From contig NC_133033.1 of assembly GCF_048771995.1 (NCBI RefSeq), positions 4,650,501 through 4,714,500 on the forward strand: DNA of 64,000 bases, given 5' to 3'. Positions 1 through 64,000 of the stretch are shown in pieces. Source of the DNA: Taeniopygia guttata (Eukaryota; Chordata; Aves; Passeriformes; Estrildidae). The notes beneath the pieces are model-generated. The model saw only the letters and a program-made list of their open reading frames with translations. It was not told the DNA's origin and searched no databases. Both the position numbers and the translations under genes were made by a program. How positions within the stretch are numbered: position 1 is the stretch's first letter; each line of letters opens with the position of its first letter.

Positions 1-162
1 GCCAGGAGAGCTCAAGAATATCTCATTTCCTGAGCACAGCCACATCACGTTAACCTCCTTACAGCAGTGAGGCTGTTGGGATGCATCCGTGTCTGTGTGA
101 TCCTGCCTGAGCCTTTTGGATGTTGAGGTGCAGGCCTCAAAGGTAGATAATTTCCCTCAAAT

Positions 163-240
163 ACATAAAATCACAGAATCTTCTGAGTTGGAAAGGGACC
201 CACAAGGATCATCAAATTCCAGCTCCTGGGTTTACTAAAG
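163..240 (-). mobile_element. CR1-like LINE 3'-end fragment
   Basis: The phrase atcacagaatcttctgag, followed by ttggaaagggaccc and ggatcatcaa, resembles the reverse complement of the avian CR1 3' end (AGAATGGTTTGGGTTGGAAGG type). It is short and eroded. The assignment is by memory of the consensus. Confidence 0.7.
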
Positions 241-1756
241 TTTCACGTCAAACTGAAGTAAAGAGGGAAACTTCGTAACAGGTATGAAAGCAATTTTTTT
301 TTGGAAATAACATTAATCAGCATCCTTAAATTGAATATAAGATCGTTCCAAACAAGTTTATGAAGGCAAGGAAAGACAACATCACAAACAACACCTGGGA
401 GTCAGGAAGAAGAATGATGTTCCCACTCAGGACAGGCTGAGAAGCTTCTCTGTTATATAATAACTCTGTTATTATTCTCTGTTATTAGGCCAGCAAGTCT
501 TCATGTGGAAAGGTAAAAGATAATCAGATGCACTAATAATCCTGCTACATTAATCTTGCTCTTCAGGAAACTGCATGGTTTAAAAGGGGAGGTCATTTGC
601 AGCTTGCAGGAGAGGAATAATGGAAGCAAATAGCTGTATCTACTTTCAGAAGAATTTTTGAGACATACAGACACTAACTCTTGCATGCCTGTGACTGGAC
701 TGCTCCAGGAAAAGGGCCATTCCCTCCTGAAAACCAGGCTGAATCTGCACCAGAAATGAAAAGCAGAAGTGAGTGAAGGCTAAGGTTGGATGCAGCCCAG
801 GAGAGAGCTGAGTGCTTTTGCTGTGTGGAATAGCAGAGAACAGGAGAGGGGGCTGTGCAACAGGAAAAGTGCTTCTCTCTGCCCTGAGGATGGGAGATCA
901 TACTGGAACAGACAGAGCTGGTGGGGAAGCAGCATGCTGCTTCTCCATTTCCTCACCTGCCCCCAGAAATCCACCCCATCCAACCCTGAGGCTCACAAGT
1001 GGTGGATTATTTCCAGCTCTGCCACTAACCTCCTTTGCAGTACTGGACAGATTCTGCCCTCCTGGTGAGGATTACTCTTAGATCAGAGCACAAGCTAGAG
1101 ATGTAAAATCTCTCTGCACATTTATAAATAGCTCACCTGCACATTTCACAGGAGGGCAAATGCCAATAAGCAGCTTTAATGGCAGCCTTGATAATGACAA
1201 TGGCAGCAGCAAAAACACTGCCACCTTTCTCCAGCGTGTCCTTTCTTCCCACATCCATCATACTAATAGGGACAATTAAAACCTGGGAGAAGCCCCAGGA
1301 CACTGACAATTAGTGACTGTAGGCCAGGCCTGAAACATAGTCAAGGATCATTAGTTACAGGTCTGTGAAACAGGCTGGGCAAGTCATGAGCTGAGCACAC
1401 AAATGATGCCTCAGGTCCTCGCCTCATCCTGGACCACATCTCACACATTTTCTGCACCACACTGTGCCCTTCTCCTGCCCACGCAGCAGGCAGAGCTTCT
1501 AACTTGCCAAACAGTTTGGCACAGATCACAGCATAGGGGGGAGGAGAGATTTCAAGGCATAAACAAAACAAGCCCAGCCTGGCCAGTGGAAGGAGAGGGA
1601 TTAATCACTTAAATCACGCCAGGACCGGCGCGCCGTGGTCAGGACTCAGCGTTTGGGACGTGCTGCAGATCAGGGCTGTGCCACTTGGCTGGACCCCATG
1701 AGCAGACAAAGACACAGCCACAGCCTTCCCCGTGCATGAGCTAGTGCAGCAAACAC

Positions 1757-1792
1757 TTCTGTCCATCTGTCTGTCCGTCTGTCTGCCTGTCC
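1757..1792. repeat. Imperfect TCTG microsatellite
   Basis: The run tctgtccatctgtctgtccg continues with tctgtctgcctgtcc. It is a short tetranucleotide repeat in intergenic DNA. Confidence 0.8.
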
Positions 1793-4700
1793 TCCACCCC
1801 ACAGCACAGCCAAGGCCCACCCCTGAGTGCAGGGACAAAACAAGTGGGATCACTGCTCTGCAACCACATCAGCAGGAGCTGGCTGCTCAGAAGGCTCTCT
1901 GAGGAATGTGCTTGTTATGCTGGGGTTGCTGCCCCAAATCCTACAAGCCAGCAAGGTCTTGCTAGGTCATCTGATAAGCAAGACCTCCAGCAGAACCAGC
2001 TCAGGTGCTGCTACTGGTTTCTTCCACAATTACTATGAATTTAGCTGATCTTGAGCAAATACATTTTAAATTGTTGTGTGTCTCCTCATTTGCCCATTTT
2101 CCACTCAAAAAAAAAAATCAACTGTAAAACACAGAAAGCTCTTTCAGTCCTTCAGCACACAGAGCACCTTTCTTTCCACTGGGGTCTCTATCTTTGACAG
2201 AATCAGCCTCAAACTAAACTAGATCCAGCCTGGTCAGCAAAAAGGGACTTCTGCTGGAAGACAGGATTCAGGATTGCTCAGTAACATTAGGATTTACAGA
2301 CTGGTCAGAGCCCACAGCACCAGGTGCTGTAAGGATGAAGTAAACAGCCTCTGTTCCATGGGTTTTTAAAAGCAGTAGCTAAATGCAGCAGGGAGAAGCA
2401 AGGGAATAATTAACCATATCATTACACTGCCATGTAGTTAGTGTCTGATGGAAATTGCCATCTTGAAGCAAACTGATTTCCACCATGATTGTTTGAGGGC
2501 TGAGGGTAATAAGAGTTTTATTTCATGCTTTCAAGAAAAACCCTGGATATACTTGTGAGAGCAGCGTGCAGGCAGCAGAGATTGCAGCATTTGGGGAGGG
2601 CTGATGGCCCTGCACAGTGTAATGAAGCATTAAAAAACAAGAAAAGCTGTTGCTGCAATTCAGGAACAGATCAAAGGCCGGGAGCACCCCAGGAGTGAAA
2701 AGAGTGGCTGATAACAGGGTACAGTAACAGGGCTGATACATGGGTGCGACTCAGCCCTGAAGCACCTTGCTGGTGCAGATAGGGAGCCTGGGAATGAGTC
2801 ACTGACAGATCAAATGCTTTGTAAATGGGACAACGTGGCTGTGCGTGCCAGCAGGCAGATGAGGCAGGAGAAATCCAAGGCTTTAGGCTCTCACAGCCTT
2901 GAAGAACCTCTTCGTGCTTCTGGAAAATTAAGCCTTGTGATGGAACCAAAAATATTCACGTTTCGTGCAAGTCCCACCTGCAGATGCTGAAGCGCTGTGC
3001 TGAGGCCTCTCGCTGGCACAGGACAGCTGCTGCCTCCCACCCAGAGCTGAGCCCCACTTCCAGCTGCCCTTTGGCCAGCACTTCATAATCTGCATGAAAT
3101 GTCAGAATCTGCCTGAATGAGAAATGGAGAAATCCTGTGAAAACGCAGCCAAAGCAATGGTAATGTTAAAAACACTCAAAAAGGGAAAGAGGTTCTTCCA
3201 TCAGCTTCTGCCTAAATACCTCCAGATTTTTAGCCAGGATAATGGTTTTCACCTCTCTCACCTCCAAACTCCTGCTGATGCCAAGCAGCTGCAGTGTTCT
3301 AGTACAAAACCCTGGCTGCAGGAGCACCTTGGAGTTTCCAAATCACTGAGGGCAAACAAGGTGGTATTTTGATCAAGAGGCAGAGGTGCCCTTTAACAGC
3401 AGGAGAGGGTTAGGCACCAGTTTTTAATATCAACCAATTTTTAGTGCTGATTTAAGCCCAGCACCACACAAGCCCACACTGTTGTGGAATGGAGTAAAAT
3501 ACAAAACTAAAGGTACCAGATCTGTAAAATAGTTTCCATTTGGTGATTCTCTCCTTCAGACTCCTTCCAACCTATTATGTGTTTTACTAATTAGAGCTAA
3601 AAAAAAAAAAACCCTGCAGCTTCACAGACTTGTTTCTCAAGCTTCAGTGCAGAATTTAAACAATGAGAAACCAAAAAAGCGGGTTTTGCTTTAAAGGTCA
3701 GCACCTAATTCAGAAGGAATCTGCAGAGGGCAAGAAGCCAGCAAGGAGTTCCCCACTGCTCTATCGCATTGCACCACGTTCCAGTGTACACCAGGAAACA
3801 CCAACTGCTTTTGTTCCTGGGTATCAGATACACACACACACCACGGGGAGCAGCCTTCACCCCCAGAGCACTGCGTGTCACTACAGGTTCTGTCACCACA
3901 CCACACACCCTTAGCCAGACTGAGGGAGTCTTTGAGTATATCCCATCACCACTGGATTTGCTGTGCTCTTTTCTACCTGCCTAAACAGTCTCTGTGCTGT
4001 TCCCCACCACAGTCAATGTGGGTTTGCGATGATTTCATGCTCCTATTCACATCTTTACTGATTATAAGACTGCAAAGGCTGTAAGTGTTGGGCTGGTATC
4101 ACTACACCCAGGACATTCACAGTGTCACAGGTACCTCTAGAGCAGTGTGTTAACATCACTGGCTCTGTGACAGCATTGAGGGATCCCTGCAAGGGGGCCA
4201 GCAAGCAAGGCTGGGACAGCTCGAGCACAAAACAAAAGCACTCAAAGGCTACGCTGTAAAACTGTGTGGTGTCTCACAGACTTGTTCAGTGCAACTAAAA
4301 GTTTCCATTTCAGACTGTTTAGCTTCTAAAATATCACTGCCTGAGCTTGTCCCTGCACAAACAGGGCTCTACACTCAACTATTATGTCAAGCTTCCTCAG
4401 TTAACTTGGCTTCAGGAGAGAGTGAGCATTCAAGTGCCTGCCCCTGGGTGGGTCTCTCAGGGTGCTGCTGCAGCTTGACACTGAATATCCTGTTTGTATC
4501 ATTTCTCCCTTTCACCAGCAGCTCGCCCAGAGCCTCTCCAGCATCAGAAATACTTCTGTCCTTGCAGTCCATCTGCAACTGAACTCACGTGTCAACACAT
4601 CATTTATCTAAAATGACGGTAAAGAACTGTAACCAATACAGGGAGAGAAATGATCTTTTAAATAAGTGATTTTACCTACAACCACACGCATTAAAAATGG

Positions 4701-6018
4701 ATTAGTCATAACTGCAGGTTTTTTTCAGGGCTCTGTTCCAAATCTGACTCTATTGAATGGCATCACTCTGCACTTCTGCATCTGAGTACTTTCAGCTTGT
4801 TTTGAAGTCCAGCCTTCGCTTTCATTTCCCACAGGCTGAGAAGCTTGTTGCAGGAAGAAGGAACAACCTCCTTGCAGTTGTTTCGTTTTCCAGCCCAGAG
4901 CTGTGGAGATGTGTTGCAAGACCCAAGATGGTCTGAGCTGAAAACAAACCCACACAGTGAAGCAGAAGGGGCAGATCAGCTCAGCCCCTGGAGTCAGCTG
5001 TTCTCTCCTTTCAGTCCTGTTTCCCTTCACATACTGTTCCACTCTTTCCACGCTCACGTCATGCTGTTTCCATTCAAGGGAAACAGTATGAAACTTCAGT
5101 TTTGTATTCAGGAGGCCAGCGGGTACCCAGCTTCTGCTGCAGAAAAACAGTCATGGTTCAGCTCCTGTTCCCTTTGGACACTGCAATAACAACAGGGACA
5201 GACTTACTGGAGGAGGCACAGCAACACAAGATCTGTTCACCTTCTTTCCCTTTCAGCCCCACGATGGTTTGTAGCTGTTGCAAACATTAATACATGTTGA
5301 GGAGCTAATGGTAATCCCTTCATCCCCCAAAAGGCTTGTTAGATACCCATCTTAAAAGCACCATGTTTGAGCTAAATATTGTAATTATGATTACTAGTGT
5401 GCATGAGCCCCAGCTTGAAACCACAGAAGCTGCCTCATGCAAATCATTGCTGACAGCAGGCTCGGTGGCTGCCCCAGCTCAAATCTCCTTTCTCGATGGA
5501 CAAAAACCGTGAAGGCAGCAAAAATTCCTACCACAGACCAAGTCCAGAAGTGTATTGCAGGAATCCATCAGCTGGTGCTTGTGAACAGTCTCACACACTT
5601 CCTGTGCTTGCTAAAATCTGTTCTGAGTGAGGCTGCACAGCTACCTGAGGAGTCAAAAGCATCTGCACATCTACTTTCTTATTTCTCCATTGCAACTCTA
5701 CCTTGGAGGGGGGTTATGAAGGTTTTCTCTACATAAACACTTTGAACCTCTCTGCTAAAGGCAACCAAACAGAATTCATTAATACCTACATATAAGAAAT
5801 GTGATTTTCAATAACTCAGGGGGACTTTATCTATTTCCCAAGGCACTTGCTTAAAATCCACTTATTACATTATGCTATAAATAAACTAGAAACAGGAAAC
5901 TGGAAGAGACTGGGTGGGACAAGGAATATGAGGAAGGAAGGAAGGAAAGATAAAATCATTCAGAAAACCCAAATTAATTCTTTGCAATGCTATACAAATA
6001 CTTGGTTCTGCAATATCT

Positions 6019-6021
<3 letters not shown>

Positions 6022-6050
<29 letters not shown>
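6022..6050. repeat. Poly-T run (29 bases)
   Basis: An uninterrupted T-run in intergenic DNA. I see no target-site duplication or element body around it that would mark a retrocopy. Confidence 0.9.
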
Positions 6051-6053
<3 letters not shown>

Positions 6054-8554
6054 GTAGTAAAGATATTAAACTATATTCGCATCCCAAACCATTAACATCA
6101 GTCAGAAAAAGACTTCCAAACAGGGGAGGTTGGATTCATCCAGGCTCACACACACTCCTCACTCATGCAACAACTGCAAAGGAATTTTTTTCCTGGCTAT
6201 TGTAGCCCCAGTTTCATACAATTCCTTCTGTGCTTATGTACACATCAGTGGTAGAATCCTGTCATTAAATTTTGTCCTGATTTCCCATATTTATGCTGAG
6301 TAAAACACACATGAAATTGAAGATTTGGTGGCAGCATAATGAACTTTAGGTCCCTTCTATAATAATCTCTGAGTATTTATGTAACAATGGCTAGGATAGT
6401 ACAACAAAATCAGGGTGGCATTGGTGTTTTCCAAGTACACGGTATTTTGGCTGAAATTCCCCAACAGCTATAAACAGCAAGGAAACCTCCAAGTTCAATA
6501 AGACAGAGTCACTTCCTAGTTTGACTGTGAGTGTATGTTCCACCAGACAATAGAGTTGTTTCTCTTTGAGGGGAAACACTGCATTCACTGTTTAAGTAGC
6601 AAAAGAGCTGTAAACACAGGACTGGCTTTTAAAAGTTTATGGAGAAAAGCATAAAAGCATTCTCATTAAAAAGACAAATTATTCAAACATGCCTACTGTA
6701 ACATTGCTGCAGAAGTCATGGCAATTCTCCATCACACTCTATTTTTATTCTACCTGGCCACACCATGATCAAACCAAAAGGTCATGTTCAATGTCACAGC
6801 ATGACCACTTCCCAAAACAGTGGTTATCTTCAAAAAATCTTTTTTTTCTGTAACACAGAGGTTTCTTAAGTCAGACATGCCTCAGGATATACAATATGAC
6901 ACAGTCAGTAGAAAACTACTACCTTTCACACGGTAAGGCAATAAAAAAACTTGTAACTGTGTGTAATATCTAACTGGCAACTACATAAACTCCAAGTTAT
7001 CTAAAGGCAGATCTTAGGGATATTTATTCTCCCTCTCAGTTAACTTCCTTCCCTTTTCTCCTTGCAGCTCCTGGTGCCCCTCAGAGAATCACTGACTGTT
7101 CCCTTTCATTGTTCTCAGACAAGTTTGCTCTGCTTCTCCCTGCAACTTTTCTACACATGGCAACGCATAAAAAAACATTTTCAAACAGGGAATTCCAGGC
7201 TGAATAAGGTCTAGAAAAGGATGTGCTCATTCCTTCACCAAGCTGGAATGTGTGATTTTGTCCTTCAAGCAGTCTCAAGAGAGCTGCTGTCAGTGAAGCC
7301 TGTAAAAAATGCTTTGAGTACCAGCAACCTCACTGTCAGTTATATTGAGCTGCTATGTCCACATGTTATTCTCACCTACTGGTAAATTCAAATTTCCTCC
7401 AAACTTCTTTCAGCACAGTTGGACTACAGAGCATGAGTAATTTAATGGCAAAGCATCCTCTTCTTTCTTTGCCACTTGGGATTACAATTAGTTCTTCCAT
7501 CACTTGTGCAGTTTCCATTAATTAGCTCAGCACAAATTTACAGGAGCACTTCCTTGAAATAATTCGAAAAGCAATAATGACATCTTATAAATTTCTTACT
7601 TTTTCCTACAAAGTTTATTTGCAATCATAGGGGAAAGTTATGCCAACTGACTTCATCAGGCTGTGAGCACTAAACCATCATTTGTAATACCCTTTAAAAA
7701 TGAGAAAGTGTCATTTAAATGTTAGTCACATGAGTAAGCAGTGAGTCAATATTCTGCATATTAACTGAATGCATTTGAAGTGCTGGAGTTTTTCTGAAGC
7801 CTGCCAAAATTGAGCCATAACAATTTCTTTTGTAGTTGGAGATCAGCCTGAATAAAAGACCTTCCTAAGATCAGAAGGTAAAGATGAGAGTCACATGCAC
7901 ATTATCTCCATTCCACTGAATGTCAGCTTACAGAAAAAAAACCTCAGAGGGGATGAGAAAGAAGAAGGACCTGTGATTACTTTTCAGGAATGTAAATAAG
8001 GAAAATGAGATCACTGGTGCCATACTGCAATCTAGAAATTAATCCAAAATCTGCCAGTCCAACAGACTGATCTCTTTCAGTTTGTCTCTTTCAAAGACCA
8101 ACACCAAGCTGTGAAAGATCACATTAGAGGCCTAAATATTGCTTGTATCCCCTACAATTGAAACTTTCCTTTATGCTGAATGTGATTTGTATCTGAGACA
8201 TCAGACAGGGTTTCTAGATTCCTAACCCCAGAGTCAGTCACTGTTAATACTAAATAGTTTGCCTGAAAACATGAGCCTCCAAAACCAAATGTTTATATGC
8301 AGATACCAGCACTGCTCTTGACAAATCTTTTATCTGTTTCCTCCTCCCTCCTCTTCTCTGGACACAGAAAATACATTGTTACAATGAGGTAATAAATTTA
8401 ACATGGGAGAGTGCCAGGAGATCCAGATCTGCTGACTTCTGTGCAGTACAAGAGCTCGCCAAGTGTGTTTAAGGAATATATACAACTTTCTCTCTGCTTT
8501 GGGCACTAGAATTTTTATTTTCCTGGTTGTACTCTGCTTCATTGTGTATATTGT

Positions 8555-8770
8555 GTATATACAGATGGTTTGAGTTGAAAAGTACTTTAAAGATCATCTC
8601 GATCTTTAATTTAATGGCAAGGCATTTAATGCCAAGGGCAGGGACACACGTTCCACTGTCGCAGGTTGCTTCAAGCCCTGGCCATGGACACTTCCAGGGA
8701 TCCAGGGGCAGCCACAGCTTCTCTGGGCAATCTGTGCCAACCCTCACAGGGCTGAATTTCCTCCTAATAT
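8555..8770 (-). mobile_element. CR1-like LINE fragment
   Basis: Recognisable CR1 phrases in reverse orientation occur in order: gatggtttgagttgaaaag, ttaaagatcatc, gggcagggacac, caggttgcttcaagccctgg, acacttccagggatccaggg, cttctctgggcaatctgt and atttcctcctaatatc. Only the 3' portion is present, as is typical for 5'-truncated CR1 copies. It abuts the promoter CpG island. Confidence 0.88.
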
Positions 8771-9044
8771 CATACACTTAAAGAACGTAATCCCAGTAAC
8801 TCCACGATGTGCTCCCGGGAGCCAAAGCATCCCCAAGCACTTCCACTCCACTCCCACCCATCCCTGCGGGGGCAAGAGCTGTGGGCAGGGGCCGGGAGCC
8901 CGCGGGGCCAAGGAACCGACCCCATCCCTCAGCCGAGGGCAGTCCGTGGGACACCGCCTGGTCCCGGCGCCGGCCCCCGTCCACATCCCCATCTCCGGTC
9001 CTAACCCTGGTCCCAGATCCCCGGTCCCGATCCCGGTCCACGTG

Positions 9045-9310
9045 GTCGTCCCGGTCCCATCTCCGTTCCCGTTCCCATCCCCAATCCAATCTCCGCTCCC
9101 ATTCCCATCCCAAATCTCCATCTCCGTTCCCATCCCCAGTCCCCATCTCCGCTCCCGTTCCCATCCCCAGTCCCCATCTCCGTTCCCATTCCCATCCCAA
9201 ATCTCCATCTCCATCTCCGTTCCCGCTCCCATCCCCAGTCCCATCTCCGCTCCCATTCCCATCCCCAGTCCCCATCTCCGTTCCCGTTCCCATCCCGGTC
9301 TCGGACCCGT
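9045..9310. repeat. C-rich minisatellite with CCCATC/CCCATT/CCGTTC-type hexamers
   Basis: Imperfect hexamers such as cccatc, tccgtt, cccgtt and cccagt are reiterated for about 260 bases, with a higher-order period near 30 bases. The complementary strand is a series of GGG runs 3-4 bases apart. Open frames on both strands across it are low-complexity and not credible proteins. Confidence 0.85.
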
Positions 9311-9472
9311 CCCCAGTCCCGGACCGGGTCCCGTCTCCCCTCACGACGCCGCCCGCCCTCACGCGCCCCCTCAGCCACGCCCCCTTCCCACGCCGGTCCA
9401 TTCATCCCCCGGTCTCCCCCGTTACGTGACGCGGGCCCGGCGGGCGCTCCCCGGCCGCGGCTTCGCTGCTTC

Positions 9473-9640
9473 CGGGCCGGGCCGGGGCCGGGCCGGGGCC
9501 GGGCCGGGGGCGGGCCCGGGGCGGGCCCGGGGCGGGTGCGGGGCGGGTGCGGGGGGCGGGCCCGGGGCGGGCCCGGGGCGGCTGCGGGGGACGGGCCCGG
9601 GGTGGGCCCGGGGCGGGGCGGGGCGGCCGCCGCGGCGGCG
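9473..9640. repeat. GGGCC/GGGCGGG tandem repeat of the core promoter
   Basis: The first part repeats ggggccgggcc. The second repeats an approximately 11-base unit (cccggggcggg) with variants such as tgcggggcggg. It contains many GC boxes and many runs of three to five G, so both Sp1-family binding and G-quadruplex formation are possible (inference). Confidence 0.8.
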
Positions 9641-9667
9641 GTGGCGGGAGGGGAGCGGCGCTCCCGG

Positions 9668-9679
9668 CAACATGGCGGC
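9668..9679 (+). promoter_or_regulatory. YY1-type element aacATGGCGGC
   Basis: The sequence matches the AAnATGGCGGC motif bound by YY1, which in many housekeeping genes lies just downstream of the transcription start. It lies about 150 bases upstream of the USP24 ATG, so it may also fall within the 5' leader. Confidence 0.55.
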
Positions 9680-9701
9680 GCGCGGGGCGGGCAGCGCCTG
9701 A
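9672..9701 (+). promoter_or_regulatory. 9-codon upstream ORF
   Basis: The ATG in the YY1-type element opens a 9-codon frame (MAARGAGSA) that ends in TGA at 9699-9701, 119 bases before the USP24 start. It would matter only if transcription starts upstream of 9672. The short length leaves room for reinitiation. Confidence 0.4.
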
Positions 9702-9753
9702 GCCCGGCGCCTCTCGGTCCGCGGGGGTCTCCCCCCGGCCCCGGCCTCCTTCC

Positions 9754-9782
9754 TTCTCCTCCTCCTCCTCCTCCTCCTCCTG
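9754..9782. repeat. (CTC)n in the presumed 5' leader
   Basis: About nine CTC/TCC units in a row lie 40-70 bases upstream of the USP24 start codon. They are likely transcribed and likely length-polymorphic. Confidence 0.8.
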
Positions 9783-9820
9783 CTCCAGCCCCAGCCCCTG
9801 CCCCGCTCCCCGGCGCGGCC

Positions 9821-10126
9821 ATGGAGAGCGAGGAGGAGCAGCACATGACCACGCTGCTCTGCATGGGCTTCTCGGACGCGGCCGCCATCCGCAAGGCCCT
9901 GCGCCTGGCCAAGAACGACATCAACGAGGCCGTGGCGCTGCTCACCAACGAGCGGCCCGGCCTCCACTACGGCGGCTACGAGCCCATGGAGAGCGGGCAG
10001 GGCCCGCCGGGCGGGCACGGCTCCCCCGCCGGCGGGCAGGGCCCCCGCGGCGGCGACGGGGACGGTGGAGGCGGCGGGGGCGGCTTCGACCCGCCGCCCG
10101 CCTACCACGAAGTGGTGGAGACCGAG
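9821..10126 (+). CDS. USP24: USP24 exon 1 (coding part): UBA domain, PPAY motif
   Basis: Codes residues 1-102. A UBA domain fills about residues 3-44, with its MGF loop at 15-17; UBA folds bind ubiquitin. A Gly/Pro-rich, probably disordered linker follows, then PPAY at 92-95, the form bound by WW domains. I chose this ATG because it has G at -3 and +4 and because [13 protein letters not shown] is the known USP24 N terminus. The linker is about 6 residues shorter than in the human protein as I recall it. The donor is GAG|gtgagc, phase 0, and an 11.9 kb intron follows. Confidence 0.97.
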
Positions 10127-13100
10127 GTGAGCTGCGGGCGGGCGGTCCCGGGGCGGCGGGAGCCTCCCGCAGCCTCCCCACGGGCGGGGGTCGGCCCGGG
10201 CGCGGGGCCGGCGGGAGCTGCCCGGGGATCCTCCGCCGCTGCCCGGGCCGGCCGCTCCCCATCCTCCCGCATTCCCCGCCGCCGCCCGCCCGGCGCGCTC
10301 CCCAGCCCGTTCCTTGCGATCGCTGCAAGGTGAAGCGCACGCAGGGTTTCCCTTGGCATTTCAGGAATGTGTGACTACCGTAGGGTTCTGCTTTTCGCTC
10401 CCCCTCTTGTGCCTTCTTGCATAATCCCGGTGACTAAGGGCTGTCTATTTTTTTTAAACTGTTTGCACAATGTGAAGGAAAGCGCAGTGTGGGTATGACT
10501 TTACGTACGGTTTTATTTGGGCAAGCTGAGTGTAAGTTTGAAATAGGAACCCAGTGAGGTCAAATGTTTTTCAGAACAGAGCTTTAACTCAGGACTGTGA
10601 TATAAAATAAAACTGAAGTAGTTAGAAGTGCTGGAGAATGTCAGCCTTTCCCAGGTTCTTTGCCTTCTTGTTTGCCTTTCTCTCTTCCATCCTCTTCCAG
10701 AACTTCAGCCAGCAGATACACTCAGAGTGCTCTCCTTGCTGTCTGGAATAGTCTTGTAGTCCTTTCCTGTAAAAGCCTTCTCATCCTCTTGGTCTTTTCC
10801 CCAAAACTTCACAGAGTGCTCATAAGAAAAGAGGTAATTAGTAGTGTCCAGACTGTGGGACTGATAGGGGTGAGAACAGCAGAAAGCCCCTCTGTGTGAT
10901 ACCAAAGGACCACCTTGCACAGTGTCTGGCTCAAGATGTGGTCAAGAGCAGATGCTTAAGCTCACGAATAAAGCCAAGGAACTGATGTCCCCTCCCAGGC
11001 TCCAGCAAAGAGTATGCTGAGGTTTTTCTGTGCCAGAAAAGTGCTCCCTTTCTGTGGATGCATGTGTATGTGTCCATAAATAAATTCGTGCAGAATCCAT
11101 GGGCGTATCTGGTGCGTAACTACACTTGCACAGATCATCCGTATCCGTAGCCTTGGCGTATTGACGTCCAGCCCTGCGGAATAAAGAGAGGTGATCCTGC
11201 TCCCTGAATTAACTGGGTTAGATCCTGAGCTGCTCTAAGCTGCTGGTGTGTGCTTGTGGAGTAAGGTGATCCATGGGATGGCACGTGCACCATGCAGGAA
11301 TGGAGCTGCTCCTTAACTTCCCTGGCCGAAGCGCCCGGGAGCTGGTGTCCAACCTTTCCTGTGGAGGATTGAGAGTGAATAAAAATTCTTGTTGGCATTT
11401 GGGTTGGATGTAGTTAGAGCTGGGACAGTCTGGCTTGTCAGTGTGACATTTCAAGTGAAGCTGTCAGTGTAAACTTCAGAGAAGCACTTTTTTCCCTGCT
11501 CTTGTTCCCATTACAAATGGCACTTTGACAACTCTCAGAGGATTCTCCCACCTCCCCATTATTTCATCCTGTATTTCTGATCAAATTTACTCATGCTTTA
11601 TAATAGTTTCCTTTGCCACTCACGTTCTTGTTTGCTCTGACTTCTGTTCTTTTTAACCCACAGGAGGGAAGTCAAAACATTTCAATGTAGGAAAATCACT
11701 GCACAGAGCAGGCATTTCAGAAGGATTGAGGTGCCTTGCTACATGAAATTTTATATAAATTCATGCCTCAGTTTAGTATTTGGATTCATTTGCATCTGTC
11801 AGCTCCTGCACGTGTATGCAAAACAGTATTTTTGTAATAAAAGAGTTACATCTATAAAAGTCCTGAGACTGGAACTGTTGCCTGTGCATATTTGTCTAAC
11901 ACTGCAGTACAATTTAACAGCTTTTGACATACATTTTATGAAAGGGGGAAAGTGATTTATGGTCAGTTCTTGGATTTTTTTATTTGTCAGCTGTAATCTA
12001 ACATTACATTTAATAAGCTACAGCTATTCTTTAAGTGGTTAATCAGTAATTAATCAGGTTAATCAGTAGTTTTCCATTCAGCAGAAGCTTATGGCATATG
12101 AAGCTGTACAGAAAGCTATTGCAGAAGCAGCTATATTATTCATTGTAGTCATACACATTATGGTGAAACATATTGTACCCCATGCTGTCTTGTGGTAATT
12201 CAGATGTTATTTCTGGTTTTCTTCCTCTCAGTATCATTTCTCTTTCTAACAGCTCTTCAAGTGTGTATTCTTTCTTCTCTTCATAATACCAGTTTTAACT
12301 TTTATTCAGTGGGGAGGAAGTGGTGTGTTAGATTTTTGGATTTTATATATCAGCAACAGGAGATAAAGAGAAGATAAATCACTGGAGAAGAATTCTTAGA
12401 AATTTCCCCCAAGTAAAATGTTCCAATCTAATGCTTCATGAACAAAAGTTAGGATTAGGTGTTATAATTTAAAAATAACAGGAATGTTTCAGTCATTCTT
12501 CAAAACACGTATAACAGGTCTGTACTTTGAATTTACATGCTTTTTTTTTGGCTGAGCACACTTTAGCATGCATATAAGAATAGGTCTATGAATGATTAAA
12601 CACTTTACATTTTCCCTAATCAGTAATGAATCCATTATGTTTGCATATGCTTATTTGGTCTCTATTACATAATGTTAGAATCTGTTCAGCATTCATGTGG
12701 ATCAAAGGAAGGCTTGTCTATTGGTTTTCTTTGAGAGGAGCACAGCTACCAGATACATATCATACTAGTTAAAACATGTTTCCTTTAGATAAGATTTTAA
12801 AAATCAGTGTGAATCTTTTTTCAGTGGTCCAGGCTGCTGGTCTTCAGGGCTGTCTGAAAGTGTTGAAGCCTGAATTTGGAGTAACTGGCCCAGAAGCAAG
12901 ATATCTGCTGTGAGCTGGCCCTACATATGCCCTTTGCTTTCTTTCTGTATGAGGCTTGAGGTGAAGGTGTGCATAAATTTCAATTCCATGAGGTTAAAAC
13001 TTCAGTTTCAGCAGGCTTGTGTTTCCCAGTTGCTTCAGTTTCAGTTTAATAGCTGTGGTGTGCCTTTGGCATTGATGCTGGTAGCACGACCACACTTAAC

Positions 13101-16100
13101 TCATCAAAAGGAAAAGGCCAGACAAACTTGGAAATGCAAAGGGGGCTTCAGTTCATTCGTGCAGTCTTCCTGAAACCACGGGAAGTTCACCTTGAGGTTT
13201 ACAGCTGCTTGGAACTTTTGCCCTTCGTAGCACCAAACCACACTGATAGACTGAGGTCACCTGCTTTTCCAAAAGGTGACTTTGTGTGTTTGACATAACT
13301 TCTGTGTTTATGTCTGTTGACAGAAGTAAATCTTGCAATTTGGCAAGAATGTGGGGTTTCTGTGTTTATTCCTTAGGCAACATGCAGATTGTCACAGTGT
13401 GATTCTGTGCCGAGGGAGGCGGGTGAAGGATGCTATGCTCATCTCTTCCACTGATTGACAGATAAGCTGCTTTATGAACTGCTGCTGAATCCTTATAATT
13501 TAAGACAAGACTATAAATGAGTGTGATGACAACGTCTGTCAGTGTGTCCATGAATTGCCACAAGTGCCACAATTGCTGGCTTTAATGAGTTCGAGAGGAA
13601 TGGGGTGGAGAAGAGGAAGCTAAACAAATGTGGGGGTTGTGACTAGAGGATTTGAAATTGCGGGGAGGATAGGTAAAAACATTAAACATATACCAATGGT
13701 TTGTATAACCTTCAGTAAAACAACCTTAATTTGCTTTTAAAACAGCTTCTGAGAGCCATTACTATGACCTTTTAGCTAAATTGTGATGAACAGATTATAT
13801 TACCCCCAGGCTATTCCTGTCCCCTTCAGCATGTGCTCTTTTGATTTATGTTTTTTTAGCTGAACTGGATCAAAAGCTCATACATGCCAGATTTTACTAG
13901 GTAAGATTTATAATAAAACTTGTCCAAGATTGCTTTTGAGGTGCTGTTTGACTGCAAGAGAAGGGATTTTGTGACAAAAAGCAAGCCGGTGACCGTAGTG
14001 AGTGCCAGTGCCAGGAACATTCTCACTAGTCATGCTGCAGAACTGTGGTGTTCAAACCCTACCTCTCCTCATTATTAAAGCTCAGGACTGAAAGCAGTTC
14101 TGCCACAGATGTGCTTTAGTTTTTAATGTGTAAAATGAGGATAATGGGGTATGCTTTATTAGGAAAACCATGGACGTTAGGCTTGTGAAGTTCTTTGATC
14201 TTTGAATGGAAGGAGCTGTATTTATTTAAAGACAAAGAAGGTATTTAGCCTTCAAGCAAATTAGATGGATTTCATGCTACAATTCTGCACATTTAAAGTC
14301 AGTCTCCTCTCTTGTAAGTAGTCTTGAGCTTTGCAAAAGTGAGTATTTCTTGCATTCTCATGTGGAAGTTTTACAGTGTGGCTTGTCTACGTACTGGCCT
14401 TGTAAAACAATTAAGCAATCAAATAAAGCTCTGTGGTGGATTCTGGCATCGAGTCCCTGGCTGGATGCCATCAGAATGTCAAGTGGAATTAGTATTTTAG
14501 CACTCTTGGTTTTCAGCATCACTGTTTTCAAAAATGAGTGGCCCTGGTGTGGAACCTCTTTCTATATTCTGATTCCATTAACACTTCCTTGAAAGCATTT
14601 GAAAGAAAATACTCTGGGTTTCATTCTTGATATAACACAGACTAATAGGGATGCTACATGAAGTTAGGGAAGTAGGGGTGATACTGAGAGATGCAGCTGG
14701 TTAATTTTAAATGCAAGCTTTGTTTTGAATAACTCACAAAGTCATTATCATGTAATGTGATCGTTAGAGTAATTGCTGGATTGAGAGGAGCACTTTGTAA
14801 TTACTGGTTCATTGGTGAAGGTGATGCCTGCCGGGTCAGTGAAGGTGGGAGACAGCTCTGTACAGCCAAATTCTCAGCTGCAGGAAGTGTTTCTGGTATA
14901 ATGTCCTCTGGAAGCATTTTTTGGTCATCTTCCCAGTTTACAGTGCTATTCTGTGGCAGCTGTTTAATAAGGAAGTGAAATACTGAGGAAGAATGAGAAT
15001 AAAAACAAATTAGCCAGTGTTAGAAGTTAATTCCAGCAAATCATTTGGATTGCTTTTGGATTAAGGAACAGTAGCTCTTTGTATGAGGAAGGCAAAGAGG
15101 AAGTGCCTGTTTCTTTTGTAAGCTTTTATTTTGAAAAAAACACGTATTTGTGCTGCTGTAGGAATAGCCTTTGGTATATATGTTTCAGGGGCCAAATTAA
15201 AAATTAATTTTAAAAGCCAGTGTTCCCAGTGGTTTTTGCCACTTGATCTTCCTGACACTACAACAGTTCTGGCTTTTCTGGTGCCCAGCAGAACGATCTT
15301 GAGAGTCATTTAGAGTTTTTTTTCTTATTAGTTAGTCACAATTTTGGAATTATCCACTGTCAAAATCAGCTGCTTTGTCATTTCTGGTTTGTTTCACTAT
15401 GCATCAGTAGAACAAAAGTATAGATAAGTGTTTAGCAGCATTATTTTCCTTTCCAGAGCTTGGCCTTTGGTCACTAAAATGTTACAGTAAATACTTTATA
15501 TGGTGGTTCTGCAGCACTTCTCTATTAATTCCTGGTGTTTTGGCAAAGGAAGATGCAAGTATTGACTTAATTTTAAGTACTGAAATGTTAAGTGTTTGTG
15601 ATTCATTGTTTTATTGTTTTTAAGCACAATGTTTAGCTGATATCACACTAAGTTATTCTGAGTTATTTGGAACAAGCATGAGGTTTTGTGCTTATGAAAA
15701 CTCGAGGGTTGGGAGGAATAATGGTGTTGACTCTGAGTCTGGCTGTTTGTAGTTACACTAATGGAGTCAGTTTTTAAATATATCCACAGACAATAGTGAA
15801 AACACATGGAAGATAAGTGTTTTCCTTGGTTCCTTATGAATGGCATTCCTAACAGTGCTTTCCATGACCTCTCTCCCACCTACAACTTAGCAGACTTCAA
15901 AATACATTGCCAGAAGTGATTGTAGTGAATCTCTGCCTCAGATTTCAATGAATACTGTGGTAATAGCAGTATAAAAGGGCAAAGAAGCTCCTTGTATTTT
16001 TGAAGTTAAATGGAAGTTTTAATTCAAGTGCTATTTTTACAGAGCCTCGGTTGTTTTGTTTTGCTGTGATGCTCAGGACTATGTTTATATTTGAACAAGC

Positions 16101-19100
16101 AGGCAAGTACATCAGGGAGTATTGCCTGGTAACATCACACCATCACTCTGGAAATCGGGGAGAGAGTACACGCCATGTTTCCAGAAACTCTGAGTTAATT
16201 CTCAGCTTTGCTGAATTTATTTTTATTTTTCAAATTCATATTGTGTTTTTATTCCCAGTCTTACACAGTTCTTGGTTGTGAGAGATGTGGGGCAGAGGGA
16301 AGGTGGAGCCATAGGGGTTTTTTGGTTATAATTTGTTATAATCCTTTATAGCTACTAAGGGTTCAGTCTAAACTTGCGTCCTTGATGGTGTCCTAGTGCA
16401 ACTCTCAGTTAAGGTCAGTGTCTAAAACCTTCTGTGAGAAAGTTCACTAAATAAATTGGGTTTTTCTATGATGGGATGATAGTCCAGATCAACTTCAGTT
16501 AGGCGGAGTCTGTAAAAGAGGATTTATTTTTCTTTAGTAGTAGATTGGTATCGTCCTTTTATATTGGCATGACAAAATATTAGCATTTTTTCTTGTGACA
16601 AGACTGTATTTCTTTGTGTAAAGTAGACCATAGTAGAAATTTTTAGAGCTTCATTTCTATGAAAAAAGAACAAACCAAAACATCTGTGTATCTCACCAAC
16701 AAGCTTATGTTCTCTTAGCAGAACATAAACAACAAAAAACATTCCTGTCTGTTGCTGCACTTAAAATTTTTGCATCCAAATATGTTTCTCTGGATGAAAA
16801 TTCAAGGGTGAGATGCTGTATCTCTTTAGGACTTAAAACAGTTGAAAACTGTGACAGTACTTTGCGAGTTAATGTCTGTTTGTCAGTAAAGCATTCAGGA
16901 AATCACAGTGGGTTTTCTTATTGCCAGATAAGAAACATAATGTGGAAATTCCATACATGACACTATTTTTTGAGTCTTACTAATACTGACATATTCACAG
17001 GAGGATTCCAGGCTTGCTCTTAGCAGTGTGGGTCCAATGGATTCAATCTGAGTGCAGGCACAGGCAGCTAGGAAATACTCTCCAATTTTGTTCCCACATC
17101 TGCCACTCAACAAGAGATAAAAGTTCTTTAACCATCTGGAATACCAGTTTATAAAAAGCAGACAGGTTACAGGTATGAAAATGTGACAATTTTTTTAAAC
17201 ATTCAATACCTTGTTCTTAGTGTTTATGTGTAAGTGCAAGGTGGTAGCTTTGAGGTATTTGAAAGGCTTTGAATTCTTACACTTGTGTTTGAGTTCTAGG
17301 TAATGGAATATCTCCCTTTTAGGAGTTAATTAACAGAAAAAAAGGTTTGACATCCAGGTGTGAAACTAAAAAGTGCTTTAATCAATAGTCTGGTAGGTGG
17401 AGGGACTGTCAGGTCATGGCTTCAGGATTCATAGCTTCTCCCTCATATTGATGGGCACAGTACATCAGAACAGAGAAATGCTCTGTTTTTATGGGTATTT
17501 GATGTATTCCTCTCACCTTGCCTCCACCTGAGCATTGCAGTGCTCTGCAAACACTTGTGAGTAGTGCAGCAGTGCTGTGGAGAAGGCAGCATCCCTGCTG
17601 ACACTTGGCAGCTGGAAAAGCTGTAGCATTGGAAAATTGATTTCTTTATGTTGACTATGTCTGTGATAAAAACTGAAAGGTGGACCTAAAATTTTTGTCA
17701 GCTACTTGTGGCTTTATGTGTTTTTTTCATTACTGCTTTTCAGAACAGTTAAACTTTGTCCTGTTTGTAGGTACATGGTAACAAGGTTTTTGTGGTTGTT
17801 TTTTTTTTTAACAATGCAATGAAACTTCAAAAATCTGTTTTCTTGGCTATAAAATGATGGTTATTTTGTGAAAATTATTTATTAGAGAGGCATGAGGTGG
17901 AGGTAGCTGTTTGGTCTGCTGGTGTCTTAGAAAGTCTGATCCTGTTGCTTGTTGAAAGAAACCAGACTTTGGGGTTTTGTTTCCTAAGTTATACTGGATT
18001 CAACAGCACATGTGATTTATTATGGTGAATAGATTCTGTTGGTAGCCTCTTATCAAAATCAAATTAACTAATTTAAATTATGACTTTAATTTCATTACTA
18101 AGGCTGCCAATTAGAATCAAAACAAGTCTTAAACTCCTTGTTATTTTATGTAAAGTGACTGGTATGGAAACTGTCAGTGGCTTTAGTTAAACAGTGTTTG
18201 ATGAGTTAATTAGCTGAATACTTCATAAATACATTTTGAAGCTTTAATCTGTGACCTTTTGGCAATTAAAGTTAATTCATATATCACTTTTTGTGCTAGT
18301 CTTTGTTCTGTGTTACTCTTCAGTAGAAGGTTTTATGCTACAGATTTAAGCAATGCTTTATTGATCAGATGTTGGACAATTTTTGTTTATTCAGCCTTGC
18401 AAGCAAATCTAGGAGGTGCCAGGTCCTCAGAGAGGGAATCTTGAATCAGTGCATGAGCCTGTTCCTGTGAGGGTATTTCTCCTGGGAGCCTGGGTGTGTG
18501 TTTAGCCGTAACTGCATTTTCACACCTTGAAAATAAGCCAGAAGAGTCAAGACTGTTAGAACGAGGGGATCTTCAGGGCTTTTGTGCAGTAAGAGATATA
18601 TCAGAAGGCATGGAAAACCATATTAAAGGTTTGTCAGCAAAAGTTTGTTGGCCTCACTATTTCAGCTGCAGAAATACTCACAGATTTATTGATGTGCACT
18701 ATGACTTCCTACTGCAGAAAAGAGTGGTCGTAGCAGCCTTTTAGACGGTTTATGTTTGGATGACCTATTGGTTGCCAGGAATAGGGTTGGGTTTTTTTTT
18801 TTTTTTTTGCTATTCTATGGAAGAACATCTGTACAAATCCTTACCATGCTGGGGGCCAGTCTAAGTCTGTTCAGCCAGAATTGCGGAGTCCTGATACAGA
18901 TCATCACCAACTGGCAGACAGCATTCTGAAGTCACCTATTTGAAGGGAGGAAGATAACTCTTTATATATATTTATAAACAAGAAAACAAACCCCAGGTAA
19001 TTCCCCAAAGCCAAGACTGAGAAAAACACTTTTTGGGAGGCTGACATGGCCTTGTATCTTACTTACTTTTGCATATACCATAATTTTTCTTCAAAATCTT

Positions 19101-22100
19101 GTATTTCCTCCATGGGCCTTTGTCAGTCGAGTTGCAGTGACAGTTCTTGAGCTCCTCAGTTACAGAGCATTAATTGTGGATACGTGTTCAGGGCTGTGTT
19201 GCATTTGCGAATGTCAGCAGAGAATTGAATTCTCCAGGCTGTGTTGGAGTGTGAGATCTGTGTGCAGATCTCCAGCCAGCATAAGATGATGCAAGAACTG
19301 AGCTGACGTTTCACCTTGCTGCAGCAGCTGCTGGTAATAAATCACTCACTTTAAAGAGCAGTGCCCAAATTGATTTAAAAATTGGGTGGTGAACAGTTTG
19401 GGCTTTTTCATGTGCAGAAAGACACTAATTGTGAAAGAGCAGCAGTAAGTCTTTAAGGAGACTGTTTCTTGTAGTGGATTTGGTTTAAGAAACACAACTC
19501 AGTCTGTACTAATATAATGTGAACATAGCTGTAATCTCCCAGAAATGCAGCATGTTAAATTTATTAATGGTTTGGAGGAGAATTTGGGTTTTAAACTGCC
19601 TGGGTGTGAGGCTGTCACAGGTTTCACAGTAGCTGTGAAGCTATGTGGATGCGATATGTTCTAAAATTAATAAATGAACATGATACTTTCTGCACATGGT
19701 TTTAGTAGCAGAGCACTGTCAAGCAAGAAGCCTCATTGCCTCTGATTCCTGGAAAGTGCCAAAAGCATGCTCCTCCAATGCAAATAGTTCCCATTACTAT
19801 TAGGGCAACGTTCCAAATATCACACTCATCTTTTGTGTAAAACCATCTTTTCACTGCACTCTTGGTAGACTCAATCTAGCAATAGTCCAGATGTGTTCTG
19901 AGCATAATTTAGGATGATGTGGGAGCTGAATGTACAGTGAAGAACATGTATTGTTTCCGTTTCCATATGAATTTGTGTGTCATGAACCCTGGCAATCACT
20001 TGTGTGGAAACAGACAACTAATGAGCAGCATTGCTTGGATGCAGATGGGAAAGCAGAACAAGAAATGGAGTTTTTCTTCTACAGTTGAAGATCTGCATTG
20101 CTATTCTGCACCTCTTTATACCAGTTGCTGTCGCAGTGTTTAGTTAAGGTGGACACTTTCCTCCAGGGAATGAAGCAGCTATTGCTCTCTTTCTGCAACA
20201 TTTGTTGAAATGTCACTTTCCTTGGCTGCAGGTGGAGGCTGAACTACAGTCCTTAAATGCCCAGCAATTGGGTGTTTAAGTTATACTCAGTCTGTCTTTA
20301 TGATATTAAAAGCTCATTCCTGCTCTGTTACTGTGAACACTTTCTTTATCACTGCACACTTGTTTTGTGTAGGAAACGGTTTTGTTTTCTGCATGGGTGT
20401 TCTTTACAGAAGCTTTATAATTAACAGTTTAATTCCTAAAAAATGCTTCTGAATAATTTCAGTGTCTTTTCATGTAGACTTTCAAACAGCCCTTCTCCAA
20501 AACCTGAAGTATTTAAACAGGGTGTGATTTGCTAGATGGAAATTACATCAGGCTTCCATGCACAGTGCTGGATCAGGTGACCACAGTTTCTGAAGCTGAT
20601 ATTCAGGTCTTCTAAAGTACAACTTCCCATAAAGACAAACTGAGGACAAAGTGTTTAGTAGGGGATTGGAGAAAGGCAGTGCTTAATTTCCCAAACACCA
20701 ATATATTTTTTTTTTCTAAGCAATGTTTTGCTCCTATAAATTGTCCTGCTGCTCTGCAGAACATTAGTAAGTCCTGCCTGCCTGCTGTCCATGAACTTTA
20801 AAGGTTAAGCTCTGCACAATTGCTGTTCCCTTGGCTTAATAGTTTTGAACCATTATGAAAGTGAATTACACACTCACTTTTTAAAATCAGGTCTAATCCT
20901 ACAAATAGCAAATGCAGTGAGAGAGCTGGAAGCACACCTGTGTGCATACATTGATTTTGTTCTTGGTATACCATCTCCTCCAGAGTTCAGTTCTTTCTTT
21001 TGGTTTATTCCTTTCTAGTTGTTCCATTCACTTTCCTGCCACTGTCTGGTTTTTACTTTGGAATGTGCTTCCTGCTTGTCCTTTCTCCCTCCATGTCCCT
21101 GGCTTCTTTCTCAGTGGGATCTTGTTACCATCACTGCTCTTGTTTTCCACTGTCTCTGGCAGTGGCTCCTGCTCGCTGCCAGGCCTGATCCAGACATTCT
21201 GTCCTTTCTCCTGCTGGCTTTGCCTGCTGTTGTGGAGGCAGGGAAAGGTAGTCCTTGTGAACTCTTTGACACATTGGGTAGCTGGCATTTATGGGAAGTT
21301 AAAAAATAAACAAAAGAAAATAAATGAATAACTTGCCTACTCTTTCTTTGTCGCTGCTGAGGCAGTTACCTCATATGGCACTCAGTGGAGAGCAGGGGGT
21401 AATTCTGTGTCCTGTACACAGAAATAGCTGCTCTTTAGTGCCCGAGCAAAAAGACCTGTAAAGCTTAGCTGCAGTCACCTGCCTTCCTTTGTCCTCTTAC
21501 CTTCCAAGTAACTCATTATGACTTCAGGAGGACAATTACATTAACTTGTTGGACAACTATATTTGATGTTGGTTTTTCTTTAGATTATTAGTTAGTTAAA
21601 GAAAATCTTGATGTACTGAAACAGTATCCTAACCCATCTGGTGTGATGGGGTGCAATGAACTTCCCTTAGAGTAAACTATTCCCGTATTCTACAGTTGTT
21701 GAACAGAGGATTAACATGCAGATCTATGGAGATCAAAATTTGTACTCTACGGTCTCCAGGGACTGAAAGTACTTACCTGGCTCTAGGATCTGATATGCTA
21801 TAGAACAAGATTTGCTGCTTAAATAGGCAATTAGTTAGCAATTAGTTATGTAAACATAGTAGTTATCACCTCCATGAAATATATCCAGGTATGTAATCCC
21901 TTCAATTCAAATTGAAATAGTCAATTCTACTTTGAAAAACACAAGCAGCCTCAGGGTTGAGAATTTGACATGCTTGTTACATGCACAGCTGCCTTTTCTA
22001 AACCCTTTAATGTGTCTAGGAAACTGTTTTGCTTGAACTTTTTTTTTCACCCGCAGAAAAATGATGAAAATGGGAATTGCTCTGGTGAAGGGATTGAGTT

Positions 22101-25100
22101 TCCAACAACCAACTTGTATGAGCTGGAGAGCAGAGTTTTGACAGATCACTGGTCCATACCCTACAAGAGGGAGGAGTCTCTAGGCAAGTGCCTAATTGCA
22201 TCCACCTACCTGGCAAGACTGGGTAAGTTCCCTTTTACAATTACACAGATTATATGTTCAGAGGGTGTCACAGAGAGAATGTTGGGCAGTTGCGTCTTTC
22301 ACTTTAATCTTGCTGCTTTTTACTTACACCCTGCACAGCAATCACATCTCTTGGAAAGTGTTTAACAGTGAACTGTTCTACCCAATGCTGTAAAAACATC
22401 ATTGATCTCTTTTCTTTCTCTCTAAAGTAATTTGTTTACTAAAGCTTTTTTCAAAAAGTGGCACACATGTTTCTTTATGTTCTAATAATTGTGGGAATTA
22501 AATTTTTTCTGAGCTAAATTACTGAGTTTTTTGGTTTTCCTTGTGCTGGGTATTTTCCATGCATAAAAGCAAGCTGTCATCTCAAACCCTGCTGTACCAT
22601 TCTTGTATAAGTGGTTGCTTTTCCCTGGTGAAGTGCTTATATTGCATTAGATCTGAATTTGACTCTTCTTACTCAGTACTTTGGCTGGGTTTAGGAGTGT
22701 TATGGAGGAACCACACCCAACAACTGGTGTATAATGAGAGTACAAGATAGTTTTTCAGTCTTGCCTGATGGCAGACTAAAAGAATGTTGTCATCTCTTGG
22801 AAGAATAGAAGTTGTTAAGTGGTTCTGGTTTGCTTCTCCTTTTCCAATCTGTGTTAAAAGGCTGTGCTTTAATTTGGTTTTGGAGGGAGGCTGTGAATTG
22901 ATACACATAATGTATCGATTGTAAACTCTGAAGTTTACAAGTTACTTACAGTGTTAATAATGCTTGAATAAACTGTAAAAGGTATTGGGAAATTAATTCT
23001 TAGTTCTGAAAGGCAAGCTCTCTCAAGTCATGCTTTTTGTGGCTTAAATAACATGCTAGTTATGAAGGAACAGTAGCACGTTTACTACTGCTAGTTTGGG
23101 TTGGTGTTCCCTCAAACTTGCAACAAGGTCTCTGAGGTCATCTTAAAAAGTAATTTTTAAAAAATACTGTTAAAAAGCACTCTCTTTTCTGTGAAGGTCT
23201 TTCTGATTCTGATGAGAATTGCAAGAGGTTTATGGACAGATGCATGCCCGAAGCATTTAAAAAGGTAAGTAGGTACAGTAGGCCAGTTCAATGTTTCTTT
23301 GTGTTGCTTGTGGTGGAAATAGTGTTTTGTAATCCAGACTTCAGGCAACTACGGAATGGGTTGTTAGATTAAAATCACACTCAAAATATTTTCCTAGATT
23401 AAAATCATAGAAATTTAAATTTAAATAATACAAGGTCCCAATTCTGCAACTTTGGCCAACTCTAGCACTTAGCTGTAGTAGTTACTAGAGCCCAAAGAAA
23501 GGTTTAAAGACCCTTGGATATGGCCACTGGTGGCAAGTTCATGGTCAGATTTACATTTATTATACTTTCTGTTATTTCTTCAGAGGGTTGCTAAATTCTT
23601 TTCACAATCCATTTAGAATTTTATCTTTCACCCCAGTTCTCAATGCCCTGTGTTTCTCTGGGCTGTTGTGAATTTGCTCTATAGAGCTCCACAAGCTAAT
23701 TGACTTCCCACTATTCCATCCACTTTAGGTACTGCCTAAATCTCCTCCCCAGCATTTAGATCATATGTATAAAAACATGTACATACCCTTTAAAAACTTA
23801 CTTTGTCCTAGTGTTAAAATACTGAGAATATAAGTTCATTTAAGGAAGGCAGAAGTTTAAGGGAAAAATTCTTTTTTCCATTTAATGATCAGAGTACTAG
23901 TCTTACATAAAATAGTTTTATATCACTTGGTATTTTTGCATATGAAATAAACAATGTAGTTTGTTCCTCCAGAAGGATAATCTGTAGAAATCTAAGTTCA
24001 GGATGTGCTGAATTAGAATTTGCTAAAATATTTACAAGAAACTCTATTAATGGAAAAAAAAAAAAAAAAAAGACTGTATTTAAACTATTAAGATTTTTAT
24101 CTGCTTTTGTTCAGACGCAGCAGAAATTAAATGAATTTGCAGATGGCAGCTAAGTGCCCTTTATAAACAACCATGAAACCAGATTTAAAGAACATGTTTC
24201 AGTAGGTGGAAGCAGCATTAAATACCTCTTTCTCCTGGTACATGTGCTTTGTTTTCCAATAGTTGCTGCTCAAAAAGTGTGAATTGGTAAATGGTTGCCT
24301 CAGCTGAATCAGTGCAGCTTTATGGCTGCCTGTTTCAAGATTTAATAGCTGTGTGTTCAATCTGCAAACAGATTTGTTTCATATTAGTTGTTCTTTGCAA
24401 AGGTTACAATCTCTCCTAGTGCATGCAAATGGAGAAAACACTTTGATAGATTTTATTTTCTGTCACAAACTATGATTTAAGGTGTTCTTCCACAAAATTA
24501 CAAATTGAATTAACTCTTAAGCCAATAGTGCAGAAAGAACATCTGAAAAACAGACCAGATAGTGATGAGTGCATTCCAAGGAAACATTTATTCTGAAAAA
24601 ACAGTCTCAGGTGCTGATCATTTTGTCCTTGTTTCTGATTGTACTCAGACTTTTAAAAATTGTTTTTATTTTCCTTGTTAGCTGTTGACATCCAGTGCTG
24701 TTCACAAGTGGGGAACCGAAATCCATGAAGGAATCTACAACATGCTCATGCTGCTGGTGGACCTGGTTGCAGAGAGAGTAAAACAAGATCCCATCCCTGT
24801 GGGCCTGCTTGGTGTGCTTACAATGGTATTTGACCCTCTGATGCAGTTTCTAATATCTGGGTATTTAGCATTTTGTATTTATGCAGCTGATGCTTTTTCC
24901 AGCTGTTTAAGTTGTAGTTCATTATCTTAAAATCTGCAGCCATTACTTGCTGCAGATATTTTACATCCAGTATGCAATTCAAAGGAGTGGGTGCTGTTCA
25001 AAACTTCTGAAAACTAGCAGTTTAAAAAGTATATCACATTTTTGTCACTTTGCTGTTTATTTTTTAAAACTGAAATTTTGAGTTCAGTTCTCTGTCTTAT

Positions 25101-28100
25101 AGACCTCTGGCTCAGATGGTTGTTGGATATTTTCTGTACAGAATGAAGGCTTCAAAATGCTTTATATGTTGAGAATTGAGGCAGGAGCAGGGGGCTTGTA
25201 TTCAATTTTATTTTTGCTAGATCTTTAACTGTCAGCCAGGAGAATGCTCAGCTGAGACAATTATCCAGATAAGTTTTGGAAGTGGCATAAGGCACCTGTT
25301 CATTGCCATGGGCTTTTCTTTGAAGGCATTTAATCCCGACAATGAATATCATTTCAAGAATCGAATGAAGGTGTGCCAGAGAAACTGGGCAGAAGTCTTT
25401 GGGGAGGGGAACATGCATGCTGTCTCACCCATATCCACTTTTCAGAAGGTAAGCATGGCCACGCCCTAAAAACTAATTTTAGGGTGGATGTCTTTGTCTC
25501 AGATAAGATTATTTGTTTAGTAGGTATTTGTAACACAAAGTTTAAATATATCACCAAGAATTACTGCAAATAGATGTGGTGTGTATGTTCATCTGTAGAC
25601 ATAAATTTGTGCTCTCAGATTGTTCCAGTTCTCTGTTAGAGGCTGCATTTAGAAATGGGTGAACTTTCATGCCTAAAGTAGCACAACAATCTGGGTGTTG
25701 CTTTAGACGTGAAGCACACAGCGGGTAGATCTGTGTATCTAAGGACTGACATCTGTGTGGTTGTTGAGTGTAAAATGACCAAGATAACTCCCAAGTGTTT
25801 GGTTCTAGTAAAGAATTCAGGCTTTTCTGACAGCCAAAGATAAAATATCTTCAACTCAAACACACTGACAAGGAAGCAGTTTTTGAGGTTTGGACTGTCT
25901 TGTCACAGTTGTTCCACATGGGTGGGTCCAAAACAGCATCAATGAAGTTGATTTCTCCTTCAGGGAACAAGTTTGTGGCTGTAGAAAGAAAATTCTATAT
26001 CCACTGCTCTGGGAAAGTAATGTTCCACACTGCTACAGTGCTATAAATACAGTTGCTTGTGAGTCAGCAGCCACAATGTGATCTGTTGCCACAGCACATG
26101 GGCAGTGATGTCAGGCAGAGTCCAAAACAGGATGATGCTCATGAGAGCCAAGCAGAGCTCCAGCTACACTTAATACAGGAGCTGTGACAAACATTGTTTT
26201 GTTTGTGTAATAGTGCATCCATTTGAAGTGTGGGTTAATGGGCTAAACGTGTCTATCCAAATGTCTGTTTCAGAAGACAAATGCTTAGCGTTGATGTTGC
26301 AGCTGCTAATTTGTTCCTATTCTTATTGTTCAAGGAACCTCATGGGTGGCTGGTAGATCTGGTTAACAGGGTAGGTAAATGTAAACCAGAATTGTTGTTT
26401 GTCACTGGAATTCATTGGTCTTCAGAGATAATTTCTTCTCACCTCCCTCACCTTTCCCTGACTTGTTTTTTCACTCCTCACTTTTCTGACAACTGTAAAA
26501 AAATTAGTTTGAGATTTTAATCCTGCCTTGTAAAATATAGCTTGTTGAGTTGCTGCCTTCTCCCTTGAGTACCTTTACCCTAACATGGTATCTCTGACTA
26601 GGGGAATTTGAGAGCCCAGCTGAGGCTGCAATCATAGGTCCCCCAAGCAAAAGTGCCAGTCCAGTCAGCTGTTGCTGTATGTGGTCTGCCTTTCTTCTCT
26701 CTGTCCATTTTTACTCAAGACAGATTTTCTACCTTGATGCTTACCGTGCTACCATGTATAATTGCATTGCATTCCCCAGTGTGCCCCTGCATTCCCATGA
26801 AAATAGAAAGCTTTGTTTGGATGGGATGTTCCATGGTAAAGGACACTTGTTGGCATCTCAGGAACTGTCAGTGGAGTATTTTCTATAATCTCTTATTTAA
26901 AAGATAAACACTGTAGTTCACTGTGTAATACTGATTATTTTATTTCAGTTTGCAGAATTGGGTGGATTTTCAGCAATTCAATCCAAACTCAATTCTGAAG
27001 ATATTGAGCTTGGGGTAAGTCCATCTTCTGTCATGAGACTTCTCCCTTTCCATTTTAGCCTTCATGTAGATCCAGCAGTGTCCCTCTTGGCAGTGCTTTT
27101 ACCTTTTCTTTGGTACCAGAGCAACACTCCCACAGAGCCCTGGAGAAGTGCTGTCAGGCTGGAGGTCAAATGAGGTTGTACATAAGAATCCTGACTGAAG
27201 AGCAATTAAGACTTGACAGAGAAGAGGAGAAATTAGTGTACCTTTCTGCTAGCATTCAGCCTTCTAGTTAGACATCAATCAAAGTAGTTTTGTTGTATGT
27301 TCACCAGTATGTCCCTAGTTTTCTGTTTACTGCACCCATAGCTGCATTTAGCTGCAAGTGAATTGACTTCTGTCATTTATTACAGAAATCACTGTTTAAG
27401 GAAAAAAATCCTTAGGAAGATAGTGTCTAATCCTAAACAACTTTTCAAGAGCAGTGTCTTAAAACTGACTGGTTCAACAGAGCTAAGTTATTTTTGGTGA
27501 TGAAGTCTAGCTTGGTTAGTTTTAGCTTCCTAACCTATATTCAGGAGACTTCCAATTCTTTCGAGGTTTGGAGAATGAGGAGGCTAAAGGAAAACTTGTG
27601 TCATCTGGAGATTTGTCCCCCAGTATAAAATCAGTCTGCTTTCAGTGACATGCCACTTGGAGGGAATTCAACTTCTTTTCTTGGGGTATAGATATTTTCT
27701 GCTTTGTATAGAGATAGGTTCATATGTGAGCTTGACAGAAGAATAAGGAAAACCTTGATTTACATGCCAGTTCTGTTACAGAAACTTTGACTTGACTTTG
27801 TTTAATGATTAATAACTGCTTGCTTAGGAAGGAAATCTGGGTCAGTGTCACTTAATTTGGGCCTTGGATTGCACTGCTGCACACTCATTTCCACAATTCT
27901 TGATCCAGTGTGAAAAGAAACTGATTTTGATATTATTTATTGGCATACAAATGCTTTTATACATTTAATTTCTTGACGATAGATACCACTTTAAAATCAT
28001 GCATTGAAGAGATCTTGACATGTATATGACACATTTACAAAAGCTTTCTCCCACGTATTGCTTTGGGAAAGAAATTTGCCATATGGCTTTAACCTTAAAT

Positions 28101-31100
28101 TTTGCATTCACACTTCTGATTGCTGTAGGGAGCAAGCAAAATGTGATATGTTCCTTTCCGTCTGTTTATTTCTGTGACTGAAACAGAATCTGTCAGAGAA
28201 CACTGAACAGCGTGATGAGAGGACCAAGATTAGTGAAAACTGGGAAGGCATTTTTTATTTCAGACAAAAATATATAACACATACTGTATGCCATATATAA
28301 TAATATAACACGTACTCTACTGTGTGCCATAGAGTAAATCTTTCTTAAGCCATGTGTTGTTGTAAAGGACTTGCACACCAAAAACAATCATTGTAAGTGA
28401 CTGGAAACACATAAGTGATATTTGTTCACCTTCATTTGCCTTTTAACCTGTGGATTACTAACTATGAAAAGATTCCTTAAATATGCACCTAAATACTTGC
28501 TCTCTTTCTTTCAGGCAATCTCTGCATTAGTTCAGCCATTTGGAGTTTGTGCAGAATATCTTAACTCTTCTGTAGTACAGGTAAAATGTCTTTGTTATGA
28601 CTTGTAAGAGGAGTGAAAATTAATTTCCAACTGTGTTGGTGTGAAACTGGTGACTAATTTGAAAAGCCTTCAAACCTCACGTTGCAGAAAGTACAAGAAC
28701 CATTTTGAGCATGCTGAGGTGATGACTAAAGGGCTCAGAAAATGTTCAGATTCATTTTCCGAGAAATCATCTGTAGTCATGTATCTACATCTGCAGCAGT
28801 GAGAAGCTTTACCACTGCTATTAGTAAGCTTCAGCAGTAGAAACCACGTGGGGAAAGAATCCAGCCTGAAGGATGAATTTTGCTTTTAGTTTAACTTTCT
28901 GGCTGAGATCAAGGACATGGATATGAGAGTTTACATTGCAAAAATTGTGGCACAGGAAAAAAATTCACCAGGATCTTTTCGTATGCGCAAGTGTACTCCA
29001 GGCTTCACTCCTGCCCTCACCACCAAAAACTGATGACTTAAGTGACTGAAAGACTTTATTTGAAGAGGATGTAGTTTAGAAGCCCCTGGGAGTAAGAGAG
29101 GCACATGTACCTAGTGACTGATGTGTTTTTAGAGGGCAGTTAGTCTCTCTCTATTTGCAAACCTGCATTTTGCAAACCTGCATTTCTGACCAAGCAGTAG
29201 TCTGAAATGGGTTCTTACTCTAATTGCTTTTTATTTTCCTGGACACAGCTACCAGGATAGTTTTATCTTTGGTGTAGGTGTTGCTTTATCTCTAAGGCAG
29301 TGATGAGCTTTAAGCTAAGTATTTCCTTTTGCTGCAGTCACATCTTTCGAGTAATGCAATTGATTTCAGGAAACATTAAAATGATTGTCATGCCTTTTCT
29401 CACGTTCTTTAGCCCATGCTGGATCCAGTCATTCATAAAATGATTAAATATGTACAGAATGTAGAAGAGAAGGACTTGAAAGACAAGGTAATGTTTTACA
29501 TATTAAATATTTAGGAAGAACTTCCTGCGTGTCTTGGAAGTGCTGTCAGTGTAAATTAGAACAATAGCTTTCTTCTCACTGGCAAGAATACAGCCTGTTC
29601 TGAATTCTGACTGAATGACATAATGAAAATGCATTTATCCAATTCCATTCAATACCCTTTTCAGTAAATATCTGGTTTATGACTCGTTTTAAAATATTTT
29701 GCCACTGTTGCTATCAAATTTTTGGTTTTGTTTGCCCCCTCGTGCAGCATGCTGAATGCTCACTTCTTTGACTCGGATATTTACTGACTTGCAGTCTGTT
29801 AAATTCATATTACTGTTGCATTAGCTGTTTGCTTCTGAGAATTTGGTAGTAAAGTGTCTGTGTAACTTGTGGCTACTTCCTGTGTTACCCTGAATTTGGC
29901 ATTCAGTTCTGTTAAATTGTGTTGACTTTTTAATTAATTATAAATCGTTAATTTTAAACAAGAAAGTATTCATAGATTGTTGAACCAAAGGAGAGCAATT
30001 TACCAAATCTGAAGCTTTAACCAAAGGTTTCATTATCTTAAAATTCCTACTGTACAAGTAATACTTTCAGATGTACCAGGTACTGTGTTTTGATTAACCA
30101 GTCTGGTCACTAAACTTACTCTTTGTGAATCACTGCCATCCGTAGCAGAATAGCAAAAATACCAATGCCTCTGTTTGTCCCTTTTTTTGTTGTTTTGTTT
30201 CAAACAGAGACTGGTGAGTATCCCTGAGCTCTTGTCTGGGATCAAACTGCTGTGTATGCGCTTCCAGCCTGACCTGGTCACGGCAGTCGATGACTTGCGG
30301 CTGGACATTCTGCTGCGCATGTTGAAATCCCCCCACTTCAGTGCAAAAATGAATTCCCTCAAAGAAGTAGGTTGGCTTTTTGTCTGTCTGTGTGTGTGCA
30401 CGAGAGCATGGGTTTGGGTAGGATGGGTTGTTAATAAGCCACTGAAACCAAAGCCTTAAAAAAAGAGATGGCGCAATATCTCCTTGCAAGCTATGTTGCC
30501 TTAGCAAAAGCTCAGTTCAAAATAAACACCAAAACAAGTAAATATAATAGGTGTTGTTCATAGCATTAGTAGCCACTGCAAAGCTTTCCAGTTAGACACA
30601 GTTTGAGAAGTGCACTATTCTAAGAAATACAATTTTAGATTGATTTATAAGCAATGGTCTATGCTATTCATTGAATATTTACTCTGGGATAATGCTGAGC
30701 ACCCTGAGGTATATCCCGTTTTTCTCCTTTCACTGAGAGGAAACAGAAAAAAACCAAATGGGACTTAAAACCTATATTGATGTCTCAGTCCACTCATATC
30801 AGGTCATTGCACTACATAATTGGAGTATTTTATACTGTATTTTTTATTACAGATGTATGTGGACACTGTAGTGTTTCAGAGTCCATCTTTGCTGCTTTTT
30901 TCCTTCTCTGTTTATGAGAATGTTGAGATGTTAAACCTCAGTGCTGTTTGGTTCTTAATCATAAATGCTATGTATCCTTGGTGAATTTATAAAAGTGCAG
31001 CTTTTGAAAATGTTAGCAGAAATGTGCTTTTTCTCCCTCGAGTGAAGAGCCTGTATCAGTTCAGTACTGGATTAAAAGTAGGACACTGATTTGAGTGTAA

Positions 31101-34100
31101 CAAGCAGAAGTCTGAGATAACCTACTTCTGGCATATCTGTAGAAAGATACCTGGCAGCACAGGCCAGCTTTTCTATGTCAGACTGAGAATAAGATTCTGC
31201 TGCATCAGAGACTGACTGTTTCTGGTTAGGAATTTGCCTTTAAACGGCTTATTTAAAAAAAAAAAAAAAAAAAAACAACACCCTGCAAAAAACAAACAAT
31301 CCAAAAAATCCCAAACACCTCTGTACTCAAAGTATTTCAGGATTCACACTTAAGCTTCATCATGAGCCTTTTTGAATAGATTTCACTCTGTGTGTGTGAT
31401 ACAGGTAGGAATATTTTGTTAAAATCTTACATTTTGCAATTTTTAGGTAACAAAATTAATAGAAGACAGCACTGTGTCCAAGTCAGTGAAGAATGCAATA
31501 GACACAGACCGACTGCTGAATTGGCTCGTGGAGAATTCAGTCCTGTCAATTGCTCTGGAAGGTAACAGCTCTCCCAAAGCCTTTTAGCACGTTTTAAATG
31601 ACTTAAATTGAAAAATCTCATCTCTCCCTTTCAATAGACTTTAATGAGAACTATTAACCAAAGAGTTCAAGGTTTCTATTGTCTCCAAAATAAAGTAAAA
31701 TCCTGCAAATTCTGTAACTGTCATCTAGTCTACTGTTCGACATCTGTGCAGATGTCTTCTGCAGTACTTGGGGTTTTTTACTCACAGTTTGTATATTGTT
31801 AGCCTTCAAAAAAGAGAGAAAAGAGATGTTTTTCTCCTAAAGTAGTAACTTTTAGTAGGTGTGCTATCAGATGTATGAAGCAAAAAAAAAAAACCAGAAA
31901 CGGCGTTGTTCCTTTTCTTTGTACTGATACTCGTCTGTAACAGTAAAGAAAGATCTTCCAAATGAAGATAGCTTTGTTCTCTTTTAAAATAATTAGTTCC
32001 TTTATATAAATGTAATGTATCTAATACTGTTTGAAATGTATTCATTGAGTTGCCTTTCTTTGTTTCACAGGTAATATAGACCAAGCACAGTACTGTGATC
32101 GTATAAAGGGAATTATTGAACTGCTGGGCAGCAAATTATCTTTAGATGAGCTCACTAAAATTTGGAGAATTCAGGTAAGCAATCAACACTAGGCAAGTGC
32201 TTTTAGACTGTCTTACAAACAAACATTCAAATGAAGGGATTTTAAAAAAATAATCTATACATCTCTATTGCAATGTGGAGGTGTTGAGATTTTAACAGTA
32301 TAATTAATTCAAAGACTTCCTTCTACTTCCTTTATCATGTAAAATCAATTGTTCTGGCAATTTCTTGTATCACAGCTGTAAATCCTGTGATGAAGTTCAG
32401 TTCTTTGCAACAAGTATTAAGGGACTGCACAACTATTTGACTTGGCATAAGAGGTTGTCAGCCTGAAACAGGTGACAGGAATATTTGTCTAGACCAAACT
32501 AGGATATTAATCTTTGTGGCTGGAGGTATGGATTTAAAGTCAGAGTGTGACTTTAAAGAGAGTGGGCTCCATCTGTATGGGTTCCAGTTTACCTTCCTGT
32601 ACAGACATATAATTGACTGACAAGTCACCTTTTGGCCTTCACTTTAAGGATATTCAACTTATTACTGTGTGGGGAAGGTGGTTTGAGTGTTCATGTAAGT
32701 GACACATGGAAACTTTGACAAGAAACTAATCTACCACTGCAGGAAATGGTTTTCTTCTCTGTGCAAGTGTTGATATTTTAGACTAAACTCCTTGAACACT
32801 CTCAGCTCTGCAGTTTGTGTGGCATGGTAGCAAGTCTTTAATGCTTAGCAAAGTTGAAATGTGATTCTAGCTCCCTCACTTTTATTCTTTAATAAAAAGC
32901 ACTTCCTCCCCCTCTCTGGCTGTTGTTACCATGGTGCTCCCATCCGTGTGGGAGGAGATTTTGTATTGCTCATTTTTGAGTAAAGCCTGGAAGAGTTTCA
33001 AAGATCCAGCACCTCACACGTGAACCTCACCAAGCAATAGAAAAGGTGATGTTTGTACTGCTGCCACCACAGCAGCTTGAAGCTGCTGTAATAATGGCAG
33101 ACTTGTGGTTTTGTGGTTTAGAATTAATTCGAAAGACTTCCCAGCCAGGGAAATGAGGAGCACAGACAGTTTACTCTGAACTCGTGTTTCTACCATGTCA
33201 AAAGCTGCTATTCTCACTCAGTGTGAATAGTAGAATAATGCTTATATGAATGTTTTTCTCTAGCTTGTGTAGGTTGAAGACTTAGCTTCTTGTGTTTTCC
33301 TCCTTTTCAGTCAGGACAGTCCTCCACTGTGATTGAGAACATACACACCATTATTGCTGCAGCTGCTGTGAAGTTTAGCTCTGATCAGCTCAATCATTTA
33401 TTTGTTCTAATCCAAAAGGTAAGTTTTCACATGATTTTACATTCCTTAGGAAGAGAATTTATGAGATGTACTTGTGCATCCAGCCTACTGAAAAGCAGAT
33501 ACCTTGAATTTGTATTTTCTATATAAATGTAAAATTTGCTATTAAACACTTTTACTACTAACTTTTATGTTAACCCAGAAACCTAATCTGCTACTATATT
33601 GCTAATTGGCTTGGATTTTAAGTACATTGGATAGCCAGTCCTAAGGGACTTAAAGTAAAATTTTATTATTATCTTTAATCCCTATTGGTATTTGAAAAAG
33701 AGTCGAGCAAATTAGTGCTGTAACTCCCAGCAACAGAAATAAGGAAATACTTATAGTGGAAACATACTTGTTTGTATTTTGAATTTCCTGCAGTAAAGTA
33801 ATTGTGGATTATATTTTTGTGTACACTTGAGGTGTAACAGCCTGACAGAGGTGCTCTAACATTGATTTCTTTGCTCTCCAGAGCTGGGAGACAGAGAGTG
33901 ACCGAGTGAGGCAGAAGCTGCTGAGCCTCATTGGGCGCATTGGCCGAGAAGCACGAGTGGAAACAACCACTGGCAAGGCAAGTGGATGCTTTTCCTTTGG
34001 ATATTTCATTTACTAAACGTAGAGTTGCTAGCCTCTGTACTTCCTAAGTCTTGACTAGCCTTGCTTTTCTTCCTCCAGGTTCTGGAAGTACTTTGGGAGC

Positions 34101-37100
34101 TGGCTCATCTTCCAACGTTACCGTGCAGTCTTATCCAGCAGGCCTTGGAGGAGCACCTGACAATCCTCAGTGATGCTTATGCAGTGAAAGAGGCAATCAA
34201 AAGGAGCTACATCATCAAATGCATAGAGGATATTAAGAGGGTTGGTTTATTATTTTATCTTTTCCAAAATTAAATCTTATCTAGCCTCGATGTTGCCCTT
34301 TTCTTTCAAGATGCACAAATTGTGTGTCCCATCTGTAAGTTCTTACCTTGGGGAGTCCTCGAGAGGGGTAGGCTTTGTGTGAGCCACTTTGTTGATCATG
34401 AGACTCATAGTAAGTCTCTTGCCTTTGTTTTAAGCAAATTTTCAGCACAAGGAGTGATCAGTTTATGGGAAACTACCAGGATGGGCCCAAGGTTAGAATT
34501 TGCAAATGGAACCACTGTAAAGGTATGTCAGTATTTTAACTGTCCCTTTCATGTGAAAGCCTAGATTAGTTTATTTTGAGTAAAGCATGTTCTGGCATGA
34601 CCGTCAAGTCTCAAAATGCAAATCAATATTTCAATTGTAGAAGTTTTGTGTTTTAAAATACTTGACTCTCTTCCTGTAACATAAAGAAGCCATTCCAAAA
34701 GCTGCCTGTACTGTTTCCTGGTAGCAGCAGAGATGTGCATGGCTTAAAAGACTGCTTATATTCTCTCCTGCACTGTTCACATAGCAGGCAGTTTTTCTTC
34801 AGGCCTGCAGGAATGCTCCTGTCTTTTTTTCAGCCTGTAGTATGCTGTAAATAAAGAAAAAGGCTTGTACTTTTTTTGTTGATTTCTTTAATGCTAAGTT
34901 AGGATTTGTCTGTGTTGCATCTGTAGAGGATTTTAGATGTTTAGGAGGTATGTTGATCCTTGATACTGATCACACTTCTCTGTGTGTGTTCCTGAATATG
35001 AATTTGGAATCTTGGGTTCTCAATGTCTGTAAAAGTTGTAGGTTTTTTTTATTTTGGATCTTCTCTTATGCTTTCTTAATCTCATTCCTTTTAATTATAT
35101 TCTGGCAAGGGCTTTTACATAGGTGCTGCAGTGGGAAACACTAACAAAAGCTGTAATTGTAAACTAGAAGGGATTGGGGTAAGCATACAGCAGACTTGTA
35201 AAATACATAGTTCTTACTTTCCTTCATTAGGGAAATGAAGACATAAACTGGGAGGGAATGTAATGCCAAGGCAGCTTTCTCATATTTGTGAGGAAGTCTT
35301 CAGTGGAGAGGTCTCTGTTATGGTTGGGTTCCTTCAACCTCTCTGAGTGTGTAGGTGGTTTTGGGTGTTGTCAGTATTTAAACCAGACATCACTTCTCTA
35401 AACAAGCAACCTCAGTACTGGTCTGTGTGGTCAAACTTTACAGAAAATGAAGCCTCCCAGAAAAATGATGAGCAGTTCTAAAAATGAGGTAGGAGGGTTG
35501 TTCTTTGTAGGATCTCTTTCAAAACGCAGCTTAAGTATCCTTTGCTTCCTATCAGGGAGCTGCTTGCAGCACCAATCGGAAATTTCTTGTCTCTTAAGCC
35601 TCAGTAGTGTTTGAAATTCCTCCTTCTTTTGCTCTTGCTTTAGCAGCAAATAATATCATTTGACTGGATTTGCCCTTTTATGCCCTTTTAGACCTGTTTC
35701 CCATCCCGTAATTGAGGAAGGTGGTGGTTATCTCTCTCTGGTGCAATTGAGCTCTTTTTGGCTACTTAATTTGCATGTTCTCTAGCAAGGAGCTGCCACT
35801 TTGGGCTTAATAATAGGGATAGCAAAATGATATATGTGTGTATCAAGGGACTTGTTGTAGAAAGTGAAGAAGAGCAGTTTGAGTGTGTTTGAAAAGAGAG
35901 CAGGAACAAATACCTGAAGCCAGCAGAGGTGGTAGCTGTTCTTTTGAAACAGCAGCCTTAACAGATATCATTAGGTTTCCAGAAGTCTGAGAGGAAGGTT
36001 AATCTGTTGTTGACCAGATGTGTAATTGTTTTTACCTTTCCTGCTACCAGTCGTCCCAGCACAATAATCCTCAGTTTGTGTGGGTGGTGCCAGCCTTGCG
36101 TCAGCTCCATGAAATCACACGTTCATTTATTAAGCAAACTTACCAAAAACAAGACAAGGTAAGGCTATATGCTGACAAGTTTGTTGAAACTTTTGTTGTG
36201 TCTGTGTAGCTCAGCCAAACAAGGAAGTTTGAATTTAGGAAAAAAAATATTAGCTAATAAACAATTTTAAAAGTAGTTTGGTGATGTAGCATAAACAAGC
36301 TATTGGAGTAGAGGTGCTGTGCTGTCCCTTTGTGTGTGTGTGTATGTATAAATCTGTTTGCTGTGTCAGGACTAATTTGTTTTATTCTCAGCTTTTTGTA
36401 GAATAATTAACAGGCATGTTTGTGTTAAGAAATTAACAATGGCTAATGTTTAGACCAACTGCTTTGTAATTGAATTGACATTGACTCTTGGAAAAACAAA
36501 CTAAAGTAGCAGCAATCATGTGTGCCATAGAGTGGCTGTGTGGAGGTGTGGGACTTTTCAATCTGCAGCATTTGTGTTTCAGCACCTGCTGAAAACACCA
36601 GCATCATGGGGGTTGGGTGCTTGGAAGGGAACAGCTGACTTTGAGTGGGGGTACATGACTCCTTCTGGTAAGAGATGTGTGTCCATAGGAGAGCAAAATG
36701 CTGTACGCACACCCCTGTTTAACTATTGTTTTAAAAACTTCTTTTCTCTCTTTTATTTTATTGCCAAGAGCATTATTCAAGATTTAAAGAAAAACTTTGA
36801 AATAGTGAAGTTGGTGACAGGAAGCTTGATATCCTGTCACCGTTTGGCTGCATCTGTGGCAGGCCCAGGAGGGCTGGTGGGAGCAACACTGGTGGATGGC
36901 CGATACACTTACCGGGAGGTACCAGATTTCTTTATCTTCTTGTTTCACTTTTGAAATTCACTGGTGAATAATAATTTATAGTTCTACTACTTATGTACGA
37001 AGGCTTGTTTTACCCTTGTTATTATATAGAAGAAAGCTGTGTAAATATTACACGAAATTACACAAGATCCTTAGCAATATCTTTACCTGGTGAAGAGTAG

Positions 37101-40100
37101 ATCTCCCCATCCTAGGGTCTGTTGTTGCCAAGCCTGTGCAGTTTCCAGCTTCTTCACCAGCTTCAGTTCCTGGTAGAGGTGATACCCTTGAGTGTGTTGT
37201 GAAGCTCTTAATACCTGCAACAGATTTCTAATTAGCACATAGAAGCCACACACACAAATAGCAGTTTGTTGCTAATCCTTTGATAATTATTTTTTCCGTG
37301 GTAGTTTTGACTTAATGTCAAATACTATCACCACCAGCAAAGTAAGAGCAAATCCAAGGAGATTTCAGTGTTATTTTCAGAAAGGTAACCACAAAGTATT
37401 TTTAAAATAGAAATAAATCACACAAACAGTTTCTGCTTCTAGGCTTTTTGAAGTTGTGCTGTTGTTTGACAACTAAATTTGCAAAAAAAAAAAAATAGAA
37501 TGCTCAGAGCACTTGTTTCAGAAAAAAAAATCCTAAGGTTGAGTTTTTGTTTCTTCTTTCTCAGTATTTGGAGGCACATCTAAAATTTTTGGCATTTTTT
37601 CTGCAAGAAGCCACCCTTTATTTGGGCTGGAATCGTGCCAGGGAGATCTGGGAATGCCTTGTAACTGGCCAAGATGTTTGTGAGTTGGACCGAGAGGTAA
37701 GAAAAACTTGAAAAGTTGGTTTCTGTGGTTGCAGAAGGAATTTTAATGGATCATGAGCAACATGTGTGTTTGTTGAGACATGTGGAGTGTGAGAAGCAAA
37801 CACAAACTAGTCATGCATTTTATCCTTTGTGTAGGCTACAGCAGCCACTGTTAGGAGTTCACTTATGGCCAGAATGCTCTTTTAACATTGACAAACATTT
37901 AACATTTTTTGTTAACATTTAACAAAATTTTACTGGAAGAGGGACATTGGCTGGGAGATTAGTTGAAGATGCTGGTTTGAAAAGGGGTACCTGGAGGTTG
38001 GTGTAGATATAAGGATACATTTATTATTTCAGTGAAAGATGACTATGAAGTACCCTAAAGCCTGCAATGCAGGCTCTATAACATGTGAGGTTACCAGATG
38101 AGATTTTGAACCTCTTTCTGTAGATAAAACTTCTGCAAGATGAGTTCCTGTGGTATCTGACATAGTTTACTGTATAAAACTAAAATATTTGACGTGACAG
38201 TGGGGTAAAAATTATGTCTACCTTTCATTCACAGATGTGCTTTGAGTGGTTTACAAAAGGGCAGCATGATCTGGAGAGTGATGTGCAGCAACAGCTCTTC
38301 AAAGAGAAAATTCTTAAACTGGAATCATATGAAATTACTATGAATGGTAAGAAAATGGATTTGGTTAGCAGATTTGGGGTTGAAATATATACCAGAAATT
38401 TGCTTCCTAAGCCTTCAAATTAAACATCTAACCAGTTCTATAAATCAGTGTAATAAAGGGATCTGTCATTTTGAGCTTTTTTAGTTGCAGAGGGAAAAGT
38501 TCATCTCCTGTATTTGACAACTTTACTTTTTAAACATTGAAACTAAACCTGACCAGCACAAAAAAAAAAAAAAAAAAACTGCACTTTTTTTCACTTTCAG
38601 GTTTCAGTTTATTTAAGACATTCTTTGAAAATGTGAACCTGTGTGACCATCGGCTGAAGAGACAAGGAACTCAACTGGTGAGTGTGCTCTGGCAAATTTG
38701 TTCCTGTGTCCTACCTGTGTCCTCTTAGGGACAGGAGGCAAGGATTGTGTAGCAGCTGTTTGACATGGTCATGTTTGTATGAATGACCAGATTATCCTTG
38801 TAGCATTACCATTGTTAAATTCTGAGGCTAAAATTCTGACAATTTGAACAGTTAAAGTTCAGCAATTGAAAGCTGGAAGCTGGTTTGTAGCTTGTAAAAC
38901 TTTGCAGGAGGAAGGGCTGAAGTATTTTTTTTTAAATAAACATGGATTCTAGCAGTGAAAGTCTCTTTTTAAATTATTTTTTATTTTTCTTCTTTGCATG
39001 GGAGTTAGACTTATCATATTTAAATTCTAACCTACTATAATTTTTAACTCTAATCTTTCAGTGGTTTTGTTAAATTAATGGTTATATGTTAAGTAGTTCT
39101 CTGTAGGCATTTTAGATCTTTATCACAGAGAACTTACTTCAAATGCAGAATTTTTTGCCAAGTATCATAGCAGGTTTTGTGATGGTTTATTGTGTGGTTA
39201 GTTACCATGTTGACTCTTTTGAAACCAATTCCATTCCAGATTAAATTTCTCCATGCTTTTAAATTTTTTAATTTTTCAGTTGGCTTGGCTGAGATTGTTC
39301 TTTGGAACTTCTTTATCCATCAGTAAACAATTTTTTTTTTCTTGTATAAATACACAAATCTGCAGTAGTTGGTTTAACTTCACACTGTGCCAAAGTTTGG
39401 CAGTATGTTGGAAAAGAAAATTTTTAAGTTTTAATCAAAAGATGCTTTTCCAACAGTTTTGTCCCTGTGGTTCTTGTGTAAGAAATCCAGTAATGTTTTA
39501 CTGTTGTTCTTCCTTGTGTAGAGCGTAGAAAAACTGGAATTAATAGGAATGGATTTCATTTGGAAGATTGCAATGGAGTCACCAGATGAAGAAATTGCCA
39601 ATGAAGCTATTCAATTGATAATAAATTACAGCTATATTAATCTAACTCCCAGATTGAAAAAGGTAGGCATATATTTGTACATAAATGTGCTTTGACATTC
39701 ATAAAGTCTTGTTACTCTGCATGTTCAGCTGTGTGCTTTGTGGGTTCTGTCAGTTTATGAGTAACTCCCATGATTTTAGTGTAAGTTCTAATTAATTTGT
39801 TCATTTTATCTTTAGGATTCAGTATCACTGCACAAGAAATTCATTGCTGATTGCTACACACGATTAGAGGTAAAGGATAAATTTTAATTATTCTTGTGCC
39901 TACATCCTTTTAGTTCTGTTTCTTAGAATAAGAATACTTGTCTATGATAGTTCCATTTAAAGAAAAAAATTCTTTCCACAAATATTTTTTGTCCTCTGAG
40001 CTTTCCAGGACATCCTGACTGTCCCTTGCTGTGCTCTGTGTTGCAGGCAGCCAGCTCTGCGCTCGGCGGTCCAACATTAACACACGCTGTCACAAGAGCT

Positions 40101-43100
40101 ACAAAAATGCTCACAGCAACTGCCATGCCTACAGTGGCAACATCGGTTCAGTCTCCTTACAGGTAGGCTAACCTCTTAAGGAATAAATATGACAGTAGAC
40201 ATTTGCTCCCAGCTGCTTCCCACAAGATTCTGAGTGCTAATTGAAGTAATTGGTAATTGTAAATTCTGGTGGTTCCTCAACTGAATATTCCAATTGCTGT
40301 GCAATAGGAGTTCCAGAGATTTTTGGGAAAACTGTGTTTAAAAACAAAACAAGGTAACAAAGAAAACCAAAGTCAAATAGACATTAAAAAAGCCCAAAAC
40401 AGTGGGTCAAAACCAAAAAAACCACCCTGCCTCCAGCCCGTCAAAAACCAAAACCAACCAACAAAAACAAAATAAAAAAACCCAGAGGTTATTACCAGCC
40501 TATTAATCATGTAATATTTCTGAGACAGTGGGATTTAGGTGTGGTTCTTCTTAAATTAGGTAAGAAAAGGTTGTTTTTTCAACCTCAAGCTTAATTTAGT
40601 CATACCTGAATACGTGTAACTTAAATATAAGAGCATAGGGTGGGACCTTTAGAAATATGAGTCTTCCTCTGAAACTGGCAACATCTCAAGCACTACAACA
40701 GGAGCCTCTTGGCCTGTTTTCCTAGTTCATTTCTGCTGAATTAACTCCAAGTTTAAGGAGGTACCTTCAAAACCAGACAATTCATGGTAGTTACCCGTGG
40801 GCGTTGGAAAGTAATCTTCAAGACAAGTTACTCTTGTTTTCAATGTTTCTCTTTAGGTCAACTAAACTTGTAATAATTGAGAGGCTGCTGCTGTTGGCAG
40901 AGCGTTATGTGATAACAATAGAGGTAAGATGTGTAATTTCCTACTAGGCAAGGCTAAGAACACAACTTCCAATTTTATTAAAAAGCAGTAAAAGTTATTT
41001 AAACATGCAACTCTAGTTACCCACCATTACAGAAATGTCTTTGTTTTCAAGAGTGATGTTTACTGTCAGTCTTCTCTTCCTGTAGGACCTTTACTCTGTT
41101 CCCCGAACTATTCTACCTCATGGTGCCTCTTTCCATGGACATCTTTTAACCCTGAATGTTACATATGAGTCTACCAAAGATACCTTCACCATAGAGGTGG
41201 GTGTGCCCAGCCCTGTGTGTGCCATGGATTGTTGGATATGTAGCCACTCTTGGTGGGTTTTATGTCTGGAATGAATAGAGCAAGGTGGTTATAAAGATTC
41301 CAGTCAACCTGAAAACTCTTCTTGAAAATGTTAAAAATATATACATGGTAATGTCTGTGGACCCCAGAATGGGAAAAATAAGTTTTTTGCTCACTGTGGG
41401 TGTTGGAGCATTTCTGTGCTGTCCTATCCTGACAGTCTTATGAACAATACTTTTACCACCCTATGCAGGAAGACTCTTTCAAAAGATTTTAATTTTTCTT
41501 GGCATTTACTGCTCGAGCAGACTTACTGAACCAGTGTTGTTTAATTTCACAGGCTCATAGCAATGAAACTGTAGGAAGTGTCAGGTGGAAGATAGCAAAG
41601 ATGTTGAATTCACCTGTGGAAAATATACAAATATTTGCCAATGACAGCCTGGTATGTTAACTACAAAGAATTCCTATTTTGATGAAATTTAGTATTTTCC
41701 AGAACTAAACAATAAATATTTTCTTGCAGCTAACAGTAAACAAAGATCAGAAACTACTCCACCAGCTGGGTTTCTCTGATGAACAAATCCTTACAGTAAA
41801 AACATCAGGAAGTGGGACTCCATCAGGGAGCTCTGCAGATTCCTCAACCAGTTCCAGCAACAGCAGCAGTGTATTTAGTTCATCCTATGCAATGGAACAG
41901 GTACAGCAGAATATGACCTGAAGCCTTCCCTCAGCTTTTTCCTGAAGCAGGGATAGATGGAGGAGAGAGTAGGAGCTCCAGTAAGATCTTCCAATCTTTA
42001 ATAATCTGGTTTTGCTTTCAAACTGCAATTGAAACAAATAATCTAAATACACAACTGCTTTGGGCATGCAGGTTGGATTTTATAATCTGTACTATCACCT
42101 ATGGTAGCCTGCTTGGTGTTTATTCATCTCTGTAGGGACTTTTAAGCAAATAGGACCCATCTGGTTTAATTTTGAGACTGTGTATTTGTTGAGGATAAAG
42201 ATTTCCACATTTTCACTATTAAAAAGCTGCAGTATGAAAGTAAACGAAGAAGCATCAACTGGCATGTTCAGAGCACTCTTGGTTTGCTTTGTATTTTGAT
42301 TTTCATAACAACTGACTTCAAAAATTGACTGTTAATGATGTAAATGGTATATCAGCCTTGAAAGTACCTGGAATTTCTGTGGGTCAGGTTGGCATCTAGT
42401 CCATTTGCTTCAGTGAAGAGCTCTGTTAAATTTACATGTAACAGAGAAGGGAGAAAAAGACCTTTGTATTTCTGCTTAATTCTCAGGAGAAATCCCTCCC
42501 TGGAGTCGTCATGGCTCTCGTGTGTAATGTGTTTGATATGCTTTACCAGCTTGCCAACCTGGAGGAGCCAAGGTAAACAGATTAAATGGTTACTAAATAT
42601 TAAAGAATTGCTCCCAGTGCCCAGTTTGAATACTCACTCCACTGTGTGCAGGCATCCACCAGGCCAGTGTGGCTGAGCCCTTGGTTTGTGCACGTAACTT
42701 CTGATTTCTTTTCAGGATAACACTGCGAGTGAGGAAGCTTCTGCTCCTGATTCCCACTGACCCAGCTATTCAGGAGGCTCTTGACCAGCTTGATTCCCTG
42801 GGAAGAAAGGTATGGATTAAATAATTGATTATGGTGAGCTACACAAAGGATTTTACTACCAGATTCCTTAAATTCCCTGTCAGATTATTATACACAGAGG
42901 GTTTGAAACTACAGCAAAATAATGTTCGTTAATAATGTTAAGTCAATGTTCATTATTGATTTATTTCCAAGCAGCCAGAGGTGAGAGGGTTATTACAGGG
43001 GTTGTAGGAAATGGATTCCCAATTACAGCAAAACAGAGGAGTCTCAAAATATTTCTTCTGTGACTTTTTCCTCCTAGAAAACACTGCTTTCAGAATCCAG

Positions 43101-46100
43101 TTCTCAGTCCTCGAAATCCCCATCCTTGTCTTCAAAACACCAACATCAGCCCAGTGCCAGTTCAATTCTAGAAAGTCTTTTCAGATCTTTTGCTCCAGGC
43201 ATGTCCACGTTCAGAGTGCTCTACAATTTGGAGGTAAGAAAACAAATTTGCTGGTTTTTGTGTTTCTGAGCAGCAAGAGTTAAGTATTTCTAGGTTTTTT
43301 GGGCAGAAGTCCACTGTGATGGGGTCATTATCAAAAATGCAAATATTGTGACACATTCTGCTTTTATACATGTGAATTTTACACAGAATGAAAGGGACAG
43401 AAAGTTCCTTTCAGAGACTTTACTGAGAAGCCAGGCCCTTCTTTGTGTGATTTGTAAGGTGGAAGAAGTGTTCTGAAGTAAGTGGAGAGGAGCAATGACA
43501 CATCAAATTCTTACTGTTTAGATAAAATTCCTGCTTGAATCTCTGGATCTCTGAAAATGCAATTTTTAATGTATATATATAAATGTTGGCACTTAAAAAT
43601 TAATGGCAGCTATTATAAGTTGGATTGATTATGCTTGATTAAATTTGTCAGAAACTTCTGTGCTGTGTATGTCTCCCATTTTCTGTCTAAGGAGGAGTGT
43701 TTTTACAAATCATTCAGCTGGGAAGAATTTTCACTATCCAAACGTGCAGGGCTTTTGCCAAGAGGCCTCTGGCCTTTTTTGGCTGCACAGGTAGAGTGGA
43801 ATACATGGATCATTTTTACCCTTAAGCATTCTCCTAAATTCTTTAGCTAAAATCCTGAATAGGGCCCTGTAAAGATTTTTTCCTAGAGTTCAGAGAAGGG
43901 GTTTTAAAGATTACAGGAGTTCAGCTGGTGTTGTTGGTAGGACACAGTAACCTGCACACTAAAAGCTGGACAGTGTTTAGTTTTACTTGCAGGTCCCACT
44001 GTTTATAAGGATCCACAGCAAATGTGATTTGAACAATTTGAAGCTGGAGGACCAATTGCCAACTGCTTCCAGAATATTAGACAAAATTATTCTGTTTCCT
44101 TCATGCTGCCAAGATTACTGTAGGAATTTTCTTGTGGTTGCTTCCCTTTAGGTTTCCACAGTCTAATGTTAGCTCTTCGTCTTCCTACAGTTATCACACT
44201 CCTACCTTAGGATTCCCCTTTTTCTGTACAGCTGGAGTGAAAGATACTTGATTATGTCTTTGGAATATGTTGACAAGTTCTACAACTCGAAGCAAATGGT
44301 TTAGGGTGTCTTGTTGAGCTGACAGGTTATATAGCAGTAGGATGGGAGAGTTATTTGCTGCTTCTGTGCCAGAGAAAATAATAAAAGCAAGTAATAAATT
44401 GCCTGCTTTTCTGGCAAGGGATAAGAAGTAATAAATTGGATTAGATGTAGAGATTATATGAGTGGACTTGTTCCTCAACTCCAGTCAAGCCAATTGGAAG
44501 ATGGTTTTTCTCAGGTAAAGGAATATGTGCTTTTTTATCCCCTCAGCTGGTGATCTGGTGAAAAGATGAGAACCAGTCTGAACTGCTTTCTGAAAAAATG
44601 TGCACAGGAAATTTGCAGAACATATGAAAGAGATGAAAATTGAATGTTGCAGATGTCCAGGGGGTGATAAGATTTCATGCCTGGAATTCTGTAAAACATT
44701 CTTCTGATCTCTGGACCTGGAAGGAGATGTATTTTGTTTGCAGCATTGTTGGCTGTACATGCCAAGGAGACTTTTCAAGACAGTAAATCATAGCTGTGGG
44801 GTTTTCTGGGATTTTGGGAGGGCCCAGGGTTTGTTTGGTTGATGGTTTTGGGGTTTTTGCAGGGGGTTTTTTTGGTAGGTTGATTTGTTTGGGTGTTGGG
44901 TTTTTTTAATGTGAAGTGAAACAGATTATACACATAAATGAGATCTGACCCACAGAGACCACAGACTTACTTCTGGCTGAGTTTCTGAGTGTATTTGCAC
45001 TCTGAAATTTAGTGCTGATTCAAAACAGGAGGGATGATAGAGTGGTGATGTTCATAAGGCCTCTAGAATTACCTTAGCCATCTTTTACAAAGAATAATAG
45101 TAATACAACTATATTTCAGAAGTGTGACTAATAAGTAAGCCATCTGTAGGGTGTTTTATGTGATACTGTGAATTGAAAATCCAGAACCAAGAAGAATTTG
45201 TGCTCCTAAAAAGCCCCAAGTGAACCAGAATATGACATTCCATGTACTTCATCCCTTAACATGTAAACTGCAGTGAGAACAAAATGTTTTGATTCAGAAT
45301 AAACATCTGTAGTTGCCGTGGTTCTAAATATTTGAGATTTTTTGAGTATATGAGATTTCTCTTACTGACTACAGTTTTGTGTAAGTGTATTATAAATTGC
45401 TTCATTTGTAGTGGATTTTTTTCAGTTACACTTTCAAACTTCAACAGGTAAAGAACACTAAGAGGGACAGTAGTTTACATCTGCTTATTTATTTATTTCT
45501 TTGTTATAGGTGCTGAGCTCCAAGCTGATGCCAACTGCAGATGATGAAATGGCAAGGAACTGTGCCAAGTCTTTCTGTGAAAATTTCCTCAGAGCAGGAG
45601 GTTTGAGGTTAGATTTCAAAACCTTGACTCAATTTGTAGCACTTTATTTAGTTAGCAGTTGTGTGGTTTCCTATTTCTGCACAGTAGCACACTAATACAC
45701 CTGTCAGCTTCTTTTTCAGAGAAAAAAATCCACCCAAGGCTGTTTCACCACTGCCCAGTAGCTGTCATATTTAAGATAGTAGATGTTGTTAAATCTCAAA
45801 ATCAAGCTAGGCACAAATAAGTTTGTGAAGTGTAGCTTAGTAGTTGATATTTGGCTAGTTTTTGACATTTAAGTGTTTCAATTCAAATTTGCAAGTGTCT
45901 ACATTGTACTCCTCTGTGTAGACACCAGTGGACATTTTAAGCAGTCACTGTATAGGTCATGCAGTGGGAACCAAATTAAATTTGTAATTACAGTCTTGAA
46001 AATTCAGACTCTTCATATAAGAGTTAAGGCACAGTGTGAGTGGTTTGGAAGACTTGACAATACTGATTGTATGAGATTTATCAAGTATACTTTGCTCTTC

Positions 46101-49100
46101 TATCCATGGCACTCCTCTACCCAAGAGATCTTGAAGCATTTTCCAGCAGGAGCAGAAAGCTTCCACCTGTAGATATAAAAGGAGAAAATGAGGATGTTGG
46201 CCTCCAACGAAGCCAGTTTGAACTGGGCCTCAGCTGAGTGGATAGAAGGAAGGAAAGATAGACACAAATTAATTGAAACATTTCCAAATGGAGTCTGTCT
46301 TATTGATTTGTTTTTAAGTTTGGTGGTGAATGTGATGCAGAGAGATTCCATCCCATCAGAGGTGGACTATGAAACAAGACAAGGAGTCTATTCCATCTGC
46401 CTGCAGCTTGCAAGGTATGTAATTGCTGCTCATTAGAGAAAGTGCTGCTTTCTTGGCTTTTAGCATGCAGCTTTTAATATTTAAGATTAATTGATACTTT
46501 GGGTTTTGTTTCATTCACTCTGCAGCGTACAAAGAGAAGCCTGATGTTTTTACTCAGTGAATGCAGGTTCTTGCTGGTTGGGCAGACAGTGCCCATGATG
46601 TTTTTACTCTGTGAATGCAGGTTCTTGCTGGTTGGGCAGACAGTGCCCATGATGTTTTTACTCTGGGAATGCAGTTTCTTGCTGGCTGGGCAGACAGTGC
46701 CCATGATGTTTTTACTCTGGGAATGCAGGTTCTTGCTGGTTGGGCAGACAGTGCCCATGATGTTTTTACTCTGGGAATGCAGGTTCTTGCTGGTTGGGCA
46801 GACAATGCCCACTCTGCTGGATGAGGATTTCATCAAGGATGGGGTGGAAGCTCTGTCCTCACGGCCCTTCCGCAACGTGAGCCGGCAGGCGAGCAGGCAG
46901 ATGTCCATCTGTGGGACTCCTGAGAAGTCCTCCTACCGCCAGCTCTCCGTGTCTGACAGATCCTCCATCAGAGTAGAAGAAATCATCCCAGCTGCAAGAG
47001 TTGCCATACAAGTAAGGAAGTGTTGGATGGTTCTGATGTAGCAGTGTCATCTCCAATGACACCTGTAGAACTCTGAGATTTTTAATCAGTCTTTTATACA
47101 GTATTTTGCCCTGGCTCCATTTAAAAGCCTCTGAAAATCTTGACCATCAATGTGTCTTCTGGTCTTGATCTGAATTTTAATATATTCTCATAAATTATTT
47201 TGGCACTATAAAGGGAAGCAGTACCCCAAAAGTGCTTACAAGAAATAGATGTACACAGAAGTTTTACTTGTGATTTCTCTTCAGTCACACTTTACTCTTA
47301 AGATCTTACTGTTGTTAATTTTCTGTGAATTGAAAGGAGAAGGTTCCTGCTTGAACTTGTGGCTTTATAATCCATGATACTTTGAATTAGAAAGAATTGG
47401 ACAAGCTTTTTCCAAATAGCTCATTAAAAAATAAATGTGCTTGATGGTATTGTGGAGAAAAAGGAAATTTTTTATTTTCAGTACCTTAAAAAAATGTTGT
47501 TTGAAAACCCATTGAGTCCAGTTGAAAGAAACTTCATACTTAACGTGACTAGTATGCTGTGTTAGGTTGATGGGCAGTGCTTCCCAAATGGATTGAACTA
47601 TTGAAATCAGCATGCCTGCCTCCAGATAGGTGGCAAGGGTATCTATCCTCGTGGGGAATTAAAAAGTTAATTACTTCTCCTAAGAATCCTTGAGCCTGTG
47701 TAGAGAAGAGAGAAGAAAACAAGTGTAAATGTCAATTTGACACGATCCAGAAAGTACATTCCTGTCATCCCTGTGATTAACAAGGATTGTTGAATATCAC
47801 AAAAGTGACTGCTGTTTCTTGTTCCTGCAGACCATGGAGGTGAACGATTTCACCTCCACAGTGGCTTGTTTCATGCGCCTCTCGTGGGCTGCTGCTGCAG
47901 GACGCCTGGACCTCGTGGGAAGTAGTCAGCCCATCAAAGAGAGCAACACTCTCTTCCCTGCTGGGATTAGAAACAGACTTAGCAGCTCAGGTGGGTTAAC
48001 TGTGTCCCTAAACCAATCTAAAAGCATTTGGTTTAATCTTAATTGAACGCTTTAGGAGTTTGAAGCTGAATTCATTGGATGTTCATCCTCTTGGTTCTCC
48101 CCCAGCTTGGGACATTATACAATTAAATTACAAAAAATCTGAGCAAATTTATGTATATTCATCAGGCATTCAGAGAAGTTTTTAAATTGCAGAGAACTGA
48201 CCAAAAGCTGAAAACATCTGAGTAAAATTTAATGAATTACAGCACTTGTTCTGTTTGTTTTTTTAATGCAGGAAGTAACTGCAGTTCAGGAAGCGAAGGG
48301 GAGCCCACGGCGCTGCACGCTGGGATCTGTGTGAGGCAGCAGTCTGTGTCCACCAAAGATGCTCTCATTGCTGGGGAAGCCTTGTCTCTCTTAGTAACCT
48401 GCCTTCAGCTACGTAGTCAGCAGCTAGGTATGGAAAAAAATTGGATTATTCACTATTTGGAGTATAAGCCAGGTGGGAGGAAGCTTTCGGATACAGTCAA
48501 GTGAAAAAAAAAGAAAAAAAAAAAAAGAGAAACTTGTAGCTTTGTTAGCTGAGACAGCTCAAGCTAAACACAACATTTCATTAAAAATTACAGGCATTTT
48601 TTTTTCCAGGACTGAAATAAGGCATGTAGTGCTATGCTTTGGTGAAATGTTTTGGGGAAACTGACTTACTGCCAGAATATAAATATTTGCACTGCCTTTG
48701 AAGTCTGTAATTCTGTAAGTGCTGCTGTTTGCATAGCTCCTGTTTAGTACTTGAGTCTTTGTGTATAGGAAGTGTAAACACTGGTGGTGCAGGAAGGCAA
48801 GGAAAATGCTGTTATATCATGGTGGCAGCCTCTAGTGAGGGAAGGAAATCAGGAAATACCCTTTGCTGCTTTTCTGTATTGATGTCCTCTAGGTCCTGTG
48901 GTATTTTAATGCAAGACTGTAACTGACTTATTTTAAAATACTATTTTTCATAAGATAGCCTGTTACTCTTCTGTTTCAGGATCTTTTTACAATTTGCCTT
49001 GTGTTGCTGATTTCATCATTGATATTCTGCTTGGATCACCAAGTGCTGAGGTGAGGGTCTTCCTCTGGAAACTTCCTAAATACTCCTTCTGAAATGTATA

Positions 49101-52100
49101 TGTTTTGATAATTTCATATGGTCTGAACATAAAAGTGTTTATTGCAAGTATTCCCACAGATAAGTATTTGAATAAATAACTTGTATAATTGTTAGTAATT
49201 CCAGTATCTGGTGATGGGTTCATAGAAAACACTGGAGTATTACATTTTCTAGGCTTGCTTCATCCATGAGATGCACAGGACTGTGCTGACTAGTCTAAAG
49301 AAAATAGTCTTATTTTGGTGACACAAATTCTGTAAACCTAGTACTTCAGGGAAAGTTTCAAGTAACTTTGATTTGGGTAAAATTTGATGGATACTTCTGA
49401 AATCTTGAACATTTTTTCCAAGTGTTGTAACCCTCCTAAAATTCATTATTTTTGATTTAACACTATCTTGGATATTCTAAAATCTATCGACTTTTATGCT
49501 TCAATTCATCATGTGTTATCTATTTATTTTGCATGAAGTCATCGCATCTTACCCCTTTATCTGTATTTATAATTTGTGCTTATCAGAGATTTTCACTCAG
49601 GGATACACAGGGTTTGTTAAATTTCTAGAAACCCTGTCTGGTGGGTGCAGAGCTCATAGCCTGGTTCGCAAAAATCCATTTTTTCTGTTGGATTTCTGAC
49701 ATAACAGGAGTGTGGGGATTTTTGCAACCTTTGGGTAACTGCTGGTGTTTGACAATGACACTGTTGCAGATCCGTCGCGTTGCCTGTGACCAGCTGTACA
49801 CCCTTAGCCAGACAGACACATCAGCTCACCCAGATGTACAAAAGCCAAACCAGTTCCTCCTGAGTGTTGTTCTTGGGGCCCAGCTGCCTCTTTGGTCACC
49901 AACCAGCATCATGAGAGGAATCAACCAGAGGTAAGTCACGTGTGTGTTCATTGAGGAAGAAAATCTGACACATTTTGAAGTGAGCAGCACTACAGAAAGC
50001 TCTAGGAAAAAGGGATTAGCACTTGGCAAGTGTTGGAAGTAGACATCCTGCAAATTCTAGAGGACTAACTGAGAAGTTAAAGCATATTGTTGTTTTATTG
50101 TCAGCTAATAACTAACTAGGATTGCTATGAAGTGAAGGAAGAAATGAGGATTAAATATGATTCCTAGTATTCAGGAGTAGCTGTTGGGAAGGAATGTGTT
50201 TTTTAAAGCTGCAGCATGCAGAAGCACACCTAGATGGTTATGCTGCTTTGGGTTAGATGGACGGAGCACACAGACTTTGAAGACAACTGGTTAGAGAAAA
50301 GTTTATGATTTTAAGTATACCTTTCTGCTATTTATATTTGTTTCAGACTTTTGTCCCAGTGTACAGAATATTTTGACCTGAGATGTCAATTACTGGATGA
50401 CCTGACATGTAAGTATGTGCAGACTCCTGATTCCTTCATACTTCCAAGCTTATCTTCCTTCTGTAGAAAAGATGTAGAATTGCCTGCAGAAGAGGCTTAC
50501 TACACCTTGAGCTCAGAGTGACCTGCCAGTGTGCTGGCTCTCCTGTGCTAGTGCCTGGCATGGTCTGTTCTTGGCATTGGGTAGCTGCAGGGCAGCTCAT
50601 TCCTTCTGGAAAGTGAACAGAGCTCCCTGGTTGAAGGTTTACTTGATTCACATGGGGGCAAAACTACACCATTACCAAACTGTTTGAAATTATTTGTATT
50701 TATATTCTACATTCCTAAAGCTGCTATTTTTTACTGTGTTCCTTTTTTTTCTTTTTCCTTGCAGCATCAGAAATGGAGCAGCTGAAGATAAGCCCAGCTG
50801 CCATGTTAGAAGATGAGATCACTTGGCTGGACAATTTCGAGCCCAACCGCACTGCCGAGTGTGAGACTAGTGAGGCTGATAACATCCTGTTAGCAGGACA
50901 CTTGAGGCTCATCAAGACTCTCCTTTCACTCTGTGGGGCAGAGAAGGAAATGGTTGGTGAGTGTTCCTCTTTAAATTGACTAGACTGCTGTGAATTCTGC
51001 ATTAACACATGACTAGACAGTCGTGAAGACATCAGTAGAAGTGATACAGAGCAAAAAGGACTGGTTTTAGCAGTATCTTTAATATTTGATACAACATCTG
51101 TTGATGTGCTGTGAGCTTGTTTTGTTGTTATGAAACACCTTTTTGATATTTGCAGTGATAATGTAAGTATTTAACAGTAGATGTGGATTGCTGTGTTGCA
51201 GGTTCATCTTTGATTAAGCCATTGTTGGATGATTTCCTGTTCCGAGCATCCAGGATTATTCTGAACAGCCATTCCCCAGCAGGCAGTGCTGCAATCAGTC
51301 AGCAAGACTTCCATCCAAAGTAAAAACTATTCTTTTTTTTTTATTCTGGAATTAGAAATAATTGAGTCATCTAGCCAGTAGACCTCAATGTGTTTTCCTT
51401 TCCAGGTGCAGCACGGCAGACAGCAGATTAGCTGCTTATGAAGTGCTGGTGATGCTGGCTGATAGCTCACCCTCCAATCTCCAGCTTATCACAAAGGAGT
51501 TGCTTTCCATGCACCACCAGTGTGACCCTGCACTCACCAAGGAGTTTGATGTAAGCAAGAAGCCTTTTTTTATTTGTGCTAGCATGGTTTGGAGTGCTGT
51601 GCATGGATTTCCATGGTCTTTGATTTAAAATGCCACAATGCAGCTAAGGGTAAATGCAGATACATTTGATCTTCCTCAGGAGCAGATACTCCAGTGTGTC
51701 TTTGCCTGTTATTATCTGAGTAAGAAAGAAGAATTTAGTAAATATCACAAATTTTATTACATTTTAGTCCATTTTCAACACTGTTGTGCAATATGTTAAA
51801 TATTTAAATGACTGCATACAGTGGTCTTGCAGCTTTTCAGAATTTATATTTCTGGTTCTCCATTAAATTGTTCTTAACAGCTCATATACAAGGAGGGGTG
51901 GTTTAAAACTGAAAGAGAGTAGTTTTAGTTTACATGTCAGGAAGAAACTGTTCCTGTGAGGGTGGTGAGGCCCTGGCACAGGTTGCCCACATCAGCTGTG
52001 GCTCCCCTGGATCCCTGGAAGTGCTCAAGGCCAGGGTGGATGAGGCTTGGAGAAACCTGGGGTAGTGGAAGGGGTCCCTGCCATGGCAGAATGTGGAGCT

Positions 52101-55100
52101 GGATTAAGGTCCCTTCCAACTCAAACCATTCTGTGATTCTACAATACAAAGGTGGTTGTAAAAGCTATAGAATGTTGTTGGAGTCTCATGTTTTTTAAAA
52201 GTTATTGGGACAAAAAGCATATTTGTCGTTCTAGTACCTTCCACCAGTGGACAGTCGCTCCATTTCTGGATTTGTGGGACTCAAGAATGGTGGAGCTACT
52301 TGTTACATGAATGCTGTTTTCCAGCAGCTGTATATGCAGCCTGGTCTCCCAGAGGTAATTAGTCCAGCATCCAGTAAATTCCTCTTTTTGGAATTACTTT
52401 CACTTGAACCACTTCATCTTAGCACCATTTGTAAATAAATTGTAAAATGAAAAGTTAACTGTTTATGTATAAATATGCACAATAAATACATAAATTTTAA
52501 GTTGTAGTGCTGTGGGCCATGGTAGCTTATAGTAATGATTTTTCCAAAAACCAATTTGATAAGGTTACTTGTTTCCTTCCAGGCCTTGCTTTCCATTGAT
52601 GATGATACTGACAATCCTGATGACAATGTGTTCTATCAAGTTCAATCTCTTTTTGGTCATTTGATGGAAAGCAAGCTACAGTATTATGTACCTGAGAACT
52701 TTTGGAAGGTATTGCATCTTTTTGTTTAGAATCTATAGCTTTTCTACTTAAAAAGTAATCATTTATTCAGCCTTTTTCAATTGCAGAATTTATCAAGTAA
52801 GATTGAATTCAAAAAAACAAAACATGTTAAAATCAATTTATATAAAATATACTTTTATTAATTTATATATGGAACAACTGCCTTTTAACATATAAATATA
52901 TTTTGTGTAGATTTTCAAGATGTGGAATAAGGAACTTTATGTTAGAGAGCAACAAGATGCTTATGAGTTCTTCACCAGTCTTATAGATCAAATGGATGAG
53001 TACCTCAAGGTAAAAACATCAGCAATTTCTTTTCTGGTTCATATGCATATCCTTGGTACCTTTTTTTGCTCTTTTTGCTTTGATCTTTAGAAAAGAAGGC
53101 AGAGAGCCATTTGGCTTATTTTATAATCTGCACAATATTCAGGAGTTTAAAATTCCTACTGATTTCTTGGTCTTCCATCTTGTAATATATCCAACTGATG
53201 TCTAACTTTTCATCTCCAACAGAAAATAGGAAGAGACCAAATATTTAAGAATACTTTTCAAGGAATTTTCTCTGATCAGAAGATCTGCAAGGACTGTCCT
53301 CACAGGTAATGTCACGTTCAGTGCATCAGTTACCAAGTTCTGTGCTCCCAGAACTATTAAAATATGTAGGTCATAGTAGCACTGGAAAGTAGATCAGTGC
53401 CCCTGTGAGCATCACATATTTGATAGCTGTGGGGCAAATGCAATATTCTTTCCTAAACATCTGTCTGGTTCCTGCCAGTTGGGTAAATCCTAATCTGTTT
53501 TTTTTCTTGAGTTCAGGTATGAGCGTGAGGAAGCCTTCATGGCTCTCAACCTTGGTGTGACTTCATGTCAAAGCCTGGAAATATCACTGGATCAGTTTGT
53601 TAGAGGAGAGGTTCTGGAAGGAAGCAATGCATACTACTGTGAAAAGTGCAAAGAAAAGGTATTGATTCCTAATTTTTGTGAAAGCAGATTCATGTGCAGT
53701 TTGATGTTTTCTAAGCATTACATGGTCATGCTTAAATGCTGCTCACTCTTGCTACATTGAAGGCAAGAGGTTCAATGCCTGTAACTCATGTTGTAAACTA
53801 AAAATTTAGAGGGATGGCAGGATGGTAAAGTTTTGTGTAACATATTGAGATATATCCCAGTCGTGCTGTGGACATCCTGCTTCCCATGGCTGGATTTTCA
53901 CTGTGAATCTCTAGAAGGATGCTGCAGATTGCCTGGGGTATCAGATAGAGGTGATATTCTTGTTTCTTTTCAAGAGAACTACAGTGAAGCGCACCTGCAT
54001 TAAAGTCTTACCCAGCCTGCTGGTGATTCACCTGATGAGATTTGGCTTTGACTGGGAGAGTGGCCGTTCTATTAAATATGATGAACAAATAAGGGTAAGA
54101 AAACTTTTCTTTATTGTGCCTTCCCCAGCTACTTTGTATAGTGGACTCTTGTTCTCTCTATTCATTTTTCCTTCTTTTCCTCAAATTTTGAGCAGAGATT
54201 TTGAGTATGTCGTACACTTACAAACATGGTGGCGCAACAGAAAATCACTTATTGTCCTTAGAGTTTTCCTTGTTTGCAACATTCTTGGGGTCCTTTCAGA
54301 AAGCAAGACAAAAAACCTCCTTAAAGAGTTTTTTATTTAACATCTGTGTAACAGGCGTAAGAAATTGAAGTTCCATATTTTCCTTCGGTGTTCCTAATGT
54401 GGGAAGTGTTGATACCATTCTCATAAAATTACATGGAGCATGTACAGAGTGCAATGTCTTGATTAATCCAAAGTGTCTCTTCAAACAGTTTCCCTGGATG
54501 CTGAACATGGAGCCTTACACTGTGTCAGGGATGGCTCGTCAGGACTCATCCTCAGAAGTGGGGGAAAACGGCAGGAACACAGACCAGGGAGGAGGAGGAG
54601 GAGGCTCCCCAAGGAAGAAAGTTGCCCCTACAGAAAACTACGAGCTCGTTGGTGTGATTGTCCACAGTGGCCAGGCTCATGCAGGGCACTACTACTCCTT
54701 CATCAAAGACAGGAGGTAACGGGCAAGAAGGTTCGTGGGGGAGGTTTGAGAGCTGTCTAAAGGCTTCTTGTTCTGGGAAGGTGCATGGAGCCATCCAGAG
54801 CTCCTCTGGAACCACTCTTCCCTTTCTCAACACGTATCATGAGGCAATGGCAGAGTGATATGGGACATCACAGAATAAAATTCTCATTAATTCCTTGTAT
54901 TGCAGTTTGAGGGCTTCTTGACTTGCAGGTGATGTACCTCTCACAGTTTTAATCAAGGTTATTTTTTAAAATGCAACTTTGGCATCAATTGAACTAAGCT
55001 TTCTTTTTACTGTCAAAACAAATGTGAGTTCAAGCTTGTCACTTCTAGGCTATTCAAGGTGGTTTGTTTTTTAATTGGGACAATCAACTAACTTTTTTGC

Positions 55101-58100
55101 TGTTATGTTTCTGTTCCGTTTTGATCACAGAGGCTGTGGAAAAGGAAAGTGGTATAAATTTAATGACACCGTTGTTGAAGAATTTGATTTGACTGATGAA
55201 ACCCTGGAATATGAATGTTTTGGTGGAGAGTATAGACCTAAAGTCTACGATCAATGTAAGCAGAAGTACAGTCTGATTTACAGTAGCTTCATATTTCATA
55301 CTGATTGCAGTAGCAGTAGAGCTTAGTCCATTATAGGTACTTTGAGTTAGTTGGACTAATAATCCTTCTGAACCATTTTTCCCTAAAGCCTTCTCTTTAC
55401 TGAAGAACAGCTTGTGGATGGCCTAATATGAATTGGGCCATATTCACTGTTATTCAGCACTTTGTAGACTTCATAGCAGAAGTTGAAAAGCAAAATGCCA
55501 CCTTGTTAATATAGTTTGGAAAAAAAGCCCAACCAAACATAAACCAGCCCTTATTTTAGGCTAGTGAGAATGACTTCATAGAACACTGTGTGGCATCATA
55601 TTGTTGAACTTCTCAATGCTTCAGGGAATTTATTCCAAGTACATTTCCAATATTCACCTGTTTCATAATTCAGACACTTTTAATCACTGACACAGACTGA
55701 TGTTTAGATCTGACAAATTTCTACTGCTGCAGTTCACATTACTTATACCCCCAGTTTTGCTTCCATACAGGAATGGGAAAGGTACTAAACCTTCAAGGGC
55801 CTTCATGGGCTGCCTTTTGTCCCCACAGCAAATCCCTACCCCGACGTGCGCCGGCGCTACTGGAACGCCTACATGCTGTTCTACCAGAGAGTGTCCGACC
55901 AGAACTCCCCTGTCCTGCCAAAGAAAAGCCGAGTCAGCGTCGTGCGTCAGGAGGCTGAGGACCTCTCCTTGTAAGCTCCTCTTGTATCCATAAAGGTTTC
56001 TCTCATATTGACATCTAGACCTCCCTCTGTTGGAATACCAGGCTCTTTCGTGCTCCAAAGTCAGGGTGAATAAAACTCAGGAGATGTCATTTTTGAAGTC
56101 TCACTCTCTGAAGTTTGTTATCCTTATCTATTGCAAACTCATGAGATGTGAGCTCTCTCTAACAAGTCAAGAAAGTGAGTTAAAGTGGTGTCTATTCAAG
56201 GCTATTTAAGTCTCAATTATCCAGTAAATAGTTGACATCTATATTATTTATGCTTCTAACCCAATTATGATCGCCCAAAACCTGCAACGTGGACATCTTT
56301 CACCCAATTAGAGAAAACCACCCAGATTCTTGAAGAAGAAGGTGCAAAAAAGACAACTAACCCTCACCCAAAATTCTCCACCTTGGCTCCCATATATCAC
56401 CATATACTAAAATCCCAAATCTAAGTTTTTTCACCCTGTGAGATCACACAATGCTATCTAAACTAGACACACACTGTTTCTGTGCTGTCACTCGATTTTT
56501 GAAGCCTTTTCCAAGGTCTCAAGTCAAACAAGGTGTTTACTTGAGGGTTGGCACCCTTAAATTCAGAAAGCTTGAAGTTTTCAGCGATCAGAGTTCCAAC
56601 ATCTCTCCACAAGTAAGAATTGAGTAATTCCGTTCAGCAAAGCAATGTATTGCTGATTTTTGGGTTGGTTTTTAAGCTGTTTGTTTAATACTATTACTGC
56701 AGCAAGTTCAAGCTGACTGACAGCCTCAAGAAATATTCAGGCTGTCTTCAAATTTGCCATAAGATCACTCTGATTGCAGTGGCATTTTATACCTATAGAT
56801 TTGTTATAGGATTTCTTTATTCACCTTCAGCTTGTTTATATTTCAGATCTGCTCCCTCTTCACCAGAAATTTCACCCCAGTCATCACCTCGACCCCACAG
56901 GCCCAACAGTGACCGTCTCTCCATCCTGACCAAGCTGGTTCGAAAAGGAGAAAAAAAGGGACTCTTTGTAGAGAAAATGCCTGTGAGGATATATCAGGTA
57001 GAGCACACTGAAAGTGGCAGCTAAATTCTGCTCACATAATATTTTAGCATAGTGAGAGAAACGTGGTAGCTTTTAAAGGGTACCTTAAAGTAATTTCCTT
57101 GTAGCAAAGCTAGGAAGCAATTCTGGATTCTGACATAAAGGTACTAACAGGCTCTTTAGTGATACTTATTTTAAGTTTCACTGTACCTTCTCACAAAATT
57201 GGCCTCGCAATTCTTTGCTTTGAAGAAACTGCAGGCAGAAGAATCAAACATGAGATCTGGCAGCAGTCAGCATGCAGGCAGGGAGAGACAACAGCAGAGA
57301 AGGTTCTTCATTTGGAGTACACTCCAGGAGTAATGGAGATGATGGCAAATTACAGTGATACTCAAATTCTTGAGCTCACAAGAATGTAGGAAGAGGAGGA
57401 GCAGTGAAGAGAGCCTGCATCACACACACAGGGAGAATAAATTCTGCAGGCTGTGTCTGGCCCTCCACATGGCATTTCAGGGCATTAACAGCCACTTTGG
57501 GCATTCTTGTATCTGGGATTGTATTATTACAATGAACAGAGCTTGGCTCAAATTTATTGAGAGTCTTTCAGCAAAATCTCATTTGAAAAAAGAAGGGCTT
57601 GGCATTTAAATACCTTATTGTGGCTGCAGCTTGTAATTACACCAGGACTCCTTGCTTTCTGCATCTAAATTTGTTAGGCAAGCCTTTCTGGTTTGAGGGA
57701 TGTTCTCTAGGCTTGTTTATTAAAAACCAGCAAAAAATAGAATTTATCTGCAATTTCTTCCTTTTCTCCCTTAATGGCCAAATGATTAAATCCATCATCT
57801 GTTGTTTTGTAATATCTTTGAAAGAAAATCACTGGTTTTCTTCTAAATCATACATCAGTATGTATTTTTCCCTCTGCTGGAGTAGTGAGTCAAAAGAAAA
57901 CTGAGTAAGTTTGGCACTGATTTTTAAACACCACACATTTACATAAAAGATGAAGCTTTAGTTAGAGAAGTGTATTTTGACAATATTTTAATTTTTTTTG
58001 CCTTCTTTTACTTTTATAGATGGTGAGAGATGAAAACTTGAAATTTATGAAGAACAGAGATGTATACAGTAGTGACTACTTCAGTTTTGTTCTGTCATTA

Positions 58101-61100
58101 GCTTCCCTGAATGCTGTAAGTACCTGGATTTTAATCGTAGAATGTTCAAAGCATGTTGGGTAAAATGGCCACAAAAGCTATTTGGGTCAAACCAGGAAAA
58201 CTGAAAGAAAAGAGTTTACATTGTTTTGCTTTTCCAGACCAGCTATTCCTAGCCTCCAGTAATTTTGGATGCTGTTGATAACATCTGCCTCAAAGCAAAC
58301 TCCAGCCTCTTTTTCTAGTACTGGGAGAAACATCATTTTGCCCCAGTAAAATTTATTTAATAAACCATACCTTTAATAATGATGCAAACTGAGCCTCTAG
58401 AGGGACAGAAATCCCTCTCCATATGGAAGGTCCAAAAGTTGTTGTTAATTACTTCAAAGTTGATAGAGCTAAATTGGTAATAGTTTCTTAATTAAGTTTT
58501 TCTAAATGGAGTCATAAACAAAGAGCATTTATTAAATTTTTGAAATCCACAGATCTAGTTGGCCTTAAAGCAAGTTTGCTCCTGTTTTAGCATATTTCTT
58601 AAGTAGCAAAGTCAGCACTGGAGACTGACTTAGCACAGAAAAATGCTGTGGTTTGTTTTTTCCAAGTGAAGCAAATAACTTGAATAGAACATGTTGATGT
58701 GTTTAATAGACAGCATGTGTGCTGCAGGCCTCTTTCTGCTTTGGAGTAAATTTGATATTTCTTTCAGACTAAGGTAAAGCATCCCTATTATCCCTGCATG
58801 GCAAAGGTGAGCTTACAGCTGGCAGTCCAATTCCTCTTCCAAACCTATCTCCGAACCAAGAAGAAACTCAGGTATGCACACAAGAGGCATGGTTTCATTT
58901 TGGGAGGTGTTTTTTCCTCCTGGATTACTGATGGTTGTCCCTGTTTTGTTGAAGGGCTGATACAGAAGAATGGATTGCCACCATAGATGCACTGCTCTCC
59001 AAAAGCATTGATGCTTGTCAGTGGCTGGTGGAATATTTCGTTGGGCCAGAGGGCCGGGAGCTGGTAAAGTAAGTCCTGGTAATTCTGTCTGAGGTGTTTT
59101 GTGTCTCAAGTGTGGATAAAGCTTCCTCAGAACATGATCTGGTCTGTACTGATGTATTCCCAAAGAGTTGAGTGTGCACGTTCTTTAAGCAGACACTTTA
59201 GATAATGACTTAGAGTTTTATTTCTAGTATTTTCTCTGTGCAGCTTTCTGAGAATGTTGAAAATCAAATTAGATAGTGCAGTGTGCATGGAGGAGGATGC
59301 AGGTGATGAATTCAGTGAAGGGATTTGGAATGTGCTGAAGTTCGTGTGGTCAGCCTACAAGTGGTGGGAAGGGAGAATATGGTGAAAGTGTTGGGGTAAG
59401 TTAAATACTTACCTGACAAGGATCACAGATGAACTGGAAAGATGTTCTTCTTGCCAAGCTAAGGATCAGCTGATAGGTACTTTGAAAACAAATTATTGAA
59501 GATCTGACATGCTGAAGGAAGTATGTCAGTGTAAAGAAAATGTTACCTTTTAATTTGCATTGAAAAACAACATTTTATGAGCGCTTTCAGAGCTTTTTTT
59601 AAATTTAAATGAATAAAAATAGGGATATTACAGGCCTTACTACGAGCAGGAATGTGTGAATGTAAATTAAACTTACCCACAACATTACAATACAAAATGT
59701 ATCTGGACTGTTAAAATAATAAACACTAAACACCACATTTAATCACAGCAGCTGTGTGTGCATGTTGATTCCAGTTCTCTTTGCAGCATCACCTTTTCTC
59801 TTCCAGAACTTTCCTCCTGGAATGCAGTGTGAGGGAGGTGCGAGTTGCTGTGGCCACTATCCTTGAAAAAACCCTCGACAGTGCCTTGCTTTATCAGGAG
59901 AAGGTCAGTGAGTGTCACCTCCTCTCCTGACATCCCCTTGCTTGGCTCTCCCTGGTGGCTCTTGCTCTGCTTGCAGGCAGAGCTGTGTGAGCTGATCCTG
60001 CCTGTAGCTCTTCATTTCTGGAATAGGTTTTAATGCTCATCTCTTCTCTGCCAGGAGGTATTTGAAACACTTTGGGTTTTTAATCAGTAGACAGCTCTTT
60101 ACATCCAAATTTTTTTTTTTTTCCCCACAGTTAAAAACTCTACATCAGTTACTGGAGGTGCTACTTGCTCTATTGGATAAAGATGTACCTGAAAACTGTA
60201 AAAACTGTGCTCAGTACTTTTTGCTATTCAATAACTTTGTACAGAAGGTAAGAAAGCATTGTTTTCTCATGGCTATTTACATTTTTAAAGACATTAATAA
60301 AGCAGCTAGTGTTCTTTATTCATAGAAGGTTTTGCAGCACAGTGAAACTCAAAAGTTTTATTAGGAGTAATCAGGTTTGTGTTGTTTTTTAAATAAATGG
60401 CTTTGAATAATGGATTAGGATAAAATCACACAAAAATATACCAGCAAAGTATAGCAATGGAAGATGTAATTTCCAGCATCTGAATATTGGTTGTCTGTTT
60501 TGAAGGGTTATATGGGGTTGTTCTTAAAAAAAAAAAAAAAAAAAAAAATTATATATATGTGTATATATATATTAAAAAACATTCAGGATTTCTATTCCAT
60601 GGAGAGCAGAATAACTGACTGAATTTACGATTTCTATTTCTCTATTATTTTTGCCTTCTTTTTTTCTTGTAAGACATTTGTTGTGTATCTGCTGACTCTG
60701 CTCTGGTTTGTATCATGTGCTGTGTAGAATGAGACAGCTCTTCAGCAGTTTATCTTATTGATCTGTGCTGGGATATTATGGGGGTTTTAGAGTGGAAAAT
60801 GCAGGTTTTAGCCTGTGCATTTTACTTTTGTTCTTTTGAGCACTAATTCTCCACCTGCACAGGAAGGTAATTTGTTGTTTTTTGTCTTCACAGCAGGGAA
60901 TAAGGGCTAGCAGTCTTCTCCTCAGACACTCTGCCCTGAGGCACATGGTCAACTTTCTCCTTGGCCCCAACCGGCAGAGCAATCAGGTACAGGCCATCAC
61001 CATGTTTTTTATGATGTTTAAATTATGAATAAAGACTTTTCATATGGTAGAATAGACAAATCCTTCAATTATTCTATAAACTTCATACAAATGCGAGCCC

Positions 61101-63610
61101 ACCTATGTGTAGTTAGTGTGGAAATAACTGTTTTGGCAGAAGTGAGCATGATGGTTTTGATAATAATAGAATTTTTACCCACTCCAAAATATTAGACCAT
61201 GGTGGTGGACTGTCAGAACATTATTTTGGCTTAACAAAGTTGATTAAATAAGCCAAAGTTAATTAAATCTGTCTTTGACTCAAGCAGAACCGCAGGTGGA
61301 GTTCAGCACAGGCACGTGAGTTTGGATATCTTCACAACACTGTAGCACTACTTGTCTTGCACTCTGATGTCTCCTCACAAAGAAATGTTGGTAAGAATTG
61401 TGGTTTTGTCTTTTGGTGACTTGGCATTTCAGCTACATTGACTGGGAGTAACTTAATATTAGTAAGGAAAATACAACAATTTTGAATTTAAGGGAATTGT
61501 TAATATATGTTTGATTACTTCTGATTTTGCTGTAAATGTATTGAGAGGCTGTGGCAAACAGATAGTATTTTGGGAGGGATGAAAATCTTGATGCTAACAG
61601 TTTTATACCTTCTTCCCTTCTCCATGTGCCTAAAAGGTGTTTCTTCATGTGAGTGAATTGAGCTGTGTTGTTGGCTGAACAGACTCACAGGCAGTATTTT
61701 GTTTAGACTTGTGCTGGTTTTTGCTAATCTAAAGGGGAGTATTTAGACTAAGCTACTGAACAACAAACAATTAAACACTCTCCTGGTTACCTCTTACAAG
61801 AGGCAGAGATATCCAAATAAAGATAATAAAGGAATAAGTTAAAGTCTTTAGTTTCCTGAAGGAGGAACTTGATGTTGTCTTTTAGAAGAATAACTTAATT
61901 TCTGTCTGAGGTGGAAAGCAGTCAAAAATCAGAAGGTAACAGGAGAATTATAAATATTCTGGATATGATGAATGTGCAAGAGTGATTGGGAGTAAAACTG
62001 AAGTTCAAACTACTGATAGTCTGTGGGCGTTTTGTTTTGACCTTCCTGCAGTTCTTTTGTCTGCTGTCACTAAAATAAGTGACACTTCAGTGTGCAAGAG
62101 ATTTGTTACTTGGAGTGGTAGCACACAAACTATAAACTAGTTGAGTTGAGTGTCATGAGGGATTTCATGGTGCCAGATGAGCAGCAGTGTCTTCGAAGTG
62201 TGTTAGAACAAACTAATCTATGAGTGGATTGTTTTTGTATTTGCTGTTATAGCTCCTGGTCTCTTTAAGCAGCGTCCACCTCTCAGCATCACCACTTCAG
62301 GGCCACTTCTGGTGCTCCATGAAGAAGTGGAAGCCTTGCTGTTCCTGTCTGAGGGAAAGCCCTACTTAATGGAGGTATCTGTTCTAAATTCTGCCCTGCT
62401 TGAACCTAAAAATTACCTGATGTATTCCTTTAACAAATCCTTTCATGAAAGAACACTGAATATCCAAAAACAGTGGTTATTTTGAGCCTAAACAAAAAGG
62501 CAACTTTAGTTTCTTGACCACTTCATATTCTAGTATATCCCTAAGCTTTGGGGCCTGGTTTTATGCACAGTCTGGTTTTATGCAGATTTAGCAAGGGCCT
62601 ATGCTGCTTTTTACCATGTCAAATGCAGGTGCTGCCTTGAGTTGATCTGACTTAATGGATGATGCTTGACCCTGGGAGCTGAGCATCAGGAGCTGAAGAA
62701 GTGCAGTGAGGGCAGGGGCTCAGCCTCCTGGGCCATGCAGGCACTGGGGAAAAGAGCTGCATCCTTCCTGGGAAGGACAAACATTGTGTTACAGACTTGT
62801 TTTCTGAAGGCAGCCGTGTGTGAAGGGTGTGCTCTGCCCACAGGTGATGCACGCGCTGCGGGAGCTCACGGGGTCGCTGTCGGTGCTCATGGAGATGGTG
62901 GTGTACTGCTGCTTCTGCAATGAGCACTTCTCCTTCACTGTGCTGCACTTCATCAAGGTACACACAAAACCAGGACAAGCCTGTCCCACAAGTGTTTCTC
63001 ACAGGCTTTGGTCATCCTGTGTCTTGTGCATTATAACAGCACTGCAGAACAATCAGTGCAGTTTGCTGGGCTGTTGGGGTTTAGGTTTTCTTAGGCCTTC
63101 ACTGTTTAAATTATTAAATTTTCAAAAATCGGTAAAGCTGTCTTGAAATTCTTTGCTTCAACAACGTATTTTGCTATCTAAGTAACTTTGTTTCTTACAC
63201 ACAGACTCAACTGGAAACTGCTCCGCCTCATGAACTAAAAAACATATTCCAGTTACTCCATGAGATCCTGGTAGGTGAAGGGTAAAACTTGTACAGGATA
63301 GATTTTGTATTGGTGTGTAATAAAAAAAAAGTTGGGACTGCATTGGTAATTTCAACATCCACACATATTTTAATCCTTCAGTTTGAAGTTTTATTACTTC
63401 CTAAATTTCTATCTTGATAATCCAGTGACACATGAAACTTCAGTCTTACTTGTTTTGCATGTGGGGGTGGGTAAAACCATTCAATAGAATAGATACAGCA
63501 TCACACACAACTTACCTAAGTTGATATTTTTATTTCCTAACAGGTTATTGAAGACCCATTGCAAGTAGAGCGCATCAAATTTGCCTTTGAAACTGAAAAT
63601 GGATTAATAG
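9821..63610 (+). CDS. USP24: USP24, ubiquitin-specific peptidase 24 (62 exons, 3' end outside window)
   Basis: USP24 is a large cysteine protease (deubiquitinase) that removes ubiquitin from substrate proteins. The joined exons give 2461 codons plus one base with continuous phase at every junction. Domains in order: UBA (about 3-44), Gly-rich linker with PPAY (92-95), helical-repeat region, ubiquitin-like segment (about 937-1015), Ser-rich linkers, and the USP catalytic domain (about 1663-2021). In the catalytic domain I see the Cys box (NGGATCYMN, Cys1675), the His box (HAGHYYSF, His1949), Asn1969 and two CxxC pairs. An SP-rich linker and a helical C-terminal region follow. Human USP24 is about 2620 residues, so roughly 160 C-terminal residues lie beyond the window. 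Identification rests on near-identity to the USP24 protein as I remember it. Residue numbers assume the shortest exon 33. Confidence 0.97.
10127..22056 (+). other. USP24: USP24 intron 1 (11.9 kb)
   Basis: The first 200 bases continue the CpG island, then the sequence becomes AT-rich. Only short chance frames and simple repeats are visible; the longest is 129 codons at 20942-21331, low-complexity and without domains. Long first introns often hold enhancers, but nothing here identifies one. Confidence 0.85.
18792..18808. repeat. Poly-T run in intron 1
   Basis: Seventeen T in a row, a simple repeat with no adjoining element recognised. Confidence 0.85.
22057..22222 (+). CDS. USP24: USP24 exon 2
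   Basis: Codes residues 103-157 and the first base of 158 ([10 protein letters not shown] to YLARLG). The acceptor is cccgcag after a T-run and the donor is G|gtaagt, phase 1. It begins the long helical region. A 974-bp intron follows in which I see no feature. Confidence 0.95.
23197..23264 (+). CDS. USP24: USP24 exon 3
   Basis: Codes residues 158-180 ([11 protein letters not shown] to EAFKK). The acceptor is ctgtgaag and the donor AAG|gtaagt; the exon enters in phase 1 and leaves in phase 0. The 1417-bp intron that follows holds an 18-base poly-A run and nothing else recognised. Confidence 0.95.
24054..24071. repeat. Poly-A run in intron 3
   Basis: Eighteen A in a row, with no retroelement body recognised on its 5' side. 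Confidence 0.85.
24682..24825 (+). CDS. USP24: USP24 exon 4
   Basis: Codes residues 181-228 ([17 protein letters not shown] to GVLTM). The acceptor is ccttgttag and the donor ATG|gtattt, phase 0. The amphipathic helix [16 protein letters not shown] fits the helical-repeat region. The following intron is 500 bp. Confidence 0.95.
25326..25448 (+). CDS. USP24: USP24 exon 5
   Basis: Codes residues 229-269 ([15 protein letters not shown] to STFQK). The acceptor is tttgaag and the donor AAG|gtaagc, phase 0. An 886-bp intron with no recognised feature follows. Confidence 0.95.
26335..26370 (+). CDS. USP24: USP24 exon 6 (36-bp exon)
   Basis: This is the smallest exon found, coding 12 residues (270-281, [12 protein letters not shown]). 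The acceptor is gttcaag and the donor AGG|gtaggt, phase 0. The sequence continues the USP24 protein exactly, so the short length is not a reason to doubt it. The following intron is 578 bp. Confidence 0.93.
26949..27014 (+). CDS. USP24: USP24 exon 7
   Basis: Codes residues 282-303 ([14 protein letters not shown] to DIELG). The acceptor is tatttcag and the donor GGG|gtaagt, phase 0. A 1.5-kb intron follows with no recognised feature. Confidence 0.95.
28265..28330. repeat. Imperfect approximately 35-bp duplication in intron 7
   Basis: The words atataacacatactgtatgc and ataacacgtactctactgtg, each followed by gccata, form two diverged tandem copies. No coding or element context is recognised. 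Confidence 0.5.
28515..28580 (+). CDS. USP24: USP24 exon 8
   Basis: Codes residues 304-325 ([17 protein letters not shown] to SVVQ). The acceptor is ctttcag and the donor CAG|gtaaaa, phase 0. The following 832-bp intron holds only a 15-bp duplication. Confidence 0.95.
29154..29183. repeat. Perfect 15-bp tandem duplication in intron 8
   Basis: The unit tttgcaaacctgcat occurs twice with no gap. It is probably a replication-slippage duplication. Confidence 0.9.
29413..29487 (+). CDS. USP24: USP24 exon 9
   Basis: Codes residues 326-350 ([20 protein letters not shown] to DLKDK). The acceptor is ttctttag and the donor AAG|gtaatg, phase 0. The middle (HKMIKYVQN) differs from the human segment I remember, while the flanks are conserved. 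The following intron is 720 bp. Confidence 0.94.
30208..30366 (+). CDS. USP24: USP24 exon 10
   Basis: Codes residues 351-403 ([19 protein letters not shown] to NSLKE). The acceptor is caaacag and the donor GAA|gtaggt, phase 0. The following 1080-bp intron holds a 21-base poly-A run. Confidence 0.95.
31255..31275. repeat. Poly-A run in intron 10
   Basis: Twenty-one A, followed by an A/C-rich tail. A simple repeat. Confidence 0.85.
31447..31561 (+). CDS. USP24: USP24 exon 11
   Basis: Codes residues 404-441 and the first base of 442 ([19 protein letters not shown] to LSIALE). The acceptor is attttag and the donor G|gtaaca, phase 1. The following intron is 509 bp. Confidence 0.95.
32071..32174 (+). 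CDS. USP24: USP24 exon 12
   Basis: Codes residues 442-476 ([19 protein letters not shown] to IWRIQ). The acceptor is gtttcacag and the donor CAG|gtaagc; the exon enters in phase 1 and leaves in phase 0. The following 1136-bp intron shows no recognised feature. Confidence 0.95.
33311..33418 (+). CDS. USP24: USP24 exon 13
   Basis: Codes residues 477-512 ([19 protein letters not shown] to VLIQK). The acceptor is ccttttcag and the donor AAG|gtaagt, phase 0. The following intron is 463 bp. Confidence 0.95.
33882..33977 (+). CDS. USP24: USP24 exon 14 (GC donor)
   Basis: Codes residues 513-544 ([18 protein letters not shown] to VETTTGK). The acceptor is gctctccag. The donor is AAG|gcaagt: GC instead of GT, inside an otherwise perfect consensus. 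Protein continuity (TTGK then VLEVLWEL) forces this junction. The intron is only 101 bp. Confidence 0.93.
33978..34078 (+). other. USP24: GC-AG intron 14 (101 bp)
   Basis: The donor is AAG|gcaagt and the acceptor cctccag|GTT. Both neighbouring exons are certain from protein continuity, so the GC dinucleotide is not a misplacement by frame. A sequencing error is possible but unlikely given the perfect remaining consensus. Confidence 0.9.
34079..34240 (+). CDS. USP24: USP24 exon 15
   Basis: Codes residues 545-598 ([18 protein letters not shown] to IEDIKR). The acceptor is tcctccag. The donor AGG|gttggt is weak. The human protein, as I recall it, has 16 more residues before the next conserved exon; I could not find them in the 1810-bp intron that follows. 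Confidence 0.94.
36051..36158 (+). CDS. USP24: USP24 exon 16
   Basis: Codes residues 599-634 ([19 protein letters not shown] to QKQDK). The acceptor is ctgctaccag and the donor AAG|gtaagg, phase 0. Joining directly to exon 15 keeps the frame. The following intron is 610 bp. Confidence 0.95.
36769..36918 (+). CDS. USP24: USP24 exon 17
   Basis: Codes residues 635-684 ([18 protein letters not shown] to GRYTYRE). The acceptor is ttgccaag after a long pyrimidine tract, and the donor is GAG|gtacca, phase 0. The following intron is 646 bp. Confidence 0.95.
37565..37696 (+). CDS. USP24: USP24 exon 18
   Basis: Codes residues 685-728 ([20 protein letters not shown] to CELDRE). The acceptor is ctttctcag and the donor GAG|gtaaga, phase 0. 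The following intron is 538 bp. Confidence 0.95.
38235..38346 (+). CDS. USP24: USP24 exon 19
   Basis: Codes residues 729-765 and the first base of 766 ([19 protein letters not shown] to YEITMN). The acceptor is cattcacag and the donor G|gtaaga, phase 1. The 254-bp intron that follows holds a 19-base poly-A run. Confidence 0.95.
38560..38578. repeat. Poly-A run just upstream of exon 20
   Basis: Nineteen A end 22 bases before the exon 20 acceptor, on the 5' side of its pyrimidine tract. Length changes here would shift the branch-point spacing. Confidence 0.85.
38601..38677 (+). CDS. USP24: USP24 exon 20
   Basis: Codes residues 766-791 ([19 protein letters not shown] to GTQL). The acceptor is cactttcag and the donor CTG|gtgagt; the exon enters in phase 1 and leaves in phase 0. 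The following intron is 844 bp. Confidence 0.95.
39522..39662 (+). CDS. USP24: USP24 exon 21
   Basis: Codes residues 792-838 ([18 protein letters not shown] to TPRLKK). The acceptor is cttgtgtag and the donor AAG|gtaggc, phase 0. Only 153 bp separate it from exon 22. Confidence 0.95.
39816..39869 (+). CDS. USP24: USP24 exon 22 (54-bp exon)
   Basis: Codes residues 839-856 ([18 protein letters not shown]). The acceptor is tctttag and the donor GAG|gtaaag, phase 0. A 177-bp intron follows. Confidence 0.95.
40047..40162 (+). CDS. USP24: USP24 exon 23
   Basis: Codes residues 857-894 and two bases of 895 ([18 protein letters not shown] to SVQSPY). The acceptor is tgttgcag and the donor AG|gtaggc, phase 2. 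The 694-bp intron contains an A/C-rich low-complexity stretch. Confidence 0.95.
40335..40485. repeat. A/C-rich low-complexity stretch in intron 23
   Basis: Repeated aaaacaaaac, aaccaaaaaaacc and aaccaaccaac words with almost no T. No element is recognised. Confidence 0.7.
40857..40923 (+). CDS. USP24: USP24 exon 24
   Basis: Codes residues 895-917 ([18 protein letters not shown] to ITIE). The acceptor is tctctttag and the donor GAG|gtaaga; the exon enters in phase 2 and leaves in phase 0. The following intron is 162 bp. Confidence 0.95.
41086..41196 (+). CDS. USP24: USP24 exon 25: start of ubiquitin-like segment
   Basis: Codes residues 918-954 ([18 protein letters not shown] to DTFTIE). The ubiquitin-like fold appears to start with the strand LLTLNVTYE at about residue 937. 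The acceptor is cctgtag and the donor GAG|gtgggt, phase 0. The following intron is 356 bp. Confidence 0.95.
41553..41651 (+). CDS. USP24: USP24 exon 26: ubiquitin-like segment
   Basis: Codes residues 955-987 ([17 protein letters not shown] to FANDSL). The [11 protein letters not shown] helix corresponds to the TVxxLKxxI helix of ubiquitin-like domains. The acceptor is tttcacag and the donor CTG|gtatgt, phase 0. Intron 26 is only 78 bp, the shortest seen. Confidence 0.95.
41730..41900 (+). CDS. USP24: USP24 exon 27: end of ubiquitin-like segment, Ser-rich linker
   Basis: Codes residues 988-1044. It completes the ubiquitin-like segment ([19 protein letters not shown], about 988-1015) and then enters a Ser-rich stretch (about 1017-1040) that is probably disordered. 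The acceptor is tcttgcag and the donor CAG|gtacag, phase 0. The following intron is 586 bp. Confidence 0.95.
42487..42572 (+). CDS. USP24: USP24 exon 28
   Basis: Codes residues 1045-1072 and two bases of 1073 ([18 protein letters not shown] to NLEEP). The acceptor is aattctcag and the donor AG|gtaaac, phase 2. The following intron is 143 bp. Confidence 0.95.
42716..42809 (+). CDS. USP24: USP24 exon 29
   Basis: Codes residues 1073-1104 ([18 protein letters not shown] to SLGRK). The acceptor is cttttcag and the donor AAG|gtatgg; the exon enters in phase 2 and leaves in phase 0. The following intron is 268 bp. Confidence 0.95.
43078..43233 (+). CDS. USP24: USP24 exon 30: Ser-rich linker
   Basis: Codes residues 1105-1156 ([17 protein letters not shown] to RVLYNLE). 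The first half is Ser-rich and probably flexible. The acceptor is cctcctag and the donor GAG|gtaaga, phase 0. The following intron, 2276 bp, is the second longest. Confidence 0.95.
43234..45509 (+). other. USP24: USP24 intron 30 (2.3 kb)
   Basis: Apart from the G/T-rich stretch at 44800-44910, I recognise no element, exon or RNA gene in it. Confidence 0.85.
44800..44910. repeat. G/T-rich low-complexity stretch in intron 30
   Basis: Repeated GGG runs separated by T-rich spacers (gggattttgggagggccc, ttttggggttttt, gggtgttgggttttttt). It is nearly free of A and C apart from a few bases. Confidence 0.75.
45510..45607 (+). CDS. USP24: USP24 exon 31
   Basis: Codes residues 1157-1188 and two bases of 1189 ([18 protein letters not shown] to LRAGGL). 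The acceptor is ttgttatag. The donor AG|gttaga is weak, but it is required by phase and by continuity into SLVVNVMQ. A 711-bp intron follows with no recognised feature. Confidence 0.93.
46319..46414 (+). CDS. USP24: USP24 exon 32
   Basis: Codes residues 1189-1220 and two bases of 1221 ([18 protein letters not shown] to CLQLA). The acceptor is gtttttaag and the donor AG|gtatgt, phase 2. The next intron ends inside the tandem array at 46567-46782, so the downstream junction has several candidates. Confidence 0.94.
46567..46782 (+). repeat. USP24: 54-bp tandem repeat (4 copies) spanning the intron 32/exon 33 acceptor
   Basis: The copies are 46567-46620, 46621-46674, 46675-46728 and 46729-46782. 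Each begins gttcttgctggttgggcaga (third copy ttt.. and ggct..), continues with gtgcccatgatgtttttact and ends in gaatgcag. Partial copies flank the array: the intron-side half upstream (46543-46566) and the exon-side half as the real start of exon 33. Copies differ at only a few positions (ctgtgaat in the first, ctgggaat in the others). The unit is a multiple of three with no stop in the USP24 frame. Confidence 0.97.
46783..47011 (+). CDS. USP24: USP24 exon 33 (shortest form; four in-frame upstream acceptors)
   Basis: Codes residues 1221-1297 ([18 protein letters not shown] to RVAIQ). I chose acceptor aatgcag at 46777-46782 because it restores the conserved join [18 protein letters not shown]. 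Four further acceptors (ends at 46566, 46620, 46674, 46728) would extend the exon in frame by 72, 54, 36 or 18 residues. The second half is rich in basic residues next to Ser ([23 protein letters not shown]), a likely phosphorylation cluster. The donor is CAA|gtaagg, phase 0. An 819-bp intron follows. Confidence 0.9.
47831..47990 (+). CDS. USP24: USP24 exon 34
   Basis: Codes residues 1298-1350 and one base of 1351 ([17 protein letters not shown] to NRLSSS). The acceptor is ttcctgcag and the donor G|gtgggt, phase 1. The following intron is 281 bp. Confidence 0.95.
48272..48427 (+). CDS. USP24: USP24 exon 35
   Basis: Codes residues 1351-1402 and one base of 1403 ([18 protein letters not shown] to RSQQL). 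The acceptor is ttaatgcag and the donor G|gtatgg, phase 1. The following 552-bp intron holds an interrupted A-run. Confidence 0.95.
48504..48526. repeat. Interrupted poly-A run in intron 35
   Basis: Nine A, one G, then thirteen A. A simple repeat. Confidence 0.8.
48980..49050 (+). CDS. USP24: USP24 exon 36
   Basis: Codes residues 1403-1426 ([19 protein letters not shown] to SAE). The acceptor is ctgtttcag and the donor GAG|gtgagg; the exon enters in phase 1 and leaves in phase 0. The following intron is 719 bp. Confidence 0.95.
49770..49930 (+). CDS. USP24: USP24 exon 37
   Basis: Codes residues 1427-1479 and two bases of 1480 ([18 protein letters not shown] to RGINQ). The acceptor is ctgttgcag and the donor AG|gtaagt, phase 2. 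The following intron is 416 bp. Confidence 0.95.
50347..50408 (+). CDS. USP24: USP24 exon 38
   Basis: Codes residues 1480-1500 and one base of 1501 ([19 protein letters not shown] to LT). The acceptor is tgtttcag and the donor T|gtaagt, phase 1. The following intron is 356 bp. Confidence 0.94.
50765..50956 (+). CDS. USP24: USP24 exon 39
   Basis: Codes residues 1501-1564 and one base of 1565 ([18 protein letters not shown] to GAEKEMV). The acceptor is ccttgcag and the donor G|gtgagt, phase 1. The following intron is 245 bp. Confidence 0.95.
51202..51319 (+). CDS. USP24: USP24 exon 40
   Basis: Codes residues 1565-1603 and two bases of 1604 ([19 protein letters not shown] to QQDFHP). The acceptor is gtgttgcag and the donor AA|gtaaaa, phase 2. 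The following intron is only 86 bp. Confidence 0.95.
51406..51550 (+). CDS. USP24: USP24 exon 41
   Basis: Codes residues 1604-1652 ([18 protein letters not shown] to TKEFD). The acceptor is cctttccag and the donor GAT|gtaagc; the exon enters in phase 2 and leaves in phase 0. The following 684-bp intron contains a CR1-like fragment. Confidence 0.95.
51940..52145 (+). mobile_element. CR1-like LINE fragment in intron 41
   Basis: The order caggaagaaactgttcct, ggcacaggttgcccac, ggatccctggaagtgctcaa, ggccagggtggatgaggctt, ggtcccttccaactcaaacc and attctgtgattctaca matches the 3' end of CR1 in the sense orientation. It lies about 90 bases upstream of the exon 42 acceptor, which carries the catalytic Cys box. 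Confidence 0.9.
52235..52354 (+). CDS. USP24: USP24 exon 42: catalytic Cys box
   Basis: Codes residues 1653-1692. It starts the USP catalytic domain ([16 protein letters not shown]). The nucleophile is Cys1675 (TGT at 52301-52303), with the preceding Asn-Gly-Gly forming the oxyanion region. The acceptor is cgttctag and the donor GAG|gtaatt, phase 0. The following intron is 228 bp. Confidence 0.97.
52583..52708 (+). CDS. USP24: USP24 exon 43: catalytic domain
   Basis: Codes residues 1693-1734 ([18 protein letters not shown] to PENFWK). The acceptor is ccttccag and the donor AAG|gtattg, phase 0. The following intron is 202 bp. Confidence 0.95.
52911..53009 (+). CDS. USP24: USP24 exon 44: catalytic domain (QQDAYEF box)
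   Basis: Codes residues 1735-1767 ([19 protein letters not shown] to DEYLK). QQDAYEFF is the conserved QxDAxEF motif of USPs. The acceptor is tttgtgtag and the donor AAG|gtaaaa, phase 0. The following intron is 213 bp. Confidence 0.96.
53223..53305 (+). CDS. USP24: USP24 exon 45: first zinc-ligand pair
   Basis: Codes residues 1768-1794 and two bases of 1795 ([18 protein letters not shown] to CPHR). KICKDC supplies the first CxxC of the USP fingers zinc site. The acceptor is tccaacag and the donor AG|gtaatg, phase 2. The following intron is 211 bp. Confidence 0.95.
53517..53658 (+). CDS. USP24: USP24 exon 46: second zinc-ligand pair
   Basis: Codes residues 1795-1842 ([19 protein letters not shown] to CEKCKEK). 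YYCEKC is the second CxxC of the fingers zinc site. The acceptor is agttcag and the donor AAG|gtattg; the exon enters in phase 2 and leaves in phase 0. The following intron is 316 bp. Confidence 0.95.
53975..54094 (+). CDS. USP24: USP24 exon 47: catalytic domain (LxxHLxRF box)
   Basis: Codes residues 1843-1882 ([18 protein letters not shown] to DEQIR). [12 protein letters not shown] is the USP LxxxLxRF box. The acceptor is ttttcaag and the donor AGG|gtaaga, phase 0. The following intron is 394 bp. Confidence 0.95.
54489..54715 (+). CDS. USP24: USP24 exon 48: catalytic His box and poly-Gly loop
   Basis: Codes residues 1883-1957 and two bases of 1958. The catalytic His1949 (CAC at 54687-54689) lies in [13 protein letters not shown]. 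Between the conserved strands is a loop with six Gly (GGA x5 then GGC, 54588-54605); the human protein, as I remember it, has four. The acceptor is caaacag and the donor AG|gtaacg, phase 2. The following intron is 415 bp. Confidence 0.96.
54588..54605 (+). repeat. USP24: (GGA)5 coding repeat in exon 48
   Basis: Five GGA codons followed by GGC give six Gly in a loop of the catalytic domain between the QIRFPW strand and the His box. A pure trinucleotide run inside an exon is prone to length change. Confidence 0.9.
55131..55255 (+). CDS. USP24: USP24 exon 49: third catalytic residue
   Basis: Codes residues 1958-1999 and one base of 2000 ([18 protein letters not shown] to YDQ). WYKFND places Asn1969 (AAT at 55162-55164) where most USPs have Asp; USP2 also uses Asn there. 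The acceptor is tgatcacag and the donor T|gtaagc, phase 1. The following intron is 573 bp. Confidence 0.95.
55829..55970 (+). CDS. USP24: USP24 exon 50: end of catalytic domain
   Basis: Codes residues 2000-2046 and two bases of 2047. [12 protein letters not shown] (ending near 2021) is the usual last strand of a USP domain. A basic linker follows ([13 protein letters not shown]). The acceptor is ccccacag and the donor TT|gtaagc, phase 2. The 876-bp intron shows no recognised feature. Confidence 0.95.
56847..56997 (+). CDS. USP24: USP24 exon 51: SP-rich linker
   Basis: Codes residues 2047-2097 ([19 protein letters not shown] to RIYQ). Three Ser-Pro pairs close together suggest proline-directed phosphorylation (inference). 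The acceptor is tatttcag and the donor CAG|gtagag; the exon enters in phase 2 and leaves in phase 0. The 1022-bp intron shows no recognised feature. Confidence 0.95.
58020..58115 (+). CDS. USP24: USP24 exon 52
   Basis: Codes residues 2098-2129 ([18 protein letters not shown] to ASLNA). The acceptor is cttttatag and the donor GCT|gtaagt, phase 0. It begins the C-terminal helical region. The following intron is 652 bp. Confidence 0.95.
58768..58871 (+). CDS. USP24: USP24 exon 53
   Basis: Codes residues 2130-2163 and two bases of 2164 ([18 protein letters not shown] to TKKKL). The acceptor is tctttcag and the donor AG|gtatgc, phase 2. The following intron is 83 bp. Confidence 0.95.
58955..59068 (+). 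CDS. USP24: USP24 exon 54
   Basis: Codes residues 2164-2201 and two bases of 2202 ([18 protein letters not shown] to GRELV). The acceptor is ttgttgaag and the donor AA|gtaagt, phase 2. The following intron is 738 bp. Confidence 0.94.
59807..59903 (+). CDS. USP24: USP24 exon 55
   Basis: Codes residues 2202-2234 ([18 protein letters not shown] to LYQEK). The acceptor is tcttccag and the donor AAG|gtcagt; the exon enters in phase 2 and leaves in phase 0. The following intron is 227 bp. Confidence 0.95.
60131..60247 (+). CDS. USP24: USP24 exon 56
   Basis: Codes residues 2235-2273 ([18 protein letters not shown] to NNFVQK). The acceptor is ccccacag after a T-run, and the donor is AAG|gtaaga, phase 0. 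The 646-bp intron contains a poly-A run followed by an AT repeat. Confidence 0.95.
60526..60573. repeat. Poly-A followed by AT repeat in intron 56
   Basis: Twenty-three A are followed by an alternating AT/GT tract (ttatatatatgtgtatatat). A simple repeat. Confidence 0.85.
60894..60986 (+). CDS. USP24: USP24 exon 57 (NAGNAG acceptor)
   Basis: Codes residues 2274-2304 ([17 protein letters not shown] to RQSNQ). The acceptor reads ttcacagcag, so the first codon CAG (Gln) may be included or skipped. The form with Gln matches the conserved QKQGIRA. The donor is CAG|gtacag, phase 0. The following intron is 301 bp. Confidence 0.94.
61288..61390 (+). CDS. USP24: USP24 exon 58 (NAGNAG acceptor)
   Basis: Codes residues 2305-2338 and one base of 2339 ([17 protein letters not shown] to SQRNV). 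The acceptor is ctcaagcag, another NAGNAG; use of the upstream AG would add one Gln. The donor is G|gtaaga, phase 1. The 862-bp intron shows no recognised feature. Confidence 0.94.
62253..62374 (+). CDS. USP24: USP24 exon 59
   Basis: Codes residues 2339-2379 ([17 protein letters not shown] to PYLME). The acceptor is ctgttatag and the donor GAG|gtatct; the exon enters in phase 1 and leaves in phase 0. The following intron is 469 bp. Confidence 0.94.
62844..62957 (+). CDS. USP24: USP24 exon 60
   Basis: Codes residues 2380-2417 ([18 protein letters not shown] to LHFIK). The acceptor is gcccacag and the donor AAG|gtacac, phase 0. Its GC content is higher than that of neighbouring exons. The following intron is 247 bp. 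Confidence 0.95.
63205..63270 (+). CDS. USP24: USP24 exon 61
   Basis: Codes residues 2418-2439 ([18 protein letters not shown] to HEIL). The acceptor is ttacacacag and the donor CTG|gtaggt, phase 0. The following intron is 273 bp. Confidence 0.95.
63544..63610 (+). CDS. USP24: USP24 exon 62 (GC donor), last exon in the window
   Basis: Codes residues 2440-2461 and one base of the next codon ([18 protein letters not shown] to GLI). The acceptor is cctaacag. The donor is TAG|gcaagt, a GC donor with otherwise full consensus. Reading through would reach a TAA within two codons. The human protein continues with Ala (GCN), which fits a split codon G|CN. The next exon lies beyond the window. Confidence 0.92.
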
Positions 63611-64000
63611 GCAAGTAAGCCAGTGGGTGAACATTCCTGTACCCTGATGGTGGTAATGGTTCACTCCATCTCCTGGTTCCTAATCCTCCTAAACTGTTCT
63701 ACTTCTCAGGGTAAAAAACTTGACACATTTGATTTAGCCACTGTCATTCCAAAAATGCTCTAAAAAATCCAAAATAAGTATTGGAATATTAGAGTGACGG
63801 CAAATTAGAAAGGAATTGAACGGGGAAAGAAAGGTAACTTATTTAAATAAGGGCAGATCAGGATGTATATTTATTTCATGTGCATCAGGAGAAGCATCTT
63901 CAGTGTGTAAATGAAATTTGGGCTTGCACAGAAAACCCCTCTGATGGGTTAGTGCAGCTTGAACAGCTCCTTCATGGCTGTTTGGGTGACGAGCTGCTTC
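63611..64000 (+). other. USP24: Start of USP24 intron 62, continuing beyond the window
   Basis: It begins with the GC donor gcaagt. The 390 bases visible contain no further exon; the expected continuation (ALMHHS... in human) is not present before the right edge. Confidence 0.8.

Follow-up and report, generated by a model that had tools for sequence, protein, structure and literature searches.

Which 3' splice site does a gene use when a tandem repeat has multiplied the native one in frame? The question is raised by the window, the stretch of 64,000 nucleotides of Taeniopygia guttata DNA analyzed here, in which a 54-bp minisatellite lies across an intron-exon border of USP24. The answer we favor, at about even confidence, is a fairly recent in-frame minisatellite whose acceptors would be used as a mixture and which would have little adaptive role. 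A tentative alternative is an inert array, in which splicing would use acceptor 46782 alone, the last one, beside the full exon 33 and its enhancers; the four upstream copies would remain intron and their open frame would be luck.

The array lies at the border of intron 32 and exon 33 of USP24

The host gene was identified by tblastn and splice alignment, using a human USP24 protein as probe. With this probe the USP24 exons span 9821 to about 53009, and 32 of the 41 tblastn hits listed in 9821-53009 have at least 75% identity; the other nine have 35-73%, mostly because the alignment runs on into intron. Splice alignment gave 43 introns, 41 of which were kept; the acceptors 34088 and 36017 were badly fitted and were left out. 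The array lies across the junction of the 32nd intron, at its 3' end, with the 33rd coding exon. As placed with the human probe, coding exon 32 (46319-46414, plus strand) ends in CLQLA-AG, in phase 2, and is followed by the donor GTATGT starting at 46415 (plus strand). The conserved form of coding exon 33 occupies 229 nt at 46783-47011 on the plus strand, with the next donor, GTAAGG, at 47012. Identity to the probe is 91.9% and 93.5% in the two exons flanking the array, and no residues are inserted where they meet.

The first-pass annotation of this DNA had placed the insertion point at residue 1221, and this agrees with the gene model, in which 3689 coding nucleotides less 27 in the two badly fitted introns give 1220 codons plus 2 nt. 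It had also held that protein conservation supports the last acceptor. The conserved join does fall exactly at 46782, which speaks for the inert array, but the comparison is with the human USP24 probe only.

We searched the zebra finch assembly (1,140,912,852 bases in 41 contigs) for further copies. A 351-bp stretch around the array gave one match, as did 46812-47011 searched as DNA and exon 33 searched as protein; this search scores the best candidates only and skips simple repeats. Within that scope, these single matches led us to reject a second copy or retrocopy. A CR1 tail motif, sought as a sign of bird origin, gave 0 matches. No relatives were found in viral contigs, as expected for an animal gene, and exon 33 matched no Pfam family. 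Two weak matches of exon 33 to PERIOD proteins in the PDB (E 0.5 and 1.1) were taken as chance.

Several other features of the USP24 region were noted on the way. The intron at 33978-34078 appears to be of the GC-AG type, with the exon ending in ACTGGCAAG, the donor GCAAGT and the acceptor TTCTTCCTCCAG/GTTCTGG (the slash marks the exon border); the best GT donor tried in the splice alignment lost residues. The segment PGEWSGLEKNKKDGFK of the human probe had no convincing match in the window. In the relevant stretch, 34241-36050, the exons may join KR directly to SSQ, and a small in-frame exon may be missing, diverged or isoform-specific, or the probe may be wrong there. GC-rich repeat arrays are dense at 8986-9626, a short way before the start codon of USP24 (9821), with a CCCATC type at about 9056-9296 and a CCGGGGCGGG type at about 9472-9626.

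Each repeat unit carries a candidate acceptor in the frame of USP24

Tandem Repeats Finder reported a single 54-bp array, at 46542-46811 on the plus strand, with 5.0 copies, 96% matches, 0% indels and a score of 498. The repeat itself cannot be chance. Each unit consists of 25 nt from the end of intron 32 and 29 nt from the start of exon 33, so that the native splice site of the gene lies inside the unit, as in splice-site-bearing VNTRs of the ABCA7 type. The array had earlier been described as four copies and two half-copies at 46543-46806, a count that differs because it divides the repeat at the splice site. Reading copy by copy on the plus strand returned all five acceptor ends that had been listed, 46566 in copy 1 (46542-46595), 46620 in copy 2 (46596-46649), 46674 in copy 3 (46650-46703; AG/T), 46728 in copy 4 (46704-46757) and 46782 in copy 5 (46758-46811), which continues into exon 33.

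Translation of the frames bore out the central claim that the repeat has multiplied a 3' splice site in frame and turned the end of an intron into potential coding sequence. All five acceptors join exon 32 in frame and stay open to the end of exon 33, so that the choice of acceptor would add zero to four blocks of 18 residues. At least two AGs in frame with the same exon, with no stop, are present here: 46566, 46620, 46674, 46728 and 46782, and also 46557. The last of these is one of four further upstream AGs (46485, 46536, 46539 and 46557) that are in frame and open and that the first-pass annotation lacked. Over 46567-46782 the other two frames hold one stop and four stops, respectively.

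How surprising is a frame-neutral unit? A random 54-mer of the window is open in a given frame with a probability of 0.37 (20,000 samples); with a factor of 1/3 for divisibility by three, an open unit that preserves the frame has a probability of 1/3 x 0.37, about 0.12. This is not small, as the inert array would have it; frame-neutrality is accordingly only mildly surprising and argues little for use of the upstream sites.

The copies differ at five unit positions (15, 17, 26, 37 and 48), two in the 25 intron-derived nucleotides and three in the 29 exon-derived ones. All five differences are nonsynonymous, a further point for the inert array, and none makes a stop; copy 5, for example, has ATG (QTMP) where copies 1-4 have GTG (QTVP). 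The possible single changes in the unit comprise 34 synonymous, 121 nonsynonymous and 7 stop changes, and by chance no synonymous change among five is expected in 31% of cases and no stop in 80%. These five variable sites, a small test, give no hint that purifying selection acts on the block, and since the observed 0/5 is expected 31% of the time, it lends the lack of protein constraint weak support. The block is hydrophobic, with a mean Kyte-Doolittle value of 1.0-1.3. A large hydrophobic insertion, if often made, might be removed by selection, a point against mixed use, because the flanking exons are conserved and their border in the conserved protein carries no extra residues.

The five acceptors are weak and close in strength

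We scored the acceptors with a position weight matrix trained on 40 other USP24 acceptors, the array's own acceptor being left out of the total of 41. Because the matrix rests on 40 sites and ignores exonic enhancers, it cannot name the site that is used. The leave-one-out median of the 40 real acceptors was 8.9 bits; copies 1-5 scored 0.94, 3.60, 0.24, 2.61 and 2.61 bits, copy 2 being the strongest and copy 3 the weakest in the main model. Only 1 of the 40 real acceptors scored below 2.61 bits in that model, and over four model widths between 0 and 5 of the 40 scored lower than the array sites, depending on site and width. The 16 nt before the last four intron bases contain 10, 11, 10, 10 and 10 pyrimidines, compared with 8-16 in the controls (n=40). 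The T-rich tract earlier ascribed to each copy is present, but it is short (TTTTTACTCT) and gives way to purines (GGGAATG in copies 3-5), and the sites are weak.

Copy 2 was the best of the five in 88-96% of bootstraps over four model widths, and the bootstrap score ranges of the five sites overlap. Hence nothing in the core site singles out the conserved acceptor 46782. This tells against the inert array, in which 46782 would have to be preferred although its score only equals that of copy 4 and is lower than that of copy 2. Since all five sites are weak, however, an enhancer in exon 33 could make 46782 the sole site used. The upstream scores also fall within the range of many AGs that are not acceptors, again as the inert array would have it: of 2994 decoys, 575 score at least 2 bits and 425 at least 3 bits. 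The decoy set is every other AG of 10200-53000, and so also contains those in exons, those of copies 1-4 and the genuine acceptors of the two introns left out.

A further candidate element, newly noted here, is a branch-point-like motif in each unit: a TNAY lies 22 nt before the AG end of every array acceptor. A full yUnAy motif, CTGAT, is found at 46541-46545 on the plus strand in copy 1 only; its A is at 46544, and acceptor 46566 ends 22 nt further on. Copies 2-5 have ATGAT instead, because the C lies outside the repeat unit. Among the 40 control acceptors of USP24, 30 have a yUnAy and 35 a TNAY motif 15-50 nt upstream; TNAY being this common, the motifs of the array are typical of acceptors and no proof of function.

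It had been proposed that AG scanning from 5' to 3' may favor the upstream sites. That proposal can be kept in a refined form, in which the scan starts at the branch point and the sole full yUnAy belongs to copy 1. The first AG after CTGAT is then 46557, at 13 nt, created by A15 of copy 1, and it precedes 46566, at 22 nt. Earlier work describes that AGs less than about 12-15 nt from the branch point can be bypassed (PMC1431707). The other AGs open in frame upstream were scored in the main model as well: 46557 reached 2.14 bits, and 46566 scored below it in all four model widths; 46485 reached 3.88 bits, and 46536 and 46539 lie below -11 bits. Upstream splice sites are transcribed first, which, with the lack of a full CTGAT motif at 46782, tells against the inert array. 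The duplication has thereby split the original site, whose intron surroundings are kept by copy 1 and whose exon surroundings are kept by copy 5.

An out-of-frame AG upstream of the array

The best acceptor-like site of the intron in the main model lies outside the array. It is the AG at 46524-46525 (plus strand) in TTGTTTCATTCACTCTGCAG/CGT, absent from the earlier description, which scores 6.69 bits; a join there would leave the reading frame and meet a stop after 6 codons. This AG raises the possibility that 46525 competes for exon 32 and yields early-stop transcripts; the multiplied in-frame acceptors would then raise the summed chance of a good junction, and copy number would buffer USP24 expression. 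In keeping with such competition, 46525 came first among nine candidate sites in 71%, 89%, 35% and 55% of the bootstraps made with the four model widths, yUnAy motifs lie 31, 35 and 48 nt upstream of it and the 40 nt before it are free of AG. Its lead over copy 2 is slight in the 30-nt model (3.58 vs 2.77), however, and such decoys are common: 3-5% of the 2994 non-acceptor AGs reach 6-7 bits, and an AG equal to or better than the acceptor lies within 300 nt upstream in 4 of 41 introns, the array's among them, a count in which the training sites were scored by the very model built on them. Nothing points to selection on copy number, and we regard buffering against 46525 as unlikely. We also considered an earlier 41-nt insertion between two TGCAG motifs, under which 46525 would be the old acceptor. 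Each unit further contains an out-of-frame GGGCAG (46585, 46639, 46693, 46747 and 46801), which scores 2.61 bits, or 1.89 in copy 3.

History of the array

No two copies are identical; all ten pairs differ, by 1-4 bases. The variants are ordered along the array: A15 occurs in copy 1 only, T17 in copies 1-2 and G17 in copies 3-5, A48 in copy 5 only, and T26 and C37 are confined to copy 3. Such an ordered pattern is the trace that stepwise duplication would be expected to leave. It makes an assembly or single-individual artefact very improbable, since assembler stutter is hard to reconcile with copies that all differ in an ordered way, and an assembly with 41 contigs for 1.14 Gb suggests long reads. 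The unit's AGGT could in principle have given a new intron, but CAG/GTTCTT, the one AG/GT site scored, reaches 1.9 bits, whereas the 41 real donors range over 3.8-12.7, vertebrate introns need more than 54 nt, and the usable new 5' donor that marks intron gain by tandem duplication of the Rogers, Hellsten or potato type is lacking.

No microhomology was found at the unit edges in the flanks of the array, and a search of four stretches beside it for older decayed copies gave nothing above the level of shuffled sequence (P 0.72, 0.25, 0.65 and 0.06, from 300 shuffles per stretch). The array is probably fairly recent, judging by the high likeness of its copies, the sole basis for this age; gene conversion could also give such likeness.

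Discussion

We propose that 54 bp spanning the junction of intron 32 and exon 33 in USP24 were duplicated in tandem and then expanded to five copies. Each copy would be a self-contained, weak 3' splice site, and a frame-neutral one, since its 54 nt make 18 whole codons with no stop in the frame of the gene. The spliceosome would choose among near-equal weak sites, and the transcripts would most likely be a mixture, some joined at 46782 to give the conserved protein and some at upstream copies, adding 18-75 mostly hydrophobic residues at residue 1221. We infer that the array is of recent age and near-neutral or mildly harmful rather than adaptive. A bolder idea, which we consider highly doubtful, is that a copy-number-variable acceptor array acts as a length dial, giving USP24 with zero to four extra 18-residue blocks by individual or tissue, and that the number of in-frame acceptors also sets the escape from 46525, so that the minisatellite would set both protein length and dosage.

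The closest precedents, by our comparison, are the donor VNTR of ABCA7 and a tandem intron-exon duplication in potato. According to the ABCA7 report, the 25-bp unit of the intron 18 VNTR holds the 5' donor of the gene, a single unit can stay in the mRNA, and repeat length correlates with exon 19 skipping, whereas retention of a single unit shifts the frame and is independent of VNTR length (PMC5954066). At both loci, then, a native splice site of the host gene is part of a tandemly repeated unit. The USP24 unit differs in being 54 bp long, in carrying a 3' acceptor and exon sequence and in keeping the frame; splice use has been shown for ABCA7, whereas use of the USP24 copies is predicted. The ABCA7 findings cut both ways: ABCA7 is a precedent for retaining one unit of a splice-site-bearing VNTR, which counts for mixed use, but the independence of that retention from VNTR length counts against the reading we favor.

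In the potato RdRp gene, the 3' end of an intron and the 5' end of an exon were duplicated in tandem, and this single duplication brought a cryptic GTAAG donor into use, so that a new intron arose (PMC4974935). The duplicated segment described there, like the USP24 unit, has a putative branch site, a pyrimidine tract, a 3' splice site and the start of an exon; USP24 differs in having five copies and a donor-like AG/GT that is very weak (1.9 bits). NAGNAG tandem acceptors share with the array several in-frame acceptors for one exon, and they yield insertion isoforms (PMC3250501). The USP24 sites differ from them in their 54-nt rather than 3-nt spacing, their separate branch-like motifs and tracts and their minisatellite origin, and they are candidate sites. 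A search of titles and abstract openings found no in-frame acceptor-bearing minisatellite in USP24 or elsewhere, which is no proof of absence.

If the upstream acceptors are used, nature would have set up, within a conserved gene, a row of almost identical 3' splice sites spaced evenly by 54 nt, every one of them with a branch-like motif and an AG of its own. It would offer an in-vivo test of whether proximity, scanning or exon context governs the choice among equal acceptors, and it would exemplify the conversion of intron to coding sequence by a minisatellite. If the last site alone is used, this would be informative as well, as it would mean that the sequence of the core site alone does not decide.
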